Source: a virus. From it: a stretch of 38,845 bases of DNA. The position numbers and the translations under genes were made by a program. Positions 1 through 38,845 of this stretch are shown here, piece after piece. The notes below the pieces were generated by a model. That model was given only the letters and a program-made list of their open reading frames with translations, did not search any database and was not told the DNA's origin. Position 1 is the stretch's first letter. Each line of letters starts with the position of its first letter. The DNA is taken from the IMG/VR virus record IMGVR_UViG_3300047560_001403, positions 1-38,845 of that record; one strand, 5' to 3'.

Positions 1-48
1 GACATTACGAAGCAGTGTCCAAAATGCCAGGGATCTAAACAGCCTTAA
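1..48 (+). CDS. C-terminal end of a zinc-ribbon-like protein (partial)
   Basis: Frame 1 is open from the window edge to a TAA at 46-48 and encodes a tail with CPKCQG, half of a typical zinc ribbon. The start lies outside the window. It converges on, and overlaps by 14 nt, the minus-strand gene ending at 35. A short tail is weak evidence alone, but the CPxC motif recurs in many small plus-strand genes of this region. Function unknown. Confidence 0.5.
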   Translation, partial: DITKQCPKCQGSKQP

Positions 49-352
49 TCGCCTTATTGACCATTCTTATCAACATTCGTCTAGTAACCCTATCAGCGTT
101 AAATGTCTCAGTATATCCGTTTTGAGGCATATCCTCTTTAGTCAGATAATATCCGTATCTTTCTCTTAGTGTGTTTAGTACTATAGATTCGACTGCTCTT
201 GCCTTATCCCGTTCGAAAAAATGCCAATAGGAGACGAGTAGCCATCCTTTGGTCCTATGGGCAGCAAACCTCTTACCGCTTATATCTGATATCCCTATCT
301 TGACAGCCCTATGAACTGGGCTATATAGGATATAGAGGATTGCTTCATTCAT
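35..352 (-). CDS. GIY-YIG / T5orf172-like domain protein
   Basis: This 105-residue protein resembles the GIY-YIG superfamily branch found in phages (T5orf172 / Mug113-like). It has an N-terminal YILYSP strand, then VKIGIS, a downstream arginine, a GW...W segment, and a helix with AVESIVLNTLRERYG holding the expected glutamate. Members cut DNA or are DNA-binding modules; the activity here is inferred. The frame is open to 472, but I choose the ATG at 352: a TATAAT box (359-364 on the plus strand) ends six bases upstream, matching the leaderless spacing seen elsewhere in this window. The longer version would overlap the divergent gene starting at 401. It is the only minus-strand gene in the first 9 kb. 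Confidence 0.6.
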   Translation of the reverse strand: MNEAILYILYSPVHRAVKIGISDISGKRFAAHRTKGWLLVSYWHFFERDKARAVESIVLNTLRERYGYYLTKEDMPQNGYTETFNADRVTRRMLIRMVNKAIKAV

Positions 353-358
353 AGGTCT

Positions 359-364
359 ATTATA
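359..364 (-). promoter_or_regulatory. -10 box for the gene starting at 352
   Basis: On the minus strand the sequence is TATAAT, then six bases, then ATG at 352. No good -35 hexamer is seen 17 bp upstream (CATATA). Spacing suggests a leaderless transcript. It lies back to back with the plus-strand promoter at 366-394. Confidence 0.5.
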
Positions 365-365
365 C

Positions 366-394
366 TTGACATACCCTCGCCTATATGGGATACT
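366..394 (+). promoter_or_regulatory. Leaderless promoter for the gene at 401
   Basis: TTGACA (366-371), 17-bp spacer, GATACT (389-394), six bases, ATG at 401. Predicted transcription start coincides with the start codon. Same geometry as the promoters at 835, 8041 and 23191-23219. Confidence 0.65.
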
Positions 395-400
395 TATAGC

Positions 401-691
401 ATGACTGTTTGGAAAGTATCTGCAACTGACGCTAACTCTATCTTGAGCCAGGATGCTATTGAGATCCTGCAAAAGTTAGAAGACCACAAAAATAGGCTTG
501 AGATAGAAGAATATAATAAACTACTCAAGAAACTAGCCAAAGCCTACCCAGAGTTTAAATCCCAGATCTATTCTCTTAAGATTAGAACTGATGACGATGG
601 CAATAGGAAGAAGCCTAAGAACCTCAAAGAGGCTATGCAACTATCTCATGCTGAGAGAAAGCAACAGATTAGGCAGGCATTCCCTAGATGA
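401..691 (+). CDS. Small helical charged protein, unknown function
   Basis: A 96-residue protein, mostly charged helix. Residues about 10-55 look amphipathic with many Lys/Glu/Leu (for example LEIEEYNKLLKKLAKAYPEF), followed by a basic stretch and RKQQIRQAFPR at the end. I do not recognise the family. The start is set by the leaderless promoter at 366-394; no Shine-Dalgarno is visible. Its TGA stop overlaps the next ATG by four bases (ATGA), so it heads a short operon with the zinc peptide at 688. A DNA- or RNA-binding accessory role would be speculation. Confidence 0.65.
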   Translation: MTVWKVSATDANSILSQDAIEILQKLEDHKNRLEIEEYNKLLKKLAKAYPEFKSQIYSLKIRTDDDGNRKKPKNLKEAMQLSHAERKQQIRQAFPR

Positions 692-792
692 CATGTAAGC
701 ATACCTGGTATATGAGGGAGCATGGGATTACTTGTACCAAGTGTCTCATTATCTGGGATAAGGACACCGATAGTGAGTCGCAAGACTCATAG
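688..792 (+). CDS. 34-residue zinc-finger-like peptide
   Basis: Starts with ATG in an ATGA overlap with the previous gene and stops at 790-792. It carries C-x-H ... C-x2-C (CKHTW, then GITCTKC), so four potential zinc ligands in 34 residues. The pattern resembles the C-terminal zinc module shared by the proteins ending at 1896 and 5192, as if this were that module on its own. Function unknown. The overlap and the conserved ligand pattern are the reasons to accept such a short gene. Confidence 0.55.
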   Translation: MTCKHTWYMREHGITCTKCLIIWDKDTDSESQDS

Positions 793-834
793 GATGGTTT
801 GGATATCTCTATTTCGCCGCCGAACTTTAAAGAC

Positions 835-863
835 TTGACTTATTTTGCGCCGTAGGATATACT
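835..863 (+). promoter_or_regulatory. Leaderless promoter for the gene at 870
   Basis: TTGACT (835-840), 17-bp spacer, TATACT (858-863), six bases, ATG at 870. Probably drives the long plus-strand operon 870-6854, where I see no other clear promoter. Confidence 0.75.
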
Positions 864-869
864 TGATAC

Positions 870-1049
870 ATGACAAAAATTACTAAAACTTTAGGATATC
901 TTAATCTATTCTTCGTACTTTACTCATTTGCTATGGGTATCTACTCTCTTACAGAGTCTCCAATCAATTACTACAAAACTGGCTTTTGGCTTATGGTCTT
1001 GATTGCTAACCTTGGTGCTTACTTACAGTATTTGGGTAATCGTGACTAG
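870..1049 (+). CDS. Small two-helix membrane protein
   Basis: A 59-residue protein with a basic N-terminus (MTKITKTLGY), a first hydrophobic segment at about residues 10-27 and a second at about 39-55, giving a predicted hairpin membrane protein. It is the first gene after the leaderless promoter at 835-863, and its ATG is six bases after the -10 box. The TAG stop lies inside the start of the next gene (GTGACTAG overlap). No family recognised. Confidence 0.65.
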   Translation: MTKITKTLGYLNLFFVLYSFAMGIYSLTESPINYYKTGFWLMVLIANLGAYLQYLGNRD

Positions 1050-1188
1050 GAAGTGTTATGTCTGCCGTCGCCATATTGACGACAAGTCCACCTTCTATGT
1101 AAGCCCTGCCACTGGTAGGGTTGCTGAAACTGGTGTTGCATTCTGTATGGAATGTATCCCTGCAGCAGATAAAATCAATGCTAGTTAG
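1042..1188 (+). CDS. Zinc-ribbon protein (48 aa)
   Basis: Two CxxC knuckles, CYVCRRH near the N-terminus and CMEC near the C-terminus, spaced about 30 residues apart as in a treble-clef or zinc-ribbon fold. I start it at the GTG at 1042, which overlaps the stop of the membrane protein upstream; the frame is open further 5' but that part reads through the other gene. The stop overlaps the next start (1178). Specific role unknown. Confidence 0.6.
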   Translation: MTRKCYVCRRHIDDKSTFYVSPATGRVAETGVAFCMECIPAADKINAS

Positions 1189-1387
1189 CCTTGAGATTCC
1201 AGATCCATTTGAGGTCTTTGTAGAGAACAAATATGCAAACTTCAAGGGTATGCGCTATGACTTCTTTGCTCGTGAGTGGACTGGCTCATGCTATAGTTGT
1301 GGAGAAGAACTTTATGCTCCAAACAAAAAAGATTATATTAAAACAAGATTATCACATACACGAAATGAGTGTTTAGGGGGTTACTAA
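1178..1387 (+). CDS. Small Cys-rich protein (69 aa)
   Basis: Begins at ATG 1178, which overlaps the previous stop. It has CYSC in the middle and H-x3-C (SHTRNEC) near the end, a plausible zinc site. The N-terminal half is acidic and aromatic. The TAA stop overlaps the ATG of the next gene by one base (TAATG). Not recognised. The frame is open up to 1121, but that extension would lie entirely within the neighbouring gene. Confidence 0.6.
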   Translation: MLVSLEIPDPFEVFVENKYANFKGMRYDFFAREWTGSCYSCGEELYAPNKKDYIKTRLSHTRNECLGGY

Positions 1388-1896
1388 TGGAACTAGGACT
1401 TTTACTATCTAATACACCTACGCAGTCCTATGAGGCTTACTGGGCTGATGCTGGTCTTACAATGATTGCTGAGGCTATTGCTGAATTCCGTGGTCAAACC
1501 TACGGAGAGTATGGCTATGGCAATTTGCTTACCTCAAACTCTGGTGAACCTGAGTATATCAATGATGTATTTGAGATGCGTTGTTATTGTTGGTGTGATG
1601 CTGGTTGGGACGAAAACCCTGATCATCCACATGCCAAAGGATGTCCTCCAAACTTCTTATACAAGAAAAATGGTTTAATCATTAATTGGTATAAACACGC
1701 TGGGCGTGGTGTCACCTCAAATATGGAATATCCAGGTGCTAAGAACTGGTTCAAGGCTGTTTCTACATGTATTGAGAGCATTAAAGAGTATAGTAATCCT
1801 AGTGAGTATTGTGACCATATGTTTGTTACCCCCGAAAATAAGGCTAAGGGAATCTGCGGTAGATGCGGTATTTCTTTTGATGAGTGGCATGGATGA
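1387..1896 (+). CDS. Conserved actinophage-type protein with C-terminal zinc module
   Basis: A 169-residue protein. The middle contains MRCYCWCDAG, H-P-H-x-K-G-C-P-P-N-F and a WYKHAGRG segment, an arrangement I associate with hypothetical proteins of actinobacteriophages. The last 28 residues form a separate zinc module (C-x-H, then C-x2-C, ending DEWHG) that is almost identical to the end of the protein at 4812-5192. Start chosen at ATG 1387, behind AGGGGG at good distance; a GTG at 1369 is possible. The stop is in an ATGA overlap with the next gene. Biochemical role unknown; metal binding is inferred from the cysteine pattern. Confidence 0.75.
   Translation: MELGLLLSNTPTQSYEAYWADAGLTMIAEAIAEFRGQTYGEYGYGNLLTSNSGEPEYINDVFEMRCYCWCDAGWDENPDHPHAKGCPPNFLYKKNGLIINWYKHAGRGVTSNMEYPGAKNWFKAVSTCIESIKEYSNPSEYCDHMFVTPENKAKGICGRCGISFDEWHG
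1810..1896 (+). repeat. 87-bp zinc-module repeat, copy 1
   Basis: In-frame 3' end of the gene at 1387-1896. It matches 5106-5192 at about 74 of 87 bases by my count, most differences being silent third positions. Both copies end in the same ATGGATGAAAAG junction with the next gene. Confidence 0.8.
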
Positions 1897-2228
1897 AAAG
1901 CAAATCACAAATGAGACGAATTAACAAGACTGCTGAGTTTGATCCATTACGAAGTACTAATGTATTTCTTGAGCATACTGAGAACTGGATTTATTGCCAT
2001 GATATGCAAACTTGCTATGGTGATTTTTGTACCCTGCACAATCGCTCAGATCACCCTATGAGGCACTTGCCACAATCGTTTAGATTTGATAGAATGATTA
2101 TGGAAAGAATTTGTGAGCATGGGACAGGACACCCTGATCCAGATGAATTTAGAATTAGGAATGGAGAAGATGATGGAGTCCATGGATGCTGCGGATGTTG
2201 CAGGGGAATTACCTTCCAAGTGGAATAA
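1893..2228 (+). CDS. Conserved actinophage protein with HGTGHPDPD and CCGCC motifs
   Basis: A 111-residue protein starting at the ATG that overlaps the previous stop (ATGA). The C-terminal third contains CEHGTGHPDPD and VHGCCGCC, which together would supply several His/Cys/Asp metal ligands. I recall this ICEHGxGHPDPD...VHGC motif as common in hypothetical proteins of actinobacteriophages. Upstream there are further ligand-like pairs (YCHDMQTC, CTLH). The function is not known to me. The next gene starts inside its 3' end. Confidence 0.7.
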   Translation: MKSKSQMRRINKTAEFDPLRSTNVFLEHTENWIYCHDMQTCYGDFCTLHNRSDHPMRHLPQSFRFDRMIMERICEHGTGHPDPDEFRIRNGEDDGVHGCCGCCRGITFQVE

Positions 2229-2586
2229 GATTGCCTACTGTGGTAAAGGTTGGTATTGGATTCTTGATGAGTTAGATAAGAAACTAACTTATTTAGATCC
2301 TAACTACAAGATTGTTCAAATCAAAGAAAAATTTGGTGGTTTAAGATTTTACTTTGATACTGAAAATGTTGGGGTAGCAAGAGATATCATGTATGACTGC
2401 CAAGCAGATGCTTACTACAAGGCTTCTGAAACATGTGAAACCTGTGGAAAAGGATCTTTTCGTGGCAAAGAGTATTATGACATTACAGTAAAACTTCGTG
2501 ATGATGGTTGGTATAGAACACTTTGTGATCCTTGTGATGAAATAAGAAAGGCAAAGCGTGAACGACTTACCCAAGAACTTATTTGA
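2170..2586 (+). CDS. Conserved phage protein with QIKEKFGGLRFY motif and zinc ribbon
   Basis: After a short variable N-terminus it contains W-x10-LD (WYWILDELDKKL), DPNYKIVQIKEKFGGLRFYF, then CETCGKG and, near the end, LCDPCDE, giving a two-knuckle zinc site. The QIKEKFGxLRFY core is a hallmark I recognise from many actinophage and proteobacterial phage hypotheticals; no activity is established. Start uncertain: the frame is open from GTG 2113, but the upstream gene occupies that stretch. ATG 2170 or 2173 follows GGAGAAG and is preferred. The end overlaps the next gene by 29 bases. Confidence 0.7.
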   Translation: MMESMDAADVAGELPSKWNKIAYCGKGWYWILDELDKKLTYLDPNYKIVQIKEKFGGLRFYFDTENVGVARDIMYDCQADAYYKASETCETCGKGSFRGKEYYDITVKLRDDGWYRTLCDPCDEIRKAKRERLTQELI

Positions 2587-2746
2587 CAATATCACTCAAA
2601 AAGGATATGATTGGGGTATAGTATGTGTAGAACATAAGAAGCATATACCTTGCAGGACTTGTTTATATCAATCCCCTGCGACAATTCCATATTCAGAACA
2701 AGATGAAGATATTAAAATAGTTAGAGATTATCATAGGAGTAAATAA
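2558..2746 (+). CDS. Small Cys/His protein (62 aa)
   Basis: GTG start behind AAAGG inside the end of the previous gene. It contains CVEHKKHIPCRTC, another compact C-x-x-H ... C-x2-C zinc-like cluster, then an acidic linker and a basic end. Stop TAA overlaps ATG 2746 by one base. Unknown function. Confidence 0.55.
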   Translation: MNDLPKNLFDNITQKGYDWGIVCVEHKKHIPCRTCLYQSPATIPYSEQDEDIKIVRDYHRSK

Positions 2747-3114
2747 TGGAAGACGAATGGTTTGAACCAAGCGAGTCATACGACTCTCTAGTTGCATCTG
2801 CTGGAACTATTATTAAGGACTGGAACATTGGTGATTGGCAGGGTGATTATGTATACCTGCTAAAAAATGGCGATAAGTTTGGGTTTACCGTAGTGGGATA
2901 TGGATCATGTTCTGTTTGCGATGCCCTGCAAAGTTGCGAAAACCAAGAAGAAGTTGATATACTAAAGAAGTCAATCATTGATGATATTTTCTGGGGTACT
3001 GTAGAAGAAGTAGAATCATATATTACTAATGCTGATGCCAATCGTTGGTATTTTTATGAGCATGACTGGAAGACTATTAAGAGAGAACTAAAAGCAGAAT
3101 TAAGAAAGGGTTAA
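2746..3114 (+). CDS. Hypothetical protein (122 aa)
   Basis: Acidic protein with an N-terminal half that looks like a beta-rich domain (DYVYLLKNGDKFGFTVVGYG), then SCSVCDALQSC with three cysteines, and a helical C-terminal half ending in basic residues. GGAGT lies upstream of the ATG. It sits in the tightly packed plus-strand operon with one-base overlap to the previous gene and a one-base gap to the next. Not recognised. Confidence 0.65.
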   Translation: MEDEWFEPSESYDSLVASAGTIIKDWNIGDWQGDYVYLLKNGDKFGFTVVGYGSCSVCDALQSCENQEEVDILKKSIIDDIFWGTVEEVESYITNADANRWYFYEHDWKTIKRELKAELRKG

Positions 3115-3115
3115 G

Positions 3116-3202
3116 ATGTATACCTATATAACTACAACTACATATCGTCCACGATACAAATTTCGTGCCAGAACATATAATAGAATTAGGATAAAGAAGT
3201 GA
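3116..3202 (+). CDS. 28-residue basic peptide
   Basis: A very basic, Tyr/Thr/Arg-rich peptide (MYTYITTTTYRPRYKFRART then a RIRIKK tail). It starts one base after the previous stop and ends in a GTGA overlap with the next gene, so it fits the operon spacing exactly. Composition suggests nucleic acid or ribosome contact, but that is a guess. Confidence 0.4.
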   Translation: MYTYITTTTYRPRYKFRARTYNRIRIKK

Positions 3203-3651
3203 GAGATTCAGTACAATACCTTGATGATTTAGCCAATCATTTTGCTCATCGTGATTGGGATTATACTAGAAATCATGGTATCAAGCATATTAGATATGTG
3301 GATAATGATAGGGATGGTTTAGGATATAGGCTTGCAAGAAGTTTTAGATGGCTACTTAAGCGACCAGCATACTTTCCGCTATCTTTAAAAATGAGTTTAT
3401 GGCTTTCAGCATACGCTTTAAAGAAACAAGATAACTTACCAGATGGACATTTAGATGGCGGTAATGTAATCACTCATTGGGAAGAGACTGGAGAATATTT
3501 ACAGATGGTTCAGCCTAGTGTTGGAGCATTACTAGTAAATTTTCTAAAAGAAGAACCTGATCATAAACATGCAAAGATAATTATTGCTGAATTAGATAGA
3601 CTATCAAACCGATATAGTGAAAGAATTAAGAATGGGGAAACAAGTGAATAA
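3199..3651 (+). CDS. Hypothetical protein (150 aa)
   Basis: GTG start in a GTGA overlap with the basic peptide upstream. The protein is helical, rich in His, Asp and Arg, with a central hydrophobic stretch (MSLWLSAYAL) that is too short to be a confident membrane segment. No motif recognised. It ends inside the first codons of rtcB (overlap about 20 bases), which suggests translational coupling to RNA ligase; a link to RNA repair is only positional. Confidence 0.6.
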   Translation: MRDSVQYLDDLANHFAHRDWDYTRNHGIKHIRYVDNDRDGLGYRLARSFRWLLKRPAYFPLSLKMSLWLSAYALKKQDNLPDGHLDGGNVITHWEETGEYLQMVQPSVGALLVNFLKEEPDHKHAKIIIAELDRLSNRYSERIKNGETSE

Positions 3652-4810
3652 GATAACGGATAAACTAATTAATTGGGCTTCTATTGTAGAAGATGAGGCT
3701 TTGAATCAGGCTAAGAATACTTCTTCTATGCCTTTTGTATACCCCCACCTTGCACTGATGCCTGATGTTCACTTTGGTCGTGGCTCTACAGTAGGCTCTG
3801 TAGTCCCTACAAAGGGTGCTATCATGCCTGCATGTGTTGGAGTAGACATTGGCTGTGGAATGATGGCTGTAAAGACCTCACACAAGATTGAGAATCTTCC
3901 TGAATTAAATAAGCAGGGCATTCGTGAATCAATTCAATCACAAATTCCACTATCTGCTGGTAAGTATAATAATCGTATTAAGGATGATGCACAAGATGAA
4001 GTAGCAATGCTTCAAGTATATGCTCGTGATGCAGGGTTTAATCCTGATGAACTAGATAAGAACTGGCGTGTGCAACTTGGATCACTTGGTTCTGGAAACC
4101 ACTTCATTGAAGTAACAGTAGATGAGGATGGGTATGTTTGGTTATTCCTTCACTCTGGTTCTCGTGGTATTGGTAATAAGATTGCTTCAAAGCATATTAA
4201 GATTGCACAGAACTATTGTTCCGATATCGGTACTATACTTCCTGATCAAGATTTAGCATATCTTGTTGAAGGCACACCAGAGTTTAATGAGTATATTGCT
4301 CAAATGAACTGGGCACAAACATTTGCAATGATGAATCGTGAAGTTATGATGAAGCGTGTTAAGGCTGCATTCAAGTACCATGCTGGAGAGTTTGAAGTAC
4401 TTGAAGAGGTTAACTGTCACCATAACTTTACTCAACAAGAAGAACACTTTGGTGAAAAACTTTGGATTACTCGTAAGGGTGCAATCTCTGCTAAGGCTGG
4501 GCAACTTGGTTTGATCCCTGGCTCAATGGGTGATTTGTCATATGTTGTTGAAGGGCTTGGAAACCCAATGTCTTATAATTCTGCTCCACATGGTGCAGGT
4601 CGTCAGCATTCTCGTGGTTCTGCTCGTAAGACATTTACGATGGAAGACCTTGAGGAAAAAATGCAGGGTATTGAATGGTCACACTCTTCAGCATTCCTTG
4701 ATGAGCACCCTGGTGCATACAAGCCTATTGACAAAGTAATGCAAGATGCTGTAGAATTAGTTAAAGTAAAGCACACATTCAAACAAATTATTAATGTTAA
4801 GGGAGACTAA
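3632..4810 (+). CDS. rtcB: RtcB-type RNA ligase
   Basis: 392 residues, close to the usual length of compact RtcB ligases. RtcB joins RNA ends carrying 3'-phosphate or 2',3'-cyclic phosphate to 5'-OH ends, using GTP and Mn2+. Family marks in order: LPFV-like MPFVYPHLALMPDVHFG near residue 30, GSVVPTKGAI, CVGVDIGCG with the metal-binding Asp and Cys, LGSGNHFIEV, FLHSGSRG, NCHHN, and SAPHGAGR, which holds the histidine guanylylated during catalysis. All key residues are present, so it should be active. ATG 3632 gives the usual start (KQVNKITDKLINWAS); GTG 3617 is less likely. It overlaps the previous gene. Together with the 3'-phosphatase at 8150 and the phage tRNAs it suggests repair of cleaved tRNA. 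Confidence 0.95.
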   Translation: MGKQVNKITDKLINWASIVEDEALNQAKNTSSMPFVYPHLALMPDVHFGRGSTVGSVVPTKGAIMPACVGVDIGCGMMAVKTSHKIENLPELNKQGIRESIQSQIPLSAGKYNNRIKDDAQDEVAMLQVYARDAGFNPDELDKNWRVQLGSLGSGNHFIEVTVDEDGYVWLFLHSGSRGIGNKIASKHIKIAQNYCSDIGTILPDQDLAYLVEGTPEFNEYIAQMNWAQTFAMMNREVMMKRVKAAFKYHAGEFEVLEEVNCHHNFTQQEEHFGEKLWITRKGAISAKAGQLGLIPGSMGDLSYVVEGLGNPMSYNSAPHGAGRQHSRGSARKTFTMEDLEEKMQGIEWSHSSAFLDEHPGAYKPIDKVMQDAVELVKVKHTFKQIINVKGD

Positions 4811-4811
4811 T

Positions 4812-5192
4812 ATGTATTCACCAATTATTATTTTTAATCCAAATGGGTTAACAGACTATCAAATGAAGATAGTTAAAGAAGCACTAGATGATGCTTATCG
4901 TGCAGGGTATGAGACTGCCAAGGAGTTTTATCAGTTAAAGATGACTATTCCTACTAATCCAGGTTTTGATAGCACACTTACAGTACCGCCACAACAATGG
5001 ACTGTAAATAACTGCTCTCATGGAGTTGAAAAGGGTACATACCCAACTGCGGGTATGACTTTTGCAGACACTGAGGGTACATTTGCAGACACCAAGAATG
5101 CTTATTGTGGTCATATGTTCGTTACCCCTGAAAATAAGGCTAAGGGAATCTGTGGATTATGTGGCATATCATTTGATGAATGGCATGGATGA
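4812..5192 (+). CDS. Hypothetical protein with C-terminal zinc module
   Basis: 126 residues. N-terminal part has a helix resembling EALDDAYRAGYETAKEF; a middle section contains a small internal repeat (TFADTEG / TFADTKN); the last 28 residues are the same C-x-H ... C-x2-C ... FDEWHG module as in the protein ending at 1896. The two proteins share nothing else that I can see, so the module has been copied. ATG 4812 follows GGGAG, which also overlaps the rtcB stop. The stop is in an ATGA overlap with the next gene. Confidence 0.65.
   Translation: MYSPIIIFNPNGLTDYQMKIVKEALDDAYRAGYETAKEFYQLKMTIPTNPGFDSTLTVPPQQWTVNNCSHGVEKGTYPTAGMTFADTEGTFADTKNAYCGHMFVTPENKAKGICGLCGISFDEWHG
5106..5192 (+). repeat. 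87-bp zinc-module repeat, copy 2
   Basis: Second copy of the 3' module at 1810-1896, in frame and again followed by an overlapping ATGAAAAG start. Confidence 0.8.
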
Positions 5193-5305
5193 AAAGAATA
5201 TTAAAGTGGGCTGATGAACACCCAACAACACTATACCTAATTCTATGCAGCACTTTTATAATTGTTGGGTCATTATTTTATGGTAGTGGGTGCAATAATG
5301 GCTAG
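5189..5305 (+). CDS. Small single-span membrane protein (38 aa)
   Basis: ATG overlaps the stop of the zinc-module protein. A basic start (MKRILKW) is followed by one hydrophobic segment (about residues 14-30, LYLILCSTFIIVGSLFY) and a GSGCNNG tail. The cysteine near the end of the hydrophobic segment might suggest a lipobox-like site, but the surrounding residues fit poorly. The TAG stop lies inside the next gene's start. Confidence 0.5.
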   Translation: MKRILKWADEHPTTLYLILCSTFIIVGSLFYGSGCNNG

Positions 5306-5555
5306 TTATCCTAACAGACCTGAAAAAGATAATTGGTTTGATGATTTTGGAATGCCAATACTGGTTATTGGATTAGTTGCACTTGCAATTATTATTGCAG
5401 TATTTTTTACAGTGCAAGCAAAAGAAAACAAAGATCCAGGTTCTGGTGTTGTTTTTGTTGAAGGTACAAGTATTTATAAAGTTTGCGACGGTAGCAATCT
5501 AATTATTCAAGGCAGAAGCACAGTAGTTATTCAAAATAGCAGGGAGTGTATGTAA
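5298..5555 (+). CDS. Single-span membrane protein (85 aa)
   Basis: Acidic N-terminus (residues 1-18), one strong membrane span at about 19-42 (PILVIGLVALAIIIAVFFTV), then a soluble C-terminal part of about 40 residues with two cysteines, probably outside or in the cytoplasm depending on topology. Starts at ATG 5298, overlapping the previous stop (ATGGCTAG). Its TAA overlaps ATG 5555. No family recognised. Confidence 0.6.
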   Translation: MASYPNRPEKDNWFDDFGMPILVIGLVALAIIIAVFFTVQAKENKDPGSGVVFVEGTSIYKVCDGSNLIIQGRSTVVIQNSRECM

Positions 5556-5803
5556 TGGATAAAATTGAATGGCCAGAAGATCAATTAGACTATTCAGATA
5601 GTTTTACTATTAAAGTAACTAAAGTTAACTATGGTGGCTTCTTTAATCATTGGGAAGCCAATATAGAATTTTCTGATACTAATGAGTATTATTGTGAAGT
5701 TACCGCTCCAACTATGGGAGGGGCTATTGACGAAGTAATCAATTACCTGTATGATAGTAAGTATGAATGGACAAAGGATGATGCAAATGGTGCACCTAAC
5801 TAA
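5555..5803 (+). CDS. Hypothetical acidic protein (82 aa)
   Basis: ATG 5555 is preceded by AGGGAG at nine bases and overlaps the previous stop by one base; a GTG at 5546 in frame is less likely. The protein has a beta-rich centre (FTIKVTKVNYGGFFNHWEAN) and a helical end, with high Asp/Glu content. Not recognised. It overlaps the cobalamin adenosyltransferase gene by 17 bases. Confidence 0.6.
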   Translation: MDKIEWPEDQLDYSDSFTIKVTKVNYGGFFNHWEANIEFSDTNEYYCEVTAPTMGGAIDEVINYLYDSKYEWTKDDANGAPN

Positions 5804-6332
5804 AATCTATACTAAGACTGGTGATAAAGGAATTACATCTACCGCAGATAATGTGCGTGTAGAAAAGTTTAGTCCACAAATTATTGCTATTGGATCAATT
5901 GATGAAGCAAACTCTGCTATTGGTCTAATGACTCCAAATCCTATTCTTGATAAGATTCAGAATGATTTGTTTGATCTTGGTGCAGATGTGGCTGGCTCTG
6001 ATACTGTGAAAATTAAACATAAACATATTACATACTTAGAGAAGATGATTGATGGATATGTTGTGACACAGGAGCCACTTAATTCTTTTGTACTACCTAC
6101 TGGACCATTGCATTTTGCAAGAAGCCTAGTTCGCAGGGCAGAAAGAGATTTATGGTATGCAATTGAGATTGAAGAAATGTTAGATATTACAATTAATCCA
6201 TTAACTGCTACTTATCTTAATAGACTCTCCGATTTGCTATTTGTCATGGCTAGGGACTATAATAAAGGTAATGAAAAACTTTGGAAGCCAATGGAGAGTG
6301 ATGACAAAAATAACAAAATGCCCAACCTGTAA
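5787..6332 (+). CDS. PduO-type cob(I)alamin adenosyltransferase
   Basis: 181 residues, normal length for the PduO/MMAB family. The enzyme transfers the adenosyl group of ATP to cob(I)alamin, making coenzyme B12. Diagnostic motifs are complete: IYTKTGDKGIT at the N-terminus (ATP binding), GSIDEANSAIGL, DLFDLGADVAG, VLPTGPLHFARSLVRRAER (the ATP-contacting Arg/Arg/Glu), and TYLNRLSDLLFVMAR. ATG 5787 gives the classic start three residues before the TKTGDKG motif and follows AGGATG. It lies in the small-protein operon and overlaps genes on both sides. A phage copy suggests support of a B12-dependent enzyme, perhaps class II ribonucleotide reductase; no such enzyme is in this window. Confidence 0.9.
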   Translation: MVHLTKIYTKTGDKGITSTADNVRVEKFSPQIIAIGSIDEANSAIGLMTPNPILDKIQNDLFDLGADVAGSDTVKIKHKHITYLEKMIDGYVVTQEPLNSFVLPTGPLHFARSLVRRAERDLWYAIEIEEMLDITINPLTATYLNRLSDLLFVMARDYNKGNEKLWKPMESDDKNNKMPNL

Positions 6333-6420
6333 CGGCAATAGTAGTTTTGATTGGTTCTGGGATACACATCAAACCATGTCTGATGGAAAGATATGGTGTG
6401 TAAATGTCAAGAGAGCCTAA
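6301..6420 (+). CDS. 39-residue zinc-ribbon-like peptide
   Basis: ATG 6301 lies inside the end of the adenosyltransferase gene, behind GGAGAG. Contains CPTCNGNSSFDWFW, a CxxCxG knuckle, then a single cysteine later (IWCVNV). The first residues (MTKITKCP) resemble both the fragment at 1-48 (ITKQCPKCQG) and the start of the protein at 870 (MTKITK). Unknown function. Confidence 0.5.
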   Translation: MTKITKCPTCNGNSSFDWFWDTHQTMSDGKIWCVNVKRA

Positions 6421-6547
6421 GATTATGAAGATGGACTGGAAGTCCCTTGGATATGAAAGAGAGTATAAAGATGGAAGATTACGATGGGCTCCCATGGAAG
6501 TCTACAAGAATAGAGAGAACGAGGATAGTTCCACTAAGGCTGATTAG
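6404..6547 (+). CDS. 47-residue hypothetical protein
   Basis: ATG 6404 within the end of the previous peptide. The sequence has a protein-like pattern (MDWKSLGYEREYKDGRLRW, then KNREN) with Trp, Tyr and charged residues. It overlaps the next gene in another frame by about 77 bases, an unusually long overlap, so one of the two starts may be wrong. Not recognised. Confidence 0.45.
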   Translation: MSREPKIMKMDWKSLGYEREYKDGRLRWAPMEVYKNRENEDSSTKAD

Positions 6548-6854
6548 TAATTGGCTTGGTGGCATTGCTTCTGATCATTTACTCAAGGGTGTATTTCTTG
6601 ATGAAGAGGGTAATTATGGATGGCGCTATAAATACCACGCAAAAATGTGGAAGTATTTAAATAAGCCCTATGAAAAATGGGGAACCTATTATCGTCTTGA
6701 CACAAGTTGGCTTGAGGGTTTACAATTAGACATGATGGGCTCTGCATGGGATGATTATGATAGTGATGGATTTGCTTATTGGGAATACTCATGGCAGGAA
6801 GATCCAGTTACTGGTGATGCATGGAGAATTATAAAGCCTGACTTGCAAGGTTAA
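6471..6854 (+). CDS. Hypothetical aromatic-rich protein (127 aa)
   Basis: Rich in Trp, Tyr and Asp. Contains RLISNWLGGIASDHLLKGVF in its N-terminal part and a repeated W/Y pattern in the rest (YGWRYKYHAKMWKYL, WEYSWQED). No known motif. I prefer ATG 6471, behind AGAGAG; the frame is open from TTG 6447. It is the last gene of the plus-strand operon before the tRNA promoter at 6843, whose -35 box lies inside its 3' end. Confidence 0.6.
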   Translation: MEDYDGLPWKSTRIERTRIVPLRLISNWLGGIASDHLLKGVFLDEEGNYGWRYKYHAKMWKYLNKPYEKWGTYYRLDTSWLEGLQLDMMGSAWDDYDSDGFAYWEYSWQEDPVTGDAWRIIKPDLQG

Positions 6855-6871
6855 AAACTTTATGCTATAAT
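6843..6871 (+). promoter_or_regulatory. Promoter of the first RNA segment
   Basis: TTGCAA (6843-6848), 17-bp spacer, TATAAT (6866-6871). Stands at the end of the gene 6471-6854 and upstream of the tRNA-Trp-like gene. Confidence 0.7.
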
Positions 6872-6908
6872 TAAATAACAACCTTAACCACTAGTGGGTT
6901 AAGTATTT

Positions 6909-6975
6909 ATCGTGGGTACTGGGTACTGATTGGCCTCCAAAACCGATCTTGCTGGGTTCGACTCCTAGACACGGT
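6909..6975 (+). tRNA. tRNA-Trp(CCA)-like, reduced D-arm
   Basis: Anticodon loop CTCCAAA (6935-6941) and T-arm CTGGG-TTCGACT-CCTAG are canonical, and the discriminator is G as in Trp tRNAs. Acceptor pairs ATCGTGG with ACACGGT, with one mismatch at the seventh pair. The D-region is only 14 bases; it can form a 4-bp stem GTAC/GTAC with a TGG loop instead of a normal D-arm. A tandem 7-bp repeat (GGGTACT at 6914 and 6921) covers it. The boundaries are estimated. Could be a functional minimal tRNA or a decayed one. Confidence 0.5.
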
Positions 6976-7166
6976 GCAAACAAGGATCCGACGGGAGACT
7001 TGGAATATGCCAGAACGAAGCGTTTGTCAGCAAGCGTGAGATTGGGCAGGTGGCCTTAACAGGTAAGACTAGTAATCTAAACACTTGGCAGGACTAAAGC
7101 GTATATCATACATTGATATTGTTGACTTGTCCTTGGTGGTAAAAGGCAATCCACCTATTCACAATT
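6976..7166 (+). ncRNA. Unassigned, probably transcribed RNA segment
   Basis: About 190 bases with no convincing open reading frame between the tRNA-Trp-like gene and a strong hairpin. It contains several short possible stems (for example ATATCA/TGATAT near 7100 and GGTGG/CCACC near 7130-7155). I could not fit a tRNA, tmRNA or group I intron core. It should be transcribed from the promoter at 6843. Identity unknown. Confidence 0.3.
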
Positions 7167-7220
7167 AAAAACTATTGCATGGGTTCTCTAAGTTGAAGCG
7201 ATTGCAATAGTTTTTCTTTT
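7167..7220 (+). terminator. Long-stem terminator-like hairpin
   Basis: AAAAACTATTGCA (7167-7179) pairs perfectly with TGCAATAGTTTTT (7203-7215), a 13-bp stem with a 23-base loop, followed by CTTTTG. The 3' arm also contains the -35 box of the next promoter (7202-7207). Likely ends the upstream RNA. Confidence 0.6.
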
Positions 7221-7230
7221 GTAGTATACT
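7202..7230 (+). promoter_or_regulatory. Promoter of the tRNA-fMet cluster
   Basis: TTGCAA (7202-7207), 17-bp spacer, TATACT (7225-7230). The first base of the tRNA (7236) is at the expected transcription start, so the transcript would need little or no 5' trimming. Confidence 0.7.
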
Positions 7231-7235
7231 AATAT

Positions 7236-7310
7236 GGCAGTGTAGAGCAGTTCGGAGTGCTCGTTGGCCTCATAAGCCAAAGGTCGTTGGTTCAAATCCA
7301 ACCACTGCTA
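7236..7310 (+). tRNA. Initiator-type tRNA-fMet(CAU)
   Basis: Complete 75-base cloverleaf with anticodon loop CTCATAA. Initiator features: D-stem GAGC/GCTC giving the A11-U24 pair, the GTTGG...CTCATAA...AAGGTCG layout typical of bacterial initiators, and a weak G1-U72 first pair with A73. The anticodon stem has GGC/GCC rather than the classic GGG/CCC. CCA is not encoded. Confidence 0.8.
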
Positions 7311-7311
7311 C

Positions 7312-7392
7312 ATCACACACGCTTCAAGGTGGAGCAGCGGACTGTAAATCCGTCGTCGATAGACATGCTTGGTTCGATTCCAAGGTGTGGTA
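7312..7392 (+). tRNA. tRNA-Tyr(GUA)
   Basis: 81 bases with a long variable arm as expected for Tyr. Anticodon loop CTGTAAA, acceptor ATCACAC/GTGTGGT with one U-G pair, T-arm CTTGG-TTCGATT-CCAAG, A73. Two bases after tRNA-fMet. Confidence 0.9.
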
Positions 7393-7393
7393 C

Positions 7394-7467
7394 GCTCCAT
7401 TAGTCCAATTGGTAGAGGCGCATGACTTAGGATCATGATGTTGGGAGTTCAAGTCTCTCATGGAGCA
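7394..7467 (+). tRNA. tRNA with UAG (Leu) anticodon, short variable loop
   Basis: Perfect acceptor GCTCCAT/ATGGAGC, A73, CCA encoded at 7468-7470. Anticodon loop CTTAGGA reads CUA/CUG leucine codons and has G37 as Leu CUN readers do. The variable loop is only five bases, although bacterial tRNA-Leu normally has a long arm. Confidence 0.85.
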
Positions 7468-7471
7468 CCAG

Positions 7472-7544
7472 GCCCCTCTAGCCCAGCGGTAGAGGCGGTG
7501 GACTTAAAATCCATACAGCACTGGTTCGAATCCAGTGAGGGGCA
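7472..7544 (+). tRNA. tRNA with UAA (Leu) anticodon, short variable loop
   Basis: Perfect acceptor GCCCCTC/GAGGGGC, A73, T-arm ACTGG-TTCGAAT-CCAGT. Anticodon loop CTTAAAA reads UUA/UUG. The variable loop is again five bases, so a class I body with a leucine anticodon. CCA is not encoded; the next gene starts at 7546. Confidence 0.85.
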
Positions 7545-7545
7545 C

Positions 7546-7701
7546 ATGGAAGAATATAAGGTAAGAAGAATGCTTGAACTAGCAAACAAATTGCAAAAAT
7601 TTGAAATAGCATTAAGATTGAAATGTGAGATTTGTGGACCAATCTTGCGTGGTGATAATCCTAATAGATATCCAAAATGTAAAAAACATATTGACAAGTA
7701 G
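7546..7701 (+). CDS. 51-residue zinc-binding-like protein inside the tRNA array
   Basis: ATG 7546 starts one base after the mature end of tRNA-Leu(UAA). Helical N-terminus, then CEICGP and later YPKCKKH, giving C-x2-C ... C-x2-H ligands. The frame is open further upstream, but that would run through two tRNA genes. Its end overlaps the -35 box of the next promoter. Translation from a tRNA-processed transcript without a visible ribosome site is unusual. Function unknown. Confidence 0.5.
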   Translation: MEEYKVRRMLELANKLQKFEIALRLKCEICGPILRGDNPNRYPKCKKHIDK

Positions 7702-7719
7702 GTTCGCACCTGCTATAAT
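7691..7719 (+). promoter_or_regulatory. Consensus promoter for tRNA-Gly and following tRNAs
   Basis: TTGACA (7691-7696), exactly 17 bp, TATAAT (7714-7719): a perfect match to the bacterial housekeeping consensus. tRNA-Gly starts at 7730. Confidence 0.85.
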
Positions 7720-7729
7720 TAAATATATT

Positions 7730-7800
7730 GCGGATGTTGCATATTGGTAGTGCCTCTGCCTTCCAAGCAGAAGGGGTGAGTTCGATTCTCATCATCCGCT
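7730..7800 (+). tRNA. tRNA-Gly(UCC)
   Basis: 71 bases, acceptor GCGGATG/CATCCGC, anticodon loop CTTCCAA, T-arm TGAG-TTCGATT-CTCA, discriminator T, CCA encoded at 7801-7803. Confidence 0.9.
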
Positions 7801-7804
7801 CCAG

Positions 7805-7876
7805 GCCTCCATCGTCTATCGGTTAGGACTTCAGATTTTCAATCTGGCAAGACGGGTTCGACTCCCGTTGGAGGTA
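7805..7876 (+). tRNA. tRNA-Glu(UUC)
   Basis: 72 bases. Acceptor GCCTCCA/TGGAGGT with a first G-U pair, anticodon loop TTTTCAA, T-arm ACGGG-TTCGACT-CCCGT, A73. Confidence 0.9.
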
Positions 7877-7877
7877 C

Positions 7878-7960
7878 GGAAATATGGCAGAGTGGTCGAA
7901 TGCAACGGTTTGCTAAATCGTAGATCGAAAGATCCATAGGTTCGAATCCTATTATTTCCG
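7878..7960 (+). tRNA. tRNA-Ser(GCU)
   Basis: 83 bases with a long variable arm as expected for Ser. Acceptor GGAAATA/TATTTCC, anticodon loop TTGCTAA, T-arm ATAGG-TTCGAAT-CCTAT, G73. Confidence 0.9.
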
Positions 7961-7964
7961 CTGA

Positions 7965-8035
7965 TTCTCCTTCGTCCAACGGTAGGACTCCAGTTTTTGG
8001 CACTGGCAATCTTGGTTCGAATCCAGGGGGAGAAG
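7965..8035 (+). tRNA. tRNA-Gln(UUG)
   Basis: 71 bases. Acceptor TTCTCCT/GGGAGAA, anticodon loop TTTTGGC, T-arm CTTGG-TTCGAAT-CCAGG, G73 as usual for Gln. Confidence 0.9.
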
Positions 8036-8040
8036 CAAAG

Positions 8041-8069
8041 TTGACACAACGAGTGATTAGGAGTAGAAT
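8041..8069 (+). promoter_or_regulatory. Leaderless promoter for the gene at 8076
   Basis: TTGACA (8041-8046), 17-bp spacer, TAGAAT (8064-8069), six bases, ATG at 8076. Drives the operon 8076-9123. Confidence 0.75.
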
Positions 8070-8075
8070 AGAACT

Positions 8076-8153
8076 ATGCATCCTTTATTTGGTTTAGTAT
8101 TTTTCTTTGCTGGTTGGTTTGTTTGTTATGTACAAATGAAAGATTATAAATGA
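8076..8153 (+). CDS. 25-residue membrane peptide
   Basis: Almost the whole peptide is one hydrophobic helix (LFGLVFFFAGWFVCYV) with a charged KDYK end. Start fixed by the leaderless promoter; stop in an ATGA overlap with the phosphatase gene. Very short, but promoter and coupling support it. Function unknown. Confidence 0.55.
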   Translation: MHPLFGLVFFFAGWFVCYVQMKDYK

Positions 8154-8617
8154 AACCTACTGCAATTATTTTTGATGTTGACGGAACACTAGCCAACATT
8201 GAGCCATATCTTCACCATATCAGAAATCTTGATAATGTGGATAACTTTAAAAAAGATTTTGATAAGTTTCATGAAGAGTCTGTTAATGCTAGACCTAACA
8301 TGGAAGTTGTTCAAATGGTAAATCATGCTGTTGCTGATGGTCACGCCATTCTTGTTGTAACATCTAGAAAAGAAATGTGGAGACCACATACTTCTATGTG
8401 GCTTGCAGTAAACGATATACGATCACATGCATTATTCATGCGTAGTAATAATGATGATAGAAAAGATTATGATGTAAAGCGTGACATATTAAAAAAGATT
8501 AATTCAATGTGGATAGTTGTCCACGCAGTTGATGATAATCCAGCAGTCATTAGACTGTGGGAAGAAAATAATATTCCAACTACAAAAATTGGGAATTGGG
8601 ACGGAGATACGAATTGA
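8150..8617 (+). CDS. HAD-family polynucleotide 3'-phosphatase-like protein
   Basis: 155 residues, the size of the phosphatase domain of T4 polynucleotide kinase without the kinase part. HAD motif I FDVDGTLA (nucleophile and acid/base Asp) near residue 8; motif II VVTSRKE near 71; an ALFMRSNNDDRKDYDVKRDIL stretch (motif III lysine) near 94-114, typical of the PNKP C-terminal domain; motif IV VDDNPAVIRLW near 128. Such enzymes remove 3'-phosphate or 2',3'-cyclic phosphate from nucleic acid ends. It would prepare RNA or DNA ends for another ligase, so it acts on the same ends as RtcB. ATGA overlap upstream; TTGA overlap with the next gene. Another HAD phosphatase specificity is possible. Confidence 0.8.
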   Translation: MKPTAIIFDVDGTLANIEPYLHHIRNLDNVDNFKKDFDKFHEESVNARPNMEVVQMVNHAVADGHAILVVTSRKEMWRPHTSMWLAVNDIRSHALFMRSNNDDRKDYDVKRDILKKINSMWIVVHAVDDNPAVIRLWEENNIPTTKIGNWDGDTN

Positions 8618-8697
8618 TTATACTATTAACAATATCTGCTTTTATTGGTGGGTATATTACATGTTATTTTGTTATGACAAGTGGAGTTGAACAATAA
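8614..8697 (+). CDS. 27-residue membrane peptide
   Basis: TTG start in a TTGA overlap with the phosphatase stop. One hydrophobic helix (IILLTISAFIGGYITCYFVM) and a short polar tail. Its TAA overlaps the next ATG by one base. Start codon and shortness make it uncertain. Confidence 0.4.
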   Translation: MIILLTISAFIGGYITCYFVMTSGVEQ

Positions 8698-8861
8698 TGA
8701 GAAAGTATACTGTTGATCTTGGTGACGATGAGTTTATTACAATCCCAGAAAATATACGATACCAGATTGTTCAGGACCATCTAACTAAGTCGTACCACTG
8801 GGTGATTGGCTTTGGAATGCTCATTATAGGCTTTCTGTTGGGGGTTATAGCCTGTGGCTGA
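8697..8861 (+). CDS. C-terminally anchored membrane protein (54 aa)
   Basis: Acidic soluble N-terminal part (DLGDDEFITIPENIRYQ) and one membrane span at about residues 34-53 (WVIGFGMLIIGFLLGVIACG). Part of the 8076-9123 operon, with one-base overlap upstream and an eight-base overlap with the next GTG. Unknown function. Confidence 0.55.
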   Translation: MRKYTVDLGDDEFITIPENIRYQIVQDHLTKSYHWVIGFGMLIIGFLLGVIACG

Positions 8862-9123
8862 TCCAAACCAGACACCTGCTAGGGGAGACTGGGCATGCCC
8901 CTGTAGTGGCTGCCAGAAGGCTGTAGCGTGGGAGAGAAAACAATTAATTCAGGCCTTAGTTGACTATGATATCTGGTACTTAAAATATCGTGGTTCATCA
9001 TTTGACTCTATTACTGGAGAATTGCTATGGGCTAAAGATGATGCTGAAGCATTCCACGAAGGTATCCAGTATGCAATTAAACTAATTGAAGATAGAGCGC
9101 CAAAACCTAAAGCAAGAAAGTAA
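8854..9123 (+). CDS. Zinc-cluster protein (89 aa)
   Basis: GTG start overlapping the previous stop. N-terminal ACPCSGCQKA gives three cysteines in six residues; the remaining part is helical (KQLIQALVDYDIWYLKYRG, later AEAFHEGIQYAIKLIED) with a basic C-terminus (KPKARK). A small DNA/RNA-binding or adaptor protein is possible, but I do not recognise the family. Followed directly by two tRNA genes on the same strand. Confidence 0.6.
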   Translation: MADPNQTPARGDWACPCSGCQKAVAWERKQLIQALVDYDIWYLKYRGSSFDSITGELLWAKDDAEAFHEGIQYAIKLIEDRAPKPKARK

Positions 9124-9129
9124 AGACTA

Positions 9130-9203
9130 GCACCAGTAGCCAAGTTGGTCAAGGCCCCGAACTCATAATTCGGTTATCGTAGGTTCAAGTCCTACCTGGT
9201 GTA
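9130..9203 (+). tRNA. tRNA(CAU), elongator Met or Ile2
   Basis: 74-base cloverleaf with acceptor GCACCAG/CTGGTGT, anticodon loop CTCATAA, T-arm GTAGG-TTCAAGT-CCTAC, A73. The D-stem lacks the initiator A11-U24 pair. From sequence I cannot tell elongator Met from the AUA-reading tRNA-Ile2, which needs lysidine at C34. Confidence 0.85.
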
Positions 9204-9207
9204 CTAT

Positions 9208-9279
9208 ACCTCCGTAACTCAGCGGAAGAGTGACTGCCTTCTAAGCAGTAAGTCGTTGGTTCGAATCCAATCGGGGGTG
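9208..9279 (+). tRNA. tRNA-Arg(UCU)
   Basis: 72 bases. Acceptor ACCTCCG/CGGGGGT, anticodon loop CTTCTAA, T-arm GTTGG-TTCGAAT-CCAAT, G73. The minus-strand gene cluster begins (converging) at 9284. Confidence 0.9.
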
Positions 9280-9283
9280 CAAA

Positions 9284-9892
9284 TTAGAAAGAGATAATGA
9301 TTTGATCTCTGTTAGATACTGCGTATCCTGAGAACAATTCATCTACTGCTTTTTTAGCGCCTGTTGCATATCCATCGTGAATATCGCAAACAATCTTTCC
9401 ACCCTTAGACATTCTGTCCTTAAAGAATAGTAGTGAGTCTTTTGTTGGCTGATAAAGATCAACATCGATATGTACCAATGCAAACTTTACATCCTTAACA
9501 TCATTAAATCTATCTGGAATCCAGCCATTATAAAGTTTTACCTTTGGGTTTGCACCAAAAAGAGATAGTGCTCTTGTGATTGTAGATTCAAATGTGTTTG
9601 TGTTATAGAATGGATTGTCATTCTCACCAACTTCTGATAGTCCCTTCCAGGAATCGAATAAGTGTAGCATTGTCTTGTTGTGGTGCTCAAGGATAACTGC
9701 TGTTGATCCATAGAAAACTCCACACTCAGCAAAGTCACCGCTTATATCTGCCTGTTCTTTAGCAATGTTAAATAGGTTATAGATTCTTTCAAAATCAGGA
9801 TTGCTCCTGTCATAATTTAGAGATGCATTTTTGCTCTCTATCTCATCAATTGACGCAATAAATTGTGCGTCTTGTTCCCAAGTTGTTGTCAT
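9284..9892 (-). CDS. TylF/macrocin O-methyltransferase-like protein
   Basis: 202 residues. Class I SAM-dependent methyltransferase of the TylF type, which usually methylates sugar hydroxyls. Motifs: GDFAECGVFYGSTAVIL (SAM-binding loop) near residue 52, LHLFDSWKGLSE, then VKFALVHIDVDLYQPTKDSL with the metal-binding aspartates, and GGKIVCDIHDGYATGAKKAV. Start ATG follows AGGGGAG. It is the last gene of the long minus-strand series and converges on the tRNA pair. With the GT61 and nucleotidyltransferase genes (15.7-18.1 kb) it may modify a phage-borne or host glycan. Confidence 0.85.
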   Translation of the reverse strand: MTTTWEQDAQFIASIDEIESKNASLNYDRSNPDFERIYNLFNIAKEQADISGDFAECGVFYGSTAVILEHHNKTMLHLFDSWKGLSEVGENDNPFYNTNTFESTITRALSLFGANPKVKLYNGWIPDRFNDVKDVKFALVHIDVDLYQPTKDSLLFFKDRMSKGGKIVCDIHDGYATGAKKAVDELFSGYAVSNRDQIIISF

Positions 9893-9904
9893 TTTTCTCC
9901 CCTT

Positions 9905-10033
9905 TTACTTCTTTGGATGTTTTACTTCATACGGAGCAATCTTTGCTTTGATTGTCCCGTCTTTCCGCATTTTTACAATCCAACCATCTTTGATTTGTAT
10001 TGGATTAAATGATCCACGCTTCTTCTTAGGCAT
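9905..10033 (-). CDS. 42-residue basic protein
   Basis: Strongly basic (MPKKKRGSFNPIQIKDGWIV, ending VKHPKK). Its ATG overlaps the stop of the upstream gene (ATGCCTAA) and AGGGGAG for the next gene follows its stop. Looks like a small beta-strand protein with a WIVKMRKDGTIKAKI hairpin. Unknown function. Confidence 0.6.
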   Translation of the reverse strand: MPKKKRGSFNPIQIKDGWIVKMRKDGTIKAKIAPYEVKHPKK

Positions 10034-10643
10034 CCTTATCACCTAATCTTACGTTATTTCTAGTAGGACGCATGTCTCTAAAATTAAAAAATGATTCTTG
10101 AGGCTTTGGTTGTTCCTGTGGTTGTGGCTGTGGTGTTTCATCAGCCTTTCCTAGTGAAGCATCGTATGCTGCCATTTCTCTTTCTCCATCCATTCCGCCA
10201 CATTGTGGGCATTGAGAACATGTTAGTTCATTTGCTGCACAGTAATCACATTCACAACCCTCATATGTTTGTGTTGGCATGATTGGATTTTCTGGCATTG
10301 GTTCATCTGCCTTTACGGTCCAGATATCTACAACTCTTTTATCTTTAATTCCTGATCCTATTTGTCTTCCAAAGTTCATCATGTATTGTGGCTTCTTCAT
10401 TCCTGCTGCAGGATTAATATGTGAAGATGGATTTGCTGGAGTTGGATCTGTTACAGTAGCATTATAAGCAACATCCATTGGAGTTTCTGACTTACTTGCA
10501 TCTGGTACATTTGCATATAGTGCTCTTACTTGTGCACCTGCTTCTGCTTCTGTACCGTGGCATCCTGCGACATGTCCTTCATCGCTTACTACTGGATATC
10601 CAGAGCAACCGTTAGAACCCTTTTCGCCAATATGGTATGGCAT
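10026..10643 (-). CDS. Phage protein with N-terminal CSGYPVV/GCHGT motif
   Basis: 205 residues. The N-terminus (HIGEKGSNGCSGYPVV, then GHVAGCHGTEAEAGAQVRALYA) is a small domain I have seen at the start of various phage virion-associated proteins, where a substrate or packaging role is unproven. The centre is Pro-rich; at about 130-150 there is a cysteine cluster (CECDYCAANELTCSQCPQC) that may bind metal; then a PQPQPQEQPKPQ linker and a short basic C-terminal segment. Position between fibre, Dps-like and methyltransferase genes fits a virion or late protein. Function not assigned. Confidence 0.65.
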   Translation of the reverse strand: MPYHIGEKGSNGCSGYPVVSDEGHVAGCHGTEAEAGAQVRALYANVPDASKSETPMDVAYNATVTDPTPANPSSHINPAAGMKKPQYMMNFGRQIGSGIKDKRVVDIWTVKADEPMPENPIMPTQTYEGCECDYCAANELTCSQCPQCGGMDGEREMAAYDASLGKADETPQPQPQEQPKPQESFFNFRDMRPTRNNVRLGDKDA

Positions 10644-10644
10644 G

Positions 10645-11100
10645 TTATTCCATCTCTACATCTTTAAGCGATGCACGAAGTTGCCAGCACCACTTTTGAA
10701 GTGCAGTCTGACGATCTGCCATAAAATTTGCAAGACCATTCTGCTTTGCAGCAGTTGCAGCATCAAAACCTGCAATATATCTCATGATAGCAATATCGAA
10801 TGAATTACATAGATCGGCAATCATAGATTCTGGATCTGTTGAAACTGGGTTTTCTGGAATAACACTTAGTGATGCCAGACGGGAAAGAGAAAATGGGGCA
10901 TAAGAATTAACATCAAGCATTCGAATCCACTCAGCAAAGGTATCAATAGCACCATCTAGGTCAGCATAGATATCATCTAGTTTATCGTGCCACTGTGGGA
11001 AGTCATCTCCTTCAACATTCCAGTGATACCCCTTTGCTTTATAGGCCAAAGCAACGGCATCTGCTGTAAGACCCTTAAGTGTATTAATTAACTCTTCCAT
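10645..11100 (-). CDS. Dps/ferritin-like DNA-protection protein
   Basis: 151 residues from ATG 11100, normal Dps length. KAKGYHWNVEGDDFPQWHDKLDDIYADLDGAIDTFAEW carries the Dps ferroxidase signature: His near residue 30, His in FPQWHDKLDD, and the downstream Asp/Glu ligands. Dps proteins form 12-subunit shells that bind DNA and oxidise iron with peroxide. The ORF has an upstream ATG (11109), but an extended -10 box (TGGTATAAT) covers it, and ATG 11100 is seven bases after the box. It sits directly downstream of the collagen-like fibre gene. Could protect phage or host DNA, or be packaged in the virion. Confidence 0.85.
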   Translation of the reverse strand: MEELINTLKGLTADAVALAYKAKGYHWNVEGDDFPQWHDKLDDIYADLDGAIDTFAEWIRMLDVNSYAPFSLSRLASLSVIPENPVSTDPESMIADLCNSFDIAIMRYIAGFDAATAAKQNGLANFMADRQTALQKWCWQLRASLKDVEME

Positions 11101-11107
11101 AACTACC

Positions 11108-11116
11108 ATTATACCA
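11108..11116 (-). promoter_or_regulatory. Extended -10 box before the Dps-like gene
   Basis: TGGTATAAT on the minus strand, ending seven bases before ATG 11100. No -35 match at 17 bp (AGTATT). Suggests an internal, possibly leaderless start. Confidence 0.45.
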
Positions 11117-11118
11117 GA

Positions 11119-12417
11119 CTATAATCTTTCAATACTAATAAAGTTATTGTTAAAACTTGGACCAAAAACCACACTTATTCTCCAGCCAATCGTGTTTGAT
11201 GTGTCTCTTAATAGCCATGTATCTGTTGCGCCTGCAACTGTAAACTGATAACTAGGAATAAGATATGTTGGTGTTGTTGTAATTGTGACTGCAGATCCTG
11301 ATGGAATTGTTACGCCAGAGATACCGTTTTGTGAATAAACATCGCTACCATATACATTATAAGTTCCGCTTACTGTTGATAACTGTAAACTGCGATTTCC
11401 AGATGCTGGTATTCTTGCCCTTAAATTACCTAACGTAACATCCACACCAGCATCTACAAACCCACTGGCTTTAAATAAAAATTCTCCACCAACACCTGAA
11501 GGTGCTTTTGTTAGATCAAGTGATACACCTCTTGCAGTACCACCTTGCTCAAAAATTCTTAATTGATTTCTATAAACATCTATTGTTACGCCACCATTAA
11601 GGCTTGTGTTGGTAACTGGTTTATTTAAAAACATTTCTCCACCTTCATCACCAGATGAGGTAGTAATATTAAATTTTCCAGAAAGAGAAAGGTCTGTTCC
11701 ATCATATGTCAATCCAGCAAGGTTTGCAAGTGTTTGATTCTTCCACAAACTTGAAGCGGTATCGTAAGCAAGAATATCATTATCTGCAGGAGTAGAAGAA
11801 TATCCACTACCAATTAAAACATCGTGTAATTCGTTAATCTCAAAACCATTTTGTACCTTAACAAAAATTTCACCATTGACTTGCTGTCCTCTTGTAACTA
11901 CACCAAGAAAAACTAAATGTGCAGGTGCAACTGGCTTATTTGCTAAACCAAAGATATATGCTCCGTTTACTCCAAGCCAAACAGGATCTCCTGTATTTGC
12001 GGTAGATGTATCAATGCCTGCAACTAAACCTTCAGTAACAACATAAACAAAACCATTTTTTGAAACAGATGCTTCAGTTAAACCCATAGTCTTTGATGAT
12101 GTAGACTCAGAAGCATTTGATGCAACATTTACTGGAATATTTGTTGAACTATTTCCATTGCCATTAAGAACTGTGTATACTGGTGTTCCTACAGGAATAG
12201 TTGGATCTCCAATATACTTTACTTCATGCTTTACTGTACTTGTATAGTTTTGGATCCATTCAGTATTGTAATCTGTACCGTCGACTTTTGCAAGAATATC
12301 TCCAGCGTCTCCACCTGGTGGAACTCCAACACCATTTTCTCCATCGGCACCTGCAGGGCCAGTTGGCCCCATTGGGCCTGGTGCACCATTTGCGTCAGGG
12401 CTAGTGAAGCGTGACAT
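11119..12417 (-). CDS. Collagen-like tail-fibre protein
   Basis: 432 residues. After MSRFTSPDAN it has Gly-x-y triplets (GAPGPMGPTGPAGADGENG, about residues 11-30), a short collagen-like stretch common in phage fibres. The middle is beta-rich and Thr/Ser/Asn/Gly-rich, with a repeated VWLGVNGAYIFG / HLVFLGVVTRG element that resembles fibre shaft domains (about 130-190), then long beta-repeat-like sequence. The C-terminus (TDTWLLRDTSNTIGWRISVV) is likely the receptor-binding or trimerising end. No signal peptide. Overlaps the upstream gene by one base. Role inferred as host adsorption. Confidence 0.75.
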   Translation of the reverse strand: MSRFTSPDANGAPGPMGPTGPAGADGENGVGVPPGGDAGDILAKVDGTDYNTEWIQNYTSTVKHEVKYIGDPTIPVGTPVYTVLNGNGNSSTNIPVNVASNASESTSSKTMGLTEASVSKNGFVYVVTEGLVAGIDTSTANTGDPVWLGVNGAYIFGLANKPVAPAHLVFLGVVTRGQQVNGEIFVKVQNGFEINELHDVLIGSGYSSTPADNDILAYDTASSLWKNQTLANLAGLTYDGTDLSLSGKFNITTSSGDEGGEMFLNKPVTNTSLNGGVTIDVYRNQLRIFEQGGTARGVSLDLTKAPSGVGGEFLFKASGFVDAGVDVTLGNLRARIPASGNRSLQLSTVSGTYNVYGSDVYSQNGISGVTIPSGSAVTITTTPTYLIPSYQFTVAGATDTWLLRDTSNTIGWRISVVFGPSFNNNFISIERL

Positions 12418-12692
12418 TATGGCTCAAGTCCAGTCTGTAAGATTGCAACATTTGCTCCATCTACATCTGAGATTGCATAAAGTGCATCTTTGCCAGGGAG
12501 TTCAATTGCCCAACCATTATTAGGAGCAATGCGATATCCATAATTTGTTGTAGTAACACCCTCTCCTCCAATAAACACATAAGCATCTGTGTTTACATTT
12601 TGAAGGGTAATGTCCATTCCAGAATGAAGTCCTGGTGGTGTTAGGCGTGTAGCCTCTGTATTGCTTAATGTTGTTAGGGCATGCATAGTCAT
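12417..12692 (-). CDS. Small phage structural-like protein (91 aa)
   Basis: Beta-rich protein: DITLQNVNTDAYVFIGGEG, then GYRIAPNNGWAIELPGKDALYAIS, followed by ANVAILQTG. This pattern is like the small head-completion or fibre-associated proteins of tailed phages that bind at the particle surface; I cannot name the family. Its stop overlaps the start of the collagen-like fibre by one base, so the two are probably made together. An extended -10 box lies six bases before the ATG. Confidence 0.6.
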   Translation of the reverse strand: MTMHALTTLSNTEATRLTPPGLHSGMDITLQNVNTDAYVFIGGEGVTTTNYGYRIAPNNGWAIELPGKDALYAISDVDGANVAILQTGLEP

Positions 12693-12698
12693 GCTGTA

Positions 12699-12707
12699 AT
12701 TATACCA
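12699..12707 (-). promoter_or_regulatory. Extended -10 promoter, leaderless spacing
   Basis: TGGTATAAT on the minus strand, six bases, ATG at 12692. No -35 match at 17 bp (AAACTG), as expected for extended -10 promoters. Confidence 0.55.
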
Positions 12708-12750
12708 TCATTATAATTGAGCAGTTTATAGACATACTCAGGTCAATTAG

Positions 12751-13050
12751 TTACTTCTTATCAGAAGTCTTCTTAGCAACAGCCTTTTTCGCTGGCGTTG
12801 CTTTCTTTGCTACTGGCTTAACAACCTTAACAGCCTTAAGAGCCTGTTCAACCTCTGCAACTTCTGGAAGTCTTCCAAAAGCCTTGTCATTAGGATTGAT
12901 TGCTCGTAGTGCTACTGGTGCTACCGCTGCAAGCAGTGAGTATGCCAAAGTCTTTGGGTCTGTGACCCCAGACATGTATAGCGCAAGTGCTGCTGATAGT
13001 GCTGATCTTCCATAAGATCCAAGCATTGCCTTTAGTTGTGCATTATTCAT
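12751..13050 (-). CDS. Membrane protein with histone-H1-like lysine tail
   Basis: 99 residues. Two hydrophobic segments at about residues 14-28 and 36-50 (ALSAALALYMSGV; TLAYSLLAAVAPVALRAI), then a PNDKAFG turn, a short helix and a C-terminal tail KKATPAKKAVAKK of the H1/HU type. A strong AGGAGG site lies before the ATG. A holin-like or membrane-anchored DNA-binding role is possible. The upstream gene (13061) is a second small membrane protein. Confidence 0.65.
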   Translation of the reverse strand: MNNAQLKAMLGSYGRSALSAALALYMSGVTDPKTLAYSLLAAVAPVALRAINPNDKAFGRLPEVAEVEQALKAVKVVKPVAKKATPAKKAVAKKTSDKK

Positions 13051-13060
13051 AGTATTCCTC

Positions 13061-13219
13061 CTAGGATATGAACTTTGTTAGTACTGTAAAACCAGTCCAC
13101 AGACCAATAATTCCTGCAACTCCTGCAAAAACTGGTGGTGCTGGTACTGGTAATTTGAATGCTGCAAATACTACACCGCATCCAAAACCTGTTAACATAG
13201 ATAAAATAATTTCATTCAT
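13061..13219 (-). CDS. XapX-domain small membrane protein
   Basis: 52 residues. Two hydrophobic helices with the XapX signature FKLPVPAPPVFAGVAGIIG (PxPAPPxxAG between the spans). XapX proteins are short membrane proteins of unknown function found in bacteria near xanthosine and other genes. The stop lies within the Shine-Dalgarno area of the next gene. GGGG lies upstream at a somewhat long distance. Unusual in a phage. Confidence 0.75.
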   Translation of the reverse strand: MNEIILSMLTGFGCGVVFAAFKLPVPAPPVFAGVAGIIGLWTGFTVLTKFIS

Positions 13220-13221
13220 CT

Positions 13222-13368
13222 TTATTCCCCCGTCAATTCTTGGTAGTGATTAGTGCATACATCTATTATGCTTAATTCTGAGTTTGACCAAACTTTTTCA
13301 GATTCGTTATCGCACCCATAGATCATGCATAAAGAGCAATCGCTACCAAAGTCTTTTAATCTTATCAC
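13222..13368 (-). CDS. 48-residue Cys-rich protein
   Basis: GTG start in a GTGA overlap with the upstream gene. Contains CSLCMIYGC and later VCTNHY, four cysteines and one histidine in zinc-ribbon spacing. Ends three bases before the XapX gene. Unknown function; supported mainly by overlap and the Cys pattern. Confidence 0.55.
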   Translation of the reverse strand: MIRLKDFGSDCSLCMIYGCDNESEKVWSNSELSIIDVCTNHYQELTGE

Positions 13369-13793
13369 TCATCTATTTTACCATAGTCATCTGGAAGCAA
13401 CTTTTTCAACTCTTTGAATGCTACAGATATCTTTTTCATGCTTTCATAGTTAGGAATCATGCCCATGGTATCCCCATATTGATCAAAATACTCTATTAAT
13501 GGGTCAATCTCATCAACAAATAGGCCTAGACCATCTTGAACATTCTCTATATATTCAAATGCCCAAGATCTAGAGTCAGATAGGAACTTAATAAAGTCAT
13601 CCTTTATTTCATTCTCAGCCTTCATTTCTGCACGAGATTGTTCTCCAAAATACTCAACAAGTATTACATTGTCAAGTTCTGCCTGCTTTAGTTTGATAGA
13701 CAGTCTCTTATTCTTTACCCACATAACTGATGAGGATATAAAGAAAAACAAGAAAATAACTGCTGCTGCAATTGATACTGTTGTACTAATCAT
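13365..13793 (-). CDS. N-terminally anchored protein with coiled coil (142 aa)
   Basis: One membrane span at residues 2-24 (ISTTVSIAAAVIFLFFFISS) followed by a charged helical region (KNKRLSIKLKQAELDN...) and an acidic soluble C-terminal domain. The frame is open to 13850, but ATG 13793 follows GGAGA at seven bases and starts exactly at the membrane helix; the upstream part overlaps the small gene at 13786-13881. Type II membrane protein or spanin-like shape, but no lipobox partner is identified. Confidence 0.65.
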   Translation of the reverse strand: MISTTVSIAAAVIFLFFFISSSVMWVKNKRLSIKLKQAELDNVILVEYFGEQSRAEMKAENEIKDDFIKFLSDSRSWAFEYIENVQDGLGLFVDEIDPLIEYFDQYGDTMGMIPNYESMKKISVAFKELKKLLPDDYGKIDE

Positions 13794-13881
13794 TAAGTTC
13801 TCTCCATATATACTCATTAATACTTCCATCCCTTGGAAACTCTTCATCAAACCAGATCTCTGAATTAGAGTTGCTGCTCAT
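13786..13881 (-). CDS. 31-residue acidic peptide
   Basis: MSSNSNSEIWFDEEF...WRELND; acidic, with two tryptophans. Its stop overlaps the start of the next gene by eight bases and its start lies inside the end of the previous one, so it fills the operon exactly. Short length keeps confidence low. Function unknown. Confidence 0.4.
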   Translation of the reverse strand: MSSNSNSEIWFDEEFPRDGSINEYIWRELND

Positions 13882-14008
13882 CTGGATTCCATTTTCCAAT
13901 TGTTACAATACCGTGGCATCTGTCACAAACATCATATACATTAAGTGTGTACGGACACTTTGATATCCTGCTTTTATGACCCAATATAAAACAAATAGCC
14001 TTAAGCAT
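13865..14008 (-). CDS. 47-residue zinc-ribbon-like protein
   Basis: Contains GHKSRISKCP and VCDRCHG (H/C, then CxxCH), with an ATG overlapping the upstream stop (ATGCTTAA). CPYTLNVYDVCDRCHG resembles a treble-clef start. Unknown function, one of several such proteins in this phage. Confidence 0.5.
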   Translation of the reverse strand: MLKAICFILGHKSRISKCPYTLNVYDVCDRCHGIVTIGKWNPDEQQL

Positions 14009-14249
14009 ATTCATCCCTTCCACCTTCTCTAACTAAAAGAACAATCGCTCCATTGGCCTCTAAAGCCTTTTTTGCTCTAACCATGTACTCAACGGCTCTC
14101 ATTTTATCTTCACCAGTGAGTCTCATAAAGTGTGGTTCGCTTGCCCTTAGAGTAATAAAGTGTTCATTATCTACCACCTCAAGAACAAAACCATTTGGAC
14201 AGAAGTGTGCAACAGATTGAAATGCCCTACTCATTTCTGGTGTATACAT
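14001..14249 (-). CDS. Hypothetical protein (82 aa)
   Basis: Compact alpha/beta protein: helix, HFCPNGFVLEVVDNEHFITLRASE beta region, then a helix EDKMRAVEYMVRAKKALEANGAIVLLV and an acidic end. Not recognised. Its ATG overlaps the upstream stop at 14249 by one base. In the middle of a run of small membrane and zinc genes. Confidence 0.6.
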   Translation of the reverse strand: MYTPEMSRAFQSVAHFCPNGFVLEVVDNEHFITLRASEPHFMRLTGEDKMRAVEYMVRAKKALEANGAIVLLVREGGRDEYA

Positions 14250-14455
14250 TAGTCTTTTCTCCAGTGCAAGTATGACTTAATATATACCGCCATGTAAGCG
14301 ATTGACCCAAGGTAGAATCCATATTGCTTGGTCTGTGTTGCATATACCAACCAAAGACATTCATTTATAAACAATACGAACCATCCCCAAATAGTTTTAC
14401 GACCAATAAAAAATGTTCCAGTAACGCCAACACAGGCTAGTACCCACGACCACAT
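14249..14455 (-). CDS. Small membrane protein, PnuC-repeat-like (68 aa)
   Basis: Three hydrophobic segments (about 3-18, 22-40 and 46-62): WSWVLACVGVTGTFFI; WGWFVLFINECLWLVYA; YGFYLGSIAYMAVYI. The NECLWLVYATQTKQYGFYLGS section resembles one half of PnuC/SWEET-like transporters and small phage membrane proteins of that kind; weak evidence. AGAGG lies upstream of the ATG, in a leader of about 25 bases after a TTGCAC-N17-TATAAT promoter. Confidence 0.6.
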   Translation of the reverse strand: MWSWVLACVGVTGTFFIGRKTIWGWFVLFINECLWLVYATQTKQYGFYLGSIAYMAVYIKSYLHWRKD

Positions 14456-14481
14456 ATTTTCCTCTATTTCTCTAATATTCC

Positions 14482-14510
14482 ATTATACCAAAGATGGGTA
14501 GTCTGTGCAA
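14482..14510 (-). promoter_or_regulatory. Promoter for the membrane protein operon at 14455
   Basis: On the minus strand TTGCAC (14510-14505), 17-bp spacer, TATAAT (14487-14482) with an extended TGG. Lies inside the 3' end of the GDPD-like gene. Confidence 0.6.
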
Positions 14511-14920
14511 ATCCCAGCAGGAATATGGTGATTTTCTTTATTTGTTAAATCTAAATCAACAAGGATTGATCTGTATGTGGTTGGTCTTAGTGGGTATGTC
14601 CAAATATGACCACTGCTAACTAATGCAAAATCATCAACTTGATGCCAGAAAAAATTAGAGTCCGCATGATTCTCAATAAAGTGATTTAGTGCATTTAAAT
14701 TTTTGCAATGAAACCATGCGTGTGGACGAATTTGATAAAATTCTTCTGGAGATACAAAGTATTGTGGAAAATCATGTCCAAAATAAATTGCGTTGTCATG
14801 CCACCAGACATCGACTTCAACATCGTATCCCTCTTTAATTGCTGCCAAGATATAATTTGGCATATTTTCAAACTGTGGGAAAGGTCCAATAACATTTCCT
14901 CTATGTGCTATCTTAATCAT
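14483..14920 (-). CDS. GDPD-like phosphodiesterase domain protein
   Basis: 145 residues. Opens with KIAHRGNVIGPFPQFENMPN and EGYDVEVDVWWHDNAIYFGHDF: the HRG...EN and ExD...GHD motifs of the glycerophosphodiester phosphodiesterase / PLC-like TIM barrel, including the catalytic His pair (HR and GHD) and metal-binding Glu/Asp. It is shorter than typical GDPDs (about 240), but the barrel could be reduced. Such short versions often occur near sugar or polymer genes. Substrate unknown. It overlaps the upstream gene by eight bases and belongs to the glycan module. Confidence 0.7.
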   Translation of the reverse strand: MIKIAHRGNVIGPFPQFENMPNYILAAIKEGYDVEVDVWWHDNAIYFGHDFPQYFVSPEEFYQIRPHAWFHCKNLNALNHFIENHADSNFFWHQVDDFALVSSGHIWTYPLRPTTYRSILVDLDLTNKENHHIPAGICTDYPSLV

Positions 14921-15701
14921 TTATCCTCCTTATAAAGTTTCTAACTTCATCCTCATAACCATAGTCGACCTTGTGTACAAAAAATATATTTTCTATTGGC
15001 TGGTCATCTGTAAAGAATGAAGAAATCTGGCTTTGCTTTTTATTAATAATCTCATCTACTAAGTATAAAGGAATATTTCCATATCCAATAATACCAGGAT
15101 AATCTTTTATATTATTAGAAAAGTGTTTTGCTATTGTAGGGAATATAAACTCCTCATAGCAGTGCCCTTCCCTATCATACAATGCTGTACTAGATATCAT
15201 GCGGTAAAGTTTATCAGCAATATCACTCTTAAGCACCATACCCTCAACCAAACACTTCTCTATGCCACGAACAAAAATACCTTTTTCATATTCTGTAAAA
15301 ACATCCATCTTTGTATTAAGCGCATATTCCATCTGATCACGTTTTTCTTGTGTAGGCATTGGCATACATACATCTACTCCATCTATGTATTCCTCTAATC
15401 CATTTTTAATAAAAAGCATTTTTGGATAAAAAATAACTTCGTAGTCAAAGCAGTATTGATTTGCATAATTGTGATTTGAGGTTAGCGCTTTTGTTTTTGT
15501 ATCATATTGCTTGTGGTTAAATCTATCACTGTTTATAATAACATTATTCATAGATGATATCCTATTAAAATTGAAGTCTTCAAACTCTTTATTAACATGA
15601 ATAACAATCAATGGGTCTTTAATAAACTTATTTATATTATTGATCATATCTTCTACAACATCTATATCTTTATAGACAAGGCAATTAAACATAATCTTCA
15701 T
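14913..15701 (-). CDS. Possible glycosyltransferase-like protein (262 aa)
   Basis: N-terminus MKIMFNCLVYKDIDVVEDMI resembles the start of core-2/I-branching (GT14-like) transferases: a short strand, then residues linked to a helix, followed by PLIVIHVNKEFEDF. DYEVIFYPKMLFIKNGLEEY and a C-terminal basic helix follow. No clear DxD motif is visible, so this is a tentative call. It overlaps the HAD-nucleotidyltransferase gene by four bases, and sits between it and the GDPD-like gene, which supports a sugar-related role. Confidence 0.4.
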   Translation of the reverse strand: MKIMFNCLVYKDIDVVEDMINNINKFIKDPLIVIHVNKEFEDFNFNRISSMNNVIINSDRFNHKQYDTKTKALTSNHNYANQYCFDYEVIFYPKMLFIKNGLEEYIDGVDVCMPMPTQEKRDQMEYALNTKMDVFTEYEKGIFVRGIEKCLVEGMVLKSDIADKLYRMISSTALYDREGHCYEEFIFPTIAKHFSNNIKDYPGIIGYGNIPLYLVDEIINKKQSQISSFFTDDQPIENIFFVHKVDYGYEDEVRNFIRRIND

Positions 15702-17056
15702 CTAAAAGACCTCAAGTAACTATCTAAATCTTCTGGCGTTCCTATGCCCCACATTTTTGTTGCCTCTGATGTATAAATTCGTTTGCCATCCTGAATTGCC
15801 TCATTAAAGACAGGGCAGGTATAGAATTCTCCGTTGACCCTTATGTCTTTTTTAATCATTTGCTCTGCATATTTTACAAAATCAGATCCACGCTTCCAGT
15901 AGTAGATTCCAACTGTCGCATTATCGCTAATTGGTTTCTTCTCAGCAACCTCAGTAACCAGTCCGAACTCATCTACCTTTGCATATGACCACTTTGGGTG
16001 GGTAGACTTAAATGTAACAATGCCACCATCTGCATTCTTACTATTCATATCATAGATAAACTCTCTGCTATCCCAATCAACAATCTGGTCTGAGTTTGCC
16101 ATAACTAGTGGATCTTCGCTATTGATAAATTCCTTTGCCATCAAACATGTGACTGCTGCACCCTCAGTTAGTCCATCCACCTGAACAATATTACAGTCTG
16201 GCGTTATGGCATTAAGCAAATATCCAAGGTTATACTTCTCATAGTGTTCCCTCTGAACTATGTAGGTATATGTTGCTGAGATAGCCAAGTTATCGACTAC
16301 CGCCTGAATCATTGGCTTGTTATTTACATCTATAAGTGGCTTTGGAAATACATACCCTGCCTCTGCAAACCTGCTTCCTGCACCTGCCATTGGAATTAAT
16401 ACATTTATATTAGAACCTTTCCAAGACCCCTTTTTATTTAACAATAGACCAACTGCCTTATCAATTTTATCTTCTGTAAGATCTTGCCTATCTTTTACTG
16501 GAATCAGTGTTGCCCCACTATCCATTGCAGATATTCTTCCTACAATACTATCTTCAAATATAACCACATCATCTGGGATATATCCAAAATGAGACATGGC
16601 TTTCCAATAAATTTCTGGATGAGGCTTTGGAAACGATACATCTTCATTACTAACAATAAAATCAATTAGTTCTGATATTCCAAGTTTGGCCAAGCAAATA
16701 TCAATTGTGGATCTAATACTGTTACTTGCTACTGCAACATTTATTCCTGCCGATTTAATCTTTGAAATAAAACTAATTAATTGCTTATCCTGTTGAAGAT
16801 CAGAAAATCTCTCAGTGGTGAAGGTCTGCTTAAGACTTGAGATCTCTGAGTAAAACTCTTGTGGGAGACCAGTTCTTTTTGTTAGAATAGCCAACTTGTT
16901 TTTTGTTGGCAACCCCTCGTATATATTTTTTTGATCATGCTCAGATATAACATACCTGTCTGATATTGTTGCTAAAGCAAGATTTAGTGATTCATAGTGT
17001 ATCTGTTTGCTATCAACCAGCACACCATCTAAATCAAAAATCACTAACCTATTCAT
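15698..17056 (-). CDS. Fusion of HAD phosphatase and sugar nucleotidyltransferase
   Basis: 452 residues in two domains. Residues 1-215: beta-phosphoglucomutase-type HAD, with FDLDGVLVDSKQIH (motif I), VAVASNSIRS (II), FPKPHPEIYWKA (III) and VVIFEDSIVGRISAMDSGA (IV). Residues 225-452: nucleotidyltransferase fold, with VLIPMAGAGSRFAEAGY and FPKPLIDVNNKPMI (NTP binding, as in GlmU/RmlA/ManC types) and VMANSDQIVDWD (metal-binding Asp). It could dephosphorylate or isomerise a sugar phosphate and link it to a nucleotide. The linker has a few basic residues. Stop overlaps the next gene by four bases. The exact sugar cannot be named. Confidence 0.85.
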   Translation of the reverse strand: MNRLVIFDLDGVLVDSKQIHYESLNLALATISDRYVISEHDQKNIYEGLPTKNKLAILTKRTGLPQEFYSEISSLKQTFTTERFSDLQQDKQLISFISKIKSAGINVAVASNSIRSTIDICLAKLGISELIDFIVSNEDVSFPKPHPEIYWKAMSHFGYIPDDVVIFEDSIVGRISAMDSGATLIPVKDRQDLTEDKIDKAVGLLLNKKGSWKGSNINVLIPMAGAGSRFAEAGYVFPKPLIDVNNKPMIQAVVDNLAISATYTYIVQREHYEKYNLGYLLNAITPDCNIVQVDGLTEGAAVTCLMAKEFINSEDPLVMANSDQIVDWDSREFIYDMNSKNADGGIVTFKSTHPKWSYAKVDEFGLVTEVAEKKPISDNATVGIYYWKRGSDFVKYAEQMIKKDIRVNGEFYTCPVFNEAIQDGKRIYTSEATKMWGIGTPEDLDSYLRSFR

Positions 17057-18058
17057 TTACATCTCATCAGTCTTATCAAAAAATGTTCTGAATGCATCAT
17101 CAGATTCAATGGTTTCAACTATTTTTTCTGCGCTTCTAGGCATATTTGGTATACCAATATACTTGTGTCCACGATTTGTTGCAACTAGTTGATAAAAATG
17201 ATGGATTGCTTCTTGTGCATGTGCAAGTTTGTCTGGCCCTGGTTGATCGTGAAATGTTACCAATGGCGTCATAAGTTCTACCATAGTGTTGTTTGGCTGC
17301 ATAAAGAAAGCATTTGTCAATCCAGAACTAGTTAAAGATACAAGAGTCTTAACAGAATAAAAGAAGTTAATCTGATCTTCAAACGACTTAAAGTCTTCTG
17401 GACAAATAATTTCAAAGCCTTTTTCTGCAAAGTATCTTTCTAGAATTTTTTCATTATCAATTCTATTATCATGCTTTGCACTTAAACCATCATGGAGTTG
17501 TCTTGACCAGTCTCTATCGCCCATATACTTTCTGCTTAGATATACATTTCTATATGGTTCGACATTTTTATCTTTTACATAATGCTTGTATGCCTCAAAC
17601 ACTCTGTTACCAGAATTTGCAACATACTGATTTGTAATCATTACATGGAAGTTACTAACATTGACTGCATCATATCCTCTTGTATCTACTTCATATACTG
17701 TAAATCCCTTATCTCTTATAACTTTAAAGAAAAAGTCGTAGAACAAATTATGTCTATCAAACCATATGTTTGCGACATCAATATACACCTCTGCATTAGG
17801 AACATCATCTAATGCCTTGAGAGCAGGGCCAACAGAGTCATTAAAGAAGTGATATGGTCCAGAACTTAGGCTAATCAAAACCTTTTCCTTAGTAGACTTT
17901 ATCGTAAGCACTTTATCAGATTCTGGAACGGGATCCTCTAAGAACGGCATCATGAACATGTATGGGCCATGCATACCGTTTATGCGTAAACTGTGAGCAC
18001 CTTCAAAATAATCAAATGCTGAATTTGTTTTTGTCAGACCTATCACTGTTGATGACAT
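17057..18058 (-). CDS. GT61 (DUF563)-family glycosyltransferase-like protein
   Basis: 333 residues. Family marks: PYHFFNDSVGPALKAL near residue 67 (HFxxD helix), RNVYLSRKYMGDRDW near 175, IDNEKILERYFAEKGFEII, EDQINFFYSVKTLVSLTSSGLTNAFFMQPNNTMVEL near 235-270, all typical of DUF563/GT61 transferases, which add pentoses or GlcNAc to glycans. No signal or membrane segment, so it acts in the cytoplasm. ATG 18058 has AAAGG at eight bases and overlaps the WhiB gene end by 47 bases, a long overlap. Confidence 0.8.
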   Translation of the reverse strand: MSSTVIGLTKTNSAFDYFEGAHSLRINGMHGPYMFMMPFLEDPVPESDKVLTIKSTKEKVLISLSSGPYHFFNDSVGPALKALDDVPNAEVYIDVANIWFDRHNLFYDFFFKVIRDKGFTVYEVDTRGYDAVNVSNFHVMITNQYVANSGNRVFEAYKHYVKDKNVEPYRNVYLSRKYMGDRDWSRQLHDGLSAKHDNRIDNEKILERYFAEKGFEIICPEDFKSFEDQINFFYSVKTLVSLTSSGLTNAFFMQPNNTMVELMTPLVTFHDQPGPDKLAHAQEAIHHFYQLVATNRGHKYIGIPNMPRSAEKIVETIESDDAFRTFFDKTDEM

Positions 18059-18347
18059 CTGAAGACCTTTCTATTGTTAACGCTTCCCAGACATTAGCCC
18101 AATCGGATTTTTCCTTGTGACTATTAAACTCTTTAGATATTATACCATTTTCTAGGTATACCCCACCCCATACGCCCCACTCTTTTTGTGAAACGCCAAC
18201 AGCAAAGCACATTCTGCTTACTGGACAATCCGAACAGAGACTATCAACGGCTGGTCTTAGTAGTTCATCATCTTCGTACTTTTCAAAAAATATATTTGTG
18301 TCGTAGTCAAGACATAAACCTTCATCTTTCCATTCAAACTTTGGCAT
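18012..18347 (-). CDS. WhiB-family iron-sulfur regulator
   Basis: 111 residues. The four cluster cysteines are present: GLCLDYD, then SLCSDCPVSRMCF (C-x2-C-x5-C), followed by the GVWGG turn (EWGVWGGVYL) diagnostic of WhiB proteins. WhiB proteins bind a [4Fe-4S] cluster and act with the main sigma factor SigA; phage versions (for example TM4 gp49) repress host whiB2. A KEFNSHKEKSDW tail follows. Strong evidence of an actinobacterial host, since the family is limited to Actinobacteria and their phages. Its gene end overlaps the GT61 gene. Confidence 0.92.
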   Translation of the reverse strand: MPKFEWKDEGLCLDYDTNIFFEKYEDDELLRPAVDSLCSDCPVSRMCFAVGVSQKEWGVWGGVYLENGIISKEFNSHKEKSDWANVWEALTIERSSDVINSDRSDKNKFSI

Positions 18348-18348
18348 G

Positions 18349-18558
18349 TTAACCTACAAACTTATCAGGGATGTCCCAACCAGTCTCAGTTAAAGCAAAT
18401 CGCTTTTGAAGATGCCACTTTCCATTTACATATGCCCCAAACTTTGATGTTCTAGCCTTGTCTGATGCATAGGAATGAACAACTGTCCACCCATCCCAGA
18501 ATAGCCCCTTATTTCTTGAAACAATCTCTTCCATTTTATCTAATGAATTGATTTTCAT
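18349..18558 (-). CDS. Hypothetical protein (69 aa)
   Basis: Basic helical N-terminus, then WDGWTVVHSYASDKARTSKFGAYVNGKWHLQKRF, which looks like a small beta sheet with conserved aromatic positions, ending WDIPDKFVG. AGGAGA precedes the ATG. It lies directly upstream of whiB with one base between. I do not recognise the family; similar small proteins are common in actinophages. Confidence 0.65.
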   Translation of the reverse strand: MKINSLDKMEEIVSRNKGLFWDGWTVVHSYASDKARTSKFGAYVNGKWHLQKRFALTETGWDIPDKFVG

Positions 18559-18567
18559 AATATTCTC

Positions 18568-18918
18568 CTAGTAATTAAAGATTCCAACTTCGACATTATT
18601 TAATTGTGCTTGCGATACTAGTTTAGACGCTTGTTCTCCTGGTAAGGAAAAGAACGCAAAATAGTTAAAACTTTCCATGTTTTCAGAGATCCAAGATGGA
18701 GCAACCTTAAACACTTTTACCTTTTTACCTCTAGACTTCAGGCCCTGCATTGAGATGTTTGTAAACTCAGATACCATATCGTTTACATTTCCTGGACCTG
18801 CTGAATATATGTAGAGTTCGTTATCTGCATTGCTCAGTGTTGATAAAACAACACCCATTGCACGAAGGAACACCTTGTAGTCATTAAAACCACTAGTCCC
18901 CTGCACTCCCACTATCAT
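18568..18918 (-). CDS. Possible SLOG/DUF2493-like nucleotide-binding protein
   Basis: 116 residues from ATG 18918 (GGAG six bases upstream). MIVGVQGTSGFNDYKVFLRAMGVVL starts with a G-x-x-G-x-x-G-F loop and a helix; the middle reads ELYIYSAGPGNVNDMVSEF, a second glycine-rich loop, then KVFKVAP. This fits a Rossmann-like SLOG fold (DUF2493/YspA type) which binds nucleotides or nucleotide sugars, but the match is weak. Overlaps the upstream gene. Function unknown. Confidence 0.45.
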   Translation of the reverse strand: MIVGVQGTSGFNDYKVFLRAMGVVLSTLSNADNELYIYSAGPGNVNDMVSEFTNISMQGLKSRGKKVKVFKVAPSWISENMESFNYFAFFSLPGEQASKLVSQAQLNNVEVGIFNY

Positions 18919-19318
18919 TTGTTTCTCCATCTCTAAGTTGATCCATTATGAACAACATTCTGTTTAATTGTACCTTATCCATACCCATGATGTCAACTAC
19001 TGATGTTGACTCTTTGTCTATTCCGTTTGAATCGCATATGGCTGTATAAAAAATATTATCCTTAATCCAAAATGCCTCACCATCCATGATGATTACTTTT
19101 ACATTAGTCTTTTTTTCATGCTTATACGATTGTGTATTCTTATTTATCTTAACATTGATATCGTCTGGAATGAGTGGTTTGACTACCTCAAAGATATGAG
19201 ACTGGCTATATCGAATAACAAAGTCATCTTTCTTTATCCTTGTCTTATTTCTACTATTAAAAAACATGATAACAGAAACCCCAAGGATTGCACCAACAAG
19301 ATAGTCTACACTGATCAT
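18893..19318 (-). CDS. N-terminally anchored membrane protein (141 aa)
   Basis: One membrane span at about residues 6-20 (YLVGAILGVSVIMFF) followed by a basic segment (NSRNKTRIKK) and a mostly beta-rich cytoplasmic domain. Acidic C-terminus. ATG 19318 is six bases after an extended -10 box (TGATATAAT), consistent with a leaderless mRNA. I do not recognise it. Its 3' end overlaps the SLOG-like gene. Confidence 0.55.
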   Translation of the reverse strand: MISVDYLVGAILGVSVIMFFNSRNKTRIKKDDFVIRYSQSHIFEVVKPLIPDDINVKINKNTQSYKHEKKTNVKVIIMDGEAFWIKDNIFYTAICDSNGIDKESTSVVDIMGMDKVQLNRMLFIMDQLRDGETNDSGSAGD

Positions 19319-19320
19319 AA

Positions 19321-19659
19321 TTAAATTATATCATTTTTCAAAAACAAAATCCTGATAATCTCTTTTAGCATTGTTTGAGTTTCTGGATCAAGTTTGTCTA
19401 CTTCTTCTTTATCTAATGCCTTTTCAGTAATGGTTACAACAGGATTTTGTTCAGTAATGTCCATTGACAAAAATCTATTTTCCCAAAGAAACATTATTTC
19501 TCTAGAAAAACACGACTGAGTTTCATTGTATAGTTCTGGATATAGTTCTTTAAAACTATCAGTGAAGTTATAAAGAAACTCTCCAGTTGTGCTATCAATG
19601 CCACAAACTTCTATTGCACCCTCAAGAAGCATCTTCTCGATTTGTGAGTTTTCATCCAT
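19321..19659 (-). CDS. Paralogue of the 31397 protein (112 aa)
   Basis: N-terminal half LLEGAIEVCGIDSTTGEFLYNFTDSFKELYPELY aligns closely with the protein at 31397-31651 (same EG/QGA, GID-x-x-TGE and YPELY/HPKLY positions). The rest, an acidic helical C-terminal part, is not shared. So this phage carries two copies of a small domain with a GIDSxTGE turn. Function unknown. The final codons also contain the -10 box of the next gene. Confidence 0.6.
   Translation of the reverse strand: MDENSQIEKMLLEGAIEVCGIDSTTGEFLYNFTDSFKELYPELYNETQSCFSREIMFLWENRFLSMDITEQNPVVTITEKALDKEEVDKLDPETQTMLKEIIRILFLKNDII
19325..19333 (-). promoter_or_regulatory. Extended -10 promoter, leaderless spacing
   Basis: TGATATAAT on the minus strand, six bases, ATG at 19318. 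Embedded in the last codons of the upstream gene. No -35 match at 17 bp (AGGATT). Confidence 0.5.
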
Positions 19660-19953
19660 TTACTCTGAAGCATCTGTTCCAGTATTAGATAGATAAAAAT
19701 TTTCAAGAGTTGCGTAGTCTCTTGGACCTTCATGACTCTTTACAAAGTTATCATTTTCATCTGCAATAACAAAAGCAGGAAACATTGTGGAGTTTAGTTT
19801 TGTGCTAAGTTCCTTATAGTTATCCTGAGTATCTAAAACCAAAAATATATTTCCATTGGTATGATACTTTCTCATTAATTCAAATACTGAAGGCTTTGCC
19901 TCTTTGCAGAATGAACACCAGTCTGCAACAAACATATAAAACTTATTATTCAT
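19660..19953 (-). CDS. Thioredoxin-like protein
   Basis: 97 residues. FYMFVADWCSFCKEAKPSVFELM is a thioredoxin active site with CxxC reading C-S-F-C, followed by the strand NIFLVLDTQDNY and the conserved cis-proline region TMFPAFVIADENDN. Short thioredoxin domain, cytoplasmic. Could reduce phage or host proteins, or serve ribonucleotide reductase alongside the NrdH-type redoxin at 35068. One base separates it from the paralogue gene. Confidence 0.85.
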   Translation of the reverse strand: MNNKFYMFVADWCSFCKEAKPSVFELMRKYHTNGNIFLVLDTQDNYKELSTKLNSTMFPAFVIADENDNFVKSHEGPRDYATLENFYLSNTGTDASE

Positions 19954-20204
19954 TAGTATGAATCTCCCTTTGCTCTATTCTCTACCAACTTCTCACGCTC
20001 ATCAAGGATAGTGATCGCAAAACTCATCATCTTTTTGTATCCCCCTGCGCTATCCATAATCTTATTATAATGATGACCACAGAATAGAAGGTCGCCGTTA
20101 ATGCCAGTAACTTGTACTAGCGCTTCTGCACCACACTGATCACACCTGTCCTTTGGACTAAGCACCCAAGAGACTTCTGTTTCTTCTTTTAGCATTGTAA
20201 ACAT
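19953..20204 (-). CDS. DUF7455-like zinc protein
   Basis: 83 residues from ATG 20204. DRCDQCGAEALVQVTGINGDLLFCGHHYNK has CxxC ... CxHH spacing seen in a small family of actinobacterial proteins (DUF7455 type). Function unknown. Start uncertain: the frame opens at 20249, and a TATAAT box (20205-20210) ends seven bases before the internal ATG 20195, so 20204 or 20195 may be right. Supports an actinobacterial host. Confidence 0.7.
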   Translation of the reverse strand: MFTMLKEETEVSWVLSPKDRCDQCGAEALVQVTGINGDLLFCGHHYNKIMDSAGGYKKMMSFAITILDEREKLVENRAKGDSY

Positions 20205-20208
20205 TATA

Positions 20209-20394
20209 CTACTTCTTTCTGTTATCAGTTGAATAGAATCCAGGACCATTCAGAATGAACCCTGCATTTAAGTATACACGGTTTAGTGCTGAATTGCAAG
20301 TCTCACAATTGTATCCTGGATCATCATCCATCATTGAACGAAATTTTTGTACTACTGTCTTACATTCTGGACAGGTGTAATCATATGTAGGCAT
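20209..20394 (-). CDS. FmdB-family zinc-ribbon protein
   Basis: 61 residues. MPTYDYTCPECKTVVQKF...YNCETCNSALNRVYLNAGFILNGPGFYSTD is the FmdB zinc ribbon: two CxxC knuckles and the conserved GPGFYSTD tail. Family members are putative regulators. Overlaps the SNase gene by one base and ends just before DUF7455-like gene. Confidence 0.9.
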   Translation of the reverse strand: MPTYDYTCPECKTVVQKFRSMMDDDPGYNCETCNSALNRVYLNAGFILNGPGFYSTDNRKK

Positions 20395-20801
20395 TACTTA
20401 CCGCTCTTTTTCCTTGCTGCTGCTAGTGCTTCAAAGTCTTTGATCTTTGTTTCTCCAAGGTATCCCCAAGCATAACCATCATTGATCATCTTGTTATTAA
20501 CAGACTCAGACTCTCCATTGATATATACCCAGCCCAAAATGCGACCATACTTTTCAGATGAGTCCATCTTTTCAGTGCGAATAACTACAGACTTAGCATC
20601 CTTGAGTTGCTTCTTAAGGTATTCCTTTGCTTCAAGCCCAAGAACCTTTTCAGCCTTATCAGATGTGCGAGATTCAGGGGTATCAATACCAGCCAATCTT
20701 ACACGAGATGCAAATAGGATATCAAATCCTAAATCAATAAGAACATCAATGGTATCTCCGTCAACAACATTTTCTACTTTTCTTACATAGTATTCATACA
20801 T
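20394..20801 (-). CDS. Staphylococcal-nuclease-like (thermonuclease) protein
   Basis: 135 residues, one SNase domain. VVDGDTIDVLIDLGFD (Asp ligand), VRLAGIDTPESR (Arg and Asp/Glu of the active site) and EKYGRILGWVYI (second active Arg) are all present; the C-terminal helix is basic. Ca2+-dependent cleavage of DNA and RNA is known for the family. There is no signal peptide, so it is intracellular: host DNA degradation or nucleotide recycling is plausible. Overlaps the endolysin stop by one base. Confidence 0.9.
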   Translation of the reverse strand: MYEYYVRKVENVVDGDTIDVLIDLGFDILFASRVRLAGIDTPESRTSDKAEKVLGLEAKEYLKKQLKDAKSVVIRTEKMDSSEKYGRILGWVYINGESESVNNKMINDGYAWGYLGETKIKDFEALAAARKKSGK

Positions 20802-21586
20802 TATTTGACACCCTTAATTTGACGATATGTTTCTTCATCAACTACACCAGTTGGCTTTAGGTTATTTTTTGTTTGGAAATTCTTTACAGCCTTTGCTGTT
20901 CCGTCTCCAAATTGTCCATCAGCAGTGATCTTTAATGCTGCCTGTACTTCCTTAACCTTTGCGCCCTTAGAACCCTTCTTTAAAGGCTTCCAGACTTGTA
21001 CTGGTGGAACATCTACACCCTGAGACTTAACGACTTCTGCAAGAGCAGCCTTCTTTTCTTCTAGGGTTTTTGTTGTTGCTGTTGCTGCATCTGGATAGTC
21101 CACCTGTCCATACCCTGCAATAAATACTGGTAGTCCCTTTTTGTTTGGACCATATGCACGAAGTTTAAAGCATGCTTCGCCACCATTTGACTGGCTACCC
21201 TTTTTACCATCAGGGGATGTATTTCCTTCTCCACATAGAGCAGTTCCATCTCCATTATCCTTTACAATCCAACCAACATGGTCAATGTCACGACCACCTG
21301 GGAAATTAAAGTAGACAACCCATCCTGGCTGTGGTCTATTGCCCTTTACTGGAACCCACTTGCCCATCTTCTTAAACGCTGCTACACCTGCTGGTGTATA
21401 AACAGTATTTGGAATCTTGATTCCAGCGGTATGGGCAGTCCAGTTAACAAAGGATCCACACCATGGCAAGAAGTTTGCCTTAGTGAATGCCCCATACTTT
21501 GTTTCATTATCCTTTGGACCTTCTACGGTCCCAATTTCTTTTCCAATTGTTTCTAGCAATAATGCTAGAGTACCTTTTGTTGCCAT
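20801..21586 (-). CDS. Endolysin: CHAP amidase/peptidase with peptidoglycan-binding domain
   Basis: 261 residues. Residues 1-155: CHAP domain, with the catalytic Cys in FLPWCGSFVNWTAHTAGI (about 43) and the His in GGRDIDHVGWIV (about 103). A linker with KKAALAEVVKSQGVDVPP follows. Residues 195-261: PG_binding_1 repeat (LKKGSKGAKVKEVQAAL...ADGQFGDGTAKAVKNFQ). Cleaves cell-wall peptide or amide bonds at lysis; no signal peptide, so release needs a holin. AGGAA precedes the ATG. TTGACA-N18-TATAAT lies upstream, overlapping the HNH gene's end. Confidence 0.9.
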   Translation of the reverse strand: MATKGTLALLLETIGKEIGTVEGPKDNETKYGAFTKANFLPWCGSFVNWTAHTAGIKIPNTVYTPAGVAAFKKMGKWVPVKGNRPQPGWVVYFNFPGGRDIDHVGWIVKDNGDGTALCGEGNTSPDGKKGSQSNGGEACFKLRAYGPNKKGLPVFIAGYGQVDYPDAATATTKTLEEKKAALAEVVKSQGVDVPPVQVWKPLKKGSKGAKVKEVQAALKITADGQFGDGTAKAVKNFQTKNNLKPTGVVDEETYRQIKGVK

Positions 21587-21622
21587 GGTATTCCTCCATC
21601 TATTTGTCTAAAGACACACTCT

Positions 21623-21652
21623 ATTATATCAGAACTCAGCCTGGCCTGTCAA
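21623..21652 (-). promoter_or_regulatory. Endolysin promoter
   Basis: TTGACA (21652-21647), 18-bp spacer, TATAAT (21628-21623) on the minus strand, about 35 bases before the endolysin ATG. Lies at and inside the 3' end of the HNH gene. Confidence 0.65.
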
Positions 21653-21907
21653 TCTGTTATGTGTTCTTATTCTGTGACAGTTTGCACAAACAACTTCACA
21701 TTTTGATATTTCTTTTTTTATTGCTGCCCATGAAAATCCATCATGGATCATTCTAGAGACATTATATTTTTTATCTTTTATGTGATCAAAATCTAAAACA
21801 ATATGATTAGTTTCTCCACAATCAACACAACCAGAAGCGACCTTAATCTCCATCAGTTTTTTCTTAAACTGTTGCTTATTATAATGCTTGAGTTCTTTAT
21901 CAGTCAT
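21629..21907 (-). CDS. HNH endonuclease-like protein
   Basis: 92 residues. GCVDCGETNHIVLDFDHIKDKK is the HNH core (Cys pair, then DFDHI), with the second pair VVCANCHRIRTHNR near residue 75. The small size (one domain) is typical of phage HNH proteins near terminase genes or of free-standing homing endonucleases. N-terminus is basic and helical. A TATAAT box ends seven bases before the ATG. It stands between the tRNA pair and the endolysin. Confidence 0.85.
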   Translation of the reverse strand: MTDKELKHYNKQQFKKKLMEIKVASGCVDCGETNHIVLDFDHIKDKKYNVSRMIHDGFSWAAIKKEISKCEVVCANCHRIRTHNRLTGQAEF

Positions 21908-21935
21908 TGATATTATTATACCGCTAAATATTTAG

Positions 21936-22017
21936 GTCCTATGCAGGTAATTCAAGCACTATGGCCCGTGGTCATAAATATGGGTAACTAATCCATCTCT
22001 AAGGTCCTGCATAGGAC
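21936..22017. repeat. 12-bp inverted repeat flanking a 58-bp spacer
   Basis: GTCCTATGCAGG (21936-21947) and its exact complement CCTGCATAGGAC (22006-22017). In the gap between tRNA-Asp and the HNH gene. On the transcript it could form a large hairpin; it might equally be a protein-binding or nuclease target site. The spacer has no gene. Confidence 0.6.
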
Positions 22018-22041
22018 ACTATAATCATATCACTTTATTTG

Positions 22042-22115
22042 CGATCCGTACGGGACTTGAACCCGTGACCTCCACCGTGACAGGGTGGCGAACTAACCAA
22101 CTATTCTAACGGACC
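22042..22115 (-). tRNA. tRNA-Asp(GUC)
   Basis: Complete cloverleaf on the minus strand: acceptor GGTCCGT/ACGGATC with one G-U pair, anticodon loop CTGTCAC, T-arm ACGGG-TTCAAGT-CCCGT, G73. CCA not encoded. Confidence 0.92.
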
Positions 22116-22120
22116 AATGG

Positions 22121-22193
22121 CTGGGGATGCAGGCCTCGATCCTGCGACTTGCGAATTAACAGTTCGCCACTCTACCAACTGAGTTAATCCCCA
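22121..22193 (-). tRNA. tRNA-Asn(GUU)
   Basis: 73 bases. Acceptor TGGGGAT/ATCCCCA, anticodon loop CTGTTAA, stem GCGAA/TTCGC, G73. The T-loop reads ATCGAGG, with A instead of the usual T at position 54. Upstream neighbour of tRNA-Asp; between it and the subtilase end there are eight bases. Confidence 0.9.
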
Positions 22194-22201
22194 CCGTTCT
22201 C

Positions 22202-23014
22202 TTAGTTAGAGAGAACCTGAACCACCTTTGCAGATGGATCAATACTATTCTTATTTGATGCAATTGCAACTGTTGCAGCAGATGTTGTGAATTCTACTGA
22301 GCCAAACCAAGGAGCAACTGTTTTCATATTAGAAGTCTTACTTGTGTTTACTAGTATACCAGAAACATCAGCAAGTGCGCTATGATATTTTGCTCCAGAT
22401 AAAGACCCTACAGAGATTACATCTGGAACACATGCTGGATACTGCAGAGCCTTTGTGCTATCATTTCCTGCTGCTGCATATACTGGAACATTTGAAGACT
22501 TTAGCGTTGAAACCAAAGACCTAATTGATGAGTCCATTACTGCAACTGATCCACCTTGTGATGAGATCTTGCATTCTCCTGGCTTTGCATTTGAGTTTGT
22601 AAGGTTATATGAAAATGATACAGCGCTTACATTAGACTTATTTGCATTTGTCCATGTCAATGCTTTGATAAAATCAGAACCATCCAGTGTTGAGACTGAT
22701 GTTGCACCTGTTCTCTTGTTAATTGTAACTTCCTCTGTTTGAACTAAAACAAGTGTTGCTGTTGGGTTTTGTTCACGAGCAATTGAAGCCATGATTGTTC
22801 CGTGATTTGACGGATCTGTTCCAAGTCCTGGCTTTAGAATAGCCTTGTTCACACACTTGTCTGATGCCAAACAAACAAATTCAACGCTTCCAGAAATCTT
22901 TGACGCATCAAAGTAACTATCTACGATTACAATTCTTTCACCAACTGCTGCCTGTGATTGAACTGGTACTACAACTGAAAACAATACTGCTACTAGTGCT
23001 ACGATTTTCTTCAT
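22202..23014 (-). CDS. Secreted subtilisin-like serine protease
   Basis: 270 residues from ATG 23014. Signal peptide at residues 1-24 (MKKIVALVAVLFSVVVPVQS, cleavage near QAA). S8 fold: IVIVDSYFDASKI (catalytic Asp), NHGTIMASIARE (His), VPVYAAAGNDSTK (oxyanion Asn) and FTTSAATVAIAS, where the catalytic Ser stands in TSAA instead of the usual GTSMA. The domain is small for a subtilase (about 245 residues), lacking a propeptide. An exported phage protease could act on surface proteins during exit or against competing phages; unknown. Overlaps the small gene upstream by one base. Confidence 0.85.
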   Translation of the reverse strand: MKKIVALVAVLFSVVVPVQSQAAVGERIVIVDSYFDASKISGSVEFVCLASDKCVNKAILKPGLGTDPSNHGTIMASIAREQNPTATLVLVQTEEVTINKRTGATSVSTLDGSDFIKALTWTNANKSNVSAVSFSYNLTNSNAKPGECKISSQGGSVAVMDSSIRSLVSTLKSSNVPVYAAAGNDSTKALQYPACVPDVISVGSLSGAKYHSALADVSGILVNTSKTSNMKTVAPWFGSVEFTTSAATVAIASNKNSIDPSAKVVQVLSN

Positions 23015-23184
23015 TATTGACCTTCCATTAGTCTGATTACTACACAACATGGGTCGCCACCTTGGTCCCACTCTTCTACTTCTTCTTCACTCATATACTG
23101 GTATCCACCATCATGAGTGTTGCAGTAGGGTTCTGTAACCCATCCCTCTTCAATGCCTAACATTAACCATTCATCGAACTTCAT
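23014..23184 (-). CDS. 56-residue conserved actinophage-type protein
   Basis: MKFDEWLMLGIEEGWVTEPY, then CNTHDGGYQYMSEEEVEEWDQGGDPCCVVIRL. The W-x-x-EP-x-C-x-T-H-D and DPCCVVIRL pattern is familiar from many actinobacteriophage hypotheticals. The three cysteines and the histidine could bind metal. Function unknown. ATG is six bases after a consensus leaderless promoter; stop overlaps the subtilase ATG. Confidence 0.8.
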   Translation of the reverse strand: MKFDEWLMLGIEEGWVTEPYCNTHDGGYQYMSEEEVEEWDQGGDPCCVVIRLMEGQ

Positions 23185-23190
23185 ATTATA

Positions 23191-23219
23191 AGTATACCCT
23201 TTCAGATATTGCTTGTCAA
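23191..23219 (-). promoter_or_regulatory. Leaderless promoter for the gene at 23184
   Basis: On the minus strand TTGACA (23219-23214), 17-bp spacer, TATACT (23196-23191), six bases, ATG 23184. Best example of the shared architecture. It drives the 23184 gene and probably the subtilase. Confidence 0.85.
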
Positions 23220-23221
23220 AT

Positions 23222-24868
23222 CTATTTGCCGTTCCATTTTGCTAATTCATCTTGTAAAAGATCAAGACCCATTGGACCAAGTTTGAGCGCATAGTTATGA
23301 AATTTCTTAAGGTCAAACTTATCACCAAGGCGTTTCTTTGCATCTTCACGAGCATCAAGCCAAACCTTCTCGCCAAGTTTATAAGTAACAGCCTGACCTG
23401 ACCAAGAAATATAACGCTTTACTTCATTAACAGCATAATCATGATTTAGTAATGCAAACTCTTCCATAAACTTGACAGCACTATCAAAGTTCCAAACCTT
23501 ACCCTCGTATGGGTCAGTGTACTCTAGGTGTAGTCCAATGTCTACTACTAGTCTTGCTGCTCTCATTGCTTGGCACATTAAGTACCCCATTTTATATCCA
23601 GGGTCCTCAAAGTATCCAAGTTCATCCATTAGGCGTTCTGAGTATAATGCCCAACCTTCTCCATACCCTGAATTCCATGCATTTTCACGTTGGTAACGAG
23701 TTAGAGTTTCTTTATTTAAAATAGAATAAGCCATCTGCATATGGTGTCCAGGAACTGACTCATGAAACCAAGTAGAATAGTTTTCCCATGTAGTAAATCT
23801 AGTACGCCCTAATACTGGATAAATAGTCTTGCCTGGACGAGTCATATCGTCTGAAGGAGGGGTGTAGTATGGAGACGCATCAATTGTATTTTCATCTAAT
23901 TCTACGCTACACTGTCTCATCGCAACAGGAATTGTAAAAACTGTTCCTGATAAATCTTTTATTGCTTGCTTTGTTACACCCTCAAGAAATGCTTTAAAAT
24001 TATCTTTTCCATCAATATAGTATTTTGGGTTATTGTTTAGATAATCACGTACCTCTACTAAACTATTAAACTCTCCCCATTCTTTTGATAATTGCCACAT
24101 GTCATGATTAATGCGATTAATCTCATCAATACCCCATTGATAAATTCTGAATGGATCAATATCCAAACCAGTATACTCTTTAACATTTTTTAGATATCTA
24201 TCCTTACCAACAGCATAATTATTTTTAGCCATAGGCATATATTTAACTTCTAGCCATGCTGACAACTGTTCGCATGCTGCATCTGCATTTTTTGCTGCTT
24301 TCATAAGGCGTTTATCATTTTTATCTAAACCTTTTGCAAATTCCTGAAATGAACCAGAAGCATAATTATTTAAAACCTCAATCAAAAATTGAACACGAAC
24401 TTTAGCGTTTACAATGTTAAGTCGTGCAACATCATTAAGGGCAGTAGTCCACTCAGTAAATGCTGCAGGAATCTTTTCCATACGCTTGATAATATCAAGA
24501 ATATCTCTGCGAGTTTCTTTTGGCATAACTTCAAAAACTTCAAATATTGATTGTGGTTCTGAGTATATTGAACCAAAATCTGCGTACATATAAAAATCAT
24601 TGGCATCATTGATATATGTTTCAATGTCTCTAAGGATAATCTTTTTAGCCAACTCATCGTGAGAATCTAGACATTTTGCCTCAGAGATCTTTTTATGGTA
24701 TGATTTTGCTATTCTTACAAATGGATCAACTGGATGAAATGAATAATCATTCCAGTGTATGTTTTGATCCGTTTTATTTGCATATGTAGAGGCAATGGCA
24801 TCATAGTCTAGAGTTTTATCAAAATATTCTTGACATAGTTTAAACACTAATGAGCGTGACTTAGCCAT
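23222..24868 (-). CDS. DUF885-family metallopeptidase-like protein
   Basis: 548 residues from ATG 24868, about the full length of bacterial DUF885 proteins without their lipoprotein signal. The diagnostic HESVPGHHMQMAYSI motif (an HExxPGHH variant of a zinc-protease helix) lies near residue 395, then GYGEGWALYSERLMDELG near 430, with the glutamate likely completing the metal site. DUF885 proteins are thought to be peptidases of the gluzincin-like type; substrates are unknown. The N-terminus has no signal peptide. Unusual cargo for a phage. The leader upstream may fold into a hairpin (see separate entry). Other ATGs upstream are not supported. Confidence 0.85.
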   Translation of the reverse strand: MAKSRSLVFKLCQEYFDKTLDYDAIASTYANKTDQNIHWNDYSFHPVDPFVRIAKSYHKKISEAKCLDSHDELAKKIILRDIETYINDANDFYMYADFGSIYSEPQSIFEVFEVMPKETRRDILDIIKRMEKIPAAFTEWTTALNDVARLNIVNAKVRVQFLIEVLNNYASGSFQEFAKGLDKNDKRLMKAAKNADAACEQLSAWLEVKYMPMAKNNYAVGKDRYLKNVKEYTGLDIDPFRIYQWGIDEINRINHDMWQLSKEWGEFNSLVEVRDYLNNNPKYYIDGKDNFKAFLEGVTKQAIKDLSGTVFTIPVAMRQCSVELDENTIDASPYYTPPSDDMTRPGKTIYPVLGRTRFTTWENYSTWFHESVPGHHMQMAYSILNKETLTRYQRENAWNSGYGEGWALYSERLMDELGYFEDPGYKMGYLMCQAMRAARLVVDIGLHLEYTDPYEGKVWNFDSAVKFMEEFALLNHDYAVNEVKRYISWSGQAVTYKLGEKVWLDAREDAKKRLGDKFDLKKFHNYALKLGPMGLDLLQDELAKWNGK

Positions 24869-24914
24869 GTTAATCCCATCTAGTAGTATGCTGAATCCCC
24901 CTCTAAGATGGGGT
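24869..24914 (-). promoter_or_regulatory. Structured 5' leader of the DUF885 gene
   Basis: From the predicted transcription start (about 24914) the leader contains CCCATCT (24912-24906 on the minus strand), complementary to AGATGGG (24881-24875) just before the ATG, and alternatively CCCC/GGGG next to the start. The two pairings exclude each other. Regulation is inferred only. Confidence 0.35.
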
Positions 24915-24920
24915 ATATCT

Positions 24921-24949
24921 AGTATACCAGCACTTAAAGGGGGAGTCAA
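24921..24949 (-). promoter_or_regulatory. Promoter of the DUF885 gene
   Basis: On the minus strand TTGACT (24949-24944), 17-bp spacer, TATACT (24926-24921). Unlike the leaderless sites, here about 46 bases separate the predicted start from ATG 24868. Confidence 0.7.
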
Positions 24950-24969
24950 ATACCCTTAAATATGAGTAA

Positions 24970-25269
24970 TTATGCTATTTTTGATTTTGCTCTGCGTCTT
25001 TCTACTGCTTGGTCTTGTACTGTTACTGCATTTTTGTCTGTTGTAGAAAATGCTGCATTGATCTCATCTCTTGTAAGTTTCCCGTCATCCATAAATGCAC
25101 GAGATAACTTCTCAACTACTACCGCTACTGCACTAAGCCCAGCAACTGTCATAGCCTTTGCTACAGGAACTCCTGCAACTGCTCCTGCTCCAATAACTGC
25201 AAGTGCATTTGCTGCAAATGTTGCAACAATACGCATAAGGATGTTCCAAATATTTGTTATGCTATTCAT
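24970..25269 (-). CDS. Small membrane protein with EF-hand-like end (holin candidate)
   Basis: 99 residues. Two hydrophobic helices (about 12-32 and 37-53: IVATFAANALAVIGAGAVAG; AKAMTVAGLSAVAVVVE) and a soluble C-terminal segment with MDDGKLTRDEINAAFS, which resembles a single EF-hand loop (DDGKLTRDE). AGGAGG precedes the ATG. Size, topology and location in the envelope/lysis region suggest a holin, but membrane proteins of this shape have other roles too. Confidence 0.6.
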   Translation of the reverse strand: MNSITNIWNILMRIVATFAANALAVIGAGAVAGVPVAKAMTVAGLSAVAVVVEKLSRAFMDDGKLTRDEINAAFSTTDKNAVTVQDQAVERRRAKSKIA

Positions 25270-25271
25270 AT

Positions 25272-25442
25272 TTAGTCCTCCTCTCTATTTCTAATTGGAT
25301 AACTTAATACCCAAGTTAGACATGTAATAATAATTCCATAACCAACTACGACTTTGGCACTTCCGTCCAAAACTACCCAGGCGATGAACATGCCCAGAAG
25401 GGTCCACTGTTGATCAAGAATATCTTTTAATAGTTTTACCAT
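25272..25442 (-). CDS. Small two-span membrane protein (holin candidate)
   Basis: 56 residues. Two spans at about 13-27 and 31-46 (LLGMFIAWVVLDGSA; VVVGYGIIITCLTWVLS) and charged ends. A GGAGGA site stands seven bases before ATG 25442, which overlaps the stop of the PA14 gene. Two bases separate its stop from the next gene's leader. Together the two genes might form a holin/antiholin-like pair; inference only. Confidence 0.6.
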   Translation of the reverse strand: MVKLLKDILDQQWTLLGMFIAWVVLDGSAKVVVGYGIIITCLTWVLSYPIRNREED

Positions 25443-27601
25443 CTTTCATTCCTCCTTGAACCGCCTGAATTTGTTCCACCACTTGGTCCAGATGAACCAC
25501 CACCTGTAGGTGCTGATCCACCAGTTGCAGCCCCAACAGCATTTAATGCTGCACCTGCTGCCACTACTGTTGCTACAACCATTTCGGTTGCTTCTTTTCT
25601 TTCTTCTGGAGACATATCTGCTCCAATACTTCCAAGGGCTGCAAGAGCAGCACCTGGGTCTGTAAATAATTCTTCAACTAGTGCTCCAGGATCTGATATT
25701 AGTTCAACCTGTGCAGCAACTTCTGCTGTAATAATAACAGCATTTCCATTTTCATCTGTTCTGACATCTACTGGTGTTGCAGGTGGAAGATCAGCATAGG
25801 ATATTCCAGATGCTTTTACTTCTGCTGCAGATAAAGATTCACCTGGTTGTAAGTTTGCTACTAAATTTTCTACTACTACTTCTTTTTGTGCTTCAGTTAA
25901 CTTACCTTCTTCAGCAGCCTTCTTCAAGGCTTCTTCTTCTGCCTTGGCCTTTGCTGCTTCTTCTGCTTTCTTTGCTTCTAATGCTTTTGCTTCCTCTTCC
26001 GCTTTTGCTTTGGCTTCCGCATCAGCCTTAGCCTTAGCCTCTTCCTCTGCTAATCTTTCTGCTTCAGCCTTTGCTTCTGCTTCTGCTTTGGCTTTAGCCT
26101 CTGCCTCTGCTGCTAAACGATCTGCCTCTGCTTTTGCTTCAGCATCTGCTTTAGCCTGTGCTTCTTCTGCTGCTTTCTTTGCAGCCTCTTCAGCAGCAAT
26201 ACGATCTGCCTCTGCTTTCTTTGCTGCTTCTTCTGCTGCTATTCTGTCAGCCTCAGCCTTTGCTGCAGCCTCTGCTGCTGCTTTGGCTTCTGCTTCTGCT
26301 TTAATTCTTGCTTGCTCTGCTGCATATGCTTCTGCTGCAGCAACTCTTGCAGCCTCTGCTGCTATTGCTGCTTGTCTAGCAATCTCTGCTTGTCTTGCTT
26401 CTTCAGCAATTCTTGCTCTCTCTGCTTCTTCTGCAGCAAGTGTTGAAACAACCAATGTCTGTGCTGCTGTGACATTATTATTCATATTAGTAACTGCAAC
26501 ATCAACTGCTATAAGGGCAGATACTAGATTATTTTCTGCAGTTGTTAGATTAGTTTGTGCCTCTGTTAAATCTTCCTGCGCTACTTCAAGATCTGTTTCT
26601 AATACATCAAGGGTTGCCTGAGCAACTTGAAGATCTGTTTGTGCTGTTTGCAATGCCGCAATCTGTTCTGGTGTTGCAGATGTAGTAGAAAATTCAGATG
26701 CAGGAATTACTGACCATGAGCCATCTCCATTGTATCTCATTAATGCAACTGATGCTCCACCACCATTTTCATAAAACCAAAATTCAAAATCCTTACCAAC
26801 TCCTGCTGTTGTTTGAACTGCAGCAGTTGATCCTCCACCACCCTTGTCATACCAATCATTAATAACTAGTTGTCCATCTAAATATAATCTTGTTCCATCA
26901 TCTGCTGGTGCATAAATCCATTGTGTCCCAGTGTATTGTGGAGTCCAAATACCTTCCCACTTAACTTGGAAATCTTCAGGGTATGTGTTAGCAGGGCCTC
27001 CACCACCATACTGTTCATTAATTCCATTTGTGTCAGTAGTTACAGATACAACTGTTCCAGCACCTTGTGGAGGAGCATTATTATATCCACGATCCTGATA
27101 AACAGTCATAGTCAGACCAGGACTTGTATTTTCATTAACTACTGCTGTTGCTGAGTCTACAATATCTAATTTAATTTCAACTGTGGCTGTTTGTGAATCT
27201 ACTGCTATTTGAGAAATTTGTACATTTTCTTGAGCATCTTCTACTGCTACCGTTGCAGAATCAACCTGAGCCACAGCCACAGTAGCACTATCTACTACTG
27301 CTTGAGCCTGTATGATAGAGTCCTGAGCCTGTGTGATAGTGGCTGTAATGGTCTCTGTAGGGCTTGTAATGGCTTCTGCTTGGGTTTCTACCTGTGCCGT
27401 GGTTGTTTCAGCCTGAGTTATAGCAGTCTGCGCTGACTCAATAATGGCTGTAGGCGTTAAACTTGTCGCTGTAGATGTGTCTGATGGGGGTGTTTGGACC
27501 GTGACTGTTTCATCAGCATGCGCCTTTTGCTGTGGAGAAAGTAAAACCCACAGTGCTAGTAATAATGCTATAAGTGCTGATCGTTGAAGTAATCTTTTTA
27601 T
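25436..27601 (-). CDS. Secreted PA14-domain protein with long alanine-rich coiled coil
   Basis: 721 residues if translation starts at ATA 27601. Reading back from the GTG at 27280, the frame stays open another 321 bases and reveals a signal peptide: KRLLQRSALIALLLALWVLL, then SPQQKAHA before DE. No ATG, GTG or TTG lies in front of that signal sequence, while GGGGGAG stands five bases before ATA. Then: Thr/Ala/Gln repeats (30-160), a PA14 domain (about 160-305, with WEGIWTPQYTG, ADDGTRLYLDGQLVINDW), a TolA-like Ala/Glu/Lys coiled coil (about 395-570), a globular part, and a Gly/Ser-rich tail. PA14 domains bind carbohydrates. Secreted adhesin-like; function in the phage unknown. Confidence 0.8.
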   Translation of the reverse strand: MKRLLQRSALIALLLALWVLLSPQQKAHADETVTVQTPPSDTSTATSLTPTAIIESAQTAITQAETTTAQVETQAEAITSPTETITATITQAQDSIIQAQAVVDSATVAVAQVDSATVAVEDAQENVQISQIAVDSQTATVEIKLDIVDSATAVVNENTSPGLTMTVYQDRGYNNAPPQGAGTVVSVTTDTNGINEQYGGGGPANTYPEDFQVKWEGIWTPQYTGTQWIYAPADDGTRLYLDGQLVINDWYDKGGGGSTAAVQTTAGVGKDFEFWFYENGGGASVALMRYNGDGSWSVIPASEFSTTSATPEQIAALQTAQTDLQVAQATLDVLETDLEVAQEDLTEAQTNLTTAENNLVSALIAVDVAVTNMNNNVTAAQTLVVSTLAAEEAERARIAEEARQAEIARQAAIAAEAARVAAAEAYAAEQARIKAEAEAKAAAEAAAKAEADRIAAEEAAKKAEADRIAAEEAAKKAAEEAQAKADAEAKAEADRLAAEAEAKAKAEAEAKAEAERLAEEEAKAKADAEAKAKAEEEAKALEAKKAEEAAKAKAEEEALKKAAEEGKLTEAQKEVVVENLVANLQPGESLSAAEVKASGISYADLPPATPVDVRTDENGNAVIITAEVAAQVELISDPGALVEELFTDPGAALAALGSIGADMSPEERKEATEMVVATVVAAGAALNAVGAATGGSAPTGGGSSGPSGGTNSGGSRRNERW

Positions 27602-27638
27602 TTCCTCTCCCCCTATTTACACGATGTGTAATAGGCTT

Positions 27639-27647
27639 ATTATAGCA
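27639..27647 (-). promoter_or_regulatory. Extended -10 promoter of the PA14 gene
   Basis: TGCTATAAT on the minus strand, about 40 bases before the proposed ATA start; the -35 region is poor. Lies between a terminator and the gene. Confidence 0.5.
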
Positions 27648-27659
27648 TTTTATTGCAAC

Positions 27660-27687
27660 AAAAAAGGGAGCCTATCTCTAGACTCCC
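27660..27687 (-). terminator. Rho-independent terminator after the Ig-like protein gene
   Basis: On the minus strand GGGAGTCTA-GAGA-TAGGCTCCC (9 bp with one G-U, tetraloop) followed by six T. Placed 16 bases after the stop at 27703. Confidence 0.85.
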
Positions 27688-27702
27688 CTAATTGTTAGAA
27701 GA

Positions 27703-28704
27703 TTACTTCTTAAGTGCAACCTTAGCCTTTGGATTCTTAGCGTTCCACTTCTTAGCAAGAGCGTTGTACTCTGCCTTGTATGCTGCTGCTGCAACATCTG
27801 CTGCTGCCTTAGCAGTTGCAGTTGCTGTATCTGCTGCAGTCTTTGTAGCAGCGTGTGCTACCTTCTCTGCTGCAAGTGCTGCGTTTGCTGTAGCAAGGTC
27901 TGCCTTTGCTGCTGCAAGTTGTGCTTGAAGTGATGCAAGAGCATCCGCTGGATTTGTAACAGAAGCAAACTTTGTAACAGTCTTAACTGCTGGAGCGAAT
28001 CCTGCAACATCTGTTGCTGTGATTGCTACTGAAAGTGCTGCTGTTCCTGCTACTGCAGGTGCTGTAAGATCAAATACGAATGTTCCTGTTGCTGTATCAG
28101 ATACAGAAACTGAACCAAGTGTTGCATTGATTGCAGATACTGTTGGAACAGTTGTTACAACTGGATTTCCAAAGATATCTGTTGTCTTTGCGTAGACCTT
28201 TGAAACTGTTGAGATTGCTGCAGTATCTGCGCCTACAACTGAAAGGTTGTATGCAGGACCTGCTGATCCCTTAACATAGTAAGTTGTTGTGTTTCCACCA
28301 ACTGTTACTACAACTGTTCCTGGATTTACTGACTTTGTAAACACATAGAAGTCAGCAGTTGTGCCTGTTCCTGTGCTAATTGAAAGTGTTGATGTACCTG
28401 CTGATGCAGTTACTGGTGCTGACACTGTTGCAAGTGCTGGCACGATTGATGCGTTTGTCGCAAGTGCTGAGACTACTGTTCCAGTGTCTAGTCCAGTGAT
28501 AGCAATCTTAAGTGCATCTGCAGAGTCAACTGAGTTGTCTGCTGGCACTGGAAGTACTGCTGGATTTGATACAACTGTTCCTGTTGCTACAGATGATCCA
28601 CCTACAGATAATGCTGTAGATGCTGCCTGTGCAGGAAGAATTGCTAGAACTGAGCCAGTCAAGGCTGCAGCGATGACGACGGCGGTTTTCTTAAACGAAT
28701 TCAT
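27703..28704 (-). CDS. Secreted Ig-like / coiled-coil surface protein
   Basis: 333 residues from ATG 28704 (AAGG eight bases upstream). Signal peptide MNSFKKTAVVIAAALTGSVL with cleavage near PAQA-AS. The next about 210 residues are Val/Thr/Ala-rich beta repeats resembling bacterial Ig-like or S-layer-type domains (TVVVTVGGNTTTYYV; VTTVPTVSAINATLGSVSV). Residues about 250-310 form an Ala-rich helical coiled coil (LQAQLAAAKADLATANAALA), and the end is basic (KWNAKNPKAKVALKK). An ORF from 28725 is possible. It follows terminase directly and ends in a strong terminator. Host-like surface protein; role unknown. Confidence 0.75.
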   Translation of the reverse strand: MNSFKKTAVVIAAALTGSVLAILPAQAASTALSVGGSSVATGTVVSNPAVLPVPADNSVDSADALKIAITGLDTGTVVSALATNASIVPALATVSAPVTASAGTSTLSISTGTGTTADFYVFTKSVNPGTVVVTVGGNTTTYYVKGSAGPAYNLSVVGADTAAISTVSKVYAKTTDIFGNPVVTTVPTVSAINATLGSVSVSDTATGTFVFDLTAPAVAGTAALSVAITATDVAGFAPAVKTVTKFASVTNPADALASLQAQLAAAKADLATANAALAAEKVAHAATKTAADTATATAKAAADVAAAAYKAEYNALAKKWNAKNPKAKVALKK

Positions 28705-28721
28705 TTTATTCCTTTTCTTGT

Positions 28722-30497
28722 TCATATTAGATTGAATCTATCCAAATAGTCTTTTACCTCTTTTGGCATAGGTTTATATTCTATCACACCTGTTAGAGGG
28801 TTGTCAACTTTAGGTCTATCCCTAAATGTATGAATCTCTACTTCAGCGTTATTATCCTTTGGGGTATGAGAGATAGCCCCAAAGATTGCACCACACACGG
28901 CATCCGCTAAGTCTTTAGAAGATTTTCGTGGGTGGTCAACTTTATTATTTTTCATAATCTTGAGTTCGGTTAACTCCTCAAACAAAAGATCGATTGCTGG
29001 CATTGCAAGTCTTTCCTCATATACTAGCATAGCCATGTCCTCATAGTGCTTTTTAGCAACAGAAACAGTATCAGTTCTCATTCCTACCTGCTTTAACTCA
29101 TTTTGAATATCAAATGATTGCCAGCGGTCAAAGGATACTATTCCAATATTAAAACCAAGCCTTCTCAGGTTTTGGATCCACTGCTTTACTTCAGATAGGT
29201 TGACTGGTCCTTCTACTTTAGGCTCCCAGTATGCAACTGCATCAACAACTACTACTGGGGCAACTTGCTCATAATTATTAATTACCTGAATATTTACCCA
29301 CTTCTCTACATGGGCAATAGCAACAGCACACTTGTCATGCCTTTGGGCAAGGTCAGCATGTACATAATAAACCTTATCTGGATCTGGCTTAAATGATTCA
29401 TCAAATCTTCTAAAGTTATCAAGTGGGTTTCTTAATGTCATGCATGATCTAACCTTATCTACCTGCTTAAAAAATGCATCAGTTGAATATGTTGGTACAC
29501 AAGCAAAGCGTTGCATGGCATCGCCTAGGTCAGTAAAGAATGAAACCTTAAAATCGTCAACTTTTCTTGTTGGATTAACAACCCATGTTGGTCTCTTTAG
29601 TGCAAATACTCCTGGGTACTTATATGAAAGAATTGTATCTTCATCCCAGGAAATTTCAAGAGAATTACCATCTGCATCTTCAGGAAGATCTTCATTCATA
29701 ATAAACTTATGTGTCTTTGTTATTACATCTTTTTCTGCAATTACATCATCATATCTTTGTGAGATAAAGTCTCCAGGATAACGGGGGAATGAGAGTAGTG
29801 CTACCTTGCCAAGATCTGGGAAACGGGAATCTACGGAAGCACGGAAGGCCTTGTAAATATTATCAGCAGTCTTACCTTGGTCATTTCCAGTTCCTACTTC
29901 TTGAGCAAAACCAGAAATTTCGTCAAGCACTGCAAGTAGAAGGTTTAAACCCTCATGTGATTCACGCTCTGAGTGACCAGAGTAAACAGTAATAGCATGA
30001 TCAAACTCAATAGATTCTGCCTTTGGATTAAACTTACCTGCAAACCAAGGTGACTTCTCAATCTTTGTTTTAAAACCTTTAAAGAAAACGTTTTTGGCCT
30101 GCTGAGCGTTAATAGCAACGTTAATAATATCAATTGCATCTCCAGAAGGCTTTCCAAAATATCTAGCAGGATCTTTTAGACATAGAAGTTTGTATACAAT
30201 ATATGCACATGCTACTGTAGATGTAAAGTCTTTTCCAGATCCCTTGCCAAGTTGCAGGATAACTTCATTCTTTGTGTATTTCTTATAATATCTTGTGCCC
30301 TCTTCTGCACCCATTAGATCAATCAAATCTTCTAGTTTGTAGATCTGACTCATAGCCTCAACAATGTCATACTGGATTGGAGACAGTGGTGGTTGATTTA
30401 GATAGTCTTCTCCCTCAACAAATGTCTTTGCATTTACTGGCTTTTCAGCAAAATTATTATCCTTGAGTACTTCTAAGAACTCATCAAACATCAGCAA
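28722..30497 (-). CDS. Terminase large subunit
   Basis: 591 residues. N-terminal ATPase: LQLGKGSGKDFTSTVACAYI (Walker A, about 79-98), LLLAVLDEISG (Walker B and catalytic Glu), then KVALLSFPRYPG (coupling motif). C-terminal RNase H-like nuclease: VYYVHADLAQRHDKCAVAI (first Asp), GFNIGIVSFDRWQS (second Asp), and SSKDLADAVCGAIFGA (third Asp). The motor cuts concatemers and pumps DNA into the capsid. Overlaps the small subunit gene by 14 bases. No capsid or portal gene follows, which is unusual: two secreted proteins come next. Confidence 0.93.
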   Translation of the reverse strand: MLMFDEFLEVLKDNNFAEKPVNAKTFVEGEDYLNQPPLSPIQYDIVEAMSQIYKLEDLIDLMGAEEGTRYYKKYTKNEVILQLGKGSGKDFTSTVACAYIVYKLLCLKDPARYFGKPSGDAIDIINVAINAQQAKNVFFKGFKTKIEKSPWFAGKFNPKAESIEFDHAITVYSGHSERESHEGLNLLLAVLDEISGFAQEVGTGNDQGKTADNIYKAFRASVDSRFPDLGKVALLSFPRYPGDFISQRYDDVIAEKDVITKTHKFIMNEDLPEDADGNSLEISWDEDTILSYKYPGVFALKRPTWVVNPTRKVDDFKVSFFTDLGDAMQRFACVPTYSTDAFFKQVDKVRSCMTLRNPLDNFRRFDESFKPDPDKVYYVHADLAQRHDKCAVAIAHVEKWVNIQVINNYEQVAPVVVVDAVAYWEPKVEGPVNLSEVKQWIQNLRRLGFNIGIVSFDRWQSFDIQNELKQVGMRTDTVSVAKKHYEDMAMLVYEERLAMPAIDLLFEELTELKIMKNNKVDHPRKSSKDLADAVCGAIFGAISHTPKDNNAEVEIHTFRDRPKVDNPLTGVIEYKPMPKEVKDYLDRFNLI

Positions 30498-31017
30498 TCA
30501 CCGTAATTACTTCTGACTCCTTTGATACTGATGAAAGTCTACGCATAATTTCATCACGAATCTGTGGATATTCAGATGCAATATCTCTAAGAATTCCAAT
30601 TAGGATTTCTTGTCTTCTTTCAATCTCAAGCATTTCCTCTGCAAGTTCTTTGTTTTCAAGCAGACCTGCCTTCTGTAGCATGTCAATTCTTTTGGATTCA
30701 ATGTCCATAACAAGTTTGATTGCCTGAGTCTTTGCTGTAAGATTGTTTGTCATAGATGCTTCATCAATAACCTCATATGATTTAGAGATCAACTTGCCAT
30801 AATGTGTATCTGCAGCAGCAAGTGCTTCTTTTGCACGAGCACGAATTGCAGCATTGTTTGACGCACTAACTTTCCACTCATCAATATAAGCAACAACTCT
30901 TTGTCTTGGAATTGCTAAGTCTTTAGAGATTTGTGTTGGATCATTACCCTTAAGGTATTCTTCTACAACCTGATTAACTTGGTCTTGGTGCTTTACTAGG
31001 TCATCTTCAATTGACAT
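30484..31017 (-). CDS. Terminase small subunit
   Basis: 177 residues upstream of, and overlapping, the large subunit. N-terminal helix-turn-helix (VNQVVEEYLKGNDPTQISKDLAIPRQRVVAYIDEW, about residues 14-48) that should bind the packaging site, then a long helical region with ETKTQAIKLVMDIESKRIDML and basic helices for oligomerisation. Overlaps the DUF3310 gene at its start. Identity is based mainly on location and architecture, as small subunits are poorly conserved. Confidence 0.75.
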   Translation of the reverse strand: MSIEDDLVKHQDQVNQVVEEYLKGNDPTQISKDLAIPRQRVVAYIDEWKVSASNNAAIRARAKEALAAADTHYGKLISKSYEVIDEASMTNNLTAKTQAIKLVMDIESKRIDMLQKAGLLENKELAEEMLEIERRQEILIGILRDIASEYPQIRDEIMRRLSSVSKESEVITVIADV

Positions 31018-31252
31018 TGTATTTGCCCTCCAAGCGATTTATTTCATCTTTAATGTAGAAGATTGCCTTCTCTAAATCCTGAATTGTTTTTGACTCATCC
31101 TTAAGTCCTGCTCTCCATAGGTACTTAAAGGCATTGCCAATATTAAAGTTGCGATGACGAGTAATCTGAATACACTCAACGCCAGATGGATCACTTGTAT
31201 AATGTGATGGGTGGTTAACTTGGTCAACTGTAATGTTTAGGTTTGTAGTCAT
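31007..31252 (-). CDS. DUF3310-family protein
   Basis: 81 residues. VNHPSHYTSDPSGVECIQITRHRNFNIGNAFKYLWRAGLKDESKTIQDLEKAIFYI is the DUF3310 signature (NHPxHY, GxE, GNAxKYxWRxGxK, DLxKAxxY). This family occurs in very many phages, often near nucleotide or replication genes; its biochemical role is not settled. The start overlaps the upstream stop in ATGA. Confidence 0.92.
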   Translation of the reverse strand: MTTNLNITVDQVNHPSHYTSDPSGVECIQITRHRNFNIGNAFKYLWRAGLKDESKTIQDLEKAIFYIKDEINRLEGKYNVN

Positions 31253-31404
31253 CGTCTGCTCTTTCTTAATCCAAATTTTGCAAGGTAAACATATACTGTC
31301 TCAACGCTTACTCCGCACTCCTTAGCAATTTCCTCTGGAGACTTTCTGTCAATATGAAATCTTTTCTTTAACCAAAGTTCATTAGTGTATAGTTTATTAC
31401 TCAT
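31249..31404 (-). CDS. Small helix-turn-helix protein (51 aa)
   Basis: MSNKLYTNELWLKKRFHIDR, then SPEEIAKECGVSVETVYVYLAKFGLRKSRR. EIAKECGVSVETVYVYL is a textbook helix-turn-helix, with basic residues after it. Could be a small regulator or a DNA-recognition module like those near homing nucleases. Stop overlaps DUF3310 (ATGA) and start overlaps the upstream gene by eight bases. Confidence 0.7.
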   Translation of the reverse strand: MSNKLYTNELWLKKRFHIDRKSPEEIAKECGVSVETVYVYLAKFGLRKSRR

Positions 31405-31651
31405 CAAAGAACTCCGAATTAAACTTCCATTGCATGACTTCTGGGCCTTTGTCGATCATCTCAAACATACGCTCCTCAAAGTCTCCCTTTAGTTGTCTGT
31501 ACAGTTTTGGATGAACAGACTTTAGTTTATCTGTTATATAGTATAGCATTTCTCCAGTCTTGCTGTCAATTCCAGAGATTTCTACAGCACCCTGCAAAAT
31601 CAAGTGCTCAATCAGAGCCTCAGACTTTGGGTTAGTTTTAGTTTGTTCCAA
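31397..31651 (-). CDS. Paralogue of the 19321 protein (84 aa)
   Basis: LILQGAVEISGIDSKTGEMLYYITDKLKSVHPKLY aligns with LLEGAIEVCGIDSTTGEFLYNFTDSFKELYPELY of the protein at 19321-19659. The rest is a short helix and an acidic end. The shared turn GIDSxTGE-x-L-Y-x-x-T is likely the structural core. Function unknown. Overlaps the RuvC-like gene by 14 bases. Confidence 0.65.
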   Translation of the reverse strand: MEQTKTNPKSEALIEHLILQGAVEISGIDSKTGEMLYYITDKLKSVHPKLYRQLKGDFEERMFEMIDKGPEVMQWKFNSEFFDE

Positions 31652-32231
31652 TTGCCTTGCTCCAATTCTTTAATGCCCAGTGCCCAATTCCACAAGCATC
31701 TGCAACATCATTATCAGTAATAGCCCTATCGTACTGAACATTGATAAAGTTAATAGTTCTTTGCTTTCTTAAGTCTCTTTCATAAGACTTTAGCCATGAT
31801 TCAGATTTTCCTGGATTTTGAGATTTAATATATAGTTTTTCATCTTTGGAGATTTTTTTATTACCAATATAATTTTGCCATGTGATTGGGGCAACCTTGC
31901 CAATAACCTTTGTTCCAGACTGACCTGCTGCCCCAAGAATAGCCCCTTGAACTAATGCCAGATCTGCAGCAGTCTTAGGGCTATTCATGAATACAGTATG
32001 CTCGATTACTATTGCTTCAAACCCACCATAATAATCAAAGAATGCTTTTACTTTTTGACCAGCATCCATAACCTTTTGATATGTATCTTTTCCTTGAAAG
32101 TTTATTTTACCAACTACACCCAATGTTTTTTGTTGGGTATCAAAAAGAGCAAAGGCAAGGCTATTTGTACTTGCGTCTATTGCACAAATAGTTTGTGGAG
32201 CCTTTGTTCCTATTGCCTCTGCTAGTTTCAC
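31638..32231 (-). CDS. RuvC-like Holliday junction resolvase
   Basis: 197 residues. ICAIDASTNSLAFALFD (first Asp in a RNase H-like first strand, about 16-32), FEAIVIEHTVFMNSPKTAADL (conserved Glu, about 71-91) and ITDNDVADACGIGHWAL (last Asp cluster, about 171-187), the three acidic sites of RuvC nucleases. Resolves four-way junctions formed in phage recombination and trims branched DNA before packaging. Located next to Cas4-like nuclease and terminase, as in many phages. Confidence 0.85.
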   Translation of the reverse strand: MKLAEAIGTKAPQTICAIDASTNSLAFALFDTQQKTLGVVGKINFQGKDTYQKVMDAGQKVKAFFDYYGGFEAIVIEHTVFMNSPKTAADLALVQGAILGAAGQSGTKVIGKVAPITWQNYIGNKKISKDEKLYIKSQNPGKSESWLKSYERDLRKQRTINFINVQYDRAITDNDVADACGIGHWALKNWSKAIGTN

Positions 32232-32503
32232 TTTGAACTATTCCTAATCTGTTTTAATGCTTTGTTTACATCATTTGGATTGACAGTGCACTTGGTACAA
32301 AGAGCGTCATCATTATAAATCGATAAGCCCTCTCCGCAACACTTACACTTTCTATTTTTACCTATTCGTCTTTGTCTTCTCTCTATAATATATCTTGCTG
32401 CAATCTTTTCTTTTGTTGCTGCATCTCTACATTCTACAGAACAGTAGACCTGGTATTTTATTTGTGTTTCAAATACTTTGTCACACCATTGGCAATGTTT
32501 CAT
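32228..32503 (-). CDS. Double zinc-finger protein (91 aa)
   Basis: CQWCDKVFETQIKYQVYCSVECRDAA is a first zinc knuckle (CxxC...CxxxC, MYM/FCS-like), followed by a basic helix (RYIIERRQRRIGKNR) and a second knuckle KCKCCGEGLSIYNDDALCTKC. Looks like a DNA-binding or recruiting protein. Overlaps the Cas4-like gene by 23 bases and the RuvC-like gene by four, so all are co-expressed. Confidence 0.75.
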   Translation of the reverse strand: MKHCQWCDKVFETQIKYQVYCSVECRDAATKEKIAARYIIERRQRRIGKNRKCKCCGEGLSIYNDDALCTKCTVNPNDVNKALKQIRNSSK

Positions 32504-33281
32504 CTAGTGGCTCCAAGGACTTTATCTTAAGGTCGCCCTTACCAGCATCTGCACAAGCCTTTTTAATTGGACATGATTTACAAATTTTTGAATTAGAACG
32601 ATAGTTTTTCTCAGGTAGGGTTCTATCGACCCAGGCCTTTCGAACATTTCTCATCCATTCAAATGTCTGGTCTACCCACCGACGATAATAATCATTTACT
32701 TCTACAGGAAGGATTAGTAGTTCGTGGTTGTTTTTATTTTCATAAATAAGAACTGCCTTTGCCTTCTTGAGAATCTTCATATAGATAAGTAACTGGATCA
32801 AGTGGCCAGTCTTTGGCTTCATGTGTGCCTTTCGGTACTCAAAGCCTTCATTCATCATGGTCTTAATTTCTCCAAGGAGTTCTTCTCCCTGCCAATTAAC
32901 CATGACATCTCCATACCCAAAGATAGGAGGATCATTGTGTGTAATCTTAAATTCTGCATCAACCAAGAAGTCTGGGACATTCTTCATTGCATCCTGAATT
33001 CTTTCGTGTGACTTTGTACCAGCAGTCATATTTGCTGCGCTATACGGAGTTGCATCATCTTCAAACATCTGGCCATCGAATGCAAGATACCAGTATCGTG
33101 GACACTCTCCATGCCCATAGGCAATTGTAGATGGTGCGAATGTCTTCTTTTGCGTATGCTTCTCAACACGGTTAACAATATATCCAGACTGAATCTTTTC
33201 AGTTAAGCCATCAGCATCAATGCTGTGTGGCTTTGGCTTGTCTTGTTTGACCATAATTTGTTGCAATAAACTTTTTGTCAT
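32481..33281 (-). CDS. Cas4/RecB-like PD-(D/E)XK exonuclease
   Basis: 266 residues. Contains the nuclease core FGYGDVMVNWQGEELLGEIKTMMNEGFEYRKA: Asp in GD, then E-x-K in GEIK (about 120-140), plus a downstream Q in HLIQLLIYMKI. Cysteines at ECPRYWYL and at the end KICKSCPIKKAC would hold a 4Fe-4S cluster as in Cas4. 5'-to-3' or 3'-to-5' exonuclease on ssDNA is known in the family. Position next to RecA and RuvC-like genes supports a recombination role rather than CRISPR; no CRISPR array is present. Confidence 0.85.
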   Translation of the reverse strand: MTKSLLQQIMVKQDKPKPHSIDADGLTEKIQSGYIVNRVEKHTQKKTFAPSTIAYGHGECPRYWYLAFDGQMFEDDATPYSAANMTAGTKSHERIQDAMKNVPDFLVDAEFKITHNDPPIFGYGDVMVNWQGEELLGEIKTMMNEGFEYRKAHMKPKTGHLIQLLIYMKILKKAKAVLIYENKNNHELLILPVEVNDYYRRWVDQTFEWMRNVRKAWVDRTLPEKNYRSNSKICKSCPIKKACADAGKGDLKIKSLEPLDETLPMV

Positions 33282-33319
33282 GTATTACTCGTTTCTATTA
33301 CCTATAAGTATATCAGAAA

Positions 33320-33628
33320 TTATCGGATTATGTATTTGAGTGCAGAGACAAGATTATTAATTGATTCTGCTGCTGTGTAGTATAAGTTCTTCTTTCCACG
33401 ATCAGACTTATCCACATTGGCCATCCAGGTAGCCTTGAAAGACATTTTTGCTGCTATAGCCTGAAGTCTAACAATCTCAACTGTAGCCACATTTAGTGGG
33501 ATATCTGGCTTGATAATAACCTTAGCAATAAATGTTAGGGCTGCGGTTAATTCCTCATCCTGCATATAGTCTGCAATCTCAGATAGTCCATTAACCATAT
33601 CAATAGTTGTTTGTTGCTCACTCATCAT
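33320..33628 (-). CDS. Conserved helical phage protein (102 aa)
   Basis: Helical protein: IDMVNGLSEIADYMQDEELTAALTFIAKVI, then NVATVEIVRLQAIAAKMSFKATWMANVDKSDRGKKNLYYTAAESIN. The AAKMSFKATWMANVDKSDRGKKNLYYTAAE segment is familiar from actinophage replication regions, function unknown. Overlaps the PD-(D/E)XK gene upstream by 11 bases. Start may be the second ATG, 33625. Confidence 0.65.
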   Translation of the reverse strand: MMSEQQTTIDMVNGLSEIADYMQDEELTAALTFIAKVIIKPDIPLNVATVEIVRLQAIAAKMSFKATWMANVDKSDRGKKNLYYTAAESINNLVSALKYIIR

Positions 33629-33908
33629 AGTCTCCCGTTAATTGTTCTAGTAGTTCTACTTCTATTACTGCTAAGCGTACCTTCGCATTACCCTCGCCAA
33701 GTATGAGAAATAATGCAGGATCATTCCCATTGCGTATAGCATCCGTTACTGCCTTAGCCCAAATATCTTTGTTTACTGTAATTCCCTTTGGATATTCTTT
33801 GAAGTCCACAGTAAAGTTTCTCCATGTAGCATCCCCCTTGTGTGTATTGCGACCAGAGTTCTTGTGTTGTTTAGCGCCAATGCGCTTTGACTCACTCTTC
33901 TCGCTCAT
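33618..33908 (-). CDS. Small PD-(D/E)XK nuclease candidate
   Basis: 96 residues from ATG 33908 (AAGAGG upstream); GTG at 33914 is less likely. RIGAKQHKNSGRNTHKGDATWRNFTVDFKEYPKGITVN contains KGDA (metal-binding Asp) and VDFKEY (D-x-K), spaced as in small archaeal-type junction resolvases and phage endonucleases, and a preceding basic SGR loop. NKDIWAKAVTDAIRNGNDPALFLILGEGN forms the helix and strand that follow. Activity is inferred. Lies between RecA and the Cas4-like gene. Confidence 0.65.
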   Translation of the reverse strand: MSEKSESKRIGAKQHKNSGRNTHKGDATWRNFTVDFKEYPKGITVNKDIWAKAVTDAIRNGNDPALFLILGEGNAKVRLAVIEVELLEQLTGDYDE

Positions 33909-34065
33909 AGTCACGCCTCTTCTTCTTAAGTAGCACCTTACTAAGATGTTTATCCTTACACAGCCAGGTCATCTCATATGTTTCTGGATATAGTCTTAGG
34001 CTTGGCACACTTGTCTTACATGTATGACAAATAAAGTCACCGTGGTATACAGTATATCTAGCCAT
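33892..34065 (-). CDS. 57-residue Cys-containing basic protein
   Basis: MARYTVYHGDFICHTCKTSV then WLCKDKHLSKVLLKKKRRDYEREE: CHTC and C-x-x-x-H give a plausible zinc site, and the end is strongly basic. Start overlaps the recA stop (ATGGCTAG) and its end overlaps the nuclease gene by 17 bases. Possibly nucleic-acid binding. Not recognised. Confidence 0.6.
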   Translation of the reverse strand: MARYTVYHGDFICHTCKTSVPSLRLYPETYEMTWLCKDKHLSKVLLKKKRRDYEREE

Positions 34066-35071
34066 TTAGTTTGCTCTTAAGAGAATCTTGAAGATCTAGA
34101 TCTTCTTTTACACGATTAACGAATGCTTCTCTTCCCTGAATCTTTGTGCCGTCTTCTAATTGATACCATGCACCTGTACGATTTACAAGGCCTGCTAACT
34201 CAGCGGTGTCCACCAAATCGCCAATACTATCAATGCCGAGATCATCGCCACGAAAATAAAAGTCATACTCTCCAGATTGGAAGCCAGGAGATGTCTTAGA
34301 GAACTGAAGTTCCCAACGAACCTTTCTGCCAATCTTTTCTTCAATGAGTTTATCCCCAACATGAATCTTACCTTTCAGTGCTTGGTTATCTGATTCTGAC
34401 GAAAATAGTTTAATAACCGTAGAGGAATAAAACTTAGTAGCCTGACCACCAGTAGGCTGCTGGCTAGTATACATAGCACTAATATTGTTGCGAGACTGAC
34501 TAATAAGGACAAGAAGAGTAGGCTTAACTTTATTATTAGCATAGTTAAGCATCTTCCAAGCGTTGCTAAAGTCTCTTGACTCCGCACCGATTTGCTTTGT
34601 GTTCTCAAGTTGCTTAAGTTCATCAGAATCCTTTTCAAAATAGATTGCAGGAAGCAATGATGTAATTGAGTCAACAACGATCATATCTACTCCTGCCTCC
34701 ATTAATTGTACACCCACATCTACCATTTCATTAATAGTACGAGCCTGAGAAACAATTAACTTTGATGTATCTACCCCAAGATTTTCTGCCCACTTCTTAT
34801 CGTATGACATTTCAGCATCGATCCATGCACAGATCTTTCCTTCCTTCTGTGCTAGACCAATCATCTGTAGACACAGGGAGGACTTTGCGGATGACTTTGA
34901 ACCCCAAATAAGTATTTGTCTACCATACGGAAGCCCACCATTAAGAGCACGGTTTAGCCCAAAACTAGGTGTCTCTGCATACTCTGTCTCTGCAACAGAA
35001 TCACCAACCATTACGCTCTTACGCAACTTAGGATTAAGTTGTGCTAGAACATCTTCAACTGTTACTGTCAT
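34058..35071 (-). CDS. RecA/UvsX-type recombinase
   Basis: 337 residues. Walker A is GSKSSAKSS (about residues 57-65), where RecA has GPESSGKTT; the change of the glycine before lysine is also seen in T4 UvsX-type proteins. KICAWIDAEMSYDKKWAENLGVD follows, Walker B is MIVVDSITSLLPAI, and LLVLISQSRN with TGGQATKFYSS match the switch and DNA-binding L2 regions. It pairs homologous DNA for recombination-dependent replication and repair. Shorter C-terminal domain than bacterial RecA. Start overlaps the redoxin stop by four bases. Confidence 0.93.
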   Translation of the reverse strand: MTVTVEDVLAQLNPKLRKSVMVGDSVAETEYAETPSFGLNRALNGGLPYGRQILIWGSKSSAKSSLCLQMIGLAQKEGKICAWIDAEMSYDKKWAENLGVDTSKLIVSQARTINEMVDVGVQLMEAGVDMIVVDSITSLLPAIYFEKDSDELKQLENTKQIGAESRDFSNAWKMLNYANNKVKPTLLVLISQSRNNISAMYTSQQPTGGQATKFYSSTVIKLFSSESDNQALKGKIHVGDKLIEEKIGRKVRWELQFSKTSPGFQSGEYDFYFRGDDLGIDSIGDLVDTAELAGLVNRTGAWYQLEDGTKIQGREAFVNRVKEDLDLQDSLKSKLNG

Positions 35072-35301
35072 TGGTTGTCCTCCAGCAATAGACTCTTTAG
35101 GTTGTCTAATTTAAACCCAGACCATATTTCATGTGGAGTCTCAACAATTGGTGCAGACTTAAATCCCATATCAATAAACTCTCTGGTTCTTTCTGGGTTA
35201 TCAGCAAGACTTAGTGTCAGGTATGGGATGTTATTATCATCTAAGAACTTCTTTGTTCTATCACACTGTACACAGTTTTCATTTGTATATACTCTAATCA
35301 T
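35068..35301 (-). CDS. NrdH-like glutaredoxin
   Basis: 77 residues. VYTNENCVQCDRTKKFLDDNNIPY carries the CVQC redox site of NrdH redoxins, followed by FIDMGFKSAPIVETPHEIWSGF with the cis-Pro and the GFxxxxL end. NrdH supplies electrons to class Ib ribonucleotide reductase, and can use thioredoxin reductase. No reductase gene is in this window. ATG overlaps MazG's stop by one base. Confidence 0.88.
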   Translation of the reverse strand: MIRVYTNENCVQCDRTKKFLDDNNIPYLTLSLADNPERTREFIDMGFKSAPIVETPHEIWSGFKLDNLKSLLLEDNQ

Positions 35302-35624
35302 TAGAATCGTACCCCGTGCTTTTCTGGTCGTGTTGAATTAAAGTCAACTTTTTCTCTAAGCATGTGGTCTAAAGATAGTTTAGTATATCCTGCCTCAACC
35401 ATTCCAGCATAAAGGTCTAGAGTACGAATAAAGATATCCGCAAACTCCTTTGTAATTTCTTCTTCACCCTTATCTTTGCGAACGGCTTCCATTGTTTCAA
35501 CAACTTCTGATACGATCATCATCATTTGTTTTGCAATAAATATATCATCAATCTCTTCTGGCTCAGGCCAGAATCCTTTTTCTACTGCCATCTTGTGTAG
35601 TTCTACTGCCATGTCATCAAGCAT
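35301..35624 (-). CDS. MazG-like nucleotide pyrophosphohydrolase
   Basis: 107 residues. All-alpha NTP pyrophosphohydrolase: MMIVSEVVETMEAVRKDKG holds the first acidic helix (E-x3-E), and EEEITKEFADIFIRTLDLYAG the second (E-x2-D), together the Mg2+ site. MazG-like enzymes hydrolyse (d)NTPs or ppGpp-type alarmones, and phage copies are thought to delay starvation signalling or clean modified nucleotides. GGAGGA stands nine bases before ATG. Overlaps the polymerase gene's end by eight bases. Confidence 0.85.
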   Translation of the reverse strand: MLDDMAVELHKMAVEKGFWPEPEEIDDIFIAKQMMMIVSEVVETMEAVRKDKGEEEITKEFADIFIRTLDLYAGMVEAGYTKLSLDHMLREKVDFNSTRPEKHGVRF

Positions 35625-38600
35625 TTATATCCTCCAATATAACTGTTCCGTCTTTTGTCTTTCCAAATGTAAACTTATATACATTGCCTTCTTCTAATTT
35701 CATGTACGCCTTAGCAAATGCTGTAGGGAATACTGTGACTGAATGCAAGTCTCTAGAAGCATCTGCCAATGTTAGTGAAGCCATTTTCTTACCTGCTTTT
35801 GTTACTCTAGGTTTAAATGATACCACAAACATATCGTCATCTTTATATGGCAACATCTTGTAATTTAAAAACTTTACAAGAGCACTGTCTGAGCCTTTGA
35901 TCTGATCAACAGGGACTGCAGAAACAATTCTATTATCATTAGCAAGAATAATGTATGATGTTCCTGCTTCAATAGTTGTATTCTCTTCATCAAAGATTCC
36001 AACACTACCAGTTTTATCAAGTAGTTCTACTCTTGACCAACCCTTTGCTCTCTTAATACCCTTGACCATTCCCATAAGAATGAATGATCCCTTTTCCTCA
36101 TAGTCTTCTGCTGAAGTTATGAAGGCGTGGTAATGAGATGGAACAGATATGTTAAACTCTGGTAGGTTTAGATATTCATATAAGTGCTCTTTAATTTCTG
36201 AATCATTGCGTGGATTATCAGTGAATGTTGCTGCACCAATAACTCTTAAGGCTTGAAGCGCTCTACTATTGACGCCATTTCCTTTTGTAAAAGTGAATTC
36301 CTCAAGTTCCTTGTAGGATGAGAACGGACGTGATGCGATATATCTCTCTGCAATTTTATCCGATATGAATTTAATGGCCGTAAGTCCGAACCTAATTCCT
36401 TTACCTTCGATTTTAAAATCTGTATCCGAATCATTAATGTGAGGAAGTTTAATCGAGATTCCCATCCTCTTTGCTTCAATGAGATATTCTGTTCTGGCAT
36501 CTTTATCCTTTTCATTTTTTAGTAGTGAGTACATAAACTCTAGCGGGTAGTGGTACTTTAACCATGCTGTCCAGTATGAGAGTGTTGAGTATGCAACGGC
36601 GTGGGATTTATTGAAGGAGTATCCTGCGTGTGCTTCGAAATCGTGCCATAAGTCCATAGCAGTGTTAGGACTAAGATACTTACTGGCACCACTAACGAAC
36701 TTATCTTTGAAAACATCGAACTCTCTTGCATCCTTCTTCTTTCCAATAATCTTACGAACTTTATCTGCTTCTGACATTGACATTCCACCAAGGGCAACGC
36801 AAGCCTGCATAACCTGTTCCTGATAAAGAATACAACCATATGTTTCTTCTGTAAATTCTTTTAGCACTTGGTGCTTATAGTCAGGATTCTGTCTTCCATG
36901 CTTGATTGCAATATAGTCTTTACCAATTGTATTCATAGCACCTGGACGAACAAGAGCATTAGACGCAGCAAGTTCTGATAGATTCTTTACACCCATCTTA
37001 ACTAGAAGATTTGTGTATGGTGTTGCTTCACATTGGAATACACCCTTTGTATATCCATCAGAAAGCATTTGATATACATTTGCATCATCCATATTAATCT
37101 TCAGAAGATCAATCTTCTTACCATCTCGCTCTTCAATAATGTCAAGCGTATCCTTAAGAACAGAAAGTGTCTTAAGTCCCAATGCGTCAATCTTAATTAG
37201 GCCAATCCGTTCTGCCTCTTCCATATCCACAGCAACAACAGGAATACGCTCATCGCTACCAGTAGAAGATCGTGTTTCCATTGGTGCGAATCGGAAGATT
37301 GGATCTTTACTAGTGACAACACCAGCAGCGTGAATACCAGTGCCTCTAATACGACCACGAAGTTGTTCGCCATAAATTTCTACCTCTGGATATTTCTCAC
37401 GGAACTCTCTTGTTGAACTTGATGAACAAAAGTCTTCCCATGTATCTACTAACTTTAAAACCTTGTTTACATCTGGCAAAGGAATATTTAATACTCGTGC
37501 AACATCTCGTACAACACCCTTATCTTTAAATGAAAGGAATGTAGCAATAGACGCAACATGTCGATATTGTCTAACAAGATAATCCTTTACTTCTTCACGA
37601 CGAGAATCTTGGATATCTGTATCGATATCAGGGAAGTCATTACGCTCTGGATTAATAAAGCGGAAGAATAATAGTCCGTGCTTAATAGGATCAATATCAG
37701 TGATACCAAGTGAGTAACATAGCAATGAACCTGCTGCAGAACCACGACCAGGACCAACCATGATTCCTTCCTTCTTAGCCCACGAAATCATATTTCGCAC
37801 AACAAGGAAGTATGGTCCAAACTTCTTATCCTTGATTACTGCAAGTTCTTCATCTAGGCGGTCAAGGTACTCTTGTGTATCTACTCCACGCTCCTTCAGT
37901 CCAGCAAGTGCTAGTTCCTTTAATTCTTTATCTGGATGCTTGTATTGTACTGGTAGAAGGTCTAGGCCTTCTTGAATACCATAGTCTTCAACCTTATCCA
38001 CAATCTTAAGTGTATTGGCGTACATGTCTTCTCTATCAATACCCTGAGATTCCATGGCTGACTTCATCTCTTCATATGACAGAAGGTGAATATCAAACTC
38101 ATTAAATGTAATCTGACGATCATGACCATAAAGATAGTCAAGTCGCTCCATCATGTCAGTGTACTTCTTTGATTTTTCAAATGTATGTTCTTTGTCAATC
38201 TTGACATGTGTATTAAGAAGCAGTTTAAATTCCTGAACTTCTTTTTGGCTCTTGTCAGAGTGGTGGCAGTCTGGAGTAACTACAAGGTTAACGCCAAACT
38301 CATCAGCCAAATTAATTAATTGCTTATTGATTTCTGCCTCATTATGTGGCATAACCTCAATGTAGTAGTCATCATTGAATACACGCTTAAACCATTCAAT
38401 GTGATTTTTAGCAACTGCAAATTCATTATTCTCAAGTGCTTTAACAAGTACGCTACTTGGGCATGCAGAGGTAACAATAATACCTTCTGAATATTTTTCT
38501 AGAATTTCAAAGTCAAATCGTGGCTTCTTGAAGTATCCTTCTGTCCACGCAATTTCATTAATCTTGTTTAGATTTTCTAAACCAATCTTGTTCTTGGCTA

Positions 38601-38845
38601 GAAGGACTATATGGTTATAGACTAGATCAAGATCTCCGTCTCTCTCAGACTTATCTCTTGTGTCAAATCTATCAGAACACATATAGCCTTCTACACCAAG
38701 TATAGGCTTAATACCCTTCGCTTTTGCAATACGGTGCAGTTCCCTATGCCCAGATAAAGTACCGTGGTCAGTGATGGCAATTGCTGGCATCCCTAACTCA
38801 ACTGCACGGTTCACGTATTCTTCTGGAGTAGCGATTCCGTCAAAG
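35617..38845 (-). CDS. dnaE: DNA polymerase III alpha subunit (DnaE-type), 5' end cut by the window
   Basis: At least 1075 residues; the frame runs off the right edge, with DGIATPEEYVNRAVELGMPA before the internal GTG at 38814, so the true start is outside. PHP domain: MPAIAITDHGTLSG and LVVTPDCHHSD. Polymerase core: VGPGRGSAAGSLLCYSLGITDIDP and FPDIDTDIQDSRREEVKDYL with the catalytic Asp pair; GIHAAGVV; VRPGAM; YQEQVMQ. Tandem HhH region, then a C-terminal OB-fold (FILMGMVKGIKRAKGWSRVEL). Replicates the phage genome. Its last bases overlap mazG. Confidence 0.95.
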   Translation of the reverse strand, partial: FDGIATPEEYVNRAVELGMPAIAITDHGTLSGHRELHRIAKAKGIKPILGVEGYMCSDRFDTRDKSERDGDLDLVYNHIVLLAKNKIGLENLNKINEIAWTEGYFKKPRFDFEILEKYSEGIIVTSACPSSVLVKALENNEFAVAKNHIEWFKRVFNDDYYIEVMPHNEAEINKQLINLADEFGVNLVVTPDCHHSDKSQKEVQEFKLLLNTHVKIDKEHTFEKSKKYTDMMERLDYLYGHDRQITFNEFDIHLLSYEEMKSAMESQGIDREDMYANTLKIVDKVEDYGIQEGLDLLPVQYKHPDKELKELALAGLKERGVDTQEYLDRLDEELAVIKDKKFGPYFLVVRNMISWAKKEGIMVGPGRGSAAGSLLCYSLGITDIDPIKHGLLFFRFINPERNDFPDIDTDIQDSRREEVKDYLVRQYRHVASIATFLSFKDKGVVRDVARVLNIPLPDVNKVLKLVDTWEDFCSSSSTREFREKYPEVEIYGEQLRGRIRGTGIHAAGVVTSKDPIFRFAPMETRSSTGSDERIPVVAVDMEEAERIGLIKIDALGLKTLSVLKDTLDIIEERDGKKIDLLKINMDDANVYQMLSDGYTKGVFQCEATPYTNLLVKMGVKNLSELAASNALVRPGAMNTIGKDYIAIKHGRQNPDYKHQVLKEFTEETYGCILYQEQVMQACVALGGMSMSEADKVRKIIGKKKDAREFDVFKDKFVSGASKYLSPNTAMDLWHDFEAHAGYSFNKSHAVAYSTLSYWTAWLKYHYPLEFMYSLLKNEKDKDARTEYLIEAKRMGISIKLPHINDSDTDFKIEGKGIRFGLTAIKFISDKIAERYIASRPFSSYKELEEFTFTKGNGVNSRALQALRVIGAATFTDNPRNDSEIKEHLYEYLNLPEFNISVPSHYHAFITSAEDYEEKGSFILMGMVKGIKRAKGWSRVELLDKTGSVGIFDEENTTIEAGTSYIILANDNRIVSAVPVDQIKGSDSALVKFLNYKMLPYKDDDMFVVSFKPRVTKAGKKMASLTLADASRDLHSVTVFPTAFAKAYMKLEEGNVYKFTFGKTKDGTVILEDINA

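Follow-up and report, generated by a model that had tools for sequence, protein, structure and literature searches.

What are several exported proteins doing directly behind the packaging genes of a phage? The question is raised by the 38,845-base IMG/VR virus record IMGVR_UViG_3300047560_001403 (GC 38.5%), which was analysed as a whole and is termed the window. On its minus strand, the large terminase gene (TerL, 28722–30497) is followed by genes for an Ig-like protein (Ig), a PA14-domain protein (PA14), two small membrane proteins (hol1 and hol2), a DUF885 protein and a subtilase, then by two tRNAs, an HNH protein and a CHAP endolysin. A preliminary description of the sequence had presented the six genes after TerL as a separately regulated module of exported proteins that might decorate the infected cell, mask receptors or act in exit from the cell, and their strand, order and coordinates all proved correct. 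With a probability of about 0.55, we consider that they form two units of exported, envelope-acting proteins beside actinophage lysis genes, one serving Ig-mediated masking and the other being a PA14-headed lysis operon with a LysZ-like mode of action. Elsewhere in the window, a cluster of ten tRNA genes, two of them with a CAT anticodon and of initiator, elongator or Ile2 type, was noted on the plus strand (7236–9280), and positions 15698–17056 encode a HAD-type hydrolase fused to a nucleotidyl transferase domain (452 aa).

When viral contigs were scanned with the Ig protein, relatives were found to be encoded in 374 stretches, and the module is kept across hundreds of IMG/VR stretches. The same neighbours recurred at the 80 loci whose neighbourhoods were inspected. 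Two layouts were seen, namely layout A, with the order TerS-TerL-Ig-PA14-hol1-hol2-(proteases)-endolysin, and layout B, with the order PA14-hol1-hol2-...-subtilase-...-Ig, away from TerL. The position directly downstream of the terminase, which had been taken to characterise the module, therefore holds for the window but not in general, since many relatives carry PA14-hol1-hol2-S8-Ig away from TerL; the adjacency is a feature of one layout and is incidental. Ig was present once in each of 25 records searched (one match being split into two pieces); of the same records, 24 had TerL and 22 had a WhiB-family gene scoring above the cut-off. WhiB marks actinobacteria, which are therefore the most likely hosts. 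A freshwater origin of these hosts is also most likely.

The nearest annotated TerL proteins were those of Streptomyces phages of the Stanwilliamsviridae, such as Kenrey (54% identity). Stanwilliamsviridae genomes are tRNA-rich and about 130 kb long, but unlike in the window, no Ig, PA14 or subtilase gene is annotated downstream of TerL in Kenrey. A tblastn search of INPHARED phages returned no relative of Ig or the subtilase, one relative of hol2 (from a lake metagenome phage), three matches to DUF885 and one weak match of PA14, to a Pelagibacter phage protein. When genome contigs were scanned, using either DUF885 or the Ig alignment, there were pattern matches and no relatives, and the identity of the host and any host origin of the module genes are what we infer. 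A literature search for Nanopelagicales paired with S-layers found nothing. Some long Ig alleles end in an IQKKVKA tail, and a similar tail is presumably present in surface proteins of freshwater acI actinobacteria; this was given no weight. The five module proteins searched with PADLOC had no defence-system match.

Signal peptides and membrane helices were predicted by hydropathy rules. Strict Sec signals were matched by two of the 56 window ORFs, Ig and the subtilase, whereas shuffled N-termini would be expected to give 0.38 matches. The third signal peptide of the preliminary description, that of PA14, was also recovered, given the start codon described below. In two near-complete relatives of about 115 kb, G013 and G014, there were four and five strict matches, of which three and four, respectively, fell inside the module. 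The signal-bearing proteins of these two genomes were Ig, PA14 (G014), hol2, the subtilase, a nuclease-like protein and a small ORF. Over many relatives, the Sec signal peptides and their AxA sites are conserved. In G013 (116 kb), the portal, maturation protease, tape measure, minor tail and tail fibre genes form a separate cluster elsewhere in the genome, of which neither Ig nor PA14 is a member. The signal peptides within the module, together with structural genes located elsewhere in G013, thus mark an exported set distinct from the virion set. To this extent the earlier interpretation stands: the separate structural cluster and the conserved transcription units point to exported, non-virion, envelope-acting proteins that are regulated apart from packaging. 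Near the lysis region of G013, an exported protein with a GmrSD_C domain, a possible secreted nuclease, was also observed (47182–47862; L086:7182–7862).

The first unit is a single gene on the minus strand (27703–28704) encoding the 333 aa Ig protein, with a Sec signal peptide, two Ig-like domains, a coiled coil and a basic KWNAKNPKAKVALKK tail. A promoter-like TTGACA-N18-TAGAAT site, an 11/12 sigma70 match, lies ahead of it inside the 3' end of TerL (28778–28807, minus strand), and relatives have TTGACA..TGTGATACAAT. The gene is followed by an intrinsic terminator with an 11-pair stem and a T run (27664–27689, minus strand), which is kept in layout A and takes another form in layout B. Ig is thus monocistronic, and the separate promoter and strong terminator that had been claimed are both real features of the sequence that recur in relatives. 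In layout B, a recurrent hairpin-like repeat (CTGTGCTC..GAGGCAG) was also seen in the Ig 5' leader, for example in L043 upstream of Ig at 9995.

In the AlphaFold model of Ig (pLDDT 78.5), two Ig-like sandwiches are followed by a long helix at the C-terminus. Its structural neighbours were FdeC (Z 11.2), intimin (Z 10.4) and the S-layer protein SbsC (Z 9.9), and the best neighbours also included invasin and the Ig domains of GH2 beta-galactosidase; the fold is common and says little of function. In the model, the exported protein shares the tandem Ig-like sandwiches of bacterial surface proteins of the invasin, intimin and S-layer kind. At sequence level, the window protein had no Pfam match and no meaningful relative in the PDB, while the long Ig allele gave a weak match to Big_1. 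Conservation is among the highest in the tail YNALAKKWNAKNPKAKVALKK and, within the short alleles, in the first Ig domain. In other phages, the same slot encodes a protein of 530–577 aa whose signal peptide is similar and whose tail is usually the same, but whose middle has no detectable similarity. The exchange can be seen by comparing L007 with L126, where the DNA on both sides of it is about 83–84% identical. The Ig genes of these two loci (L007:791–1780 and L126:2174–3898) have non-homologous middles, and two kinds of tail, KWN..P and IQKKVKA, were observed. A tail common to Ig and the subtilase was considered and was not supported by a motif scan.

The constant signal and anchor-like tail, the exchangeable display domains and the production apart from the lysis operon are best accounted for if Ig is displayed on the surface of the infected cell, where it might for instance mask receptors. 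Among the roles first proposed, surface decoration, masking or exclusion is hence favoured for Ig, on account of its swappable domains. The protein would stay on the surface or wall of the infected cell by means of its basic coiled-coil tail and would mask receptors or debris, which would save progeny from being lost to the dying cell or its remains. Exported phage proteins that alter the surface of the infected cell are known from T5 (Llp) and lambda (Lom and Bor), and Llp masks the receptor during lytic growth. Ig resembles these in being a phage-encoded protein that its conserved signal peptide predicts to be exported from the infected cell, as superinfection exclusion or receptor masking would require. 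It differs in that the known examples are lipoproteins or outer-membrane proteins of phages with Gram-negative hosts, whereas tandem Ig-like domains and a coiled-coil tail are found here in an actinophage.

The second unit begins with PA14. In all 17 layout-A intergenic regions inspected, the same order was found: a terminator hairpin, a T run, TGNTATAAT, a dyad, a purine-rich site and a non-canonical start codon. The TGNTATAAT element corresponds in the window to an extended -10 promoter, TGCTATAAT (27639–27647, minus strand), so that the separate promoters claimed for the module extend to PA14. Between the promoter end and the ribosome-binding site lies a 5' leader hairpin (27611–27636, minus strand) with compensatory changes in relatives. 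In an alignment of 12 sequences on which the fold itself was defined, 79% of the cells were paired and covariation was 0.328, against 0.142 in shuffles, with one of 500 shuffles as high and far lower values in slid controls. A fixed-sequence operator in the leader was not favoured, since the letters of the dyad vary while the pairing is kept. In layout B, where the promoter is of the same type and the start is TTG, an inverted repeat particular to that layout lies between the two.

PA14 (25436–27601, minus strand) is followed by hol1, a 56 aa membrane protein (25272–25442, minus strand) that fell below the cut-off of the ORF list. The hol1 ATG overlaps the PA14 stop (ATGGTAA), hol1 has an AGGAGG of its own, and no family match was found for it. 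The 99 aa product of hol2 (24970–25269, minus strand) is a holin-like membrane protein matching phrog_443 (holin, 6e-7) and also phrog_26427 (1.6e-23), which is labelled 'nuclease'. Across relatives, PA14 and hol1 stay together and are followed by hol2 or by a lipoprotein and a two-TM holin-like protein, often then by the endolysin. In L016 (3106–3724), for example, hol2 is replaced by a small lipoprotein (RYPCQDPxNWE) and a two-TM holin-like protein; the lipoprotein of the hol2 slot gave a weak match to 'Rz-like spanin' (0.0017). In the window, the endolysin, with CHAP and peptidoglycan-binding domains, lies at the end of the lysis region (20801–21586, minus strand). The succession of hol1, then hol2 or the lipoprotein and two-TM protein, and often the endolysin points to a conserved lysis operon with PA14 at its head and, by its gene content, probably accessory proteases between hol2 and the endolysin. 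The option of a role in exit from the cell therefore gained ground for PA14 and the small membrane proteins, which share an operon with holins and the endolysin. Two-holin lysis cassettes (LysF1a/LysF1b) have been described for mycobacteriophages and Gordonia phages (PMC13056207; PMC9671378). These are likewise actinophage cassettes in which an endolysin is accompanied by small holin-like membrane proteins; here, however, an exported PA14 protein comes first in the operon and exported proteases come after the holins. A search of the literature on PA14 proteins with holins found nothing relevant.

The start of PA14 required separate attention. Its open frame extends to 27616 and holds a signal peptide, IKRLLQRSALIALLLALWVLLSPQQKAHA, ahead of which there is no in-frame ATG, GTG or TTG. 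The likely start is the ATA at 27599–27601 (minus strand), with its first base at 27601, behind a GGGGGAGAGG site, and solely with this start is the signal peptide visible. Relatives have ATA, ATT or ATC at this position, mostly followed by a Lys codon and sometimes directly preceded by an in-frame stop (L025, L054, L132 and L135), and in alignments this codon falls on the ATG of L059 and L066 and on the layout-B TTG. Automatic assignment over 50 distinct contexts, which come from related sequences and hence are not independent events, gave ATA 11, ATT 11, ATC 1, TTG 22, ATG 4 and unassigned 1; the assignments for L109 and for L096 and L107 (which may begin at a later codon) are doubtful and leave the result unaffected. 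The window and its clade use ATA, ATT or ATC, and the sister layout (B) uses TTG. Further ATT and ATC starts, and no ATG, were found in the phages with the long Ig allele.

For comparison, starts placed by homology were ATG in 141 of 145 contexts (~97%) for Ig, S8, TerS, the endolysin and a thermonuclease (tnuc), a count that omits two lysins without a placeable start. Those of hol1 and hol2 were ATG in nearly all cases inspected. An apparent excess of ATT and ATA at hol2 was an alignment artefact, the checked genes nearly all having ATG, often further upstream. In a scan of the conserved families of the window, G013 and G014 for canonical starts, PA14 was the only sense-strand family clearly lacking one; one hol1 frame that was flagged proved to be an artefact of an upstream shadow frame. 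Upstream short ORFs or a frameshift were also considered as the source of the PA14 N-terminus and were set aside, as no consistent upstream ATG frame was present. A single transition would turn ATA into ATG, yet ATG is almost absent at the PA14 start.

An AUU start codon is found in infC-type genes. PA14 is similar in having a conserved AUU, AUA or AUC start after a Shine-Dalgarno-like site, and differs in belonging to a phage lysis operon and in leaving the third base free with G nearly excluded. The literature on AUU and AUA starts in phages yielded nothing relevant. The AUA, AUU or AUC (or UUG) start probably holds PA14 translation low relative to the holins, and such a weak start could lower PA14 alone or, if translation is coupled, both. 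We put forward only tentatively that the lineage-wide AUA/AUU/AUC start, with AUG nearly excluded, and the structured leader together are a deliberate translational brake, which would set how much is made of a lysis factor that is membrane-anchored and binds glycans and possibly, via the state of the host's initiation factors, when lysis occurs.

Translated from this start, PA14 has 721 aa and comprises a signal peptide, a PA14 domain, a long coiled coil, a C-terminal hydrophobic helix and a basic tail. The PA14 domain was matched by Pfam PF07691 (8.4e-10, 39.1 bits, above the gathering cut-off of 24), and PHROG also gave a weak tail-fibre match (1.7e-4). PA14 domains often bind glycans. A very long stretch free of Gly and Pro would span 20–45 nm if it formed one helix. 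Of 19 homologues, 18 have the hydrophobic helix MVVATVVAAGAALNAVG with a basic tail behind it, and by this measure L073 alone does not. A single-sequence fold was poor (pLDDT 51) and was left out of the fold search. From the signal peptide and the C-terminal helix, PA14 is predicted to be an exported, C-terminally anchored fibre that carries its PA14 domain on the coiled coil. In function, the closest analogue described so far is LysZ from the Corynebacterium phages CL31 and Cog, a lysis protein of 177 aa with one TMD in N-in/C-out orientation that is proposed to act on lipid-anchored envelope glycans (PMC13056207). PA14 is likewise predicted to be membrane-anchored and is encoded in an actinophage lysis operon; it differs in its length, signal peptide, PA14 domain, long coiled coil, C-terminal helix and non-AUG start. 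The likeness is one of working, as far as LysZ has been described, and membership of the same family is not claimed. On this analogy, PA14 would most likely be a membrane-anchored, glycan-binding lysis aid that helps to open or detach the envelope, as proposed for LysZ.

The genes after hol2 encode hydrolases. The subtilase-like S8 protease (22202–23014, minus strand) has a signal peptide and an intact active site, with D33, H72, N185 and S246 (the Asp/His/Ser triad and the oxyanion Asn) invariant in 18 relatives including the window. The window protein had no Pfam match and was identified by PHROG as 'protease' (5e-9); its relatives in L005, L054 and L078 exceeded the PF00082 cut-off, with values down to 3.6e-20. 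The DUF885 protein (23222–24868, minus strand; PF05960, 3.6e-117) has an HESVPGHH motif, matches PDB 3iuk and lacks a signal peptide; few relatives carry it. In the corresponding slot of G013 (41905–42429; L086:1905–2429), a proteasome/HslV-like protein (PF00227-like) was observed. The proteases look like accessories.

Three other explanations were weighed. If Ig, PA14 and the subtilase all serve lysis and release, loosening a proteinaceous or glycan coat of the host with Ig as a wall-binding helper, it would be natural for exported proteins to lie beside holins and the endolysin in the layouts seen, for an exported protease with an intact active site to occur in both layouts, and for the Ig fold to resemble S-layer and wall-associated domains. 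We regard this as a serious but distinctly less probable alternative, since Ig has its own promoter and terminator and is thus regulated apart from the lysis operon, and since the swapping of its domain with the flanks kept fits a partner-specific role better than general clearance.

It is unlikely that Ig and PA14 are instead virion fibres or decorations with signal-like N-termini. The weak tail-fibre and Pelagibacter phage similarities of PA14 lean that way, and fibres often have coiled coils and swappable domains, but the clear and widely kept Sec signals with AxA sites, the C-terminal membrane helix of PA14, the separate structural cluster with fibres of its own and a non-canonical start suited to a low-level protein argue against it. 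A set for nutrient acquisition or host takeover, in which the subtilase, DUF885 and the proteasome-like or nuclease gene digest proteins and nucleic acids while Ig and PA14 keep them near the cell, would account for the varied hydrolases after hol2 (DUF885 in the window, the PF00227-like and exported GmrSD_C-like proteins in G013). It too is improbable, because the hydrolases vary, DUF885 being limited to a few relatives, whereas Ig and PA14 are constant, so that the core role would not be hydrolysis.

Standard gene callers would truncate PA14 and hide its signal peptide across many genomes, and the rarity of a conserved AUA/AUU/AUC start makes PA14 a test case for viral regulation through the start codon. 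Among annotated phage records, Ig is without a match and PA14 has one weak match, while an exported Ig surface protein is encoded in every genome examined of this widespread actinophage family. Lysis by phages of Gram-positive bacteria is usually told as the work of a holin and an endolysin, to which this family adds a predicted exported PA14 fibre heading the operon. Should Ig be a receptor mask, receptor type ought to be reflected in its swappable domains, which would help to link these uncultured phages to their hosts.
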